DNA of 47,303 nucleotides from a virus, in IMG/VR virus record IMGVR_UViG_3300048919_000278, positions 1 through 47,303 of that record. One strand, given 5' to 3'. Below, piece by piece: positions 1 to 47,303 of this stretch (the stretch's first letter is position 1; each line of letters begins with the position of its first letter). The translations under genes were made by a program, and so were the position numbers. The notes beneath the pieces were generated by a model, which did no database searches, was not told the DNA's origin, and saw nothing but the letters and a program-made list of their open reading frames with translations.

Positions 1-1
1 G

Positions 2-1015
2 GCTCTGACATGCGACACGGGGGAGACGCTCGCCGCCAATGTCATCGTCATTGCCACCAGTCACCCGCCGCCGGCGCCGCCCGCAATCCTGTCGGCGGCG
101 TTCGAAGGGGAACGGCGCTTCATCGCCGATCCCTGGGCGGATGGCGCGCTGGCATCGATCGCGCGGGACGACCGGGTGCTGGTGGTGGGGACCGGACTGA
201 CCATGGCAGACGTCATCGCCACGCTCGATGCGCGCGGTCATCGCGGGGCGATCACCGCGATCTCCCGGCGCGGCCAGCGTTCACACAGCCATGCGCCCGG
301 CTATGTCGAACCGTTTGGCGACTTCGCCACCCAGCCATCGCGCACCGCGCTTGATCTGCTGCGGCGCGTCCGTGCCGCCGTGCAGAAAGGTGGACCATGG
401 CAGGGACTGTTCGACCGCTTGCGCGTGCAGGCCCCCCAGATCTGGAGGGCTCTGCCGCTCCCCGAGCGGCGCCGGCTGATCCGCCATCTTCGGCCGTTCT
501 GGGACACGCACCGCTTTCGGATCGCGCCGCAGGTCGGCGCCGTCCTGGACCGGCGGATCGCCGCGGGCACGCTGTCCATCCGCGCCGCCACCATCAGCGA
601 TGCCAGGATGCAAGGTGCCCAGTGTGCCGTGACGTTGAAGGATCGCGGCAGGGCAACCCGGACGGAGATATTCGATGCCGTTATCGCCACCACCGGACCG
701 GGCCACGGCAATGTCCTGGCCTCGCAAGGCTTTCTTGCCACGCTTGTAACATCAGGCTTGCTTGTACCGGACCCAACGAATTTGGGAGTGGCGGTAGACG
801 ATGAAAGCCACATGATCGGGCGCGACGGCCCCAATCCCCGCGCTTTTGTCGCCGGCCCTCTTGCACGAGGAACCTTCGGCGAACTGATGGGCCTTCCCGA
901 AGTGACCAATCACGCCGTATTTGTGGCCAAGAGCGTTATAGCCGTCATAGGCTCAGGACTCACCGATCGCAGCCAGAAGGGCACTGTGCCCGCCAGTGCG
1001 AGTGTGGAGAAGTAG
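2..1015 (+). CDS. FAD/NAD(P)-binding protein, YdhS-like (5' end outside window)
   Basis: The reading frame is open from the first base of the window, so the N-terminus, with the FAD-binding GxGxxG, is missing. The visible part has a second dinucleotide-binding signature, VLVVGTGLTMADVIATL, followed by a stretch typical of the YdhS/NAD_binding_9 family. The family consists of predicted flavin-dependent oxidoreductases or hydroxylases with unknown substrate. The gene ends at a TAG at 1013. It is a host gene lying just outside the prophage: the attL repeat starts 135 bp downstream. Family assignment is fairly sure; the reaction is not. Confidence 0.8.
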   Translation, partial: ALTCDTGETLAANVIVIATSHPPPAPPAILSAAFEGERRFIADPWADGALASIARDDRVLVVGTGLTMADVIATLDARGHRGAITAISRRGQRSHSHAPGYVEPFGDFATQPSRTALDLLRRVRAAVQKGGPWQGLFDRLRVQAPQIWRALPLPERRRLIRHLRPFWDTHRFRIAPQVGAVLDRRIAAGTLSIRAATISDARMQGAQCAVTLKDRGRATRTEIFDAVIATTGPGHGNVLASQGFLATLVTSGLLVPDPTNLGVAVDDESHMIGRDGPNPRAFVAGPLARGTFGELMGLPEVTNHAVFVAKSVIAVIGSGLTDRSQKGTVPASASVEK

Positions 1016-1149
1016 ACGGTCGGGCCGCGTTATATCGCGTCGCCACGCGGCACCATGATTTCAGAGGCGGCCTGAGCCGATTGGCGGCGAACTCTGGTGG
1101 CCGTTTTGCGTTCGTGCCGGTTCGGGGAGGGGCGCCAGAATGCGTGATC

Positions 1150-1164
1150 TGGCGGAGACGGAGG
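1150..1164. other. attL core (direct repeat of the tRNA-Ser 3' end)
   Basis: TGGCGGAGACGGAGG is identical to 47177-47191. The flanking bases differ on both sides (C/A before, C/G after), so the identity is exactly 15 bp. The copy covers the tRNA CCA end, discriminator base, acceptor stem and start of the T-stem. It marks the left prophage boundary, 135 bp after the host oxidoreductase gene. Confidence 0.9.
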
Positions 1165-1223
1165 CAGCCGAATTAAGGCAATAACCTATTGAGTATACAT
1201 CAGCAAAATTGGGAAAAGTTTTT

Positions 1224-1244
1224 GATACCATGTCCAGTACCATG
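1224..1244 (+). promoter_or_regulatory. Putative left integrase arm sites
   Basis: Two direct copies of a nonamer, GATACCATG (1224-1232) and AGTACCATG (1236-1244), lie about 60 bp inside attL. The same motif occurs three times in the same orientation at the other prophage end (47021-47063). Repeats confined to both ends, outside the core, are what arm-type integrase sites look like. The role is inferred. Confidence 0.5.
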
Positions 1245-1431
1245 GATCGCGGTTCTAGCTGTCCGGTCTTGTGACAAGATCGGCCTGAGCGACCCGCGCT
1301 GTTGCATCCAGGCGGGCACGTTTGCCTGCTTGCTCAATGCCTCGCCTTGCTCGCCTTGCGTTCTCCCACTGGCTTTGGCTGGCGGCGTTTTCCGTTTTAG
1401 TGCAGGATCATGGCCGACTCAGGAGACCGCC

Positions 1432-1665
1432 ATGCCGCTGATCGACACCGCTGCGCTGAGTGACGACGATCTATCCGGTTATGACTGGTTGATGGTTCAA
1501 GCCGCCGGCGCCCGCCTTCAATTTGCGGAACTACCGATCCGAATATGGAATGACGTTTTGGTCGAATTGGGGAGGCGTGGGCTAGTCCAGGCACTCGAAG
1601 GTGGTCTTGAAGATGTGACCACGGCACGGATTAAGCGCTCATACCCATTGCCGGACTTACCGTGA
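1432..1665 (+). CDS. Hypothetical prophage protein, 77 aa
   Basis: The ATG at 1432 is chosen because AGGAGA stands a few bases upstream. The open frame extends back to 1189, but that part runs through the putative integrase arm sites and has low-complexity, non-protein-like composition. The product begins MPLIDTAALSDDDLSGYDW and is acidic at the N-terminus and basic at the C-terminus. I do not recognise a domain. It is the first gene of the left-end operon; its TGA overlaps the GTG of the next gene (GTGA). Confidence 0.6.
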   Translation: MPLIDTAALSDDDLSGYDWLMVQAAGARLQFAELPIRIWNDVLVELGRRGLVQALEGGLEDVTTARIKRSYPLPDLP

Positions 1666-2165
1666 CCAGAAAACCCACCTCAAGTAGGGCGGCTCTGAAG
1701 CTCCACAAGCCCAAGGTTTCCACTCCGGTCGCCGATGTCAATTATGCGCTCAGGATCGAGACGTTGCGCCCGAGCTACTCTTGCCGGCTGGTGACGACTG
1801 ACCAAAGCGCAGAGCTTATCGAGACCAGCGAATACACCATCGGCGCCGTATGCCTTGCGCCTGCCAAAGTGGCGGGACGCGCCGTACGGGTCCGCGTGAT
1901 TGGAATCGAGCGGCAGCACGGCACCAAATATCATAAAGACGCCGTTGTAGGCGTTTTAACCTTACGGGGAAAAGCTTCCGAGCTTCTCTGTTGGTTGCCT
2001 GACGGGTCGCTCCATTGGGCAATGCAGCACGCGCTCGGCGGCCGCTACCGCTTCATCGTCGCGACAGCAGAACCGATCAAGCACGGGTATGCAAATGTGC
2101 ACGCTATTTCGTTCGAGCCGCATCTGGACCCAGAAGACTTCCCCGGAGTAGACCAACATGGCTGA
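1662..2165 (+). CDS. Hypothetical prophage protein, 167 aa
   Basis: The GTG start overlaps the previous stop (GTGA), which suggests translational coupling. The N-terminus is basic (TRKPTSSRAALKLHKPK), and the rest alternates short strands and glycines as in a small beta-rich fold. No known motif is visible. It belongs to the left-end operon between attL and the LuxR-type regulator. Such accessory operons at prophage ends often carry superinfection or defence functions, but nothing in this sequence shows that. Confidence 0.6.
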   Translation: MTRKPTSSRAALKLHKPKVSTPVADVNYALRIETLRPSYSCRLVTTDQSAELIETSEYTIGAVCLAPAKVAGRAVRVRVIGIERQHGTKYHKDAVVGVLTLRGKASELLCWLPDGSLHWAMQHALGGRYRFIVATAEPIKHGYANVHAISFEPHLDPEDFPGVDQHG

Positions 2166-2211
2166 GCCGCCGATTTCTGGTAGTTCCGATCAGCGAAGCT
2201 GGCAGCGGTGA
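2158..2211 (+). CDS. 17-codon ORF linking two genes
   Basis: A short frame starts at ATG 2158, inside the end of the preceding gene, with GGAG nine bases upstream. It encodes MAEPPISGSSDQRSWQR and stops at a TGA (2209-2211) that overlaps the GTG start of the next gene. The following gene has no Shine-Dalgarno of its own. The mini-ORF therefore probably carries ribosomes across 40 bases rather than making a functional peptide. This reading rests on spacing and overlaps only. Confidence 0.4.
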   Translation: MAEPPISGSSDQRSWQR

Positions 2212-2435
2212 CGGAGAACTACACACCACCGCCAGGCGTCTATTCGCGTATCGTTCGCAAGATACGACGCGCCCTTCGGAATGAGACCGGCGTGGCGTTG
2301 TCCTACGAAGAAGTCGTCGCTCTGCTGCATTCGGACTTTTACCCGATCCTGGCGGAAGCGGAGCGCAAAGAACTGATGTCGCTGCATATGGCGCGGGATC
2401 ATCAGCAAGCTCAGACAGCCGATGAGCCGGCGTAG
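2208..2435 (+). CDS. Hypothetical prophage protein, 75 aa
   Basis: The GTG start overlaps the stop of the 17-codon ORF. The product (MTENYTPPPGVYSRIVRKIR...) is predicted helical, with a basic N-terminal helix and charged repeats near the end (AEAERKELMSLHMARDHQQ). No known domain is recognised. It is the fourth ORF of the overlapping chain that starts at 1432. Confidence 0.55.
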   Translation: MTENYTPPPGVYSRIVRKIRRALRNETGVALSYEEVVALLHSDFYPILAEAERKELMSLHMARDHQQAQTADEPA

Positions 2436-2459
2436 CTCCTATTTGGAAAGGGGCTCTAT

Positions 2460-2702
2460 GTGACTGCACGCGCTCGCTTCAAGCAAGCCGATCTCGTCCG
2501 AGCGGTGAATGCCTTCAAGGCAGCAGGGCTCACCATTGCTCGCGTTGAGATCGACCCAAATGGAACGATCACGATAATCCCCGAGCCGAATGGGCCGGGC
2601 TACACAAGCCCTTCCGGCGACGATGCGTGGGATCAGGCGATCAAGGAGTTTTCTGCCGCCCGTCAAGCCGGGCAGGCAAGGCGCCAGCGGTCTAAGGGGT
2701 GA
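2460..2702 (+). CDS. Small conserved prophage protein, 80 aa
   Basis: GTG 2460 follows GGAAAGGGG by a normal spacing. The core, FKQADLVRAVNAFKAAGL followed by VEIDPNGTITIIPE, resembles small proteins that in many alphaproteobacterial prophages sit just upstream of an integrase: a helix, then a strand ending in a DPxGTIxI motif. Their function is unknown. Here no integrase follows, because the integrase is at the far right end. The next 99 bp (2703-2801) hold no convincing gene. The unusual context may mean rearrangement or an old integrase loss. Confidence 0.65.
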   Translation: MTARARFKQADLVRAVNAFKAAGLTIARVEIDPNGTITIIPEPNGPGYTSPSGDDAWDQAIKEFSAARQAGQARRQRSKG

Positions 2703-2801
2703 TCCTCCGCGCCTTGTCCCCTCGGGGTTCGTGGTTCCGCCACAAAGGGCGAATATATACCTTACGAACTCAGCAGGCAATTCGGCCGGCAGCTTCGGCC
2801 A

Positions 2802-3164
2802 TTAATCCGCGCCGACCTCATCCTTGCAGGGGCTGTCGTCGTTGGGCTCGCCAGACGTCAACTGCAGGCAATTGGAGCGGGCTTGCTGCCACGCTGCGTA
2901 TAGCTGTGCCCGTTGCTGGGCGATCGCCGCTCGATCAGTGCTCACGATATATGGTGCACCGCAAGGCTCGTCGATTATGGCGATCGCTGCCTTGAGCACT
3001 GCTACCGTATGCTCGAGCGACGCGAGCGCACCCATGGTGGGTGCGGGGCTTTTGACGATCCTCTGATAGGCCTCGCACTGCGCCGTGACCTGTGCGGATG
3101 CGGCATCCGACAGCCCGGCAATGGCGAGGGATGACGCTATCGAAACCATGAATATCTTGTTCAT
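2802..3164 (-). CDS. Small secreted protein, 120 aa
   Basis: The frame is open upstream to 3350, but the start chosen is ATG 3164. It is preceded by AGGGG at good spacing and opens with a Sec signal peptide, MNKIFMVSIASSLAIAGLSD, ending near ASA-Q. The mature part is helical with four cysteines (CEAYQ, EPCGAPY, SNCLQL, PCKDE), which could form two disulfides in the periplasm. I recognise no family. The gene is divergent from the LuxR-type regulator; a 23-bp element shared with the other secreted-protein gene lies 113 bp upstream. Probable lysogenic cargo. Confidence 0.65.
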   Translation of the reverse strand: MNKIFMVSIASSLAIAGLSDAASAQVTAQCEAYQRIVKSPAPTMGALASLEHTVAVLKAAIAIIDEPCGAPYIVSTDRAAIAQQRAQLYAAWQQARSNCLQLTSGEPNDDSPCKDEVGAD

Positions 3165-3276
3165 GACCAACCCCTGTCCCTGGCGCCAGGATGTGCTGAC
3201 GCGTTTGTCGCGTTTGGCGTCGCCGCTTCCCGGAGGCTTCGCGGCCACTCGCATTAAGTAACAGAATCCCTCTCCA

Positions 3277-3299
3277 GCGCGCTTCACCCGTTCGGGGGA
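3277..3299. promoter_or_regulatory. 23-bp repeat, copy 1, in the luxR-type intergenic region
   Basis: This sequence is identical over 23 bp to 4935-4957. Its core is the palindrome CCCGTTCGGG. It sits between the divergent secreted-protein gene (start 3164) and the LuxR-type regulator (start 3360/3363), so it could act on either. It is a candidate operator. Its distance upstream of a secreted-protein start matches that of the second copy (113 and 99 bp). Confidence 0.5.
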
Positions 3300-3359
3300 A
3301 CGGTGCGGCTTGTTGAATCGAATGAACCGGCTTAATTTGCTCCGGGGCACAGGGGAAAC

Positions 3360-4463
3360 GTGGTGATCGATCTCGATGGGATTTACGCGTCGATCGACGA
3401 TGATAGCGCGTTTGAATCATTGGCCGACCGGATCGCCGCCGCGTGCGGCACTCGGTCCGCTATCTTTGTCGAATTGACGTCGGCGGGAACCGCGTCCTTT
3501 CTACAGATGTGCTATTGGGGCGAGGCATTCCGGGCCGCGTACACGGAACACTTCGTCGACGTCGATCCATGGACGCAGACCGCGATTGATGTTGGCCGCT
3601 TTGGTCGCGCCGCAGCGCTCGACAGAGCGATGCTTCCCGAAGAGTTCGTGCGGACGGCAATGTACAATGATCTATTCCGCGCCATGGGCGATGACACGGG
3701 GCGGTGCCTCGGCGTGATGCCGGCGCTGGGACGTGAAGGGCTGATGATGGCGATCCATCGTGCGGCCAGCGATGCTCCGTTCGGCGTGTGGGACGAGCAA
3801 AGGCTAGACGAGGTCTATGGCCATATTCACCGCGTCATGTCGCTGCGCAAGACCTTGGCTCAGGAGCGCGACAAGGGTGCGCGGCTCCAGGACATCGTCG
3901 ATCGGGCTGGCGGAGCGATCCTGCGGCTTGATCGCAACCTGCGGGTCGTGGCGCTCTCGGCCGCCGCCGAATGGTTGCTCGGGAAGCGCGACGGCCTGTT
4001 TCTGCGCGATCAGCGGCTTGTCTCGCCGCCCCGTATCGAGATGGCGCTGAAAATTGCCGTCGCCGCCATCATAGACAGGACGGGGCAACCGCGCACTGCG
4101 CTGCTTTGCCCGCGCCCATCCGGATTCAGTCCCTATCGGCTACGCCTATTGCCGGCCGGCTTTCATGGAAGCGCCGGTGTGCTGTTGCAGATCGACGATC
4201 CGGAAGAGGGGCCGGACCCCGATTGGCGGATCGCATTACGCGACACCTACGGCTTGTCAGCGATGGAGGCAGATCTCGCGGCGCGGCTACTGGCTGATCG
4301 TTCACTTGACGAGATCGCAGCCCAGCGCGGCGTTACGCGCGAAACGCTTCGCTCCCAGCTGAAATCCGTGTTTTACAAGACGGGGGTAACGCGGCAGAGT
4401 TCGCTGGTCAGGTTGCTGGCGACCTTCCCCGTCGTGCGAAACGGCGGAAATCCCAGCGGTTGA
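3360..4463 (+). CDS. LuxR-family helix-turn-helix regulator, 367 aa
   Basis: The C-terminal 65 residues form a GerE/LuxR-type DNA-binding domain: GLSAMEADLAARLL, then SLDEIAAQRGVTRETLRSQL and a final helix FYKTGVTRQSSLVRLL. The N-terminal 290 residues have no clear sensor family; they resemble the N-terminal part of other sphingomonad LuxR-type regulators. Two tandem GTG codons (3360, 3363) can start it; AGGGG favours 3363 by spacing. It is flanked by two minus-strand secreted-protein genes with a shared 23-bp element upstream, which makes it their likely regulator. No autoinducer-binding signature is visible. Confidence 0.8.
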   Translation: MVIDLDGIYASIDDDSAFESLADRIAAACGTRSAIFVELTSAGTASFLQMCYWGEAFRAAYTEHFVDVDPWTQTAIDVGRFGRAAALDRAMLPEEFVRTAMYNDLFRAMGDDTGRCLGVMPALGREGLMMAIHRAASDAPFGVWDEQRLDEVYGHIHRVMSLRKTLAQERDKGARLQDIVDRAGGAILRLDRNLRVVALSAAAEWLLGKRDGLFLRDQRLVSPPRIEMALKIAVAAIIDRTGQPRTALLCPRPSGFSPYRLRLLPAGFHGSAGVLLQIDDPEEGPDPDWRIALRDTYGLSAMEADLAARLLADRSLDEIAAQRGVTRETLRSQLKSVFYKTGVTRQSSLVRLLATFPVVRNGGNPSG

Positions 4464-4491
4464 CCGCATATGACATCTTAAGCCGGAAGAA

Positions 4492-4564
4492 AGTGATCGT
4501 CCAAAGGCGCGGCGGCCAGCATGTGTTCAAATAGCCGGGCGAGCCACTGCGGAAGACGATCACT
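4492..4564. repeat. 10-bp inverted repeat in the intergenic region
   Basis: AGTGATCGTC (4492-4501) is exactly inverted at 4555-4564 (GACGATCACT), with 53 bp between. The repeat sits between the convergent ends of the LuxR-type gene and the second secreted-protein gene. It lacks the U-tract of a terminator. The role is unknown. Nothing else is visible in 4464-4578. Confidence 0.35.
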
Positions 4565-4578
4565 CAAATCAATACAAT

Positions 4579-4836
4579 TCAATATTCTCCGGCAGCCTTG
4601 GCCTCTTCGCAGCTGTACCCTTCAAAAAATGACGTAGTGATATGAAGATTTCTATATACTTTTGTGCACCAATCGCGTGTCGCTATGTGGCACCGTTTAC
4701 CCATGAAAACAACGCTGACCACACATGCGCCCTTGGGATCGTCGTCTGAATCCTGCGCAACTGCGCTGATGGGGGAAAGTGCCATCATCATGGCCGATGC
4801 TGACGCCAGAATCGCGCTCCGTTTCGAAACCTGCAT
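4579..4836 (-). CDS. Small secreted cysteine-containing protein, 85 aa
   Basis: ATG 4836 is preferred over ATG 4848 because GGAGG, which overlaps the upstream ATG, stands five bases before it. The first 28 residues are a Sec signal peptide (MQVSKRSAILASASAMMMAL, then SPISAVAQ). The mature peptide is about 57 residues with four cysteines (GACVV, KRCHI, DWCTK, YSCEE) and would be stabilised by two disulfides in the periplasm or outside. No family is recognised. The second copy of the 23-bp element lies 99 bp upstream. Like the 2802-3164 gene, it is a likely lysogenic conversion product. Confidence 0.65.
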   Translation of the reverse strand: MQVSKRSAILASASAMMMALSPISAVAQDSDDDPKGACVVSVVFMGKRCHIATRDWCTKVYRNLHITTSFFEGYSCEEAKAAGEY

Positions 4837-4934
4837 ATCAACCTCCATAATGGGCCTTTCGCTCGGTGCTGCGCCCTAGACGACGTGCATGCAGAACGGA
4901 AAACCCGAGGCCATCTGTATTGCGAAGGTAGTCG

Positions 4935-4957
4935 GCGCGCTTCACCCGTTCGGGGGA
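4935..4957. promoter_or_regulatory. 23-bp repeat, copy 2, upstream of the second secreted-protein gene
   Basis: This is a perfect 23-bp match to 3277-3299, with the central palindrome CCCGTTCGGG. On the minus strand the element ends in GTGAAGCGCGC, and weak AT-rich stretches about 18 bp further downstream could serve as -10 regions at both copies. It is proposed as a shared operator or upstream promoter element for the two secreted-protein genes. Confidence 0.5.
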
Positions 4958-5062
4958 GTTCGACAGGGAAACCGAGTCGATGACCACGCCGGACATTTAT
5001 ACGTACCACGCCAAAGGCGGGTTGGCACGGCTGGATCAGGAGGGTTGATTAATATTTGCGGC

Positions 5063-5164
5063 ATGACTGACCCTCCTAAGATTCGTCATATCATAGGAAT
5101 GCCAGTTCGAATTTCACAAATCAGAGATGCCTTCGTAGAGGTGGCTCCGATCGAAAACTATTGA
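5063..5164 (+). CDS. Possible 33-aa ORF
   Basis: The frame starts at ATG 5063 (MTDPPKIRHIIGMPVRISQ...) and ends at TGA 5162. An AGGAGG is present at 5038-5043, but it is about 20 bp away, too far for this ATG, and the in-frame TTG at 5045 is too close. Nothing else supports coding. The rest of 4958-5222 shows no gene. Confidence 0.2.
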   Translation: MTDPPKIRHIIGMPVRISQIRDAFVEVAPIENY

Positions 5165-5222
5165 TCGCTGCTAAAGCTATGACCTATAGATTAAAGGGCA
5201 GGCGACCCCCAACGCAGCCTGC

Positions 5223-5260
5223 CGCGCCGATGATGCCACCCACGTCATCGGCGCGTTTTT
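5223..5260 (+). terminator. Rho-independent terminator
   Basis: CGCGCCGATGA (5223-5233) pairs perfectly with TCATCGGCGCG (5245-5255), leaving an 11-nt loop, and is followed by TTTTTCTT. It would stop plus-strand transcription through the cargo region before the small gene at 5679. No well-supported plus-strand gene lies just upstream except the doubtful 33-aa ORF, which hints that a short transcript ends here. Confidence 0.75.
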
Positions 5261-5678
5261 CTTGTGCCAAAGATCATGGATGTGCAGCGCGCTTCTTCTG
5301 ATATTTCCATTGCTGTCATTATATGGCGAAGACATCCCTTGTCGCGCCGCCGTTATATTGAATTAACCATTACGCGCCTCGCTTCCGCGACCAAAATCAA
5401 TAAAGCTCCCATTGCAGTCAAAACATCAAGAAATAATGGGGGTAAACAGGCGGCAGCGCCCGCGCATAGACGAAGAAAGTTCCGTCGTCATTTTTCGGTA
5501 TCATACCGATCTCTGCATATCAAATCCCACTGTTACGAAATACTTTGCCCCGTGCGTGCAGTGTGATATCAGCGGCGCAGAGGAGAGGTTCGCGCGTCCT
5601 GACGTTCGGATCATCCAATGGGCGGCCCGACAGGTAATGCGACACGGCCCGTTGTGCCGCCCAACCTCATGGAGGTTA
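5261..5678. other. Gene-free stretch
   Basis: Open frames exist here but none has a ribosome site and protein-like composition. The stretch is lower in GC than its surroundings around 5330-5420 and 5490-5550, unlike the phage core. It probably holds the promoter of the 5679 gene, and nothing more specific can be supported. Confidence 0.4.
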
Positions 5679-5894
5679 ATGCCCGTGAGACCCGCAACCA
5701 ACCATGTGATCAAGCAAGGTGAAGAGTTGCAGGTCAAGTTGGGCAACAAATGGCACGGCGGTGTGGCCGTGCGTGACCACGCAGTAATGATTCAAGGTCA
5801 CGAGACGCGGGGCACGCCAGTTGAGGTACGCTTTAAAGATGGATCGGTGGTAACAGTGCCGTTTGGCGAAGGGCGTATATTATTTTGGGTCTGA
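5679..5894 (+). CDS. Small hypothetical protein, 71 aa
   Basis: ATG 5679 has GGAGG at 5671 in good position, so the much longer upstream extension of this frame is rejected. The product (MPVRPATNHVIKQGEELQVK...) looks like a small beta-barrel: alternating strands with glycine turns (VKLGNKWHGGVAV, VEVRFKDGSVVTVPFGEG). It ends close to the convergent lysis genes. Function unknown. It may be the last gene of the lysogenic cargo. Confidence 0.6.
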   Translation: MPVRPATNHVIKQGEELQVKLGNKWHGGVAVRDHAVMIQGHETRGTPVEVRFKDGSVVTVPFGEGRILFWV

Positions 5895-5962
5895 GCATCA
5901 TCTAAACGGACCAACAGCTACGCCACTCCATCCCGCCCAAGCGCGGGGTGAGCAGGTGGTAA

Positions 5963-6208
5963 TCACCGTCCGTCCCCCGACTTGGGCGGCTGTGGCAACC
6001 AGCGCGCGATCGTCGGTAGGGCAAACGCCACAAATCCGACGCCCAACGATGCCAGTGGGCGCCAGCCTTCCGGCACATATGCCACCACGCGCGGCAACAG
6101 CGTCGGGTCGCTCATGAGGTAGGCAACGATTAAGCCGCCAAGTGCAGCCAGTTTGACCGACCACAGGCGCCAGAGTGGGCGGATTTCGGCAATGGTGTTT
6201 TTCAGCAT
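5963..6208 (-). CDS. Holin-like small membrane protein (DUF7940-like), 81 aa
   Basis: The start is ATG 6208, with GAGG seven bases upstream. The product has two hydrophobic segments (about residues 15-35 and 50-68), separated by a short loop around YVPEGWR, and a short polar tail, as in small class II-type phage holins. It matches the pattern of the DUF7940 putative holin family. It would permeabilise the inner membrane to release the endolysin encoded immediately upstream. It is the last gene of the late transcription unit. Confidence 0.65.
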   Translation of the reverse strand: MLKNTIAEIRPLWRLWSVKLAALGGLIVAYLMSDPTLLPRVVAYVPEGWRPLASLGVGFVAFALPTIARWLPQPPKSGDGR

Positions 6209-6210
6209 GA

Positions 6211-6771
6211 TCAAGCCTCGTTCGTGGAAAGCTGGTCAGCGGCGGCCACGCGATAGGGTTTCACGCTGGCGGGCTGCACCTGATAGGCTGGCCGCCGCGC
6301 GACATTCAGGCGGGCCTTGGCCAGCCGACGTATCGACACGGCATCGCCTTGGTTGCCGCCGAGGACGTGGAACGCGGTATCGTCTTCGGCCACATAAAGC
6401 CCGACATGGCCGCCGCCATCACGCTTGAAGGTGAGAACGTCGCCCAACCCAGGAGTCGGCGACGGTGTGCCGAATTTCACCCAGGACAGCGCCCAGAGCG
6501 GATTGGCCGGCACCGCTTTGCCCGCGCGCTGGGCCACCACGGTCATGAACAGCCCGCACCATGCGACGCTGTCAGCCGTGTAGAACCTGGCGACGTCGCC
6601 GCCGAGTTCCTTGGCCCAGGCGATGATTTGCGGGTTGTTGGCAGCGCCTGGCACTTCCTTGGTGCCATAGAGCGCCAGTGCCGCATCGATCATGCGCGGG
6701 CGCAACGCAAGCGCAGTAAGCCAGCGATAGGCAAGAGGAAGGGCGGCTTGCGCATTGTGAACGTCGGTCAT
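6211..6771 (-). CDS. Endolysin, TIGR02594/CHAP-like peptidase, 186 aa
   Basis: The start is ATG 6771, overlapping the upstream stop (TGATG) with AGGA before it. The central part follows the TIGR02594 pattern: ALYGTKEVPGAANNP, then SVAWCGLF with the predicted nucleophile Cys72, then GGHVGLYV with His122, then HVLGGNQGDAVSI. These are the Cys/His pair of NlpC/P60-CHAP-type amidases or endopeptidases that cut peptidoglycan cross-links. No signal peptide is visible, so export would depend on the adjacent holin. The last 35 residues are a basic tail. Confidence 0.8.
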   Translation of the reverse strand: MTDVHNAQAALPLAYRWLTALALRPRMIDAALALYGTKEVPGAANNPQIIAWAKELGGDVARFYTADSVAWCGLFMTVVAQRAGKAVPANPLWALSWVKFGTPSPTPGLGDVLTFKRDGGGHVGLYVAEDDTAFHVLGGNQGDAVSIRRLAKARLNVARRPAYQVQPASVKPYRVAAADQLSTNEA

Positions 6772-7094
6772 CACTTCCTCACTGTCTCAAGCGCCGTCAC
6801 GCGCCGGTTCAGATCGTCAAATTGCGTGCCCAGGCTCTTGTCCTGATTGGCCATGCGCTCATCCATCCGGGCGAGCGTCACTTGCATCGAGTTGACTGTG
6901 GACACGAGCCACAGTGCCATTGCCGACACGCCTGCGGTCATGACGGCCGCGATGATCGCAGCAGCCCATTTCAGCGGGGATGGAATGGACGCATGCCTCA
7001 GTTCGGGGTGTTCGGCGGCGAAGCGGGTTATCGCCGCTTCCGCGACCTGTTCAGCCACTATGCGGGTTTGTGCTGCATTGCCGGTGTCAGACAT
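6771..7094 (-). CDS. Membrane-anchored coiled-coil lysis-module protein, 107 aa
   Basis: The product has one strong membrane segment (about residues 44-66, AAAIIAAVMTAGVSAMALWL) and a C-terminal heptad-rich helix (QVTLARMDERMANQDKSLG...). Position before the endolysin suggests a second holin or a spanin-like protein, but no spanin lipobox is present. The ATG at 7094 has no ribosome site. A perfect AAGGAG instead serves a 10-codon ORF (7119-7087) whose stop lies just inside this gene, so reinitiation is likely. Confidence 0.6.
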   Translation of the reverse strand: MSDTGNAAQTRIVAEQVAEAAITRFAAEHPELRHASIPSPLKWAAAIIAAVMTAGVSAMALWLVSTVNSMQVTLARMDERMANQDKSLGTQFDDLNRRVTALETVRK

Positions 7095-7119
7095 GGGGCG
7101 CTGGCAGTCCGGGGGGCAT
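7087..7119 (-). CDS. 10-codon leader ORF (MPPGLPAPHV)
   Basis: ATG 7119 follows AAGGAG (7132-7127) at the ideal 7-nt spacing. The frame stops at TGA 7089-7087, five bases after the out-of-frame ATG (7094) of the membrane protein. Three of the ten residues form a Pro-Pro-Gly stretch at the start and two more are prolines, which could slow ribosomes. It is probably a coupling or control device for the lysis gene rather than a functional peptide. Confidence 0.4.
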   Translation of the reverse strand: MPPGLPAPHV

Positions 7120-7136
7120 GGTCTTTCTCCTTGGGG

Positions 7137-7379
7137 TTAGGCTGGGTTGCTGTACGGATCGATGTCGTCCGTAGGAGTGGCAGTGGCAGTCGCCAGAGTT
7201 GCCGCATCCACACCGATGGCCTCGCCATGTTCGGCCAGAATTTCGCGCAACAGGGCGCAGCGTTCGGCATGGATTTCAGCCAGGGCCGTGCCATTTTCGC
7301 CCATGGATTCGATCAGTGCAGTTTCACGTGCATTGAGAACGGTGAGGCGGGCGATGGAAGCATTCGGATCGGCGGCCAT
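7137..7379 (-). CDS. Small hypothetical late protein, 80 aa
   Basis: AGAAGG stands eight bases before ATG 7379. The product is one long amphipathic helix (ASIARLTVLNARETALIESMG...) with a polar, threonine-rich C-terminus. Small helical proteins between tail fibre and lysis genes are common in phages, and a tail-fibre chaperone is possible. Nothing in the sequence proves it. Confidence 0.55.
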   Translation of the reverse strand: MAADPNASIARLTVLNARETALIESMGENGTALAEIHAERCALLREILAEHGEAIGVDAATLATATATPTDDIDPYSNPA

Positions 7380-7400
7380 AGTGGTTACCTTCTGGTTGGA

Positions 7401-8222
7401 TCAGGAATAGCGCGAGGCGTAGGCGGCATAGTTCAGCTTGAGGAAGCTGATGACATCGCTGTATTTGGTCGAGGCGCCGACGTTCCAGATCCACGCTTCA
7501 CCGATGGCGCCCTTTTCGTCGGTAGCCGCTGCCGAGTAGTAGGCGCCGATGGCAGGCGAGCCCGAGCCGGGCACGACAAGCGAGCCAGACCACGTTTGGG
7601 CCGAAGACGTGTAGACCAGCGCCGCATCGACATAGAACTTGATCAGGAACGAGGTGCTGGTGATCGCCTGCATTTCGGCAGCATACTGGTGTACTGCGCC
7701 ATCAACCGGGATGACGCTGGTAATGTCCACCTGAACCGCGTTCATCGACAGGTAGACGTTCGTCGCGGCGCCGGTCGCTTTGTTGTAATTGATGCGGATG
7801 CCGTATTGCGTGTTGCCGCCGTTGGTCTGCGTCCAACCGAGGATGAACGACGAGCCGGTGCCGGTTCCGCTTACGGCATAGCCCGACAGCGGAATCTTGA
7901 AGAACCCGCCAACCGCGAACCAGGAAACCGTCGATGCCAGTTTCCATTCGTTGCCGAGCAGGCCGATGGTCGAAGGGGACGACAGCACCATCATGCCGCC
8001 GGAATATGTGGGCGTGCCACTGATGGTAACGCCCGTGCCGCCTTGGCAATAGTTGCGCAGCGAGGTGTTTGCGGCAATGGGCGATGCCTGCGCCTTGTAG
8101 CCCCACTTCTTGCAGAACTTGATGTAGCTCAGGAAGCTGGGGCCGATGAACTGGTCATATTCCGCCTGCGGCAGATCGGTGCGGCCAGTGGTGTCCGTGG
8201 TGCCAAGATAAAGTCCGGTCAT
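7401..8222 (-). CDS. Tail protein with LamG/concanavalin-like fold, 273 aa
   Basis: ATG 8222 overlaps the stop of the tailspike gene (ATGA). The sequence is rich in beta-strands, Gly, Ser and Thr, with no charged helices. From about residue 60 it follows a concanavalin/LamG-like jelly-roll pattern, ending in an EKGAIGEAWIWNV strand and a short C-terminal helix (SDVISFLKLNYAAYASRYS). Such domains bind or decorate sugars on fibres. The gene is coupled to the tailspike, so it is probably a receptor-binding or spike-associated subunit. The carbohydrate ligand is unknown. Confidence 0.6.
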   Translation of the reverse strand: MTGLYLGTTDTTGRTDLPQAEYDQFIGPSFLSYIKFCKKWGYKAQASPIAANTSLRNYCQGGTGVTISGTPTYSGGMMVLSSPSTIGLLGNEWKLASTVSWFAVGGFFKIPLSGYAVSGTGTGSSFILGWTQTNGGNTQYGIRINYNKATGAATNVYLSMNAVQVDITSVIPVDGAVHQYAAEMQAITSTSFLIKFYVDAALVYTSSAQTWSGSLVVPGSGSPAIGAYYSAAATDEKGAIGEAWIWNVGASTKYSDVISFLKLNYAAYASRYS

Positions 8223-10786
8223 GGCTTGTTCCAACCTTTCGAATTGATGAGGTCTTTGAACGGGCCGGTGCCTATCGCGGCACGGGCAGTCGCGTTCATG
8301 TGCAGAAAGTCGTAAGTGCTGCCGTTCCAGCGAGTGCTGCGCGGAGAAACGCCGGCATCGACATCGGCTTGGTCATTGGCGGAACCGTCTTTGAGTGCCT
8401 GTAGCCAGGGCAGAATGTCGTAGACGTTATCCGGCCACATGGCGGTGAGCCGCGCGTTCACGTAGTCGATCACTGCGCGCGAGGGCGTCCCATAGCCATC
8501 AAGCGGCGACGTGGTGTTGTTCGGATCGCAGCCAGGCAGAACCTTGGCGATCAGGAAGCGAATGGACAGCGCCTTGAGCGTGGTCGCGATTTGCGAAATT
8601 GAAGCTATGATTTCGTCCGCCCGCTCGTAGCTGTTGCGGCTCGCTGAAATGATCATGATGCCATCGTAGCGATAGGACAGGAACGCACCGTTGTTGATGC
8701 TGCTCATGTCGGGGTAGAACCGCGTTCCGGCGGCCACAGCGGTATCGGATCCGCCCGCGTCCTGCACCATCACGTAGGCTTGCCCGTCGCTGCCATCGCC
8801 CGTGCGCTTGAGCGTGGCAGAAGGTCCGGTTAGGCCCAGGCGCCCATGGATTTTCGCAGCCACCGAACCCGTGATCGGGTTTTCGGTCAGTGTCGTGACC
8901 GACGTTTCGCCACTCGCCAACAGGGTGTTGCTGGCGAGTGTGACGTACATCGGGCGTGCGCCCCACCGTGCAGCGATCTGGCGCGCCGTTTGCCCATTGA
9001 TGCCGAACACGTCGCACTGCCATCCCAGCGCCGACGCCGCCTGCGCCTGATAGCTGGACCCGGCGATGTAGGATGCCGCTGCCAAGCTATCGCCCAGGCT
9101 GACAATGCGCTGCAACGGCATGACCGGAATTTCAGTACCACCCGCCACGGGGCAGGCATAGAGGCCGCCTGGCGCACCGTTGGCCCGGTCTGACTTATAG
9201 ATGGCATATCCATCAGGCCGGATTGCCACGGGGATATTGTTTGATCCTGACGGCGAAAGTTGCGTCAGCTTGCCCGTGGCGCGCGCCGTGGAGAACGTCT
9301 GGTTGTTCGTGCCATCCGAAAGCTGCACCAGGTCATAAAGCGTGTCTGCATCTGGTGTCGCAGCGGCTGTCACGGTGGCCGTGACCAGACCGGAAAGAAC
9401 GCGCCGGTTACCGTCGATCACGAAATAGCTGTAGCCAGAATCTTCCCAGGCATCCGGATCGAGCGAGGTGAATGTTGACGTGCCAGCGGCAACACCTGTC
9501 GCAATAATGGGCGTGGGCGACGCAATTGACGAAGCTGCGCCGATCAGGACACGCCGGTTCGCATCGATTACGAAAAAGGCATACCCGGAGTCTTCCCAGG
9601 CGTCGGGATCAAGCATCCCGATCGAACTGATTTGCGAGGTGATGAACGAAGGAAGCGGCCACGCCATTTGCGAGCCCGAACCGTCATTGACAGGCGCCAG
9701 TACACCCGCTGCCACCTGCCAGAGCAGAACCTTTTGATTGTCGCTTGTCAGCGCCGTAAAGGTCTGCCCATTCTGTAACTGGCCCACGGCAATAGTAGGC
9801 GCTGTTGGCGCAGTCGTGAACCCGGCAGCAGAGGGCCAGGTTGCCGTGGTCGATACTGAACCTGCGGAAAGGCCGCCCTTGATCTTGTCGGATGGGTATG
9901 CAGAAACCTTGCCGTCACTCCCGACCGTGCCCCACACCTCGCCACCGGTGGTGGGATTGGCCAGGATCAATTTGTAAGTGCCAGGGGTTCCGCCAACGCC
10001 GGTTCCAATGCCACCGGTTACACTGGTAATCGTGTAGGGCGGCGCATCGCCGGTAGCCTTGACGGCATTGAGGAAACCCACGCTCGCAGCAGACGCGGCG
10101 GCGGCCATCGCGCTATTGCCCGAAGCGGTGGCTTGTGTGGTCGCCAAGGAAACTTGCGCCGCGCCGGCCGCCGTCACCAGGGGGATTTGCGCAATCGCCG
10201 TGTCCCGCGCTGCCTCGCTTTGCCCCTTGGCGATCACCGATTGATCGCCCGCCGCTTCCGATAGCCCTTGCGCCGTCTGCGCAGCGACCTTGGCGGCAAT
10301 GGCATCTGCCGCCGACTGCGCATTGTCGGCGCCATTGAAGGGGATCGGCTGAATAACATCATCGATGATGCCCAGCGCTTTGCCGTTGCTCCCAGCCAAA
10401 GAGGCCATCGGCAGCGGGCTTTCGCCAAGCGGCACCTTGAGCGCCCGGTCGGTATCGCGCCGATTGCGCTGGTCCCGTAGCGCTGCCCGGTCATTCACCC
10501 GGTTGACCGGCGATGCCAGCCAGCCAGAGCCATCCTCGAACTGCGTCAATTGCTCAAACGAGGGCTCAAGCAGGATGTAGATTTCGCCGCTGGTGGGTGC
10601 GCTATCAAAAATGACCGAACCGCCACCGCCGCCCGCGACGGTCACGCTATAGCCCGAAACCGCGACACCATCGATTTCCACCGTCACATCAGCATCGGTC
10701 AGCGCCGTGAAGGTGAAGGGGAATGTCGTCGCCACGCCATTGGCGATGAACGGCCCGTCAAATGCATTGGTCGTGGAGACAGCCAT
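8219..10786 (-). CDS. Tailspike/tail fibre with SGNH hydrolase domain, 855 aa
   Basis: ATG 10786 is preferred to GTG 10795, since no ribosome site fits the latter. Residues 1-115 resemble podovirus fibre N-terminal attachment domains (FPFTFTALTDADVTVEIDG). Then comes an alanine-rich coiled-coil stem (about 165-235) and two copies of a DPDAWEDSGY unit (22 residues each, 50 residues apart). From about residue 560 there is an SGNH/GDSL esterase: SLGDSLAA (nucleophile Ser), GINGQTA (block III Asn) and DFLHMN (Asp/His). The enzyme probably deacetylates host surface polysaccharide during adsorption. A proposed late promoter lies directly upstream. Confidence 0.8.
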   Translation of the reverse strand: MAVSTTNAFDGPFIANGVATTFPFTFTALTDADVTVEIDGVAVSGYSVTVAGGGGGSVIFDSAPTSGEIYILLEPSFEQLTQFEDGSGWLASPVNRVNDRAALRDQRNRRDTDRALKVPLGESPLPMASLAGSNGKALGIIDDVIQPIPFNGADNAQSAADAIAAKVAAQTAQGLSEAAGDQSVIAKGQSEAARDTAIAQIPLVTAAGAAQVSLATTQATASGNSAMAAAASAASVGFLNAVKATGDAPPYTITSVTGGIGTGVGGTPGTYKLILANPTTGGEVWGTVGSDGKVSAYPSDKIKGGLSAGSVSTTATWPSAAGFTTAPTAPTIAVGQLQNGQTFTALTSDNQKVLLWQVAAGVLAPVNDGSGSQMAWPLPSFITSQISSIGMLDPDAWEDSGYAFFVIDANRRVLIGAASSIASPTPIIATGVAAGTSTFTSLDPDAWEDSGYSYFVIDGNRRVLSGLVTATVTAAATPDADTLYDLVQLSDGTNNQTFSTARATGKLTQLSPSGSNNIPVAIRPDGYAIYKSDRANGAPGGLYACPVAGGTEIPVMPLQRIVSLGDSLAAASYIAGSSYQAQAASALGWQCDVFGINGQTARQIAARWGARPMYVTLASNTLLASGETSVTTLTENPITGSVAAKIHGRLGLTGPSATLKRTGDGSDGQAYVMVQDAGGSDTAVAAGTRFYPDMSSINNGAFLSYRYDGIMIISASRNSYERADEIIASISQIATTLKALSIRFLIAKVLPGCDPNNTTSPLDGYGTPSRAVIDYVNARLTAMWPDNVYDILPWLQALKDGSANDQADVDAGVSPRSTRWNGSTYDFLHMNATARAAIGTGPFKDLINSKGWNKP
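9395..9610 (-). repeat. Internal duplication within the tailspike gene
   Basis: Two 66-bp blocks (9545-9610 and 9395-9460) encode nearly the same 22 residues, beginning DPDAWEDSGY and ending NRRVL, with only a few conservative changes. The distance is exactly 150 bp (50 codons). This looks like a duplicated spike module between stem and esterase. Confidence 0.7.
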
Positions 10787-10815
10787 AATACCCACCGGTT
10801 GCGATCACCGATGGG

Positions 10816-10846
10816 TCTATGGGGTGGCGGATGGGCCGTGAATCCC
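10816..10846 (-). promoter_or_regulatory. Proposed late promoter, tailspike
   Basis: On the minus strand: GGGATTCAC (10846-10838), 16 bp, CATAGA (10821-10816). The same pair occurs at 21587-21616, 27888-27918 and 33027-33057, always just upstream of a late gene. Transcription would start about 25 nt before the tailspike ATG. An inverted repeat (10816-10807 with 10799-10790) fills the gap to the ribosome site. Confidence 0.6.
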
Positions 10847-10855
10847 GTGGGGTGC

Positions 10856-11176
10856 CTAGAGGCCTTCCTCCCAGGATAGGCGCGAGATGGAGCAGCCAGC
10901 CGTCTTGCGGCACGCGCGCATGCGGACGACGTGGGTGGCGATTGCAGGCACCAGCCGGACCCGCGCGTAATCCATCACGTCCGCTGTATTTTCAGGATTG
11001 GCGTCTGCAAGCCTTCGAGCATCCTGCTCGAATTTCCCCTTGCAAGTCTCCCACGTCGCATTGGCCACATCGTCCGGACGCTCGCCAGAGAGTTCCAGTG
11101 CGGGAAGCGTTTTTCTGATGCACATGGCATACGGCGGACGGGTCGCAGCAAGCGAGGCGATGGCAAGCAAGATCAT
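10856..11176 (-). CDS. Hypothetical protein with cysteines, 106 aa
   Basis: The frame starts at ATG 11176 with a short hydrophobic N-terminus (MILLAIASLAATRPPYA) that could be a weak signal peptide. It contains four cysteines (AMCIRK, ETCKGKF, MRACRK, AGCSISR) and basic helices. No known family is recognised. It follows the RHH gene by 12 bp on the same strand and precedes a late promoter, so it probably shares the RHH gene's transcript. Confidence 0.5.
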   Translation of the reverse strand: MILLAIASLAATRPPYAMCIRKTLPALELSGERPDDVANATWETCKGKFEQDARRLADANPENTADVMDYARVRLVPAIATHVVRMRACRKTAGCSISRLSWEEGL

Positions 11177-11188
11177 CCGGGATCGATC

Positions 11189-11689
11189 CTATTTCAGTTG
11201 ACTTTTCGACCCATCGCCACCTTTGCGATGACGATTAAACAATTCCATTAATTCATCATCACTTAATCCAGGATTGTTTCTGTCTAATTCATCTATATCA
11301 CGATTTTCTCTTATTATCTTGTCTCTGTTCAAACGACTTCTAGAAGTAAGATAAACTCTTGCAGCGTAATCGGTAAGGTCAACGTTTTCATCTATCAAAG
11401 GAACGCTCGCGCGAAGCTGCTCCTCAAGCATTTGTAATCGTTCTCTGGCGGCCTGCAAACTAACTTCCGCTTTCGACACTTCGTACCGCATTCTGATCAC
11501 CTCGGCAGAAAGCTTTATGAATCCCACCTCATCTGGGTTTTGAAGTGCCTCCTCTAACATGGCGGCAGCTTCCGCCCCAGCCGATCGGCCATTCACGCGC
11601 GCACGCTGAGCGATTTGATCCTTTAAGCCGTCGGGCACGCGGACCAAGATCGTGTCCCACTCGCGGACGGGCTTTTTTCCTGCGTTCAT
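11189..11689 (-). CDS. Arc/Mnt-type ribbon-helix-helix regulator with C-terminal extension, 166 aa
   Basis: ATG 11689 has GAGGTG upstream. Residues 7-50 are an Arc-type RHH domain: KPVREWDTILVRVPDGLKDQ provides the DNA-contacting strand and is followed by two helices. A coiled coil (VSLQAARERLQMLEEQLR) and an Asp/Asn-rich charged tail follow, much longer than the 50-90 residues usual for Arc or Mnt. It shares the signature with the proteins at 11950-12246 and 12330-12509. It is divergent from a fourth RHH gene and probably binds the 11711-11771 region. Confidence 0.75.
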   Translation of the reverse strand: MNAGKKPVREWDTILVRVPDGLKDQIAQRARVNGRSAGAEAAAMLEEALQNPDEVGFIKLSAEVIRMRYEVSKAEVSLQAARERLQMLEEQLRASVPLIDENVDLTDYAARVYLTSRSRLNRDKIIRENRDIDELDRNNPGLSDDELMELFNRHRKGGDGSKSQLK

Positions 11690-11710
11690 TTTCACACCTC
11701 TCAATCCGCC

Positions 11711-11771
11711 GTGTTATGAAACGCACTTGACGGACGCGCTACACGTGATACGCATTGATTATAGCGTAACA
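11711..11771. promoter_or_regulatory. Divergent promoter/operator between two RHH genes
   Basis: GTGTTA (11711-11716) and its inverse TAACAC (11766-11771) frame an AT-richer centre that includes TTGACG (11727-11732) and TATAGC-like bases. The region separates divergent RHH genes starting at 11689 and 11788, so autoregulation by one or both products is likely. The exact promoters are not certain. Confidence 0.4.
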
Positions 11772-11787
11772 CACCAGGGAGGAGTAG

Positions 11788-11967
11788 ATGACTTCCAAGC
11801 AGCCCGGCAGAGTCCTGGTAGGCCTTTCGCCTGCAATCGGCGCGATGCTTCGAGCGCGGGCCAAAGACAACTATCGTTCGATCAGCGCCGAAGCGACCAT
11901 GTTGATTGAGCGGGGCTTAAAGGCCGAAGCCGCCGGAAATGGCAGCAACTCACTTTTCAGCACGTAG
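11788..11967 (+). CDS. Small ribbon-helix-helix protein, 59 aa
   Basis: ATG 11788 has GGAGG five bases upstream. The sequence MTSKQPGRVLVGLSPAIGAM, then ARAKDNYRSISAEATMLIER, has the strand-helix-helix pattern of RHH repressors. It lacks the REWDxxxVRxPDGxK signature of its three neighbours, so it is a divergent member. The last 18 bases overlap the 3' end of the opposing RHH gene. It would act as a dimeric DNA-binding repressor in the immunity module. Confidence 0.65.
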   Translation: MTSKQPGRVLVGLSPAIGAMLRARAKDNYRSISAEATMLIERGLKAEAAGNGSNSLFST

Positions 11968-12246
11968 TCGTTCTAGTTCAGACATGCATTCGTCGATCTT
12001 ATGATCAACATCTGCCATGTTTTGGCGCAGATTAAGGCGCACTGCCCTTAATAGGTTCAGGCGAGTTCTGACAGTAGCAATTTCACCTTCTCTGCCAAAC
12101 TTCAAATTTTTGCTGAGAATTTCAATGATTTCGCTGTTCATTGACTGATTTTTTAGCTGCGCACGCGAAGCCAAAAGATCCTTCATCCCATCAGGAAGCC
12201 TGACGATGAAGCGGTCGTGTTCTCGAATCGGTTTCTTGTCAGTCAT
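11950..12246 (-). CDS. Arc/Mnt-type ribbon-helix-helix regulator, 98 aa
   Basis: The N-terminus KPIREHDRFIVRLPDGMKDL is the RHH signature shared with two neighbours. The second half is a predicted coiled coil (VDHKIDECMSELERLRAEK), as in Mnt, where a C-terminal coil gives tetramers. The gene is divergent from the RHH gene at 12330. Four direct GCATCAC repeats fill the gap, the first only 2 bp from this ATG, so self-repression is likely. The base composition is clearly AT-richer than the structural genes. Confidence 0.75.
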   Translation of the reverse strand: MTDKKPIREHDRFIVRLPDGMKDLLASRAQLKNQSMNSEIIEILSKNLKFGREGEIATVRTRLNLLRAVRLNLRQNMADVDHKIDECMSELERLRAEK

Positions 12247-12247
12247 G

Positions 12248-12311
12248 GCATCACGTTTCCCATTGACGCATCACATGGTCAATGGCATCACATTATCACA
12301 TATGGCATCAC
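12248..12311. promoter_or_regulatory. Operator array: four GCATCAC direct repeats
   Basis: GCATCAC occurs at 12248, 12268, 12285 and 12305, with centre spacings of 20, 17 and 20 bp (about two helical turns), all in the same orientation. The array fills the 83-bp gap between two divergent Arc-like genes. Side-by-side RHH dimers on tandem sub-sites are the expected occupants. Confidence 0.6.
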
Positions 12312-12329
12312 AGCCAGAAAGGAGGCTGC

Positions 12330-12509
12330 ATGTCGGCCACGAGCAAGCCGGTTCGCGAATGGGACCGGGTAATTGTCCGATTGCCGGATGGCATGAAGGC
12401 AGAATTGGAGGAACAGGCGGCGCTGAACTGTCGTCCGCTGAATGGCGAGATCGTTTTTCTGCTTCGCCAAGGCATAGCCACGAAAAAGGCGTCGAACCAC
12501 CCGGCCTGA
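12330..12509 (+). CDS. Arc-type ribbon-helix-helix repressor, 59 aa
   Basis: ATG 12330 follows AAGGAGG. The product (KPVREWDRVIVRLPDGMKAE, then helices EEQAALNCRPLNGEIVFLLR) has the length and layout of P22 Arc. It lies 39 bp upstream of the antirepressor, as Arc does before Ant in P22 immI, and so probably limits antirepressor synthesis. The GCATCAC array lies directly upstream. Confidence 0.75.
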   Translation: MSATSKPVREWDRVIVRLPDGMKAELEEQAALNCRPLNGEIVFLLRQGIATKKASNHPA

Positions 12510-12548
12510 GAAACCCGGTTCGACGCCTTCCGATCAAAGGAAAGACCT

Positions 12549-13322
12549 ATGAATGTAGAGGGGTATAGCGCACCGACATCCGGCGCGCCAGTGACATTCT
12601 TCGCCACAACAGGCGCGTTGACCATGTCGAGCCGCGAGATCGCGGAACTGGTAGATAGCCGGCACGACAAGGTGCGGCAGTCTATCGAGCGCCTCGTTGA
12701 GCGCGGGGTAATCTCACTCCCCCCAACGGGGGAAGTCAAAATCCAACGCGAGCGACGGATGGAAGCCGTCAAGGTCTACGTCTTTTCCGGCGAGCAGGGA
12801 AAGCGCGATAGCATCATCGTGGTGGCGCAACTCTGCCCCGAGTTCACGGCGCGCCTGGTGGACCGCTGGCAGGAACTTGAAGCCCAGGTCGCCCGGCCCG
12901 ATCCTGGCGCTGCACTTCGCGACCCGGCCGCACTCCGGCACTTGCTGCTGGGCTACACCGAAAAGGTGATCGCCTTGGAGGCGAAGGTCGAGGCCGACGC
13001 GCCCAAGGTTGCCGCCCTAGATCGGCTGGAGGCATCGGAAGGTTCAGTGAACGTCCGCATCGCCGCCAAGATGCTGAACGTGCCGGAGCGCAAGTTCACA
13101 AAATGGTTGCAGGCCAACGGCTGGGCATTTCGGCAGAACGGCGTCGGCCCCTTGCAGGCCTACCATGTCAAGCGCGAAGCCGGCCTTCTCGAACATCGCC
13201 CGCACACCTATCGCGACCAGCAGCGCGACGAGGACCGCACTGTGCCGCAGATGATGGTGACGCCGAAGGGGTTGGCACGGCTTGCTGCGCTGTTCGGCAA
13301 GGGGCAGGGCGAACTGCTGTGA
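12549..13322 (+). CDS. Phage antirepressor, Rha and KilAC domains, 257 aa
   Basis: AAAGGAAAG precedes ATG 12549. Residues 20-110 are a Rha-type domain (MSSREIAELVDSRHDKVRQS, VYVFSGEQGKRDSIIVVAQL, then a helix at DRWQELE). Residues 145-255 are a KilAC/ANT domain (NVRIAAKMLNVPERKFTKWL, YRDQQ, PQMMVTPKGLARLAALF). Such proteins inactivate phage repressors and can trigger induction. With Arc-like genes directly before it, it forms a secondary, P22 immI-like switch. The target is probably the S24 repressor at 39678-40505; that is inference. Confidence 0.85.
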   Translation: MNVEGYSAPTSGAPVTFFATTGALTMSSREIAELVDSRHDKVRQSIERLVERGVISLPPTGEVKIQRERRMEAVKVYVFSGEQGKRDSIIVVAQLCPEFTARLVDRWQELEAQVARPDPGAALRDPAALRHLLLGYTEKVIALEAKVEADAPKVAALDRLEASEGSVNVRIAAKMLNVPERKFTKWLQANGWAFRQNGVGPLQAYHVKREAGLLEHRPHTYRDQQRDEDRTVPQMMVTPKGLARLAALFGKGQGELL

Positions 13323-13358
13323 CTACTCCCGCCGACAGCGAACATGGGATTCGCGCAA

Positions 13359-13387
13359 TTGCAGAAACGAAAACCTAGTTATTATAG
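13359..13387 (+). promoter_or_regulatory. Predicted sigma70-type promoter
   Basis: TTGCAG (13359-13364), 17 bp, TTATAG (13382-13387). The start would be near 13394, giving a leader of about 200 nt before the ATG at 13596. The leader contains a strong hairpin. The rest of 13323-13595 holds no convincing gene. Confidence 0.45.
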
Positions 13388-13529
13388 GTGGTTACGCGTT
13401 TTTCGCGGCATTGGTGAGTCAAGGCTAATTATTTCAGAAAATTTGCACGCCACCCTATTGCGCGATGCCCCTGTAATCCGGGAAAGAGAATTAACGGTTC
13501 GGCTATCCGAGCCACCCTTTGACCAGATC

Positions 13530-13562
13530 GGGCAGCCCATGGCCCGCTTTCATGGGCTGCCC
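13530..13562 (+). promoter_or_regulatory. 12-bp stem-loop in the leader of the 13596 gene
   Basis: GGGCAGCCCATG (13530-13541) pairs perfectly with CATGGGCTGCCC (13551-13562), leaving a 9-nt loop. No U-tract follows (CTAACCC), so it is not a standard terminator. It may pause polymerase, block ribosomes or protect the transcript. Confidence 0.45.
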
Positions 13563-13595
13563 TAACCCTTAAACCGACATCGTGGAGTATCGGCG

Positions 13596-13868
13596 ATGGC
13601 TTCTCAGACACATACTTCCTCGCCAGTTACAACACCAACTGTTCCTGGCGCTGTTTTCGACATTGACCGGTTGGAAGGCATCAACGCTCACCTTCATGTG
13701 CTGGACGAACTAGCGCTGGAAACGCTGGAGGCGATCAGTCTTGCTGATACCGTCGAGGCCGCGCAGCGCTTGGCCGATCGCGGCCATGCGCTGCGAGCTA
13801 TGGCGGCCGAGTTCCACGGCCAGATCGACGGGCTGGTGCGTTCTGCGTACCAGGGGAGTGTTATCTAG
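13596..13868 (+). CDS. Small hypothetical protein, 90 aa
   Basis: GGAG precedes ATG 13596 at a workable distance. After a Ser/Thr-rich N-terminus (ASQTHTSSPVTTPTVPG), two long helices follow (LEGINAHLHVLDELALETLE and AAQRLADRGHALRAMAAEF), suggesting a helical dimer. No known domain is recognised. It is monocistronic behind its own predicted promoter and overlaps the tail of the opposing toxin gene by 4 bp. Confidence 0.6.
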   Translation: MASQTHTSSPVTTPTVPGAVFDIDRLEGINAHLHVLDELALETLEAISLADTVEAAQRLADRGHALRAMAAEFHGQIDGLVRSAYQGSVI

Positions 13869-14158
13869 GCGATCGATATCGCTTGCACAGACACGACCCG
13901 TTCAGCCTCGTTCACGGTGTAGTACACGCGGATTTTCGGCCTAAGTGGAATAGATGGGCTTTCGTAAACCCAGTGCTCAACGTCTGGATCTTCCAGCCGG
14001 AAGCGCCGCCCGATGAGGCGCGGTTCATAAGACAGCCGTTGGTAGACCTGCGCAAATTCCTCTGCGGCGAGCGGGTTGTTAGCAAAGCGCCGAAAGTACT
14101 CTGCTTCCGAAAGCTCGCTCGTTCTCAGGACCCAGATATGTGGCGGGGCTTTGCGCAA
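13865..14158 (-). CDS. RelE/ParE-like toxin partner of a Panacea antitoxin, 97 aa
   Basis: The only usable starts are non-ATG; TTG 14158 is assumed, inside the antitoxin gene, giving an 80-bp overlap. The C-terminal half (RFRLEDPDVEHWVYE, then PKIRVYYTVNEAERVVSVQA) has the strand pattern of RelE-fold toxins, which often end in a xVxVYYxVDExxxxVxVL stretch. Catalytic residues cannot be assigned with certainty. Panacea-domain proteins are typically paired with such toxins. It is probably an abortive-infection or stabilisation module of the prophage. Confidence 0.6.
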   Translation of the reverse strand: MRKAPPHIWVLRTSELSEAEYFRRFANNPLAAEEFAQVYQRLSYEPRLIGRRFRLEDPDVEHWVYESPSIPLRPKIRVYYTVNEAERVVSVQAISIA

Positions 14159-14630
14159 ATTCGTCTGCCATTTCTTCGGCCCAGGCGACGGCGGCGTCTG
14201 ACGGCACCATGTGCATCGCGAATTCCGATTTTACAGTTTCATCCGAAATGAGGCGTCTCCGGCCGCCGGGCACAAAGTGCTGCTCCCATGCCCCGCCAGG
14301 GCGATGCGTATAGGTGATGAGTTGGCCGGCACTGAGATGCTTGGTCATAGCGAACGCGTCGCACAGGGTCTGATATTCTGGCGAATCAGATGGCAGACGC
14401 TCGTCCGTGAACGGAGGTATCACACCGTCGCGATGAGTTTTTACGGCGTGGTACAGCGCGGGCACGACGGGGCCGTAATCCCATGCCTCAAAGGAGTCGG
14501 AGAACAAGCGGTGCCCGGAGCGCCCAAGATGAAGCACATGGGCAACCCACAGAATTTTCTGATATTCCAGATTGGTAAGGCGCCACTGGCTCAGTTCACC
14601 GAGCGTCCCTGCGGCGGCAAAAACTGACAT
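14079..14630 (-). CDS. Panacea-domain (SocA-like) antitoxin, 183 aa
   Basis: The sequence follows the Panacea/DUF4065 pattern: RLTNLEYQKILWVAHVLHLG, FEAWDYGPVVPALYHAVK and LITYTHRPGGAWEQHF. The FEAWDYGPVVP stretch is the family hallmark. Characterised members neutralise a linked toxin, and Caulobacter SocA also delivers its toxin to ClpXP. AGGAG is placed before ATG 14630. The gene lies first, with the RelE-like ORF overlapping its end out of frame. It is inserted as a separate cassette between the giant late gene and the antirepressor. Confidence 0.8.
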   Translation of the reverse strand: MSVFAAAGTLGELSQWRLTNLEYQKILWVAHVLHLGRSGHRLFSDSFEAWDYGPVVPALYHAVKTHRDGVIPPFTDERLPSDSPEYQTLCDAFAMTKHLSAGQLITYTHRPGGAWEQHFVPGGRRRLISDETVKSEFAMHMVPSDAAVAWAEEMADEFAQSPATYLGPENERAFGSRVLSALC

Positions 14631-14729
14631 GCGAGGCTCCTATATCGGCGCGCGCCATAGTGTCTAGCACATAAAAAGTAAACAGTCCGCATCTTGAATC
14701 GGTTCCGGACGCGTTGCCACGCAGCCCGT

Positions 14730-17700
14730 CTATTCGTCCTTGATCTTGCCTGTGGTCAGGCCCTCCATCCAGTCACCCACGCTTTTCGGATCGGCGTCGC
14801 CTCGGCCGAGGTCCACCAAGAACTGCGTGGTGCTGGCCGCCTGGCCCGGCACTAGGCCGGTCAGATAGCCGGTCGTTTCCAGCACGTCCTTGGTGGCGTG
14901 TTCCGTTTCTTCGCCCCGCGCGATTTTCCCCACATCTCCCGCTGTCGTGACGATGCTGTCATAGGCCCGCTGCATAGGCGTGAGGGTCGCCCCGAAAGTC
15001 GGATTGCCAATCGCCTTATTCCACGCCGGCTCGAACAGGTCTCGAACTACCGGAACCGGGCCGAGCGCATTGGCAAGTAGCTTCCGGGCCAACCACTGCG
15101 CCCACCATTCGTCATCGTCAGGGCCGCCATTGCCGGTCAGACTTTGCGAAATCAGGGATGTCAGCAAAGGCGCCACAACTAGCATGACGAAGGCGCGTGA
15201 CGCGAGTTTTGGCAGATTGCGGGGTCGGCGGGAATCTACCCCGCGCGCATCTCGAGCCAACGTGCGCATCCGCTGATACTGCATGGACTGGAAGCTATAG
15301 AACATGGTGATCGACTTGAGAATTTGCCCCCAAGGCCCCGTGCCACGCTGGATTGCCGCCATGTCTTTCGGCGAGCCCGCCCCCTGCGATTGGCGCACTG
15401 CCTTATCGGCCGCATAGACCGCGTCGGCCTCATTTGCCCCGGTAGCAATCGCGTTGGAATAGGCGGCCATCCATGTCGGCACCGATACCAGGCGGTCCAT
15501 ATAGCCGATGGTGTGGAACATGAACTTTTTGGATTCGACCACTTCTCGCGCCAGTTTTCCCACCGGATTGGCGGTGGACATGGCGGCAATCTGCGTGCGA
15601 ATATTGGCGTCCAGCGTGTCCATGCGTGCGCGCAGTTCACCAGACCGTTCCAGCGCGAAGCGCGTCGTTTCGAAGGGATTTGCCGAGAACCGCGCAATCG
15701 CCTTCGCCAGTGCAGCCTCACCGACTACCTCAACTGAGTTGGCGTAACCTGCAATCTGAGTAACCGTTGTGGTCGCGCGCATTGCCATGCCAGTCACCGT
15801 GACATTCGCCCGCAGCTTACCCATCCACTTTCCGGCCCCTTCGTTGCCGGCGCGTTCCATCGCCCAGCTATTGGCGACGAACTTCACCCACGGTCGGAAT
15901 TGCTTGCGAATTTCAGGTCCGAGAGCCGCATCAACCGCGCGGGAGACCCGTTCGCTGGTAAGGAAGCGATTGGCCTGAATCACGGCCTCGCGGTGCGTGA
16001 TGTCGTGGATCACTTCGCCCAGATGTCGGTTGATCACGCCCAGGTCCAGCAACATCGGCGCCGTCACCTTTTCAGCGCGCTCCTTGGTGGCCCGCGCGCG
16101 CGTGGTGGCGCGTGTGTAGTTCGTACCCAGCAGATCGCTTTCCTTGCCGCCGCGCTCCTCCGCGCGGTAATCCCGGCTCGTGTCGTAGATCGCAGGGTAA
16201 TAGCCACCACGCATCGGGCCGTGGGGTGTATCGAATGCGCGCGGCTCGACCTTTTCAGGCGCTACGCCGTTAACGCGCCGCTCCAGTTGCTCTATCGATG
16301 GCCATAGCGTGCCGATCGTGTCCCACACGCCCTGCACGAACTGCCACTCGCCGGCCGTCAGCGTGTCGTTGAGATAGGCCTCAATCGCGCCAGGATTGAT
16401 CCGGTAGCCATCAGCCAGGCGTTGGAAGTTGCCGGCGTTGCCGATGTTCAGCGCCATAGCGACAACCTTGGAGCGCTCAAGGCGCATCGGCCGGCCGGTG
16501 GCCACATCGGTCCAAGGCATTTCCAGCTTGTCGCGCCAGCGTGCCGCGTCCTCGGCCGGCACCGCCTCGAACAGCGCTTTGATCCGGCCATAGTAATCGG
16601 CCAGCATCGCGTTTTCGCGGTCCTGCGCTTCGGCGATCGGCCGGAATGCGATGCGGTTGAACACGCCGTTGGGGTCGCCGCCGTCGAGCCAGTCGAACAC
16701 GGTTTCCAGCTTGAGCAACGAGGCATCAAGCGCCAGGGCATTGGCCTTGATCGCCTCTAGCACCGAGGGGTCGGTCAGGTCGCGCGGCGGTGCGCCCGCA
16801 ATGTTCGACGCCGCCTGTTCAGCCTCTGCTTCAATGTCGCTCCATTTTCGCCGCTCGCCATTGTCGAGCAATTCCTGCTTGAGTCGGCCCAGGTGCATGA
16901 CCTGCTCCACGGCATCGTCCAGCCCCAGCAGGTTCTCGACCGTCAGGCGCGACCAATGCGTGCCGCGAATAGTGGCCTCAAAGCTACGCGGCACGACGAT
17001 TTCTGGCCCACCGGCCTCTTGTTGCGCCGCCCATGCCTCCCACTTGCCCTGACGCTCGATAGACTTCTGCGAACGCGGCCCCATCTGCACTGCATCGAGC
17101 AAGGCGTGCGCCTGTTCGAGATAGTCCTGATCGACCGATTTCATGGTCTTTTTGTCAGCGATCTTGGCTAGGCGATCATGCGCGCGCGTCACCTCGTCAT
17201 AGGCCGCCTTTGCTTCGGACAGCAGCGCAGACGAAAGCATCTGCCGCTGCTTGGCCGTGAATGCCTCATCCATCTTGCCAGCCAGGATCGCCTTTTCAGC
17301 CTCGCGCCCAGCTTTCGCCACGGCCTTGGTATGGCGCTGGATTGCCGCCAGGCTGGCCTGCTCCACGATTACCCCGCCGCGCACCGTCTGACGTGCCCAG
17401 GCACGGGCGACTTGGTACGGCGTGGCCTGCTTCCCGGTGCGCCGGCCGAGATAGCGCAGTTCGGTGGCCAGCAGATCGCCGGCCAGGTCGTTGTTGACGG
17501 CGGTAATCGCCTCCTCCTCGATGCTGCCATCGTTCAACGGATCGTCACCGTGGGCCCGGCGCATTTCCTCGTCGGCAGCATTGTCGATCATGCGCTGACG
17601 CAGGCCGCGCTCGTCCCCACTTTCCTTGGCGGCGAGATGCTGGCGCTGGGCACCAATCAATACCTCGATCATCTGTTGCGCGCTATCGAAGCCTGCCATT

Positions 17701-20700
17701 TCAGCCAGGGCATCGGGGTTCACGCCGCCAGCCTTGTGGAGTGGAGGAACCTGGCGCGGCAACAGATCCAGTACGTCGCGCCCAAACCGATCCTCCAGCC
17801 ATTCACGGTCGATCGGCGTTTCGCGCATCAGGCGCAGCGATTTCAGCAGCGGGGCAGCATCAAGCCGCTGGGCCTCATCGGCGCGCACCACGGCGCGTTC
17901 GTCGTTCCAGGCCTTCGTACGCTGCCGGCGGATCGACGCCATGGTCTTGGCCAGCAGATCGGCATTGGCCTGATCGCGTGCACCTTGGGCAAGCTGGGTA
18001 TAAGCGCCGAATTCAGCGCCCGACATACCCATGGCCTTAGGGTCGGTAATTGCCGGCTGCATCGCCAGCGCGTTCCGCTGTGCTGCGATCTCATCATCGG
18101 TGGCGAGCAGCCGCTCCATCACCTCTCGGATTTCCGGGCTGATCGGCGCGCGTAGGGCATCAACCTTGCGGTAGATCGATAGCATCCAGCCGCGCACGGT
18201 TTCGAACAGGCGAGCCAGACCAGTAGACGGTGCCTTGCCCTCCATCAGGTAGCGCTCGACGCCGCGCGCCCAGTATTCGTGCGCCTCCACCGGGATCGTG
18301 TCGTCATCGGCCAGCGGATGACCGAGAGAGGAAAACCACGCCTTGACCGTATCCCAATCGGCACGCAACTGCTCGCTGGCTTCCGGGTGCGCGGCGTCGG
18401 CGCGCAATTCCTCCAGCCACTGGTGCCCGAATTCGTGGATCAGCGTCGAAGGGTTTCGGCTTTGGAACAGTTCGATGATGCCGCCGCGCCCGTTCTTGCC
18501 AGGGATGAAGCGCCCGCGCGGCCCCTGCGAAACGGCGCCGACCGACATATTGAAATCATCGCCGCTTTTGCTAGATTGCTCATAGCTGCCCGGTTCTCCA
18601 GTTCCGGATTTGTAGCCGGGTGACTCCGGGTTCCGGGCAGTATTATTCTCCGGCAAGACATGATCGTAATAGAAGGTGCCATTGTTCGCCTCGCGGATTG
18701 TCACGTCCACAATCTTGGGCTGCCCACCGATCGTGATGGTGGCGCGCAGGCGATGATAGGCCTTGATCGTGGGCTCGCGGGATGGATCATAGGGCGGCGC
18801 GCTAGAAACCAGTTCCCCGCGCTTGATAATCTCCGGCAGCACGGCGACGGCGCGTAGCTTCTGTTCGTCGCTTGAAAAGGCCTTCATCTTGGCGGGGCGG
18901 GCAAAGACGACATCATGGTTGAGTGCCGCCGACAGGACGCGCGTGCCCTGTAGATGCTCCTTGTACCAATCGACTACGGCCTTGCGCAGATCGGCCCCAT
19001 GCAGGCTTTCCGGCGCAATCTCATCGCCATGCACTTCTACGATCGGATCGGAGGATTGCTCATACCCCTGGTCCGGCGCGCCAGACGTGTATTCGCTGAT
19101 TGCAGCGCGGATTTCAGCATCCTTCATACCGTCGGGATCACGCCCGTTTGCTTCCAGCATCGCACGCAGATCATCAGCCGCCGCGCGTGCCGGGTCGATT
19201 TTCGGCGCTTCGGCATAGCGGGGCTTGCCCGCCAGTTCCTCCCGGATGGCGTCCAGCAGCGTGTTCTGGTCGATCGCGCTTGGCCCGGACTCAAACTGCG
19301 CCGCCTGCAATTCGGGGAAATAGCCAGCATCGATTGCGGACGACAGCGTGGTATCAAGGCCATACTCACCGTTGCCCGACAACGTGCCCACTTCGGTCTG
19401 GCGCGGATCGTAATTGCGGATCAGCTTGCGCCGGCCCTTGATTGGCACGGGCTTCTTGCCCTTGTCGTTCATGTGCCAGCGATCCAGCCCCATGGCCTTG
19501 AGGTCGCCACCCACATCGTTGATGCCGCCGCGATCGTTGATCCATTCCAGCAGGGTCTTGCCCTGTGGGATTTCAGCCGACGCGCGCTTGCGCATGGCAT
19601 GGATCACGGTGTCCCACTGGTCGGCGCGCTGGATTTCCGCAAGGCTCTCCGGCAGCACAGCACGAATCGTTGAACCGAAATCCTTGGGATCGAGCGGCCT
19701 GCCATTGCGTTCGGCGCGCACCGCCGCCCGCAAAACGTCCAGTTCCGCGTAGATGCCAGCCATGCGCGGCGTGAAACCGGCGTTCTGCAGTTCTTGCGTG
19801 CGCGCCTCGACCATGGCGGCGCGCTGATCCTGTTCGGCAGCGGCGGCGCTGTCCTGCTGGCCAACGCGCTCCGATACCTGCTTGATTTCCGCGTCGGCGT
19901 TTTCCTGAAATGCCTGTGCTTCCCGCAGAGACATGCCGCCCGGGCGCAGGCGGATATCGTCCTTGATCGCTGCCCAGGCCGAGGTTCCGGGCAATGCGGT
20001 GAGCGCGAAATCCGATGGCAGCACCACGTCGCCGCCCGTCGCCTGCGCTTCGGCAATCTGGCCCTGATAATCCGCAAAGGGATCATCGAACTGGTCGTAG
20101 CTGTCCGACTGCTGGTAAGCCGTGATCGCATCGGCCGGCACATAGACCTGTGGCGGGATATGGCCGTTCTCGCTCGCGACCCGCAGCAAATCGGCATAGG
20201 CTTCGGGATCACGCTGGCGCAGCGTCGAGCCTTCCGCCGCCTTGGCCATCAGGTTGAGCGCGTGGCCATCCTGAAATGCCTGTATGGCCGCCGCCGCGCG
20301 CTGCCCCAGTTGCTGGCCGACGGCCTCGCGCTGCTGGGACGCAGCCATGCCGAGGGTGTGTTCCAGCGTCGAGATGGTGACATGCGAGAGACCGCCGCCA
20401 ATCAGAGTCTGGATGGCCGTTCCCGCGAGATCGCCCGGCAACTGCGTCGCCAGATCACCAAGGGTCTTATCCTTGTTGGACGGCAGGAACAGCCATGCCG
20501 TAGTGTCTTCGGCCAGCGTGGTGGCTTCTTCGCCGAGCAAGTCGGGAATCTGCGAACGGATATAGCGCGAGAGAATGTTGCGGCCCGACCCGCTGCTATC
20601 GAGAAAGGCCTTTTGCCCCAGGTATTCGCCGCCCGCTTCGGCTGCGGTATCGAGAATGCCATAGACGCTTGCAACCGCCCGGCCGACGCCCTGATCACGC

Positions 20701-21578
20701 GCACGGAAATAGCTTTCGCCGCCTTGTTGGGCAGATGGGACCAAAATGGATGCAATTGTCGCGGCACGCGATGAAAGCCCCGCCGCGCGCAGGCCAATGC
20801 CGCCCAGCATGGTCGCCACCGTCGTGGGCACGTTCTCGACGCCGCCAAGTACCTGCTGCTCAACCCACGCCCCACCTTGCGGGCGCACATAGTTCGCAGC
20901 GTTCTCAAGTCCCTTGTCGGCCATGCGCGGGAGATTGTAAGCCTGCGGCACGCCCATCACGTCCCAGCCCCAGGCGGGAACGGTCGTTACCATGCGGCCC
21001 ATTTGAGCGGTGCCAGCGAGCAAGGCCCCACCAGCGCGCCGAGGACTGGGCAAGGCCTGCGTCGCCTCCTGATCGCCCATCAGCGACGCGGTGAGAGCCA
21101 TAAGCAACGGGGCTGGAGTGCCAGACGGACGGCTGCCTACATCCTGCCGGTCAAAAGCGTCCACGCCGGCCGCAAAGGCCAATACGGGGTTATAGCTCTG
21201 CTTGAGCATACCCCATGCGCTGCCGAGAATACCCAGGCTCCTGGTATCATCGGAAGCTGCTACCGCGCCACGCGGATCGCCTGCTGCCCATTGGCCGATA
21301 GTTGGATGCTGATCGATGAGCTTGCCGAAATTATTCGCGCGTAGCGCCCTTTCAGCATCATCGATCGAGTCCTCGACATCGGCGGGCAGCGTCCCGAGGT
21401 CGCGCGCAGTGCGGACCATACGCGCCATTTGGTCCGGGGCCTGCGTTGAACTGAGGATGTCGAAACGAATCTGGTCCGTGCGCTGGCGCTTGATCGCGTC
21501 GGCGCCAGGACTACCCGTCGTGATGTTCGCCGGGTTGAATTGTTCCGCATAGTCGAAGGGATCGATAGGGCCAGCCAT
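14730..21578 (-). CDS. Giant polyvalent internal virion/ejection protein, 2282 aa
   Basis: This is the largest gene in the window, placed where T7-like phages encode internal core proteins gp15/gp16. Around residues 845-980 a segment resembles a large-polyvalent-protein domain (LPD3-like; TIREANNGTFYYDHVL). Near residue 1048 there is a zinc metallopeptidase motif, HEFGH. The middle is long charged helices. The last 350 residues include a hydrophobic segment near 2130 (FVMLVVAPLLTSLIS) and amphipathic helices suitable for membrane penetration. It probably enters the cell with DNA. The start ATG 21578 lacks a ribosome site and sits 8 nt after a proposed -10. Confidence 0.75.
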   Translation of the reverse strand: MAGPIDPFDYAEQFNPANITTGSPGADAIKRQRTDQIRFDILSSTQAPDQMARMVRTARDLGTLPADVEDSIDDAERALRANNFGKLIDQHPTIGQWAAGDPRGAVAASDDTRSLGILGSAWGMLKQSYNPVLAFAAGVDAFDRQDVGSRPSGTPAPLLMALTASLMGDQEATQALPSPRRAGGALLAGTAQMGRMVTTVPAWGWDVMGVPQAYNLPRMADKGLENAANYVRPQGGAWVEQQVLGGVENVPTTVATMLGGIGLRAAGLSSRAATIASILVPSAQQGGESYFRARDQGVGRAVASVYGILDTAAEAGGEYLGQKAFLDSSGSGRNILSRYIRSQIPDLLGEEATTLAEDTTAWLFLPSNKDKTLGDLATQLPGDLAGTAIQTLIGGGLSHVTISTLEHTLGMAASQQREAVGQQLGQRAAAAIQAFQDGHALNLMAKAAEGSTLRQRDPEAYADLLRVASENGHIPPQVYVPADAITAYQQSDSYDQFDDPFADYQGQIAEAQATGGDVVLPSDFALTALPGTSAWAAIKDDIRLRPGGMSLREAQAFQENADAEIKQVSERVGQQDSAAAAEQDQRAAMVEARTQELQNAGFTPRMAGIYAELDVLRAAVRAERNGRPLDPKDFGSTIRAVLPESLAEIQRADQWDTVIHAMRKRASAEIPQGKTLLEWINDRGGINDVGGDLKAMGLDRWHMNDKGKKPVPIKGRRKLIRNYDPRQTEVGTLSGNGEYGLDTTLSSAIDAGYFPELQAAQFESGPSAIDQNTLLDAIREELAGKPRYAEAPKIDPARAAADDLRAMLEANGRDPDGMKDAEIRAAISEYTSGAPDQGYEQSSDPIVEVHGDEIAPESLHGADLRKAVVDWYKEHLQGTRVLSAALNHDVVFARPAKMKAFSSDEQKLRAVAVLPEIIKRGELVSSAPPYDPSREPTIKAYHRLRATITIGGQPKIVDVTIREANNGTFYYDHVLPENNTARNPESPGYKSGTGEPGSYEQSSKSGDDFNMSVGAVSQGPRGRFIPGKNGRGGIIELFQSRNPSTLIHEFGHQWLEELRADAAHPEASEQLRADWDTVKAWFSSLGHPLADDDTIPVEAHEYWARGVERYLMEGKAPSTGLARLFETVRGWMLSIYRKVDALRAPISPEIREVMERLLATDDEIAAQRNALAMQPAITDPKAMGMSGAEFGAYTQLAQGARDQANADLLAKTMASIRRQRTKAWNDERAVVRADEAQRLDAAPLLKSLRLMRETPIDREWLEDRFGRDVLDLLPRQVPPLHKAGGVNPDALAEMAGFDSAQQMIEVLIGAQRQHLAAKESGDERGLRQRMIDNAADEEMRRAHGDDPLNDGSIEEEAITAVNNDLAGDLLATELRYLGRRTGKQATPYQVARAWARQTVRGGVIVEQASLAAIQRHTKAVAKAGREAEKAILAGKMDEAFTAKQRQMLSSALLSEAKAAYDEVTRAHDRLAKIADKKTMKSVDQDYLEQAHALLDAVQMGPRSQKSIERQGKWEAWAAQQEAGGPEIVVPRSFEATIRGTHWSRLTVENLLGLDDAVEQVMHLGRLKQELLDNGERRKWSDIEAEAEQAASNIAGAPPRDLTDPSVLEAIKANALALDASLLKLETVFDWLDGGDPNGVFNRIAFRPIAEAQDRENAMLADYYGRIKALFEAVPAEDAARWRDKLEMPWTDVATGRPMRLERSKVVAMALNIGNAGNFQRLADGYRINPGAIEAYLNDTLTAGEWQFVQGVWDTIGTLWPSIEQLERRVNGVAPEKVEPRAFDTPHGPMRGGYYPAIYDTSRDYRAEERGGKESDLLGTNYTRATTRARATKERAEKVTAPMLLDLGVINRHLGEVIHDITHREAVIQANRFLTSERVSRAVDAALGPEIRKQFRPWVKFVANSWAMERAGNEGAGKWMGKLRANVTVTGMAMRATTTVTQIAGYANSVEVVGEAALAKAIARFSANPFETTRFALERSGELRARMDTLDANIRTQIAAMSTANPVGKLAREVVESKKFMFHTIGYMDRLVSVPTWMAAYSNAIATGANEADAVYAADKAVRQSQGAGSPKDMAAIQRGTGPWGQILKSITMFYSFQSMQYQRMRTLARDARGVDSRRPRNLPKLASRAFVMLVVAPLLTSLISQSLTGNGGPDDDEWWAQWLARKLLANALGPVPVVRDLFEPAWNKAIGNPTFGATLTPMQRAYDSIVTTAGDVGKIARGEETEHATKDVLETTGYLTGLVPGQAASTTQFLVDLGRGDADPKSVGDWMEGLTTGKIKDE

Positions 21579-21586
21579 TGACCGAC

Positions 21587-21616
21587 CCTATGAGCGCTAG
21601 TTCCCCTGTGAATCCC
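21587..21616 (-). promoter_or_regulatory. Proposed late promoter, giant gene (near-leaderless)
   Basis: GGGATTCAC (21616-21608), 15 bp, CATAGG (21592-21587) on the minus strand. The spacer is one base shorter than at the other three copies. It overlaps the last codons of the M23-domain gene. Eight bases (GTCGGTCA) separate it from ATG 21578, so the transcript would begin at or 1-2 nt before the start codon. Confidence 0.6.
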
Positions 21617-23729
21617 GAGCAGTCCGGCGATACTCGCGCACCACGTCGTCATCCGTGACGTTTTTCACGCCGCGCAGGCGCAGGTTGTTGCGGATGGTCT
21701 GCACGGTCTGCGGCGTCAGATTGCTGAACTGGATATCGTAGAGGTGGCCCACGTTCCCGTTCGCTAACCGGATCTGCTTCGTCGCCTGCGTGACGGCCTG
21801 TTGCAACTGGGCTTCCGTGGGTATCGTGCCCTTGGCGGCGATCCCGTCGGCGAACTGCGCCACCGTGTCCAAGATGGCCAGACGCTGGCGATTATGGGCC
21901 ACCATCTCGTCAGGATGCTTCACGCCAGGGTTGCTGGGCAGCAGTCCGGGGTTGCGGCGCTCGAATGTCGCCAGCGCAGACGCGGACGCGTCCGCCGATG
22001 ACCATTGACGGGCCGATGCGCGCCGCTTGGCCTGTTCTTCCGCAAGGCTGCTCAGGTCGGAAAACGGCACCAGTCCCTGGTACTTCCGCAGATCGGTCTG
22101 CGCGAACTTGTCCGGCTCCAGATAGGACTGGAGCTTGAGCGCCAAAGCGGTGTTTTCCTGCTCCTTTTTGACCGCAGCGTCATACTTGGCCTTTTGCCCT
22201 TTTGCCAGATTGCCGCGCATTTCTGCGAGTAGCGCGGGGTTCACTTTGCCCGCGATGTTCGGCGGGATAGCGTCGGGCGGAGGGTCTTCACCGTTATGGC
22301 TGGCCTGATAGTTACCGATCCACTGGTGCAGATTGTCGGCCGCGTCGCCGTATTGGTCGGCAAGGGCAGCTTCGTCTTGAGCCATGTGCTCGCGAGCGAA
22401 TGCCTTCACTTCCTCTTTTTCCTCAAATGACCAATCGTCGCGCTTGTCGATTGCCGTGATGATAGCGCCCTGATCCCAATTTCGAGGTGTTTGGGGCGAA
22501 CCAACGACCGTGGCGCGGTCAACGCTCCCGCCAATTACCTTTTGCGGATCCAGATCGGCACCATGAGCATCCCGCACGCGCAGATGAACATGGGGCCCGG
22601 TCGTATGGCCCGTCATCCCCACCGTGCCCAGCACCGTGTCAGGTGCCACCACATCGCCCACCTTCACCGACTGGTTGCCCATGTGAGCATAGGTTGATGT
22701 GGTGCCATCGGGGTGCTTCACTGCAACCCAGCGACCAGAACGAGCGTCCTGTGTAACGGCCTCGACCGTTCCGCCTGCAATCGGGTGGATTGCGGCGCCC
22801 AGCGCTGCCCCGATATCGAGCCCGGCTGAGCCCCGCTCTTTATGCTGCTCGAACGTGTTAGTTATGTGACCATTCGCCACCGGCATTTGGGCCGGGGCAC
22901 TGGCCTGGTCTTGGGTTGCTGGTGGCGCAGGATGAGCCCCAGTAAGGCCGGCAGAAATTTCCATGAAGCGATTGGCAGTAACACGCTTCCGCATTGGCTC
23001 GCGCAGAGCATCGAGCGCCACGTTCCGTTGCTCGAACGTCATTTCGTCGTGATGCGCGTCATAGATCGTGGCGGCGAGATCAACCTTTTTGTCCTTCACC
23101 AGCGTGTTGATTGCCGTGGCGTAGACGACGCCCTGCTGTTGCTTGATGAACTCGTTGGCCGCCGCGCCGGTCATGCCGCGAAAAGCGGCGAGCGCCTGGG
23201 CCTTTTCCCCAACGACGCCCACGCCAGCCTTCAGATCGTCGGCGTTCCCATACAGGCCGGACGCGGCATCCTGAGCCTGCTGCAACTCGCCCATGTGCAT
23301 TTGGTCGCGCTGCACACCAGCCTGTTGAATGGCATGCCCGTTGAGTTCACCCTGCGCCGAGGCATACAGCGTGCCGAAATGCTGCTGGAAAATGCGTTGC
23401 GCACGAGGACTTGTCAGGCTGTTGAGCCCTTGCTTTCGCACGTCATCCAACGACTTTTGCGCGGCTGACAGGCCATCGACGGCATTGCCACTCTGTTGCG
23501 CCTTGAACTGGGCAACCAAATTCGTGACATCGGGCGTCAGCGCCAGCACCTGTTGCCGCGCCACGGTGTCATCGTGCTGGGCATTCAACTGGTCGATCTG
23601 GCTCAGCGTCTGGCTTACACGCTCAAGCCCATAGGCCAGCCCATTGCCGACCTCTGCCGGCGCTTGGAGCCGTGCACTGACCGGCGCAACCCCGACCGTG
23701 GCTTGCTGATATTCAGGGGCGCGAGGCAT
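21597..23729 (-). CDS. Virion protein with M23 peptidase-like domain, 710 aa
   Basis: ATG 23729 overlaps the upstream stop (TGATG). Long helices flank an M23/LytM-like domain at about residues 285-395. It contains GSAGLDIGAA, VAVKHPDGTTSTYAHM and the closing HxH motif GPHVHLRV. In active M23 enzymes the first zinc ligand is the His of HxxxD; here that position is Ser (SAGLD), so activity is doubtful. The gene lies between gp14-like and giant ejection proteins, so the product probably travels in the internal core. It may open or merely bind the cell wall during DNA entry. Confidence 0.75.
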   Translation of the reverse strand: MPRAPEYQQATVGVAPVSARLQAPAEVGNGLAYGLERVSQTLSQIDQLNAQHDDTVARQQVLALTPDVTNLVAQFKAQQSGNAVDGLSAAQKSLDDVRKQGLNSLTSPRAQRIFQQHFGTLYASAQGELNGHAIQQAGVQRDQMHMGELQQAQDAASGLYGNADDLKAGVGVVGEKAQALAAFRGMTGAAANEFIKQQQGVVYATAINTLVKDKKVDLAATIYDAHHDEMTFEQRNVALDALREPMRKRVTANRFMEISAGLTGAHPAPPATQDQASAPAQMPVANGHITNTFEQHKERGSAGLDIGAALGAAIHPIAGGTVEAVTQDARSGRWVAVKHPDGTTSTYAHMGNQSVKVGDVVAPDTVLGTVGMTGHTTGPHVHLRVRDAHGADLDPQKVIGGSVDRATVVGSPQTPRNWDQGAIITAIDKRDDWSFEEKEEVKAFAREHMAQDEAALADQYGDAADNLHQWIGNYQASHNGEDPPPDAIPPNIAGKVNPALLAEMRGNLAKGQKAKYDAAVKKEQENTALALKLQSYLEPDKFAQTDLRKYQGLVPFSDLSSLAEEQAKRRASARQWSSADASASALATFERRNPGLLPSNPGVKHPDEMVAHNRQRLAILDTVAQFADGIAAKGTIPTEAQLQQAVTQATKQIRLANGNVGHLYDIQFSNLTPQTVQTIRNNLRLRGVKNVTDDDVVREYRRTARDSQGN

Positions 23730-24310
23730 CAGTAACCGCTCATCATGGAATAAGCCCTCTTGCCGGCCTTGGAGGCGTCCGACGACATCGTGCTCCAGTC
23801 CGACTGGGAAATGCCAAACTTCGCTTTTGCAGGCCCAAACTGGCTGGCTGCTCCCAACACGCTCGAGCCCACATCGAACACGCCGCCAATGATCGCATTC
23901 GTCTTGGCAGCGCGCGCCGCATTGGCCTGCCCCATGTAGTTCGACACATTTATGTCGTGGCCGCGCAGCGTGTTGTCACCCTGGCGGTAGATGTTGGCGA
24001 TATCCTGCCGGCCAAGCATATCGGTATCGGCCACCACATCAGCTGCCGTACCGAAATCCAGCCCGACGCCATTGGCTGCTGCGGCAACCCGCTGCTGCCC
24101 CTTCACGCGAGCAATCTCGCGATACTGCTTGAGCGCGGTCTGCTGCGTGTTTTCCTGATCCTGCCGGGCGGCCTCGCGCTCATAGTTGGCGTTGGCGTCT
24201 GCAACCCTGGCCTGCATATTGGCCTGCTGCACCGCGCTGATCGTCTTCATGGCGCTGGCGCCAACCGCTAGTGCGGCGGCGGCGATGGGTAGAGCAGCGG
24301 GGCCGCACAT
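23729..24310 (-). CDS. T7 gp14-like internal virion protein, 193 aa
   Basis: ATG 24310 has AAGGAG upstream and overlaps the previous stop (TGATG). The N-terminus MCGPAALPIAAAALAVGASA is a hydrophobic, Gly/Ala-rich membrane-seeking segment. It is followed by a long helix (ANANYEREAARQDQENTQQ) and a second Ala/Gly-rich segment near 150. This is the layout of T7 gp14-type internal proteins, which form the outer-membrane part of the ejection channel. Confidence 0.75.
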   Translation of the reverse strand: MCGPAALPIAAAALAVGASAMKTISAVQQANMQARVADANANYEREAARQDQENTQQTALKQYREIARVKGQQRVAAAANGVGLDFGTAADVVADTDMLGRQDIANIYRQGDNTLRGHDINVSNYMGQANAARAAKTNAIIGGVFDVGSSVLGAASQFGPAKAKFGISQSDWSTMSSDASKAGKRAYSMMSGY

Positions 24311-24774
24311 CAGCAAGGCTCCTTGGAAAACTGGCGAAACATCACCCCGCGCACGTCCTGTTCCTTGTCTTCGACAGTGAAGCCCCAGCGTTTCAGCAAC
24401 CGGATAGCCTGGCCATTCTGCGCGGAAACTAGGTTTCGCAGCGTGTGGCGTGAATCGTGCAGCCGCTCGATGATGCCGGGCCCCCACTTCAACATTTCGC
24501 GCGGGTGGCGGTAGACTTCATCCGTTCCCAGGAACCAGGGCACCGCCTCACCCGTGAGGATGCTTTCAACGACCACGCCGAACATCGCGTGCGGACGGCC
24601 ATCCAGAAGTGCAGTCCAGCACTTGGCGCTGGCAGCTATCCCGGTGCGCAGAGCCTGCTTTGGTTCGCGGCCCATTGCCCGGCATTCCAGCTGATCGATC
24701 GTGCGCATGTGCCGAGCGAGATAGCCGACATGGCGCATTTCAGCAGGAACAATCCGGATGTCCGTGCCGATCAC
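24310..24774 (-). CDS. T7 gp13-like internal virion protein A, GNAT-like, 154 aa
   Basis: GTG 24774 overlaps the tail gene's stop (GTGA). The sequence has a GNAT-type acetyltransferase-like core: DIRIVPAEMRHVGYLARHM, a GEAVPWFLGTDEVY strand, then NLVSAQNGQAIRLLKRWGF, the usual acetyl-CoA-side helix and strand. Similar proteins are encoded at the T7 gp13 position in many podoviruses and are needed for virion maturation. Catalytic function is unproven. Confidence 0.7.
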   Translation of the reverse strand: MIGTDIRIVPAEMRHVGYLARHMRTIDQLECRAMGREPKQALRTGIAASAKCWTALLDGRPHAMFGVVVESILTGEAVPWFLGTDEVYRHPREMLKWGPGIIERLHDSRHTLRNLVSAQNGQAIRLLKRWGFTVEDKEQDVRGVMFRQFSKEPC

Positions 24775-26588
24775 CCGTAAATCTCGGGGTCCTGCGCGAT
24801 GCCAAGCATGGTGAAAGGCAGCGGCGCAGTCTGCTGAATCCACACCGTGCATTCGTCCTTGGCCTTGTTCGCCATCGTGATCGTGTATTGCCCATTCATC
24901 AGCGCGTCAGGGCTGGCATAGGCTTCTGCCGTGCGCGACTTGAGCGGAAACAGGTTGGCCGAATCGATGCCGGCCTTGATCTGCCGTGTGTTGGACAGCT
25001 GGATCACCACTTCGCCAGTCGAGTGCACGCGGCCAACATTCGATCCCGTACCAGGCGAATTGATCCGCAGAGGCAGCGTCTCGACGTTGACCTCATAGGG
25101 AATGCCAAAGCTTGCCACCCGGCCGCCGCCGAAGTCATCGGGAAGCGTGATCGTCCCGTTTGTCACCGTCAGGCCAGAGATCGCCTTGCCATCAACCAGA
25201 CCGGCCACATCGGTGCGGCCTTCCAGATGCCAGAGCCCTGTGAACGTGGTCTGCTCATCCTCGAACGTTCCCGACACGGCGCAGTCGAGGAAGCAGCATT
25301 CCTTCACGTCCGACCAGCGATGGCTCACCATGCGCTCGACAAAACGCCGGGTGACACCTTGTACCTGGCGATCAACCATCAGGTAAACGCGATCCTCGCC
25401 ATCCTCTGCGATGCAGCAGACCGATACGACATCGCCATCGGTTTCGCACAGGGTCCAGCCCCACACGTTCTGTTCCTGCTCCCAGGTGAAGCACAGCAGC
25501 TTGCCATCATCGCGCACCGCCCATACCACGCTGCGCGGCTCTTGCGCATAGCACCACGAAACGATGCTCATGCCCTCGAAAAAGTGCGGCGAGTAGATCG
25601 AGATATCATTGGATTTCAGGCCATCGATCGTGAAGTCATATCCGATCGTGCGGACCGACTGCCCAACGCTGGGCTGATAGAACACCACGCTATCGACAAC
25701 CAGGGCAGGCAGGCGCGACGATCCGCGCCCGATCTGGCGCCGTGTGGCCGGCGGCGTGGTTGCATCAAGCACCCCGCCTTTGCCGTCACCGTCGATGTGG
25801 AACACGCTGTCCGATGTCAGCGCCAGCAGGCTGGTAGTCGTCACCAGGTGGTTCACCGAGTTGACCCGGCCCGCCATGATCGAGAACGACAGGGCATCAC
25901 TTGCCACTGCCGGTCGCGAGCGGTCCATGTTTTCCAGTTGGCCCGATCGCGTGCCCCACACCCCATGCGGCACATTCGTGGTGCGCGCCCACATTGCCCG
26001 CTGCTCGAACAGCGTCACGGTGGATGGATAGTCGCCGGCAGCAGCAAAGGGATTGTTCGCGCGGGGCGGGGACTGATCCAGTGCAGCCGCGATATTGTCG
26101 TCGCGGAACGTCGTGTCCTGCGTGGTGCCGATATACCCGAAGAACTGCGAATTGTCGGCCTTGTAGACCTTGTATCGGGATGCGCCAGACACAGCCGGCC
26201 AACTGATCGTGTTGTAATTCTGCCGTAGCAGCAGATCGTTGGTGCATGTGGCAGACGGACTGGCACGGCTCTCCATGCCGGTATCATCGTTATAGGCCGT
26301 GATGCAGTAGCTGGCCGGCTGCGGGAAATAGTTTCCGCCCGTGTTCCCGCCATCCTGGTCGATGTTGTCGATAGTCGCCACGGCCGTGCAACTGGTGGGT
26401 GCGGTAATCGTGGGGCCGAACGTCAGGGTGCTGAACGACCAGTCAGTATGGCCGGCACGCACCAACTTTCCCGGCGCATGGTCGATGTGCGCAAGGTACA
26501 TGGTGTCGGCGGTCTGCTCGAAATCGAGTTCAGCCAGTTCCTCACCGTTGTAGGGCGATCCGACCTTGTAGATGCGATATCCACCCAT
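24771..26588 (-). CDS. Tail tube protein B-like, C-terminal part (split gene), 605 aa
   Basis: ATG 26588 (MGGYRIYKVGSPYNGEELAE) overlaps the stop of the preceding frame (TGATG). The protein is a large beta-rich, propeller-like tail component in the T7 gp12 position. Motifs seen in podovirus homologues include ELDFEQTADTMYLAH, GHTDWSFSTLTFGPT, ENMDRSRP and ALTSDSVFHI. As I recall the family, one chain carries both this part and the N-terminal part at 26588-27241, so this gene is probably half of a split product. The frame is also open upstream to 26732, so a -1 shift in the glycine run could join the two. Confidence 0.75.
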   Translation of the reverse strand: MGGYRIYKVGSPYNGEELAELDFEQTADTMYLAHIDHAPGKLVRAGHTDWSFSTLTFGPTITAPTSCTAVATIDNIDQDGGNTGGNYFPQPASYCITAYNDDTGMESRASPSATCTNDLLLRQNYNTISWPAVSGASRYKVYKADNSQFFGYIGTTQDTTFRDDNIAAALDQSPPRANNPFAAAGDYPSTVTLFEQRAMWARTTNVPHGVWGTRSGQLENMDRSRPAVASDALSFSIMAGRVNSVNHLVTTTSLLALTSDSVFHIDGDGKGGVLDATTPPATRRQIGRGSSRLPALVVDSVVFYQPSVGQSVRTIGYDFTIDGLKSNDISIYSPHFFEGMSIVSWCYAQEPRSVVWAVRDDGKLLCFTWEQEQNVWGWTLCETDGDVVSVCCIAEDGEDRVYLMVDRQVQGVTRRFVERMVSHRWSDVKECCFLDCAVSGTFEDEQTTFTGLWHLEGRTDVAGLVDGKAISGLTVTNGTITLPDDFGGGRVASFGIPYEVNVETLPLRINSPGTGSNVGRVHSTGEVVIQLSNTRQIKAGIDSANLFPLKSRTAEAYASPDALMNGQYTITMANKAKDECTVWIQQTAPLPFTMLGIAQDPEIYG

Positions 26589-27241
26589 CAGGCCGGCAAC
26601 CTCCGAATGGATCCGAAACCACCACCACCGCCGCCACCCGTGATAGGCGGCGTGGGCGGGGTAACGACAGGAGGGACGACAGGTGGCGTCGGGATCGTGG
26701 GCGGCGCGCTGCGTGTGATCCCGCCATCGCATCCGGTGAAAGCAGGAGCGCCCGAGGTATCGACCGCCACGGCAAAGTGGTTGTCATCCACGACCGACAC
26801 GACCTTGAACGAACGTCCGTTGAGGAACGCACCCAAGCCGTCCTTGACGCCATCGAAATACCACCAATCACCCACGGAAAGCCCATGATAGGCCACCGTC
26901 ACCACCGCCTGTGCCGCGTTGGAAATTCCGGTGATCGCCAGTTCTTCCTCAAGGATGCGGCCGCCATTCGCGCACGGCGCCATGTACCCTTGGCCCATTT
27001 CCAGGGCATAGGTCTGCGTGAGCGAAAACTGGAACGGCACGAGGCGTCCGGGCTTGCTGGAATCCAGCACTTCGGCAACCAGGCGCGTGCCGGGCCGCTT
27101 GGTGATCCCGCCATACTTGAGCACGATCACGTTGCGCGCCTGGCGCAGAGCCGATTGATAGGCATCGACATCGAACCGGCCATAAAGCTGCGGACCGAGT
27201 TCACCACGGCTGAAATTGATTTGCGGAACACGCACGCTCAT
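26588..27241 (-). CDS. Tail tube protein B-like, N-terminal part (split gene), 217 aa
   Basis: ATG 27241 overlaps the upstream stop (ATGA). The start, RVPQINFSRGELGPQLYGRF, and the following GGITKRPGTRLVAEV and FSLTQTYALEMGQGYM are characteristic N-terminal motifs of podovirus tail proteins of about 700-800 residues. The frame ends after a Pro-rich linker and a Gly run (TGGGGGGGFG) at TGA 26590-26588, where the second part begins. Either the tail protein is made as two chains, or a frame change has split it. Confidence 0.75.
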   Translation of the reverse strand: MSVRVPQINFSRGELGPQLYGRFDVDAYQSALRQARNVIVLKYGGITKRPGTRLVAEVLDSSKPGRLVPFQFSLTQTYALEMGQGYMAPCANGGRILEEELAITGISNAAQAVVTVAYHGLSVGDWWYFDGVKDGLGAFLNGRSFKVVSVVDDNHFAVAVDTSGAPAFTGCDGGITRSAPPTIPTPPVVPPVVTPPTPPITGGGGGGGFGSIRRLPA

Positions 27242-27879
27242 ACGGAATCACCGATTCCGGCGCGGGCATACTCAGCATCGCTGGCATAGCGAGCCGGGCG
27301 ATGCACCCGCTTGTTCTCCTCGCCTGCGATGGCTCGAGCGCGCGCAGTCTCTGCCTGCTGTTGCAGCACCTGTGCGACACGGGCATCTTTCTTGATCGGC
27401 AGGGCGATGCGCGCAGCCAGTTCAAGTTCGAACGCTCGAGCCACCAGCGCCGGCATGTCGCCCGCCTCCATGGTGTTCTTGGCATAGACCAGCGTGGCCG
27501 TGGGCACGTTGGCATAGATGCGGCCGCCCTCGTGGAGGTAGGCCAGCGGCATCGTGTCCTGATATGGGAAGGGATAGGGCCCCGCGATCGGTAGATCAGT
27601 GGCGTCATCCTCAATCTGACGGATGGCGAGGGGCTGGGCAAGGTCTGACGGCTCGGCATAGGCATAGAGCCATTCAGCTGGGCGATCATTGGCCACCGAT
27701 GCCAGCGCCTGCCGCTTGATCATCCACGGCCATTCCGTCCAGTCGGCAACCTCCAGAAGCAATGGCGAGGCAAAGCGCGATACCTCCCGCGCCTCGATAC
27801 TGCCTTCGGTAAAGTCGGCAATCTGGCCGGCCGCAATTTGGGCCAGGGCACGGTTACAAAGATCGATAAGAGCAGCCAT
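27238..27879 (-). CDS. Tail tube protein A-like adaptor, 213 aa
   Basis: The opening ALIDLCNRALAQIAAGQIAD is typical of T7 gp11-type tail tubular A or adaptor proteins that link portal to nozzle. A long C-terminal helix follows. ATG 27879 lacks a ribosome site and stands 8 nt after CATAGG of a proposed promoter, which points to near-leaderless expression. It is the first gene of a transcription unit running to at least 21597. Confidence 0.75.
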   Translation of the reverse strand: MAALIDLCNRALAQIAAGQIADFTEGSIEAREVSRFASPLLLEVADWTEWPWMIKRQALASVANDRPAEWLYAYAEPSDLAQPLAIRQIEDDATDLPIAGPYPFPYQDTMPLAYLHEGGRIYANVPTATLVYAKNTMEAGDMPALVARAFELELAARIALPIKKDARVAQVLQQQAETARARAIAGEENKRVHRPARYASDAEYARAGIGDSV

Positions 27880-27887
27880 GGCGCGAA

Positions 27888-27918
27888 CCTATGTCTGCTA
27901 TCCGGCGCGGTGAATCCC
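27888..27918 (-). promoter_or_regulatory. Proposed late promoter, tail/ejection unit
   Basis: GGGATTCAC (27918-27910), 16 bp, CATAGG (27893-27888) on the minus strand, 3 bp downstream of the U-tract of a terminator and 8 bp before the start codon of the tail-tube A gene. Terminator and promoter together separate head from tail expression. Confidence 0.65.
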
Positions 27919-27921
27919 AAC

Positions 27922-27949
27922 AAAAAAGGCCCGAGGTTTCCCCCGAGCC
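27922..27949 (-). terminator. Rho-independent terminator after the head genes
   Basis: On the minus strand GGCTCGGGG, loop GAAA, CCTCGGGCC (nine pairs, two of them G-U), then six T. It lies 25 bp after the last head-operon gene and ends transcription of the terminase-to-capsid unit. Confidence 0.75.
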
Positions 27950-27973
27950 CTTCCGTCATTCGTGCCGAGCCAG

Positions 27974-28201
27974 TCAGCCTGCCGACTTGGCGTCGTCGTC
28001 CGCCACGGCAGGCTTGCGCCCACGCTTGGACGGCGCATCGTCCTTGGCTTTGTCGCGGGCGGCAATTGCGGCCTTGGCGTCGTCGTCCAGCGGCTCCCAG
28101 GTCGAGCCCGGCACATGATCGCCGGAAAATTCCTCACCGGGCTGGATATAGCGGCCCTCATTGCTGAGATAGACCGGCTGATCGCTCTTATAGCGCGCCA
28201 T
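27974..28201 (-). CDS. Small head-region protein, 75 aa
   Basis: GGAGGG is placed before ATG 28201. The N-terminal half looks like a small beta fold (YLSNEGRYIQPGEEFSGDHV, then GSTWEPL). The C-terminal half is a charged Ala/Lys/Asp tail (AAIAARDKAKDDAPSKRGRK). Similar small proteins follow capsid and cement genes in many phages, possibly as decoration or connector proteins. It is the last gene before the terminator. Confidence 0.6.
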   Translation of the reverse strand: MARYKSDQPVYLSNEGRYIQPGEEFSGDHVPGSTWEPLDDDAKAAIAARDKAKDDAPSKRGRKPAVADDDAKSAG

Positions 28202-28203
28202 GA

Positions 28204-28647
28204 TTAACGCCCTCCATAACTGTTATTGGTCTGACGGCTTGCGACCGGACCGGCCGTGACGCTGCCAGTGGAAGGCGCGGTTCCGGCCACCGTGTAGAAG
28301 AGCCGCACATAGCGCTCATCCGTGCCTTCGTCGAAGCAGCAAGGGAACTTGAACTGGAAGCCAGCCACAAGTTCGGCCAGCGGCACCACGCGGCCCGAAT
28401 ACTTGGTCGTCCAGGTCGAGTTGTCGGGCGAGGTCTGCACGGCGACGGTCAGTGACGTGAGGTTGTTGAACGTGGCCACGATAGCCACGGAAAGATCGAC
28501 TTCCTCACCACGCCCGATGTCGCGCGTGAGAGCCACGGACGAACCGAACGGCGTACCGGTGGTGCCCAGGTCGATGACGTTGGTCGATGCAGCCGAAGCA
28601 GTGATGGCCTGCGCGCTGCTCAGAAGGAGGGAATTATCGAAGATCAT
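28204..28647 (-). CDS. Bbp16-like capsid cement protein, 147 aa
   Basis: AAGGAA precedes ATG 28647. MIFDNSLLLSSAQAITASAA, then STNVIDLGTTG and IGRGEEVDLSVAIVATFNN, follow the Bbp16 family of Bordetella phage BPP-1, which stabilises the head shell. The rest is a beta-sandwich-like pattern ending FVRLFYTVAGT-type strands. The gene lies directly after the major capsid gene, as in BPP-1. Confidence 0.8.
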   Translation of the reverse strand: MIFDNSLLLSSAQAITASAASTNVIDLGTTGTPFGSSVALTRDIGRGEEVDLSVAIVATFNNLTSLTVAVQTSPDNSTWTTKYSGRVVPLAELVAGFQFKFPCCFDEGTDERYVRLFYTVAGTAPSTGSVTAGPVASRQTNNSYGGR

Positions 28648-28697
28648 GTGACGATTCCTTGTGTGGGGCCGAGGTCACCCCCGGCCCGGTTGAGCAG

Positions 28698-29714
28698 TTA
28701 CGAGACCACCGTTTCGGTGGGGAGCAGAGCATCGGTTTCCCGGATCGGCATGCCGCGCCAGGTCATCACTTCCTCGCCCTGAATTTCCATGGGCTGGAGG
28801 CGCACGAAGTTGTCCACGCCGCTGCGGCCGTTGGTCGCTTCTGCATCGAGCGCTTCGAGCGCGGTTTTGTTCATGTAGATGACGGTACGGCCGGGGCTGA
28901 TCTGGCCTTCGCGCTCCATCTTGTAGGCGCGCCGGCCCTGCAGCTTGTAGTACGCCTTGCGCATCAGCGGATTGATGGCGACGGTGCCGGCGATCACGTC
29001 GGACACGTCGATGTTGGCAACGCGCGCGTTGAAGCGCCAATCACGCACGCACAGACCCACATGCTGCGTGAACTTCTCTTCCTTCACGTAGTAGGGATTG
29101 CCGTTGCCATCGAGCACGCGCTGGCGGCCCATGTCCTCGCGCTGCACGCCGGCCGGGATATTCTCGGGCGTGATGATCGAGGTCTGCATGTCGCCGTGCG
29201 TGACGAACCAGATCGACATGTTGTCGCTGCCCGAACCACCGCCGTTGATCACGTTCACGTTCGACAGCGAGTTGTAACGCGGCGCCAGGCCGTGGAACTG
29301 CTTGCCGTTGACCTTGACGTCGGAATACCAGATCGCGCTGTCGAGGGTCTGAGCAATGGATTCGAGGAAGCCCTGGCCTTCCATCAGGCGCAGCTTGGCG
29401 GCCTGGGCAGGCTTGAGGTTGAGCAGGCGTTCGTCCACCGAGGACAGGCCTTCGACAAAGCCGGTCGTGTCCTGCACTTCGGTGTAGTTGCCCTTGGACT
29501 GGGCAATACCCTGATAGAGCGCGCCCCACGAAACGCTGGGCAGGCCGGTGCGGATCGACGTGCGGTGCGCCGTGCCGCTGTTGCAGGTAATGACATTGGC
29601 GTCCTTCATGAAGGGCGTCAGTTGGGTCAGGGCCTCGACCACGTCGCCAATGCCGTCACTGCCGGACTTGAGGACGTCGATGAGGTTCCAATAGGACTGG
29701 CCGAGTACTGCCAT
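28698..29714 (-). CDS. Major capsid protein, BPP-1 type (HK97 fold), 338 aa
   Basis: AAGGAA precedes ATG 29714. The sequence resembles the BPP-1/BcepC6B-type capsid group: GQSYWNLIDVLKSG at the start, TGLPSVSWGALYQGIAQSKG, a central Gly-rich loop (NGGGSGSDNMSIWFVTHGD), and GEEVMTWRGMPIRETDALL near the end, a usual closing motif of HK97-fold capsids of this group. No protease-cleaved delta domain is evident, fitting the separate scaffold gene upstream. Confidence 0.85.
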   Translation of the reverse strand: MAVLGQSYWNLIDVLKSGSDGIGDVVEALTQLTPFMKDANVITCNSGTAHRTSIRTGLPSVSWGALYQGIAQSKGNYTEVQDTTGFVEGLSSVDERLLNLKPAQAAKLRLMEGQGFLESIAQTLDSAIWYSDVKVNGKQFHGLAPRYNSLSNVNVINGGGSGSDNMSIWFVTHGDMQTSIITPENIPAGVQREDMGRQRVLDGNGNPYYVKEEKFTQHVGLCVRDWRFNARVANIDVSDVIAGTVAINPLMRKAYYKLQGRRAYKMEREGQISPGRTVIYMNKTALEALDAEATNGRSGVDNFVRLQPMEIQGEEVMTWRGMPIRETDALLPTETVVS

Positions 29715-29726
29715 GGTAGCGTTTCC

Positions 29727-30407
29727 TTATCGCTGGACGTCGTTGGGGTAGAGCCGCTCCCAGGCGGGGCGGTTGTCGCTTCCGGCGCCAGCGCGCGCGA
29801 AAGTGCCGTCTTCGCCAACCATCTGCCCGACTGCGCGGAATGCGCGGATCATATCGGGATGGTTGCCAAAGCCGGATTCGGTCAGGGCCTTGCGGAAGGG
29901 GTGGCCTTCGGGGAAACCCAAAGCATCCAGGCCACGGCCCGCGATGTGCCCGGTTTCTTCCGCACGCGCGCCGCCAATTTCAGGATCGGCCATGAATGCG
30001 TCATGCCATTCCTTCTTCTGCGCGGCGGCGCCATCGGTCAGTTGCTGGATCAGGGCCTGAGTGGTGCGTTCCTGCACCTGCTGGGCCAAGGGCAGCAGCT
30101 TGCCGGCCTGCTCGTTCGTCAGGCCCATTTCGCGGAACACGGGATCAGCCGCCTCAACCAGCGTGGGATCGAGCGTCAGGCCTTCCAGAGCCAGCTCGTA
30201 CTTTTCCGGCACGAGAGGCGTGTCGGCTGCGGGCGCGGCCGGATCGGCTTGAGCCGGAGCCTCGGGCGCTTTTTGCGCAGGATCAGCGGACAGATCACCA
30301 CCCAGCACCGACGTTTCAGCAGCCGGCGCAACGGGTGCGGCATCAGGCGTCGGGGTCGGCGTCGGGGAGGTCGGCGTATCGATCTGTGCGGGTGCGGCGT
30401 CGGTCAT
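29727..30407 (-). CDS. Scaffolding protein, 226 aa
   Basis: The first 60 residues are a Pro/Ala-rich disordered region (TSPTPTPTPDAAPVAPAAET). After that come charged helices (VFREMGLTNEQAGKLLPLAQ, VQERTTQALIQQL) and the closing GHPFRKALTESGFGNHPDMI and RPAWERLYP. This Pro-rich N-terminus plus helical C-terminus directly before the capsid gene is the usual layout of podovirus scaffolds. The N-terminal 22 codons overlap the preceding gene in another frame. Confidence 0.8.
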   Translation of the reverse strand: MTDAAPAQIDTPTSPTPTPTPDAAPVAPAAETSVLGGDLSADPAQKAPEAPAQADPAAPAADTPLVPEKYELALEGLTLDPTLVEAADPVFREMGLTNEQAGKLLPLAQQVQERTTQALIQQLTDGAAAQKKEWHDAFMADPEIGGARAEETGHIAGRGLDALGFPEGHPFRKALTESGFGNHPDMIRAFRAVGQMVGEDGTFARAGAGSDNRPAWERLYPNDVQR

Positions 30408-30693
30408 TTGCGGTATCCTGCGGGTTGAGAGTTTGGCGAAGCGCTGCGGTGAGTGTCGTCAGGGCCTGCGTGTCGCTGGCGCGGATCGGCTCGGGCTGGC
30501 CAGCATGGGCCATGTGCAGCAAATCGAACCCCAGGCTGCGGCGCCCCTCAAGAAAGCTGAGATCGCGCGTCAAATGCCCATCGGCTCCGACTTGCTGCCC
30601 GACGATTCCAGCGGCGTGAATCGCAGCACTCAGGAAGCGCAGGAACTCGGGGCGGGAGAGCAGAAACTCCGCATCGCGCTGCTCCTGCGTCAT
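30343..30693 (-). CDS. Bbp19-like small head-region protein, 116 aa
   Basis: The sequence EQRDAEFLLSRPEFLRFLSA, IHAAGIVGQQVGADG and DLSFLEGRRSLGFDLLHM matches the pattern of the BPP-1 Bbp19 family. Members lie between portal and scaffold genes; their function is unknown. Its 3' part overlaps the scaffold start by 65 bp, and ATG 30693 overlaps the upstream stop (ATGA), so expression with the neighbours is tightly linked. Confidence 0.75.
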   Translation of the reverse strand: MTQEQRDAEFLLSRPEFLRFLSAAIHAAGIVGQQVGADGHLTRDLSFLEGRRSLGFDLLHMAHAGQPEPIRASDTQALTTLTAALRQTLNPQDTANDRRRTRTDRYADLPDADPDA

Positions 30694-31103
30694 TGGCCAC
30701 CATCGTTGGGATAGAGGCGATTGGCGAGAGGCAGGATCAATGCCGCGTCAGGTTCAACCTGCTGGAAGTATTGCTGCAAGCCTTTGACGCCAAGGTTTTT
30801 GATGTTCCAGTCAGATGCCTTGAATTGCCACTTGCCCTTCTTGCCCTCTACCCATTGACCACCTGGCATCTGCGCGTTCGAATATTGGCTTTCGTCGCTG
30901 AAAGTGGGATGATTGGGCTTCTTCCACGTGTCGGGCAGATGGCCATTCGATGCGGCCTTGGCATCTGCCTTCCATGCTCCACGCAAGTCATAATCGAACG
31001 TGTCGGCCTGGCGATTGTGAGCTTTGGCCCACGTCTGAAACCTCGCCTCCTCCTGCGGAGAAAGCGGTGTGTTATATTTCTGGGTAAGGTCTGGCCGGCT
31101 CAT
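30690..31103 (-). CDS. Hypothetical head-region protein, 137 aa
   Basis: The protein is Asp/Trp/Tyr-rich (FQTWAKAHNRQADTFDYDLR, HLPDTWKKPNHPTFSDESQY, GGQWVEGKKGKWQF). Similar proteins with a DYDLRGxW...HxxDxxKxPxHPTFSxES pattern occur after portal genes in podoviruses, with unknown role. It overlaps both neighbours by 4 bp (ATGA). Confidence 0.7.
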   Translation of the reverse strand: MSRPDLTQKYNTPLSPQEEARFQTWAKAHNRQADTFDYDLRGAWKADAKAASNGHLPDTWKKPNHPTFSDESQYSNAQMPGGQWVEGKKGKWQFKASDWNIKNLGVKGLQQYFQQVEPDAALILPLANRLYPNDGGQ

Positions 31104-32815
31104 GCAGGCAGCATCCGGTTCAGGAGGCTTTGCCCACCGCCAACATCGGTGCGGGAGAGCAATTCGGCCGCCGCTGCACCGTCCTTGGCAACCGGCGCCA
31201 TCGCTGCGGCCTGTTGGGCTTGCCGTTCCTGTGCGCGCTGGTTGCGGATATCAGACACCTGATCGGCCGTGCGGATCAACTTGGCGGGCGTGCCGGCGCG
31301 ATAGCCGTATTCATCGATCGCTTCGTCAAAGTCGATCTTGTCCAGAGCCTCAGGATGCGCAGCGGCAAGGTTGCCAACAAAGCCCACCACACGCTCAATC
31401 TGGCCGATGCCGACCATGCGCTGCATCTGCTGCAGGATCGAGACAAACTCGACGTTGATTTGCATCCCGCCGATAGCTTCGGGTACTGGCGGCAGCATCC
31501 CGCCCCGGCTCATGATGCCGAACGCGCGGTCGATCGCCACTTCCAGCTTCTCGTTGCCGACGCGCTCGATCACCGGGCCAAGCTGGGTCAGCTTTTCCTC
31601 ATTGCGGGCCGCGATCTCTTCCATGTTGCGGGGCTGCACGCCGCGCATGTTGGTGATCGCGTTGAACAGGTCGGCAAAGCTCAATCCGTCGATCTGCTGC
31701 TTGCACTTGTCGATCTCACCACCGATCGCGGCCACAGCCTGATAGGGCATCTGGTACGGGATCAGTACGCCATCCTTGTCCACGCCGGATGCGGTGACGG
31801 TGCGCCCAGGCTCCCCGGTCAGACGCACGCCAGGCGGCACGATCTTCTCGGGCTTGACCATGGCATCGATCGCTTCGTTCCGGCGCTTCGACTGCATCTG
31901 CAATTCGCGCAGGGCCGGCAGTGCCTCCATGCCGGGCGACACGCCGTAAGTATCACCGCCCACCACATCCCAGCGCGGCGCCCAGAATGGCTGGTCCGCA
32001 TAGCCCGATACCTTGAGCACCGAGCCAGCCTTGCCGCCGGTTTCCCAATAGACACTGCGCCATGGCTTTGCGCCCAAACGTCCGGGCTGATGGTCGGGAT
32101 CGGGTTCGATGGCGTGGTAGATTTCGACGGACTTGTCGTATTGACTGCTATCGTACATCGCCCGCACAGGACGCGAGACAGCATCGCCAAACGTGTCCAC
32201 GGCCTGCTTCACGCTCATGGAACACAGCCGATAGAGCGTATCCGGCACCATAGCGTCGGACATCGCGATCCAGTATTCACCGAACGTCAGGGGATGGCAG
32301 ACGGCGCCGGCCTGCCAATGCTCGACCATCACGCAGGCCTCGGTGCCGAACAGGCCCATCTCGCCATAGCCGGCCTTCACTGCGCCGTAGAAGTTGGTCC
32401 GCGCAAAGAACGTGTACATGCGGCGCTCGACTTCGCTCAGCCAGTCACGCACGCCAGGCTCGTCCATCATCGCATCATCTGCGGTCTTGAGCGTGAACCA
32501 TGGGCGCGAGGCGCTCGACAGGCCAGACGTCATGCCATTGGTGAGCGTGCGAAATGCCTCGATGCCGTGCGGATCGAACAGCGTCTTGTTCCACATGCGG
32601 CGCCGGCCGCTGTTCTGGTCCTTGCTGTTGGACAGGAATCGAGAGCGCGCAGGCTGAGCGAAGCGGGCAATCTGCTCTGCCTCCTGCTCGTAATCTCTGC
32701 GGATCGATTTCAGTTGGCCAAGGCGCATCTCGCAGTGCTTGCGGATCGCACGGGCTCGATCATCGTCCAGCGGCCCAGCCTGCACATGGGCCGAGAGGGT
32801 GGGCCGGTCTGCCAT
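31100..32815 (-). CDS. Portal protein (head-to-tail connector), 571 aa
   Basis: The protein matches the podovirus head-to-tail connector family (PF12236-type). Signs are RRDYEQEAEQIARFAQPARS, KTLFDPHGIEAFRTLTNGMT, SGLSSASRPWFTLKT, the ERRMYTFFARTNFY stretch, and a long C-terminal helix region ending in a flexible tail. The dodecameric portal is the entry point for DNA packaging with the terminase. ATG 32815 overlaps the stop of the 60-residue protein (TGATG). Confidence 0.9.
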   Translation of the reverse strand: MADRPTLSAHVQAGPLDDDRARAIRKHCEMRLGQLKSIRRDYEQEAEQIARFAQPARSRFLSNSKDQNSGRRRMWNKTLFDPHGIEAFRTLTNGMTSGLSSASRPWFTLKTADDAMMDEPGVRDWLSEVERRMYTFFARTNFYGAVKAGYGEMGLFGTEACVMVEHWQAGAVCHPLTFGEYWIAMSDAMVPDTLYRLCSMSVKQAVDTFGDAVSRPVRAMYDSSQYDKSVEIYHAIEPDPDHQPGRLGAKPWRSVYWETGGKAGSVLKVSGYADQPFWAPRWDVVGGDTYGVSPGMEALPALRELQMQSKRRNEAIDAMVKPEKIVPPGVRLTGEPGRTVTASGVDKDGVLIPYQMPYQAVAAIGGEIDKCKQQIDGLSFADLFNAITNMRGVQPRNMEEIAARNEEKLTQLGPVIERVGNEKLEVAIDRAFGIMSRGGMLPPVPEAIGGMQINVEFVSILQQMQRMVGIGQIERVVGFVGNLAAAHPEALDKIDFDEAIDEYGYRAGTPAKLIRTADQVSDIRNQRAQERQAQQAAAMAPVAKDGAAAAELLSRTDVGGGQSLLNRMLPA

Positions 32816-32997
32816 CAGCCGAGCGTTGCCTTGCTGGTCGTGGGCGAGCCCAGCACACCTTGCGGCGATGTCACCATGCCGGCGAGGATAGCCTTACGCC
32901 AGTTGCTGTTGTCGTTGCTGCTGGTCGGCGCGCCTGCGTCAGGCAGCTTGGTGGCTTGCCGCGCGGTTGGCGTCGGAATGGTGGGCGTGCTGCAAAT
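32815..32997 (-). CDS. Small head protein starting at ATT, 60 aa
   Basis: AGGAGG (33008-33003), five bases, then ATT TGC AGC. Read from this ATT the product is (M)CSTPTIPTPTARQATKLPD..., ending LAGMVTSPQGVLGSPTTSKA, TLG. It matches a family of small phage proteins next to portal genes that begin MC.P..P.P and end in L.SP.GV....K.TLG. No ATG, GTG or TTG start occurs in frame before the internal ATG near the middle. The stop overlaps the portal start. An inverted repeat covers the ribosome site. Confidence 0.7.
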   Translation of the reverse strand: MCSTPTIPTPTARQATKLPDAGAPTSSNDNSNWRKAILAGMVTSPQGVLGSPTTSKATLG

Positions 32998-33026
32998 AGG
33001 TGCCTCCTGTCGATGCAGGAGACAGG

Positions 33027-33057
33027 CCTATGCGGGGCGGCGTGGGGCGTGAATCCC
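33027..33057 (-). promoter_or_regulatory. Proposed late promoter, portal/head unit
   Basis: GGGATTCAC (33057-33049), 16 bp, CATAGG (33032-33027) on the minus strand, located 5 bp after the large terminase gene. The predicted start near 33020 leaves about 23 nt before the ATT start of the 60-residue gene. An 8-bp inverted repeat (33023-33016 with 33009-33002) spans this leader. Confidence 0.6.
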
Positions 33058-33062
33058 GCGCC

Positions 33063-34568
33063 TCAGTCCAATTCCCCATATCGCCCCGCCTCATCACGGG
33101 GATAGTTGTCAGGATCGAGATAGCCCGGCACCTGGCGCGGCATGACGGGTTCGGCAAAGGTACAGGCCAACGCGTCACCCCAATCTGGCGAGGGCAGACC
33201 GCGCTTCTTCATATCGGGCTTGCGCTCGAGCTTCACGCGGGTGTCGTCGGCGGCAAAGGCGTAGGTCGGGCCGATCAGGTCATCGCGCAGCCGCTCCTTG
33301 TCCGGGATCGCACCAGACCGCAGCCATGACCGCATTCGCGTCCACATTTCCGCGCGCTTGTCGGCGGTGGGCACGGTGACACCAGGCTCGAGCTCTGCAT
33401 CGCGTCCTTTGCCACCGAACCACACCTCGATCACGGGCGTGTCGGGTATCAACTGACGCAGGCGATCGACCACAGCGGCGCCAATGTTGCCAGCATCAAC
33501 AAAGATCGCATCGGGATGCAGGCGTGCGGCTTCCAGCGCGATATCGCCGGCCAGCGTCATGGCATCGACATTGCCCCATGACTTCCACGGCAACGAGCGG
33601 GCATCGCGGCCACGGCGGATCGCAAGCACGCTCTCGTCGTCTCCGAAGCGCGCACAGTCCACGCCGAACACGATGGGATCACCGGGCAGGCCATGGGGGA
33701 TATCGCGGCTCTGTGCTGCCTCCACGTCGCCCAGGGCGATGAATTGCATGGACGATGCCGACGGGAACATGCCGCGCACGCGCACCTTGGCAATATCGCT
33801 GTCCTCGCCGTAGGTGTCGCACAGTTCCTGCAGATAGGCCTTGTTGGTGCCCTCGACGGTGCGGCTGTCGATCTGCGCCGTGCGCCATAACTTGCGATGC
33901 TTGCCGAAGCACTCGCGGAAGGCGCCCGTGTTCAGCGTGGGGTTGCCGAACGCCAGCCAGATGATTTCCGTATCGGCATCGGTCAGTGCGCCCAGCGCCA
34001 CTTCCCACACCTTGTCGGCAATGCCCGAGGCTTCATCGAAGATCAGGACAATGCGGCGGCCCTGGTTGTGCAGGCCGGCGAACGCTTCCGTGTTGTGTTC
34101 GCTCCACGTAACCAGATCGCAGCGCCAGGATGACGCGCAGCCCGCTTGCGTCGAGACGATCGATGTGGCGTTGGCCTTGAACCATGGTGCAGTGATCGCC
34201 AAACGCTGCCACTTCGCCAATTCCGGACTGGTCTTGGTAAGCAACTGGCCTTCGGTGTTCGCCGTCACGACAACACGCGCGTCGGGCATCGTGTCGAGCG
34301 CCCACTTGGTGATCATGCCGATCAGCGCCGATTTGCCGATCCCGTGGCCCGACGCGCGAGCGATGCGCAGCGGTGCGTGCCGCGTTGTCGGATTGGCAAG
34401 GTGAGCTCCGATTTCCTGCAACACATCGCGCTGCCACTGGCGAGGGCCAGTCATGCCGGCCAGTTCGCCTTGCCCCCATGGGAAGGCCAACAGCGCATGG
34501 CGCAGCGGATCCGCGCGGCAAGAGAATATTTTGCGGGCGATATCCGCAGGCGTCACTTCATCCGCCAA
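33063..34568 (-). CDS. terL: Terminase large subunit, 501 aa
   Basis: The start is TTG 34568 with GGGAGG six bases upstream; no better codon exists. The ATPase has Walker A ASGHGIGKS (72-80) and Walker B IVLIFDEA (173-180). The nuclease has an RNase H-type start, VFGVDCARFGDDES (Asp304), then FVDAGNIGAAVVDRL and a late WGDALA Asp. It cuts concatemers and drives DNA into the portal. It overlaps the small subunit gene by 11 bp and is the last gene of the early/packaging operon before the late promoter. Confidence 0.92.
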   Translation of the reverse strand: MADEVTPADIARKIFSCRADPLRHALLAFPWGQGELAGMTGPRQWQRDVLQEIGAHLANPTTRHAPLRIARASGHGIGKSALIGMITKWALDTMPDARVVVTANTEGQLLTKTSPELAKWQRLAITAPWFKANATSIVSTQAGCASSWRCDLVTWSEHNTEAFAGLHNQGRRIVLIFDEASGIADKVWEVALGALTDADTEIIWLAFGNPTLNTGAFRECFGKHRKLWRTAQIDSRTVEGTNKAYLQELCDTYGEDSDIAKVRVRGMFPSASSMQFIALGDVEAAQSRDIPHGLPGDPIVFGVDCARFGDDESVLAIRRGRDARSLPWKSWGNVDAMTLAGDIALEAARLHPDAIFVDAGNIGAAVVDRLRQLIPDTPVIEVWFGGKGRDAELEPGVTVPTADKRAEMWTRMRSWLRSGAIPDKERLRDDLIGPTYAFAADDTRVKLERKPDMKKRGLPSPDWGDALACTFAEPVMPRQVPGYLDPDNYPRDEAGRYGELD

Positions 34569-35088
34569 GGGATGCCTCCCGCGCGTTCATGTCAGCCCAA
34601 ATCTTTTTCAGGTCGGCGGTCGCATCCACTTCCAGCTTGTCCTTGAACGCCTGTACGTTGATGTGCCGTCCAATGAGTTCGAGACGCTTGAGGCGGTCGC
34701 TGATCTTCACCTTGTCCACGAACGACATAACATCATCGCCGCTGCCCACGCGCACGGTCTCGACACCGGCCACCAGGCCTTGCCGCCAGATGAGCGGCCA
34801 GTCTTTCACGGGCTTGAGCTTGCCATTCTCGTCATACAGGTCCGCCATATCTGCCTCAGCTTCCATCGCGAGACGACGCAGCCGCCATTCGGCATCAATC
34901 CCGGTCTTTTCGGAACGTGCCGTAATTTGCCCTTGGAGGCGCTCCAGAACGTCAACATGCGTCAACAGCCTCCCGCCTTGCTGCTTTGCCGTTTTCGCGC
35001 TGTATCCCGCCCGTATGGCCGCCTGAGTGGCATTCAGGTCCAAGAGGTATTCTTGAACGAACCGCTCCTGCTTTTCATTGAGCGCCAT
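34558..35088 (-). CDS. terS: Terminase small subunit, 176 aa
   Basis: ATG 35088 overlaps the previous stop (TGATG). LNEKQERFVQEYLLDLNATQ, then AAIRAGYSAKTAKQQGGRLL, is the terminase_2 helix-turn-helix that recognises the packaging site. The region LRRLAMEAEADMADLYDENG, then KLKPVKDWPLIWRQGLVAGV, is the oligomerisation part usual for this family. The C-terminus (DATADLKKIWADMNAREAS) probably contacts the large subunit. Confidence 0.9.
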   Translation of the reverse strand: MALNEKQERFVQEYLLDLNATQAAIRAGYSAKTAKQQGGRLLTHVDVLERLQGQITARSEKTGIDAEWRLRRLAMEAEADMADLYDENGKLKPVKDWPLIWRQGLVAGVETVRVGSGDDVMSFVDKVKISDRLKRLELIGRHINVQAFKDKLEVDATADLKKIWADMNAREASLGG

Positions 35089-35579
35089 CACCGATCCCCC
35101 AACAGATAGCCATTGCGCCGCCGGGCAACGCATTCCTTGGCCCGGTCGAGCAGCCGATCGAGCTTACCCAGCGCAGGCAAACCGCCGAGCATCAAGTCCG
35201 CAACCTGCTCAGGCACGCCTAGTTCAGCCAGCGCGGTGAGCAACGGCCCATCGCTATGCGTCCCACGATCACGGCGCGGCAGATCGGTGCGCTGGTCGGA
35301 CGGGCAGGCAGTCTCCTTGCCGGTCGCTGCGATCGTCACGATCCGGGCCCGATGATGGCGGGCAACGCGGATCAGCCCCTTGGCTTCCAGGCGCGCCACG
35401 GTCTTCGGCCCCATGCTGGACGACGACGCGCCAATCTCGATTTCGATGTCGATGTTCATCGGGCAAGGCTCACCAGCCTCTGCCGCATCGTAGATCATGC
35501 GATAGGCGATGGCTTCGGCAGGCGTCAGGGAGGCTGGGCTTACGCTCTCACCAACTTCAAAAAGTTCAGGCTGGTTCAC
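35088..35579 (-). CDS. Winged-helix-like DNA-binding protein, 163 aa
   Basis: GTG 35579 overlaps the upstream stop (GTGA). A helix (LTPAEAIAYRMIYDAAEAG), then MNIDIEIEIGASSSSMGPKT and VARLEAKGLIRVARHHRARI, has the helix-turn-helix plus wing layout of MarR-like regulators. A disordered linker and a C-terminal helix bundle follow. Similar proteins precede terminases in alphaproteobacterial prophages. It may be a late regulator, which would fit the unusual late promoters, but that is inference. Confidence 0.6.
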   Translation of the reverse strand: MNQPELFEVGESVSPASLTPAEAIAYRMIYDAAEAGEPCPMNIDIEIEIGASSSSMGPKTVARLEAKGLIRVARHHRARIVTIAATGKETACPSDQRTDLPRRDRGTHSDGPLLTALAELGVPEQVADLMLGGLPALGKLDRLLDRAKECVARRRNGYLLGDR

Positions 35580-35836
35580 AGCGTTTCATCCTCCCAGGTC
35601 GTTCGTGTTGCGATGCGAGCCGCGTAGTGCCGGCGCTTTCGTGGCGGCAAGACAGTGACCACAGCCCCGTCTTGGATCACGGCCCGCTGGCCGCGCGGCA
35701 GGATGACCGCGCAGGCTCCCATCTTCGCGGCAAGCGCCATCACGGGAGTGTCAAGCGCTGCCACCGCGTCCGGCTGGGACACGTTGGCAACGAACTCCTG
35801 AAAGCGAAGCACTGCGGTGTTGGTGATACGAACCAT
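35576..35836 (-). CDS. Hypothetical early protein, 86 aa
   Basis: ATG 35836 is chosen because the frame upstream reads through several real genes. MVRITNTAVLRFQEFVANVS, then VMALAAKMGACAVILPRGQR, with a basic C-terminus (LPPRKRRHYAARIATRT). The product has the look of a small alpha/beta protein. No family is recognised. It overlaps the downstream gene by 4 bp. Confidence 0.55.
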   Translation of the reverse strand: MVRITNTAVLRFQEFVANVSQPDAVAALDTPVMALAAKMGACAVILPRGQRAVIQDGAVVTVLPPRKRRHYAARIATRTTWEDETL

Positions 35837-35841
35837 CGCGA

Positions 35842-36012
35842 TCATCCCTTCATTTCCTCGATCAGTTCGTGTTCGACCATCCTGAGCAGCCCGATGACTT
35901 CCGCCAGCGATACCCGCCCATTCCATTCGCTGATCAGTCCGCGCATGGCCTCGTGCAGTTCCGCCAGGCTGCGATAGGGCGACGGACCGAATTGCCCGGT
36001 GACGACGTTCAT
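35842..36012 (-). CDS. Small hypothetical early protein, 56 aa
   Basis: ATG 36012 overlaps the previous stop (ATGA), which fixes the start despite a longer open frame. The product (SLAELHEAMRGLISEWNGRV, then SLAEVIGLLRMVEHELIEEM) is two helices, likely a dimer. No known domain is recognised. It is part of the tightly packed early operon. Confidence 0.6.
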   Translation of the reverse strand: MNVVTGQFGPSPYRSLAELHEAMRGLISEWNGRVSLAEVIGLLRMVEHELIEEMKG

Positions 36013-36206
36013 GATTGCCCGCCTCCACTTCGCGGCGAGCGGCCGCCCATGGCGTACTTTGCCAGTTCGGGATGCAGATCGGGATAATCGCCGCGCTTCC
36101 ACCGACGCACCATTTCGTCCCGGTCAATGCCCAGTGCGATATCCCCCAGGAAGTTGCCGTTGCCCAGGCCGACGCGGGCGGGAACCTTGAATAGATCAGG
36201 CTGCAT
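36009..36206 (-). CDS. Small hypothetical early protein, 65 aa
   Basis: ATG 36206 lies inside the end of the primase gene, overlapping it by 11 bp. MQPDLFKVPARVGLGNGNFL, then GDIALGIDRDEMVRRWKRGD and a short Gly/Ser-rich tail. The DRDEMVRRWKRGDYPDLHPE stretch resembles phage proteins with a small helix-turn-helix-like core. Function unknown. Confidence 0.6.
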   Translation of the reverse strand: MQPDLFKVPARVGLGNGNFLGDIALGIDRDEMVRRWKRGDYPDLHPELAKYAMGGRSPRSGGGQS

Positions 36207-37110
36207 CGATGTCCCCCCAGTCCATTCCCGGCGTTTGCGGGATATGGACCTGAGCCTTGACCCGGTTCCGCACCACGAGCCGATGAGCCAGAGCATAAGC
36301 TGAAGCCTGCCCACCGAATGCGTGGTCGTTGTCGCCAAAGACCAACACCTCCCCTATCCCGGCAGGCGGCAGCCACTTTTCCAGCATGGTGGAGTTGAGC
36401 GCAGCCCACACCGGAACCTGAAAACGCTTCGCTGCGCGGATGGCAGTTTCAATGCCTTCCGCCACGCCCAGGCGCTCGCCCCGCAGCGGGTAAAGCCGAA
36501 CAGCGGATCCAGGCGGGAGCGTGCCCGGCATCATCGCCCGTGGGCTCTCGATATCCGCCTTGCCTTGTGACCCGAGGAATGTCCGATGAATGTTAGTCGG
36601 GTTTCCGTCCGGACCAGCAACAACCGCCAGCATCGCAGGCAGGAAACCACCATCGCCAGGGACCGGGCACCGCTCATGGAAGCGCAGGCAGTCAGGGGCT
36701 CTACCCGGCACAGCATCGCGCCCGGCAAGGTAGCGTGAGGCCATATCATCGCCGGTCAGGGGTGACGCACCAGTCCACAGGCGGTTCAGCATATCCACCC
36801 GCTGATTCTCGTCCATTTCGCGCTTGGGAGGTTCAGCAGCAACATGCCCGATTTTTTGTTCAATCTCGCGGGCAGCGGTTTTGAAGTCCCAGTTGAAATA
36901 TTGCATGATCAACTTGAAGCCGTCGCCAGCCCCGCATTGGCTGCAATAAAACGTGCCCCTCCCATCCTTGTTGTCGTAACGAAAGCGGTCGCTTCCACCG
37001 CACATGGGGCAAGGTCCATGCTTTCCCGTAAGAAAGCTATCGGGAATCCCCAGCAATTTAAGTGTTCCCGTCCATTTTCCGCGAACGAGTTCGGGTGTTT
37101 TCATTGTCAT
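36196..37110 (-). CDS. DNA primase, zinc-finger plus toprim, 304 aa
   Basis: A four-cysteine zinc ribbon lies at residues 34-59 (CPMC and CSQC). The toprim core follows: VAEGIETAIRA with Glu219 and VLVFGDND with Asp260/Asp262, the metal-binding acidic residues. This is the P4-alpha/DUF7146 type of phage primase lacking a fused helicase. A separate SF2 helicase is encoded directly upstream (ATGA overlap). It would make RNA primers for prophage replication after induction. Confidence 0.88.
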   Translation of the reverse strand: MTMKTPELVRGKWTGTLKLLGIPDSFLTGKHGPCPMCGGSDRFRYDNKDGRGTFYCSQCGAGDGFKLIMQYFNWDFKTAAREIEQKIGHVAAEPPKREMDENQRVDMLNRLWTGASPLTGDDMASRYLAGRDAVPGRAPDCLRFHERCPVPGDGGFLPAMLAVVAGPDGNPTNIHRTFLGSQGKADIESPRAMMPGTLPPGSAVRLYPLRGERLGVAEGIETAIRAAKRFQVPVWAALNSTMLEKWLPPAGIGEVLVFGDNDHAFGGQASAYALAHRLVVRNRVKAQVHIPQTPGMDWGDIDAA

Positions 37111-38609
37111 CCGCGCGTATCCTTGCGCTTTGCGAACCGGATATCCTTTGCCTTGACGAAAGACAGCACTTCAGCGGTCGGCGGTTGTGGTTGCACCCGC
37201 GTTGCGGCACCGCGAGGCCAGACGCCGAACCTGTCTCGGAACGTGTGAGCGACCCAGCCCGGCGACCGCTGACGCTCCCGAGCGATCCACAGCACTTGCG
37301 AATAGAAATTGGCCTTATCGACCGTGCTTGCCTCCTTGGGCTTGCGGCCGGGGGTGACTTCGATCAATTCGCCTTCTTCGGTTTCGAGGTCGGATTGGCG
37401 CTGCCCGACAAAGCCACAGTGCGGGCATTCCCGCACCTTCGGGGGCTTGAGTGCCTTGCATGAACCGCATTCCTTGGGCAGCGGCTCCCCTTTGGGCCGT
37501 CCGCTGCTCTTGCGCGCCTTGCCATCCAGCAGCTTGTCGTGCCGAATGTCCGTGGCGAAGCCCAGGCGAGCGTGGTTGTCCGCGTGGTCAAGGATCAGAG
37601 CCTCGGTCTTGCCCGGCGCGGTGCGCAGAGCCCTGCCGATAATCTGGACGTGCAGCATTTCCGATCGCGTGGGACGGGCGAGGACGACGCACCGCACATC
37701 CGCATCAACTCCCGTGGTAAGCGTGCCGACGTTGCAGATGCCAGCCAGTTCGCCGCGCGCCATGCGATCGAACAGAACCTTGCGCTCCACGCGATCGACC
37801 TTCGCGTCGCAGTAGCCCATGGGCACGCCAGCCCGCTGGAATTCGGCTTGCAGCTTGGCGGCGTGCGCGCGATCGACGGCAAAGACCAGCGTGGGCTGCC
37901 CGTTCGCACGCTTGAGCCAGGTTTCCACGATGTCCGCGACAAGCACGGAATCGCTCATGACGTCGGAAAGCTGGTCTTGATTGTAATCGCCAGCGACAAG
38001 CTTCACCGCCGAAAGGTCCGGATGGCTGGGCGCGAAGACGCGGAAGGGCGACAGGAACCCCAGGTCCATCAATTCCTGCATCGACACCGGGCGAACAAGA
38101 ACCTGCCAGTCCTCAGCCATGCCCACGGCCCACGGCGTTGCCGAGAGCCCGACGAACTTCACGTGCGGGCACTGCCGAATCCACTGCCGGATGATTTCAT
38201 GCTGGATATGGCACTCATCGACGATCACGAGTTCGACATCGGGCACGCCCCGCTTCGCCAACGTCTGAACCGAGCACACCTGAACCGGCATCTCGTGCCG
38301 GGTCATCTCGTGGTTGCCCTGCATCACGCCGATTTCGGTTATGCCCTCCGCGATGAAGGCCTCGACGGTCTGGTCGATGAGCGAGATTGCCGGCACCACG
38401 AACGCCACCCGGTTGCCCTTGGCCCGCGCGCCCTTCACGATTTCGGCAGCGATGCGAGTTTTACCGGCGCCCGTGCATAGCTCCAGCACGATCCTTGAAG
38501 ACCCAGCCAGCATGGCCTGCCTCAAAAGGTCGATGCTGCGTTGCTGGTACGAGCGCAGGGGCTTGGCGGCGACCGTCGTCCCGCTGGAGAACAGGGGCAG
38601 TCCGGTCAT
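37107..38609 (-). CDS. SF2 DEAD/DEAH-type helicase with zinc ribbon, 500 aa
   Basis: Motif I CTGAGKTR (45-52), motif II DECH (131-134), motif III GLSATP (about 154-159) and motif VI IIGRALR place it in the UvrB/SSL2-like SF2 group used by many phages for replication. Near residues 395-420 a zinc ribbon (CGSC and CPHC) is inserted, followed by a variable C-terminal region. It overlaps primase and DUF1376 genes by 4 bp each and works with them in replication start. Confidence 0.88.
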   Translation of the reverse strand: MTGLPLFSSGTTVAAKPLRSYQQRSIDLLRQAMLAGSSRIVLELCTGAGKTRIAAEIVKGARAKGNRVAFVVPAISLIDQTVEAFIAEGITEIGVMQGNHEMTRHEMPVQVCSVQTLAKRGVPDVELVIVDECHIQHEIIRQWIRQCPHVKFVGLSATPWAVGMAEDWQVLVRPVSMQELMDLGFLSPFRVFAPSHPDLSAVKLVAGDYNQDQLSDVMSDSVLVADIVETWLKRANGQPTLVFAVDRAHAAKLQAEFQRAGVPMGYCDAKVDRVERKVLFDRMARGELAGICNVGTLTTGVDADVRCVVLARPTRSEMLHVQIIGRALRTAPGKTEALILDHADNHARLGFATDIRHDKLLDGKARKSSGRPKGEPLPKECGSCKALKPPKVRECPHCGFVGQRQSDLETEEGELIEVTPGRKPKEASTVDKANFYSQVLWIARERQRSPGWVAHTFRDRFGVWPRGAATRVQPQPPTAEVLSFVKAKDIRFAKRKDTRG

Positions 38610-39154
38610 GCCGTCCCCCGAACGCTGAAAGGCCCTCGCGTGTCAGTACTACCCTGAGAGGTAACTTCCTTACCTGGATAGGACCTTGCACCTTCCACCC
38701 GCGCGGGGTTGCCGCCCCGTTGCTCTCCCGTTGCCGTTTCGTTGGCATTCTCGTTCAACGGCCGTTGCGCTTCCGTTGCAACGCCCGTTGCGGTCCCGTT
38801 GGCTTTTCGGGCATTCGCAGATGCGATCCCAGCCAACCGACGTTGCTCGACGTTCGACCGCGCCTTGCCCAATTCGGCCGTCATCCGAACGTGTGAAATG
38901 CGCCCTTCGGCGATGAGAAAGCGAGCCAGAATCACGGCCTTGTGCTTGGCCCACTCGCGCGGCTTGATGCCCAACTCGGCTGCAAGGGAACCGTCGCTGG
39001 ATGGCAATTCACCACCGCATTCCCAAAGGCGTTCGATCAGGGCGATGTACATTCCGCGCTGCTCGAAATTCAGCGTGTATTGTTCCGAGCGGAAGTCGCG
39101 GATATGATAAGGAAACCAGATGGTGGCTTCACTTGCCTTTGTCTCGCGGCTCAT
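38606..39154 (-). CDS. DUF1376 replication-initiation protein, 182 aa
   Basis: WFPYHIRDFRSEQYTLNFEQ, then RGMYIALIERLWECGGELPS, is the DUF1376/YdaU N-terminus found in phage replication regions, usually a winged-helix initiator-like protein. After about residue 110 the protein becomes low-complexity (Asn/Thr/Ala-rich). That DNA carries eight GCAACGG-like units at 11-12 bp spacing (38717-38802), so the gene probably contains the phage origin, as lambda O does. ATG 39154 overlaps the upstream stop. Confidence 0.8.
   Translation of the reverse strand: MSRETKASEATIWFPYHIRDFRSEQYTLNFEQRGMYIALIERLWECGGELPSSDGSLAAELGIKPREWAKHKAVILARFLIAEGRISHVRMTAELGKARSNVEQRRLAGIASANARKANGTATGVATEAQRPLNENANETATGEQRGGNPARVEGARSYPGKEVTSQGSTDTRGPFSVRGTA
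38717..38802. repeat. Phased iterons, candidate prophage replication origin
   Basis: CCGTTGC or close variants begin at 38717, 38728, 38739, 38751, 38762, 38773, 38785 and 38796. Spacings are 11, 11, 12, 11, 11, 12 and 11 bp, about one DNA turn each. Five copies are exact; three differ at one to three positions. The spacing is not a multiple of three, so a protein repeat does not explain it. The location inside a replication-initiator gene supports an origin. Confidence 0.65.
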
Positions 39155-39342
39155 TGCGCAGACATCCCACCGAGAACGATCCAGTCCTCAGCCTCGTCTG
39201 CTGTCAGGTGGCCATGCTGGTGTGCGTGGAGGATGCGCTCTTTGCGGACGGACAACTCCGGCTCGACATCGATTTCGTCTATGACGACGCGACGTGCGAA
39301 GGCGCGCCAATCGAAGCCAGCGCCTGCTTCCGCCTGTTTCAT
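39151..39342 (-). CDS. Small hypothetical early protein, 63 aa
   Basis: ATG 39342 and the TGA at 39151 both overlap their neighbours by 4 bp (ATGA), which supports the call. The product (MKQAEAGAGFDWRAFARRVV, then KERILHAHQHGHLTADEAED) is helical. No known family is recognised. It lies between the Cro-like gene and the replication protein. Confidence 0.65.
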   Translation of the reverse strand: MKQAEAGAGFDWRAFARRVVIDEIDVEPELSVRKERILHAHQHGHLTADEAEDWIVLGGMSAQ

Positions 39343-39605
39343 GCAGTGGCGCCACCGAGCGCGGACCCAGGCAAAGTTTGCTTCGTACGAATTTTAGACA
39401 AAGCCGCCGTGGCCGGGGGGATGATTTCGTCCGGCAGCAGCGGCACGCCCATGCGCGCGGCAAGGTCGAGGACATCACGTTGCCGACGGGCCGGAATCAG
39501 TTCGCGATCCCACCAGCCTTGCACGGTTGTCACGTTTCGATGGCCTAGGGCGCGCGCCACAGCCGTGATGCCGCCCAGCTTCGAGATTACGTTTCGTATG
39601 GACAT
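39339..39605 (-). CDS. Cro-like helix-turn-helix protein, leaderless, 88 aa
   Basis: ISKLGGITAVARALGHRNVT, then TVQGWWDRELIPARRQRDVL, is a YdaS/Cro-like helix-turn-helix. An ATG at 39614 is in frame, but a promoter TTGACG-N17-TAATTA (39642-39614) places transcription start near 39607. The ATG at 39605 (MSIRNV) is therefore the likely start of a nearly leaderless mRNA. It opens the leftward early operon and opposes the S24 repressor. Confidence 0.75.
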   Translation of the reverse strand: MSIRNVISKLGGITAVARALGHRNVTTVQGWWDRELIPARRQRDVLDLAARMGVPLLPDEIIPPATAALSKIRTKQTLPGSALGGATA

Positions 39606-39613
39606 AGGTGGCA

Positions 39614-39650
39614 TAATTACGTTGGAAACGTACGTCCGTCAACGTATGAA
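39614..39650. promoter_or_regulatory. Divergent repressor/Cro control region with operators
   Basis: Leftward: TTGACG (39642-39637), 17 bp, TAATTA (39619-39614). Rightward: TTGGAA (39622-39627), 17 bp, TATGAA (39645-39650). Operators: TTACG-N7-CGTAC (39617-39633) and TACG-N8-CGTA (39631-39646), overlapping both promoters. The first half-site pair matches the operator at 40527. Confidence 0.7.
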
Positions 39651-39677
39651 GCAAGGCGACCAACGGGAAAATCGCGG

Positions 39678-40505
39678 ATGACTGAAACCACCGGCTCAAA
39701 ACTGATCGCGCTTCGTTCGCGTGCTGGAATGACTCTCAAGGAAATCGCCAAAGCTGCGGATATGAAGGGGCCATCCAGCGTCCAGGCCTATTTCAGTGCG
39801 GAATACAGCAAGCCCCTGACGCCACCGGTTGCAACGCGGCTTGCGGCTGCAATGGCAGGCCGTGGCGATCCTCCGATACAGGCCGCCGAACTGTACGAAC
39901 TGACCGGCTTCGACTGGGTGAGGGGGAACGTGGTTCCACTGCGAGCCGAACAGCCCAGCGTAGATCGCGACGGGGCTTCGTCTCGCAACGCTCCTGGTCC
40001 AAGCGCAGTGTCCGCCGAAAACCTAGTGGTGGTGGAAGCGCCGACGCTACGGGGCCAGCCCAAGGACGTGCCGGCATATGCCAGCGCGCTGGCTGCCGAT
40101 TTACAATTTGATACCTGCGATGATGGCCCCGAGCCCGTGGAGATGACCATTTTCCAAATGAGCGACGTGATTGCCTATGTCCGCCGTCCGCCTGGCATTG
40201 CCAACGGCCGCGCCGTCTATGTCGTCTTTGTATCCGGCAGTTCGATGGAGCCACGCTATCATGCTGGTGATCCCGTATTCGTGGACCCGAAGCGTCCGCC
40301 CGCTATCGGGGATGACGTCGTTGTTCAACTGGTGGCCGACGATGGCGGGGAGATCGTCTCGGGTCTGATCAAGCGTCTGGTCAAGCGGTCGGCGACCTTC
40401 CTTGACTTGGAGCAGTACAATCCGCCCATCCGGTTTCGCGTGCCCATGGAGCGAATTGCCCACATCCACCGGGTCATTCCATGGGCGGAGTGCTTCGGAA
40501 TCTAG
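39678..40505 (+). CDS. CI-like repressor with S24/LexA-type domain, 275 aa
   Basis: Residues 1-60 form a helix-turn-helix domain (MTLKEIAKAADMKGPSSVQA). Residues 160-275 are an S24 peptidase-like domain, with SGSSMEPRYHAGD giving the catalytic Ser189 and the general-base Lys likely at 232 (LIKRLVKRS). Self-cleavage stimulated by RecA is the expected route to induction, although a clear Ala-Gly cleavage site is not seen in the linker. Operators TTACG-N7-CGTAA lie on both sides of the gene, as expected for the lysogeny repressor. Confidence 0.85.
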   Translation: MTETTGSKLIALRSRAGMTLKEIAKAADMKGPSSVQAYFSAEYSKPLTPPVATRLAAAMAGRGDPPIQAAELYELTGFDWVRGNVVPLRAEQPSVDRDGASSRNAPGPSAVSAENLVVVEAPTLRGQPKDVPAYASALAADLQFDTCDDGPEPVEMTIFQMSDVIAYVRRPPGIANGRAVYVVFVSGSSMEPRYHAGDPVFVDPKRPPAIGDDVVVQLVADDGGEIVSGLIKRLVKRSATFLDLEQYNPPIRFRVPMERIAHIHRVIPWAECFGI

Positions 40506-40526
40506 AAAAATACGCCTTAACCGTAA

Positions 40527-40543
40527 TTACGCTTGACGCGTAA
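40527..40543. promoter_or_regulatory. Second repressor operator, rightward early promoter
   Basis: TTACG (40527-40531), seven bases, CGTAA (40539-40543): a perfect match to the arms at 39617-39633. A TTGACG lies inside (40533-40538) and could be the -35 of the operon starting at 40687; the -10 is weak (TCTATT near 40558). Repressor binding here would shut the rightward operon in the lysogen. The remainder of 40506-40686 holds no gene. Confidence 0.6.
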
Positions 40544-40686
40544 AATTGCGCATGCCATCTATTTGCCCGTCAGAGACGATCGCCATCAGGCCGCTGAAAC
40601 TCTGACGCGCAGGTAGGGAAACGAACTCGGCCACCGGATATCGGGCCAGTTGCCGCCAACCTCCTGCATTTCGCGGGAGATTATCA

Positions 40687-41337
40687 ATGTCGGCTTTTGT
40701 CAAAGGGCCGCCGACCCATGCGTCGGTAGCCGGTGAAGATGCGCGCCCAGCCGCGCCAACAACATCCAGTTTAAATCCTATCGCCGATTTTCTGGCAGCA
40801 ATTTCAGAAAATTTGGCGCAGGCTCGAACGATTGTCCGCGCGGTGGAGACAACATTCACCGCGCAATTCCTCGACGCGGAATCGCTGGTAGCGGCCGACA
40901 TCGACGCCCAGGAAAACTTGGAGCAAATGCGCTCCTTGATCGGGATGGCGCTGGAACACGTCACAACAGCCTACAACAGGCTGAACAGCGATTTTGCGCG
41001 GTTCGCTGACGGCCGGCCGCGCACACCGATGGCCGATCACGTCGCTCTGCAGCGCGCCGATCGCTTCAATCTATGCGTCTCGGGAATGAATCTCTGCACG
41101 CAACTGCTTCAGAGCGCTCTGGCGCAACGGGACATTACCGGCATCGAGCAGTTCACCAAGGATCGCGCTACTGCGGTCAAAGCCGTCATCGCGACTCCCG
41201 CGACGACTGCATCCGCGATCCAGCAGAAGCTGGCTACGATCATCCACCACCAAGGCGAGCAGCGGATCGGCGACAGCGCCGGCATCAAGGCCATCGAAGC
41301 GGATATCGCCCACCTTGCCGAGCGGGAGGGCCACTAA
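40687..41337 (+). CDS. Early hypothetical protein with one TPAP-type module, 216 aa
   Basis: GGGAGA precedes ATG 40687. After a Pro/Ala-rich start, the protein is helical. It ends with a module seen in the next two genes: AVKAVIATPATTASAIQQKL, a variable stretch, then IEADIAHLAEREGH. No characterised family is known to me. It is the first gene of the rightward early operon and is probably under repressor control. Confidence 0.65.
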   Translation: MSAFVKGPPTHASVAGEDARPAAPTTSSLNPIADFLAAISENLAQARTIVRAVETTFTAQFLDAESLVAADIDAQENLEQMRSLIGMALEHVTTAYNRLNSDFARFADGRPRTPMADHVALQRADRFNLCVSGMNLCTQLLQSALAQRDITGIEQFTKDRATAVKAVIATPATTASAIQQKLATIIHHQGEQRIGDSAGIKAIEADIAHLAEREGH

Positions 41338-41338
41338 C

Positions 41339-42271
41339 ATGAGCGCCAATTCCAACCAGCGGCGCGGGCCGATCACGCCCGACGCTATCGATACATATTG
41401 GGCCGCCTTTGAGGCGCACAACTCCGGGTCGATCGAAGCCGCTGCCTATCTCGCAGCCTTCCACGACATGCACGATTTCGTGCCGACCAACCCGCGCGAT
41501 TTCGTGCGCAAGTTCGTCGCCGCCTATGACATGGGCGGTGTGCCGACGGCTGATCGCCGCGAACAGTTGCTGGAGCAGGCGCGCCGCCTGTTGGCGGAAG
41601 CCGTGGGCGAGGAAGGCCAGTCCCTACGCGCAGCCTACCTGACGGCGCAGCGCTTCGAGCAATTCACGCGCGAAGTCCGTGACCGGTATCGCGAGCATAT
41701 CATAGCCCCCGTTCGCCAGGCGCTCGAAGAAGGCCTCGTTGATGCAGCGGTGGTGAGCGCTGCCGAGGATGGGTGGGACCCCCATACCTCGCTGCATTAT
41801 GATGCAATCGTGGCGTTGATCACAACGCCGGCGCCCGACCTTGCGGCAGTTGCCGAGAAGATCGACCTTGGACGATCCGAGGGCGCGTTTACCGCCGACC
41901 GCCAAGCAGACCAGATGATGCTTTGCATATCGGATGACATACGCCGCATCGCGGGGCTGCCGTGTTCACGGGCCAAGAGCGCCGAAGAAGCTCCCCCGGC
42001 CTGGGAAGCGGCGCTTGCGGAGTGGAAACTGGCTCACAAGCGTTTCCACGACTGGCATGGTCCGGACGACGTTTCCCACGAACTGTGCGACGCTGAAACT
42101 GCGGCATGGCGCAAGATGTTGGATACGCCAGCGCCTGACCGTGCCGCGCTCAAGTTTAAGCTGGACCAGCTTCTCAACGTGGAGAGGGGTGTCGATTGCA
42201 CCAACTCCTGGGAAGGCCGCGAAGTCCATCAGACCATGGCCGACGTTGCTCGCCTGCTGGGCGACGCTTGA
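41339..42271 (+). CDS. Early hypothetical protein with two TPAP modules, 310 aa
   Basis: ATG 41339 follows GGGAGG and the previous TAA. The protein is mostly helical. Two modules are visible: AIVALITTPAPDLAAVAEKI, ending ISDDIRRIAGLP, and AWRKMLDTPAPDRAALKFKL, ending MADVARLLGDA. Tryptophan-rich helices (WEAALAEWKLAHKRFHDWHG) precede the second. Function unknown. Confidence 0.65.
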   Translation: MSANSNQRRGPITPDAIDTYWAAFEAHNSGSIEAAAYLAAFHDMHDFVPTNPRDFVRKFVAAYDMGGVPTADRREQLLEQARRLLAEAVGEEGQSLRAAYLTAQRFEQFTREVRDRYREHIIAPVRQALEEGLVDAAVVSAAEDGWDPHTSLHYDAIVALITTPAPDLAAVAEKIDLGRSEGAFTADRQADQMMLCISDDIRRIAGLPCSRAKSAEEAPPAWEAALAEWKLAHKRFHDWHGPDDVSHELCDAETAAWRKMLDTPAPDRAALKFKLDQLLNVERGVDCTNSWEGREVHQTMADVARLLGDA

Positions 42272-42353
42272 TATCCAACGCGATAGCGACCGAGCCAAGG
42301 GCAGAAACCCCAAGGCCCGGTCTGATCGAAATCCCACCCGAAAGGGCTCGACT

Positions 42354-43166
42354 ATGAGCATCAGTAGCGACATTTTCGCACGCGGGGAACACCTCGCTTT
42401 CACCAGCGCCGCAATTGCCACCATGGGCGCGTGCCCAACGTGGGACGCCGCCATGGCCAAGTATCTGGCGGCACTGACCCTGTGTGAAGCTGAAATACAA
42501 TACGGCGGTTACGGCAAAGCGACTGAAGAACTGAGCCTGCAACGCCTCTCGCTGGAAACGCAGCACGGGAAAAGCTGGCTATCGCTGCCGAAGGCAATCC
42601 GCGCGGAGAACGATGCGGCCGAAGAAGCGGGATCGGTCGCGTGGACCGAAAATTTCGCCGAGCCGCAATGGAACGCGGCAACCGCTCTGGTCGGAACCCC
42701 GGCGCCGACGTTGGCCGCCGCTGTTTTCAAGCACACGCTCATTCGGCGCGAGGAAACACCGCAGTGGACTGACTTGCCCTTTGACTGCATGGACGTGATG
42801 GCGGCCGACTTCGCTCGTCTGACGAATCCGTCGCGCCCTTCCGATGTATGGGCCACGGCCTGGGCCGCGTTTGAAGCGGCGCGTGCAGAGGATGAGGACT
42901 TTGACAGGAAGGTCTGGCGCCCCGCGAATGACAGCCATGAGGCGGGCGGCCCGGCCATCCCGGCTTATGTGAACAAGGAAATGGAGCGGCTTATGGCCGC
43001 CCGACACGAAGCCGAAAACGCCATTATGGCAACGCCTGCATCCGATCTCGCCGCTGCTATCTGGAAACTGGAATACGCACGCGAGCGCCAGGACGGCGAG
43101 GAATTGCCCCACGACTGGTGGCAGGCGGTCATGGGGGACCTTCACCGCCTTGCGGGGCAACGGTGA
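42354..43166 (+). CDS. Early hypothetical protein with two TPAP modules, 270 aa
   Basis: The open frame reaches far upstream through the previous gene. ATG 42354, with AAAGGG before it, is the probable start (MSISSDIFARGEHLAFTSAA). Two modules occur: NAATALVGTPAPTLAAAVFK, ending MAADFARLTNP, and EAENAIMATPASDLAAAIWK, ending MGDLHRLAGQR. This and the two previous genes appear to have diverged from one repeated unit. Its stop overlaps the next start (TGATG). Confidence 0.65.
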   Translation: MSISSDIFARGEHLAFTSAAIATMGACPTWDAAMAKYLAALTLCEAEIQYGGYGKATEELSLQRLSLETQHGKSWLSLPKAIRAENDAAEEAGSVAWTENFAEPQWNAATALVGTPAPTLAAAVFKHTLIRREETPQWTDLPFDCMDVMAADFARLTNPSRPSDVWATAWAAFEAARAEDEDFDRKVWRPANDSHEAGGPAIPAYVNKEMERLMAARHEAENAIMATPASDLAAAIWKLEYARERQDGEELPHDWWQAVMGDLHRLAGQR

Positions 43167-43462
43167 TGTCGTCGTCCAAGGATCGGATCACACTAGCCCG
43201 CCGGGACGACGACGGTTTCGTAATTGACGACACCACCGAAATCGCGCCGCCGCTTCTCGCCGACGGCTGGTTGCTCGCATGGGGCACGGTAGGCGGCAGC
43301 GTCACTATCAGCCCCAACGGGCGCCATCTCCATCCTTGGGTCATGTTCACGTCGGCTCCCCAAGCGCCGGGGATTGCCGCCCATCTCATGCGCGAGTTGC
43401 ACGACACTCCAGGCTTGCCGCGCGCGATCCGGGCGGTCCTCACCGAAAGGCTCAAGAAATGA
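43166..43462 (+). CDS. Small hypothetical early protein, 98 aa
   Basis: ATG 43166 and the TGA at 43460 overlap both neighbours. The product (MSSSKDRITLARRDDDGFVI, then GWLLAWGTVGGSVTISPNGR and HLHPWVMFTSAPQAPGIAAH) looks like a compact alpha/beta protein. No domain is recognised. Confidence 0.6.
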   Translation: MSSSKDRITLARRDDDGFVIDDTTEIAPPLLADGWLLAWGTVGGSVTISPNGRHLHPWVMFTSAPQAPGIAAHLMRELHDTPGLPRAIRAVLTERLKK

Positions 43463-44349
43463 GCGCCCAAGACGACGAAGTTCCTGGGGAAGTCCCCGCG
43501 ACCCAGGAAGCCGCCGTGCCCCCTGCATCAGGGCGGCACGGCGGTACCGCCGTTCGCACGAACAGCTATCCGGAGCCGATTGGCGTTCCCCCGACCATCG
43601 AATGGCTGAAGGTGGAATGGCTTACCGTAGATGAAGCCTACCAGCGCTCTACCGACAACGGCGTGTCGAGAAAGTTGATTGCCTCGATCGCCAACACCTT
43701 CGACTGGCGCCTTTGCGCACCACTGGTCGTATCGCGGCGGCAGGACAGGGAATTCGCTGTCATCGACGGCCAGCACCGGACCATGGCCGCCCAGCTGCGC
43801 GGTGACATTCCGCACCTGCCGTGCTGCGTGTTCAACTATGATGGGACCGCCGAAGAAGCGCGCATGTTCATCATGGCGAACCGCTCGCGCAAACAGATCA
43901 GCCGACTTGACGACTTCCATGCGGCAGTTGCCGCCTCCGATCCCGACGCCATGGAAATCAACGATATCGTGACCAGCGCCGGCCTTTCGGTCGCGCGGAA
44001 CACTGGGCCGAATACATGGAAGTCGGGCGAGGTCGGCTTCACTACGTCCATCAGGAACATGGTGCGCAAGCACGGCCGGAAGATCGTCTCTGCCGCGCTG
44101 GTCAATATCGGGGAAGCTTTCCCGAACCAGCGGCTGAACAATGCTGGATCGATTTTTCTGGGCCTCGTCCGCATTCTCGCGAATCCCCCCGAAGACCTCG
44201 ACCCCGACCGTCTGGTTACGGCACTGACGCGCTACACCACCCAAGATTGGGGCAGTTTCGTGATAGGGCAAAGCGGCGCTGAGGACCGCGCACGCGCAAT
44301 CCAAGAGGCCATGCTTATGGTCTACGAAGACGTGGGGAATGAGCCATGA
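43459..44349 (+). CDS. ParB/DGQHR-like protein, 296 aa
   Basis: ATG 43459 overlaps the upstream stop (ATGA), so a longer open frame upstream is discarded. WLTVDEAYQRSTDNGVSRKL, then VVSRRQDREFAVIDGQHRTM, carries the DGQHR signature of the ParB/Srx-like (DUF6551-type) fold; such domains bind CTP or DNA in related proteins. The C-terminal part is helical (FHAAVAASDPDAMEINDIVT...). A role in phage DNA or host partitioning interference is possible but not shown. Confidence 0.7.
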   Translation: MSAQDDEVPGEVPATQEAAVPPASGRHGGTAVRTNSYPEPIGVPPTIEWLKVEWLTVDEAYQRSTDNGVSRKLIASIANTFDWRLCAPLVVSRRQDREFAVIDGQHRTMAAQLRGDIPHLPCCVFNYDGTAEEARMFIMANRSRKQISRLDDFHAAVAASDPDAMEINDIVTSAGLSVARNTGPNTWKSGEVGFTTSIRNMVRKHGRKIVSAALVNIGEAFPNQRLNNAGSIFLGLVRILANPPEDLDPDRLVTALTRYTTQDWGSFVIGQSGAEDRARAIQEAMLMVYEDVGNEP

Positions 44350-44843
44350 CTAGCGCTAACCCGATGCCGCCACCACCGGGCGACGGATGGTTCCTTGCCT
44401 ATGTTCCCACTGCGCCAGAGGGCCATAAGACCAGGCCATGGATCATTGCCACTCGTGGGGTGCGCGGCTTTTACGATTGCGAAGGCTATCCAGTCGAGCC
44501 CGAAGGGTGGCTACCACTGCCAGATCCCCAGCCGGCAGGGTCGGGCTGGCTCTCGTTCGATGGACATATCGAACTGGACAAGGTGACGCTTCGCGATGGC
44601 CGCCCCATGTGGACCGCGCTCTTTGTTCGCGCAGATGGCGTTATCGACGGGGACAGGAGCGGCGGCGAACTATACCCAAACGCGGAAGATGCAGAGGAGT
44701 GCATTGCTGAACTGGCCAGAGAGATGGGCATCCCCTTCAAGGGACCGGCTCAAGCCGAGGCAGGATCGGGCAAGGTGCTGCCATTCCATCGCCCGCGCCA
44801 GGCGCGATGGCCAGCCACACCAGGGGGCGACAATGAGCGATGA
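44346..44843 (+). CDS. Hypothetical early protein, 165 aa
   Basis: ATG 44346 overlaps the previous stop (ATGA). After a Pro-rich start, the protein has several Trp/Gly turns (GDGWFLAYVPTAPEGHKTRP, GWLPLPDPQPAGSGWLSFDG) and ends in a Lys/Arg-rich tail. No known family is recognised. Its last 11 bases overlap the AlpA-like gene. Confidence 0.6.
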   Translation: MTSANPMPPPPGDGWFLAYVPTAPEGHKTRPWIIATRGVRGFYDCEGYPVEPEGWLPLPDPQPAGSGWLSFDGHIELDKVTLRDGRPMWTALFVRADGVIDGDRSGGELYPNAEDAEECIAELAREMGIPFKGPAQAEAGSGKVLPFHRPRQARWPATPGGDNER

Positions 44844-45156
44844 ACTCGCGCAGGCCGATATCGACAAGATCGCTCTTGCGGTCGCCAAGGCCCTTGATGC
44901 GGCGTCGCAGCCCCGCAAAGACCCAGCGCCGACGCGCGGCACAACTAATGGGCTGGGCAGGCCTGCTGATCGCCTTCTCAGGATCGATGAAGTGATCGCC
45001 ATTACCGGTATGGGCAAGACATCAATCTACCGCTTGATGAGGGCGGGGCAGTTTCCCCAGCAATTCAAGCCAGGGGGCTATGCAAGCCGCTGGAGCGAGG
45101 CCGAAGTGACTGCCTGGCGCGACTCGCAGCGCGGACCGCAGAACGCTAGCCCTTGA
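44833..45156 (+). CDS. AlpA-family DNA-binding protein, possible excisionase, 107 aa
   Basis: ATG 44833 lies inside the preceding gene's end. The C-terminal 60 residues, RLLRIDEVIAITGMGKTSIY, then RLMRAGQFPQQFKPGGYASR and WSEAEVTAWRDSQR, are a MerR-like winged helix of the AlpA/phage_AlpA group, which includes excisionases and activators of integrase genes. It lies about 500 bp from the convergent integrase gene, so a role in excision is likely. The N-terminal 45 residues are a disordered basic linker. Confidence 0.75.
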   Translation: MSDELAQADIDKIALAVAKALDAASQPRKDPAPTRGTTNGLGRPADRLLRIDEVIAITGMGKTSIYRLMRAGQFPQQFKPGGYASRWSEAEVTAWRDSQRGPQNASP

Positions 45157-45169
45157 AAGGCACTGACCA

Positions 45170-45673
45170 ATGATGTTTTTCGATGCCGACGGGCCTGACG
45201 GCCATTTTCCTGTCAGCGAGATCGCGCGCATGGAGCGCGGCTGGGTGTCGCGAGAGACTGGTGAAGAGCACCCGACCATCATCCACATGAAGGACGGAAA
45301 AGCGGTGCATGTCATGCGGGAAACCCTCGACGGCATCGTGCGCGGTACTCAACAGATGATCCCAGCCGCCCCTGGCCACCGCCTTCTCACCTTGAGCTAT
45401 GATCCGGCAAGCCCTGACCCGGGTCCGTGGGTCGAGCAGGAGAGTATTTTCGCATGGCGGGCAGGACCATGGGAGGGCCTAACTCCGGTGCTCCTCGGGC
45501 GAGATCCTGGCGGGTTGGGCGATGAGAACGCCATCCTAGAACCAGACGGCCGCGTGCAGGCGATGTATTACGCCTACAGCAGTATCGCGGAATGGCAGGC
45601 TGCAATCGTCGCCGAGATCGATGAGGCCTACAAGGCGCAGCTGATCAAGGACGCTGGCGGATCGGTCCAGTGA
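45170..45673 (+). CDS. Hypothetical early protein, 167 aa
   Basis: GAAAGG precedes ATG 45170. MMFFDADGPDGHFPVSEIAR, then HMKDGKAVHVMRETLDGIVR, is a short beta-strand pattern seen in many small phage proteins. The second part (PWVEQESIFAWRAGPWEGLT..., EWQAAIVAEIDEAYKAQLIK) is unknown. It ends 3 bp before the convergent integrase stop; a CCCGGG-TCGT-CCCGGG hairpin at 45680-45695 overlaps the integrase end. Confidence 0.6.
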   Translation: MMFFDADGPDGHFPVSEIARMERGWVSRETGEEHPTIIHMKDGKAVHVMRETLDGIVRGTQQMIPAAPGHRLLTLSYDPASPDPGPWVEQESIFAWRAGPWEGLTPVLLGRDPGGLGDENAILEPDGRVQAMYYAYSSIAEWQAAIVAEIDEAYKAQLIKDAGGSVQ

Positions 45674-45676
45674 CGA

Positions 45677-47014
45677 TCACCCGGGTCGTCCCGGGCCGTT
45701 GGTAGCGAACCTGATTGGCTGACCAAGATGGATCTCGGGCGGCCAGAAATCCGCGAGCAGCAGCCCAGCCCATTCGCACGCCAGTTCGCGGCGGCGTGGC
45801 ATATAAGCTGCGCGATTATAGGCGCTTTCCGATCCTGATACGCCGTCAGGAATGTGGGCCAGCATCAGGTCGATAATCGCTCGATCGGGTGAGGCGCCCA
45901 GGCTGCCAGCTTCCCGCCATTTGCGTTCCGCCCGTTCATTCATCAGCGTGGAAAAGCCAGCGCGGAAACCGTGTGGCACATGGCGCTGGTAATAGCCGGC
46001 GCGGATTAGCAGGGCGCGCAGCGTGTTTTCCGATATCGGCCGGTGGGGGTGGCGCTCCCCCGGAAATACTAGTTCAAGGTCGCCGGATATCCCGTGCATC
46101 ACGCGCAGCACTGCGACCGCTTCGGGCGCCAGCGGCACAAGATGGTCGCCCTCGATTTCAGCTTTCCGGTTTTCGTCGCCCTTCATCGCCGAGGCAGGAA
46201 TGCGCCATAGCGGCGCTTCCCCGTCCAGGCCCTCAAACTGATCCCAGCGGGCTTGGCGCAGTTCACCAGGCCGGACTGCCGTAAGCGCGAGGAAGCGAAG
46301 GGCGAGCTTCGTCCCCGCCCGGCAGCGTTCCGCCTCGCAGTCGATCAGCATTTGCCGCAGTTGTGGCAGCGTGGTGACGGCGGGCTGTTTCTTTGCCTTC
46401 GGCTTCGGCTGGAGCGCCTTGCCCATGCCGGCAGCAGGATCGCTTTCGGCCAAGCCGGCACCGATCGCGTAGACAAAGACGGACGAGATGCGAGAGCGCA
46501 GGCGGTGCGCGGTTTCGACGGCGCCGCGCCGCTCCACCTTTTCGAGCGCAGCCAGGACCGTAGGAGTGCGGATACTTGAAATGGGCAAGCTGCCGATCGC
46601 GGGGAACACATTTGCCTCCAGGCTCGCTAGAACGTCAGCAGCGTGTACCTTGCTCCAGCGCTTGCACTGCTTCTCCCACCATCGCCTCGCGACGACTTCG
46701 AACGTCGATGAGTTGTCCGTGGTGTTGGTTTCGACCGCCAGCTTGCGCTGCACGCCAGGGTCGATGCCCTGGCGCAACAATTCCTTCGCCGCGTCGCGCT
46801 GCTTCCGTGCTTCCAACAGCGTGACGGCGGGATAGGAGCCTAGGGCCAGCGTCTTCTGTTGCAGGGCACCGGTTGCCGCTGATCGGTAGGAATAGTTCAT
46901 GCGCCAGAGCCGGCTGCCCGTCGGCTGTACCTGCAAATATAGCTGGCCAGAATCGGTGAGCCTGTAGGATTTATCCCTAGGCTTGGCCGCCTTCACCTTC
47001 GCGTCGTTGAGCAT
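45677..47014 (-). CDS. int: P4-type tyrosine integrase, 445 aa
   Basis: The start MLNDAKVKAAKPRDKSYRLT matches the N-terminal Arm/DUF4102 domain of P4-like integrases, so ATG 47014 is chosen. In-frame ATGs at 47050 and 47062 fall inside GATACCATG repeats (putative arm sites) and are less likely. Catalytic residues: Arg about 246 (AVRPGELRQ), His-x-x-Arg about 347-350 (HGFRAG), His about 386 (LAHIPDG) and Tyr about 398 (YNRAAYM). It integrates at the 3' end of tRNA-Ser, 115 bp upstream, in the usual orientation for this class. Confidence 0.9.
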   Translation of the reverse strand: MLNDAKVKAAKPRDKSYRLTDSGQLYLQVQPTGSRLWRMNYSYRSAATGALQQKTLALGSYPAVTLLEARKQRDAAKELLRQGIDPGVQRKLAVETNTTDNSSTFEVVARRWWEKQCKRWSKVHAADVLASLEANVFPAIGSLPISSIRTPTVLAALEKVERRGAVETAHRLRSRISSVFVYAIGAGLAESDPAAGMGKALQPKPKAKKQPAVTTLPQLRQMLIDCEAERCRAGTKLALRFLALTAVRPGELRQARWDQFEGLDGEAPLWRIPASAMKGDENRKAEIEGDHLVPLAPEAVAVLRVMHGISGDLELVFPGERHPHRPISENTLRALLIRAGYYQRHVPHGFRAGFSTLMNERAERKWREAGSLGASPDRAIIDLMLAHIPDGVSGSESAYNRAAYMPRRRELACEWAGLLLADFWPPEIHLGQPIRFATNGPGRPG

Positions 47015-47020
47015 CGCCTC

Positions 47021-47063
47021 GATACCATAGATCGGCAGGTCCGATACCATGCCGGATACCATG
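47021..47063 (+). promoter_or_regulatory. Putative right integrase arm sites
   Basis: GATACCATA (47021-47029) and two GATACCATG copies (47043-47051, 47055-47063) lie between the integrase start and attR, in the same orientation as the left copies at 1224-1244. They overlap the probable integrase promoter or start, so integrase bound here may repress its own gene. Confidence 0.5.
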
Positions 47064-47176
47064 TCTCCCAGCGAACGCTATGGATCAACTAGGGAGCATC
47101 GCGGAACCGTGATCGCGTGAAAACCGCAGAAATGCAAGGGTTTTGGGACGAGTTGGCACCAGTGCGGAGGGCGCAA

Positions 47177-47191
47177 TGGCGGAGACGGAGG
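47177..47191. other. attR core
   Basis: TGGCGGAGACGGAGG is identical to attL at 1150-1164. It forms the 3' end of the intact tRNA-Ser, so integration restores the tRNA gene. It marks the right prophage boundary. Confidence 0.9.
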
Positions 47192-47269
47192 GATTCGAAC
47201 CCTCGGTACCGGATTTACCAGTACGACGGTTTAGCAAACCGTTGGTTTCAGCCACTCACCCACGTCTCC
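47177..47269 (-). tRNA. tRNA-Ser (anticodon GCU)
   Basis: On the minus strand, GGAGACG at the 5' end pairs with CGTCTCC near the 3' end. The anticodon GCU is at 47235-47233 within an AACGGTTTGCTAAACCGT hairpin. A long variable arm marks a class II tRNA, and GTTCGAATC is the T-loop. CCA is encoded (47179-47177). It is intact and functional in appearance, and serves as the integration target. Confidence 0.95.
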
Positions 47270-47303
47270 GGATCGCAGCGGCGAGGGCGGCCTATAACGG
47301 GGG

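Follow-up and report, generated by a model that had tools for sequence, protein, structure and literature searches.

A repeated palindromic element as the probable operator of a PAS-LuxR-type regulator beside two secreted-protein genes in a sphingomonad-type prophage

The 23-bp element that occurs twice near one end of this prophage quite probably serves as operator for a LuxR-type regulator whose gene lies between the copies. The adjacent genes for small secreted proteins would be under the control of that regulator, with activation as the favoured mode. The window, that is, the whole stretch of 47,303 bp that was analyzed, holds this cassette in the following arrangement:

2802..3164, minus strand: secreted-protein gene 1, 120 aa, signal-peptide-like start MNKIFMVSIASSLAIAGLSDAASAQ, four cysteines, orphan
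3277..3299, minus strand: element copy 1, core TCACCC-GTTC-GGGGGA at 3284-3299, between the divergent secreted-protein gene 1 and LuxR gene
3360..4463, plus strand: LuxR-type regulator, 367 aa, GTG start, candidate binder of the element
4579..4836, minus strand: secreted-protein gene 2, 85 aa, signal-peptide-like start MQVSKRSAILASASAMMMALSPISAVAQ, four cysteines, orphan
4935..4957, minus strand: element copy 2, with its palindromic core at 4942-4957, upstream of one gene only, secreted-protein gene 2

The perfect recurrence of the sequence at 3277-3299, as originally noted, is borne out: GCGCGCTTCACCCGTTCGGGGGA is identical in both places, and identity ends sharply at both edges, beyond which the flanks are unrelated. 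No other direct repeat in the window is as long: it has 23 bp, compared with a maximum of 17 bp in 30 third-order Markov simulations. No third copy was found in the window with up to three mismatches, and 100 shuffles also gave none. Read on the minus strand, the element is TCCCCCGAACGGGTGAAGCGCGC, which holds the imperfect palindrome TTCACCC-GTTC-GGGGGA (general form TTCACCC-N4-GGG(T/G)GA), one mismatch away from a perfect TCACCC-N4-GGGTGA. The symmetry that had been claimed for the core is therefore present, but it extends more widely than CCCGTTCGGG, to which it had been assigned.

The two copies had been placed about 100-113 bp upstream of minus-strand genes for small, cysteine-containing secreted proteins, with a LuxR-type gene in between, and all of this agrees with the sequence. 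Copy 1 is separated by 112 bp from the ATG (3164) of the 120-aa open reading frame (ORF), and copy 2 by 98 bp from the ATG (4836) of the 85-aa ORF. Copy 1 is at the same time part of the LuxR promoter region, its centre being 68 bp from the GTG. Weak A+T-rich, -10-like stretches, TTACTTAAT and AATACAGAT, can be seen by eye on the minus strand some 15-24 bp downstream of both copies. A second palindrome, CCGTTC-GGGG-GAACGG (3288-3303), overlaps copy 1 and runs beyond it; copy 2 lacks this palindrome, which may be relevant to the promoter of the regulator itself.

The products of the two secreted-protein genes do not resemble each other. As had been anticipated, they belong to no known family: neither has relatives in IMG/VR, Pfam, NCBIfam or PHROGs, and product 1, the only one searched further, has none in plasmids or in 298 genomes of one sphingomonad family. 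Gene 2 has a low G+C content (51%) and a GGAGG ribosome site. An AlphaFold model of protein 1, made from a single-row alignment, is all-helical and of low confidence (pLDDT 60), too weak for a fold search. Both products are probably exported, disulphide-bonded proteins of the lysogen; small periplasmic or exported four-cysteine proteins is as far as their sequences lead.

The regulator consists of an extra N-terminal domain, a PAS-like middle (residues about 186-280) and a LuxR/NarL-type helix-turn-helix (HTH; about 290-355). When a profile of its subfamily was compared with known structures, the HTH matched VraR (1.9e-7), GerE (2.5e-6) and VpsT (2.9e-6), as well as NarL. The GerE family was found in 6 of 11 subfamily members, while the window protein itself gives a weak Sigma70_r4 match only; PAS_4 was found in five of the 11 (best 4.6e-7), the PAS domain of the window protein being assigned by homology only. 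None of the 11 matched the autoinducer-binding domain (PF03472) at E 0.05, and none has a receiver domain. Because of the HTH, PAS and GerE family matches and the lack of an autoinducer-binding match, the protein is best called a PAS-LuxR one-component regulator with an extra N-terminal domain. In its AlphaFold model (two-row alignment, pLDDT 53), which is too weak for a fold search, only the PAS and HTH parts are of moderate confidence. The N-terminal half carries DPW and GDDT motifs which, by eye, are vaguely like sensory LuxR domains.

Evidence for a regulator-operator pair comes from sphingomonad chromosomes. The exact 16-mer CCCCCGAACGGGTGAA occurs in only 2 of 298 genomes of the family of Sphingomonas montana, each time with the gene of a LuxR homologue (39-44% identical to that of the window) no more than about 65 bp away. 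An independent search with the window regulator ranked the same two genomes first among the 298 (39% and 44% identity), and this coincidence of exact site and best homologues is strong evidence for the pairing. Nor is the element a common host repeat, as might have been feared: 391 genomes drawn from the order gave two with the 16-mer, namely the S. montana site again and one in-frame coding match with no LuxR relative nearby, which is taken as chance. In S. montana (L012; L068), the site directly follows the LuxR homologue and precedes a large RTX/cadherin-like gene; in the other genome (L067), it lies 62 bp before the LuxR homologue, and an RTX-type gene is on the other side of the regulator. 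The distance from site centre to gene start is 127 bp both for copy 1 and gene 1 and for the S. montana site and its RTX gene, and 78 bp in L069 and L070, so that agreement between loci is partial. L067 is an exception, as its oriented site reads towards the LuxR gene and not towards the RTX gene, the start of which is 353 bp away.

Searches with parts of the element in other collections gave little besides. A 17-mer had three matches in IMG/VR, all in unrelated sequences and taken as chance, and the perfect palindrome was found there in at least 120 stretches, none of which encodes a relative of the regulator among the 80 listed. An 18-mer gave 22 matches over GTDB contigs, most from unrelated organisms; of eight contexts inspected, only that of S. 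montana looked meaningful. Protein-pattern scans of IMG/VR and of GTDB contigs found no relatives of the regulator, and those described here came from whole-genome searches.

More distant homologues carry cleaner TCACCC-N4-GGGTGA sites, in most cases flanked by the regulator gene on one side and a secreted- or surface-protein gene on the other. Neighbourhoods were read in ten stretches of 10-14 kb plus sixteen more. Among 39 loci scanned, a site of this kind adjoins the LuxR gene in eight (the window, L038, L039, L040, L041, L046, L083 and L103, the last five being further homologues), matching at 11-12 of 12 positions, a level reached by at most 2 of 100 shuffles; the palindromes in L040 (TCACCCATATGGGTGA) and L041 (TCACCCGGACGGGTGA) are perfect. 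By hand count, the site borders a secreted- or surface-protein gene in seven of the eight, window included, the genes being those for RTX proteins, beta-propeller-like proteins, an outer-membrane-type protein and the two small proteins of the window. In L076, no secreted gene starts next to the site. Over all neighbourhoods, 19 of 26 genes with their start towards the regulator counted as secreted-like, and 58 of the 233 remaining genes did (Fisher P about 2e-6); the signal-peptide rule behind these counts is crude and takes at least one probable transporter (L109, by sequence) for secreted. The nearest LuxR relative (G441, L107; 55% identical) has no recognizable site beside its gene despite a glutamine helix, and close two-mismatch matches in its genome fall in coding frames. 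Coding frames hold most such matches in relatives generally, so a wider regulon is not proposed.

Across the subfamily (L067-L076, L107-L122), LuxR genes are repeatedly found beside genes for RTX, curli-like (L073, by eye), beta-propeller-like (L069, L070) or outer-membrane-type proteins, the last sharing the motif TGGTLGIGPE[LV]GYR in L071, L072 and L114. Several loci have palindromes of their own; for instance, TCATCAGTTCTGATGA stands beside both LuxR genes that flank one giant gene in L113.

The type of site appears to vary with the recognition helix. In aligned helices, regulators with TCACCC sites have a Gln-type helix (TLR[ST]QLK and like), while a His-type helix (TVR[ST]H[LI]QH) goes with the TCATCA-type palindromes of four others (L112, L113 twice, L116). 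The TCATCA-type sites came from an open, exploratory palindrome search beside distant homologues and are thus suggestive only, which makes this second class a lead. On the tree, the TCACCC label requires at least four changes, that is, several gains or losses.

Taken together, these features suggest a mechanism in which a dimer of the PAS-LuxR regulator would bind TTCACCC-N4-GGG(T/G)GA through its HTH. From copy 2 it would control secreted-protein gene 2, and from copy 1 secreted-protein gene 1, probably acting also on its own gene across the divergent region. Judged by eye, the -10-like stretches would set the centre of the palindrome near -43. This is the usual position for a LuxR-type activator, and activation is thus the most likely mode; it would be triggered by whatever the PAS or N-terminal domain senses.

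The regulator could instead be a repressor at the same operator, keeping both secreted genes off in the lysogen until a signal arrives or induction occurs. A position near the promoter suits occlusion as well as activation, and copy 1 precedes the gene of the regulator itself, an arrangement seen in autorepressed systems. Nevertheless, an activator accords better with the estimated location near -43 and with the 78-127 bp that separate site and gene start in relatives, and most LuxR/NarL-type one-component regulators are activators, which makes repression rather unlikely. Since a perfect repeat of 23 bp is longer than an operator needs, the copies may also have arisen when a piece of promoter was recently duplicated, in which case a host factor and not the LuxR protein would read them, and the closest relative without a site would fit such an origin. 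This seems improbable, as identity stops sharply at 23 bp between unrelated flanks, and the core stands beside homologous regulators at two separate chromosomal loci and nowhere else in the 298 genomes.

It is very doubtful that the regulator acts as a phage quorum-sensing receptor, sensing AHL of the host and directing lysis or lysogeny by way of the element. The autoinducer-binding family is missing from all 11 subfamily members, no copy of the element is near the lysis or repressor genes of the window, and the chromosomal relatives adjoin secreted-protein genes. These observations stand against the N-terminal motifs mentioned above and the existence of phage-encoded LuxR receptors of this kind (PMC6456758). 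Least credible is a structural repeat of phage or host (att-like, an uptake or recombination site, or a terminator) with no relation to regulation, in spite of the G+C-rich, partly palindromic nature of the element. The att repeat is elsewhere (1150 and 47177), no T-run follows the element, an Rfam search of the window matched only a tRNA, and host-type genomes lack multiple copies of the exact core, a distribution that already contradicts this explanation.

An operator of the LuxR-type regulator, the preferred reading, also has precedents. PimM-type PAS-LuxR regulators of Streptomyces have a 16-bp palindrome, CTVGGGAWWTCCCBAG, in the -35 region of target promoters, and their targets are mostly pathway-specific and local (PMC9774167). 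The window regulator likewise combines PAS with a LuxR HTH, and its palindrome has GGG/CCC arms. In contrast, its operator is TCACCC-N4-GGGTGA, it has the extra N-terminal domain, it is sphingomonad-type and prophage-borne, and its predicted targets are secreted or surface proteins. By analogy, it would most likely work as the Streptomyces class does, at a palindrome in the -35 region. The phages phiARM81ld and Apop offer another parallel, a LuxR receptor gene on a temperate phage of about 47 kb (PMC6456758). Although the window also has a LuxR-type regulator gene on a temperate phage, their receptors have an AHL-binding domain, which was not found in the window subfamily, and the targets here appear to be two neighbouring secreted-protein genes.

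CsgD and VpsT, the latter among the PDB matches of the HTH, likewise have a LuxR-type HTH and control surface and matrix components, and the chromosomal relative L073 is, by eye, beside curli-like genes. However, they have a receiver-type domain, where the window subfamily has PAS and the extra domain instead. The CsgD box may be similar to the element. Closest are the sphingomonad chromosomal homologues (L068 of S. montana, and L067), which share a homologous regulator, the identical 16-mer and a secreted-type neighbour; there, a single site accompanies large RTX-type proteins, whereas the window has two copies and two small cysteine proteins.

The prophage setting that had been assumed for the cassette is supported by the following features:

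1150..1164, no strand assigned: attL, a 15-bp copy of the 3′ end of the tRNA-Ser gene
45677..47062, minus strand: tyrosine integrase, Arm-DNA-bind_3/Phage_int_M type, P4-type, 115 bp from attR
47177..47269, minus strand: tRNA-Ser(GCT), holding attR at its 3′ end (47177-47191)

As the 15-bp repeat of the tRNA-Ser 3′ end is present at both ends and the integrase adjoins attR, the prophage spans about 1150-47191. The cassette is inside these bounds, at the end far from the integrase and beyond the holin and endolysin genes. The prophage end opposite the integrase is often where lysogenic-conversion or cargo genes are located. To the left of attL, an FAD/NAD(P)-type ORF ending at 1015 is probably host DNA; a search for an empty attachment site by means of this gene found none, giving only homologues of 37-40%, and of those checked not one adjoins tRNA-Ser. 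The host looks sphingomonad-type.

Because the same regulator-site pair is beside secreted-protein genes in sphingomonad chromosomes, the cassette looks like a real, borrowed module of local control, captured by the prophage and carried opposite its integrase. The original interpretation, a small regulon that changes the cell surface or secretes peptides in the lysogen, is thus partly supported: the element co-occurs with this LuxR subfamily, the relatives of which typically neighbour secreted- or surface-protein genes, and peptide secretion is a guess, as both small proteins lack detected relatives. LuxR-type genes on phages (PMC6456758) and PAS-LuxR regulators with palindromic operators are already known. 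No publication was found on this LuxR subfamily, its operator or its link to secreted proteins in sphingomonads, in a search that most subscription journals were outside of. A more tentative proposal is that sphingomonads have widespread, undescribed local switches, each made of a PAS-LuxR regulator, a co-varying palindromic operator and an adjacent secreted- or surface-protein gene that move as a unit, and that the phage captured one, with which it makes two exported cysteine proteins in the lysogen. If so, these proteins might, for instance, block superinfection or alter the cell surface.

In any case, a bare repeat becomes a testable regulator-operator pair, with a predicted binding sequence for a LuxR subfamily that has been little described, and this subfamily is tied to secreted and surface proteins in sphingomonads at large. 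Should the cassette be active in the prophage, the phage would bring its own controlled export of uncharacterized proteins into the host, with a possible bearing on superinfection immunity or surface change.

Other parts of the prophage deserve mention. Between attL and the cassette (1432-2702, plus strand), there are four small ORFs without family matches, which may form one variable cargo block with it. A single ORF of 2,282 aa (14730-21578, minus strand) is long for a 46-kb prophage. Two neighbouring short ORFs on the minus strand (11189-11704 and 11950-12246) have similar starts, KKP[VI]RE.D..[IL]VR[VL]PDG[LM]KD, and are perhaps small Arc-type DNA-binding proteins.
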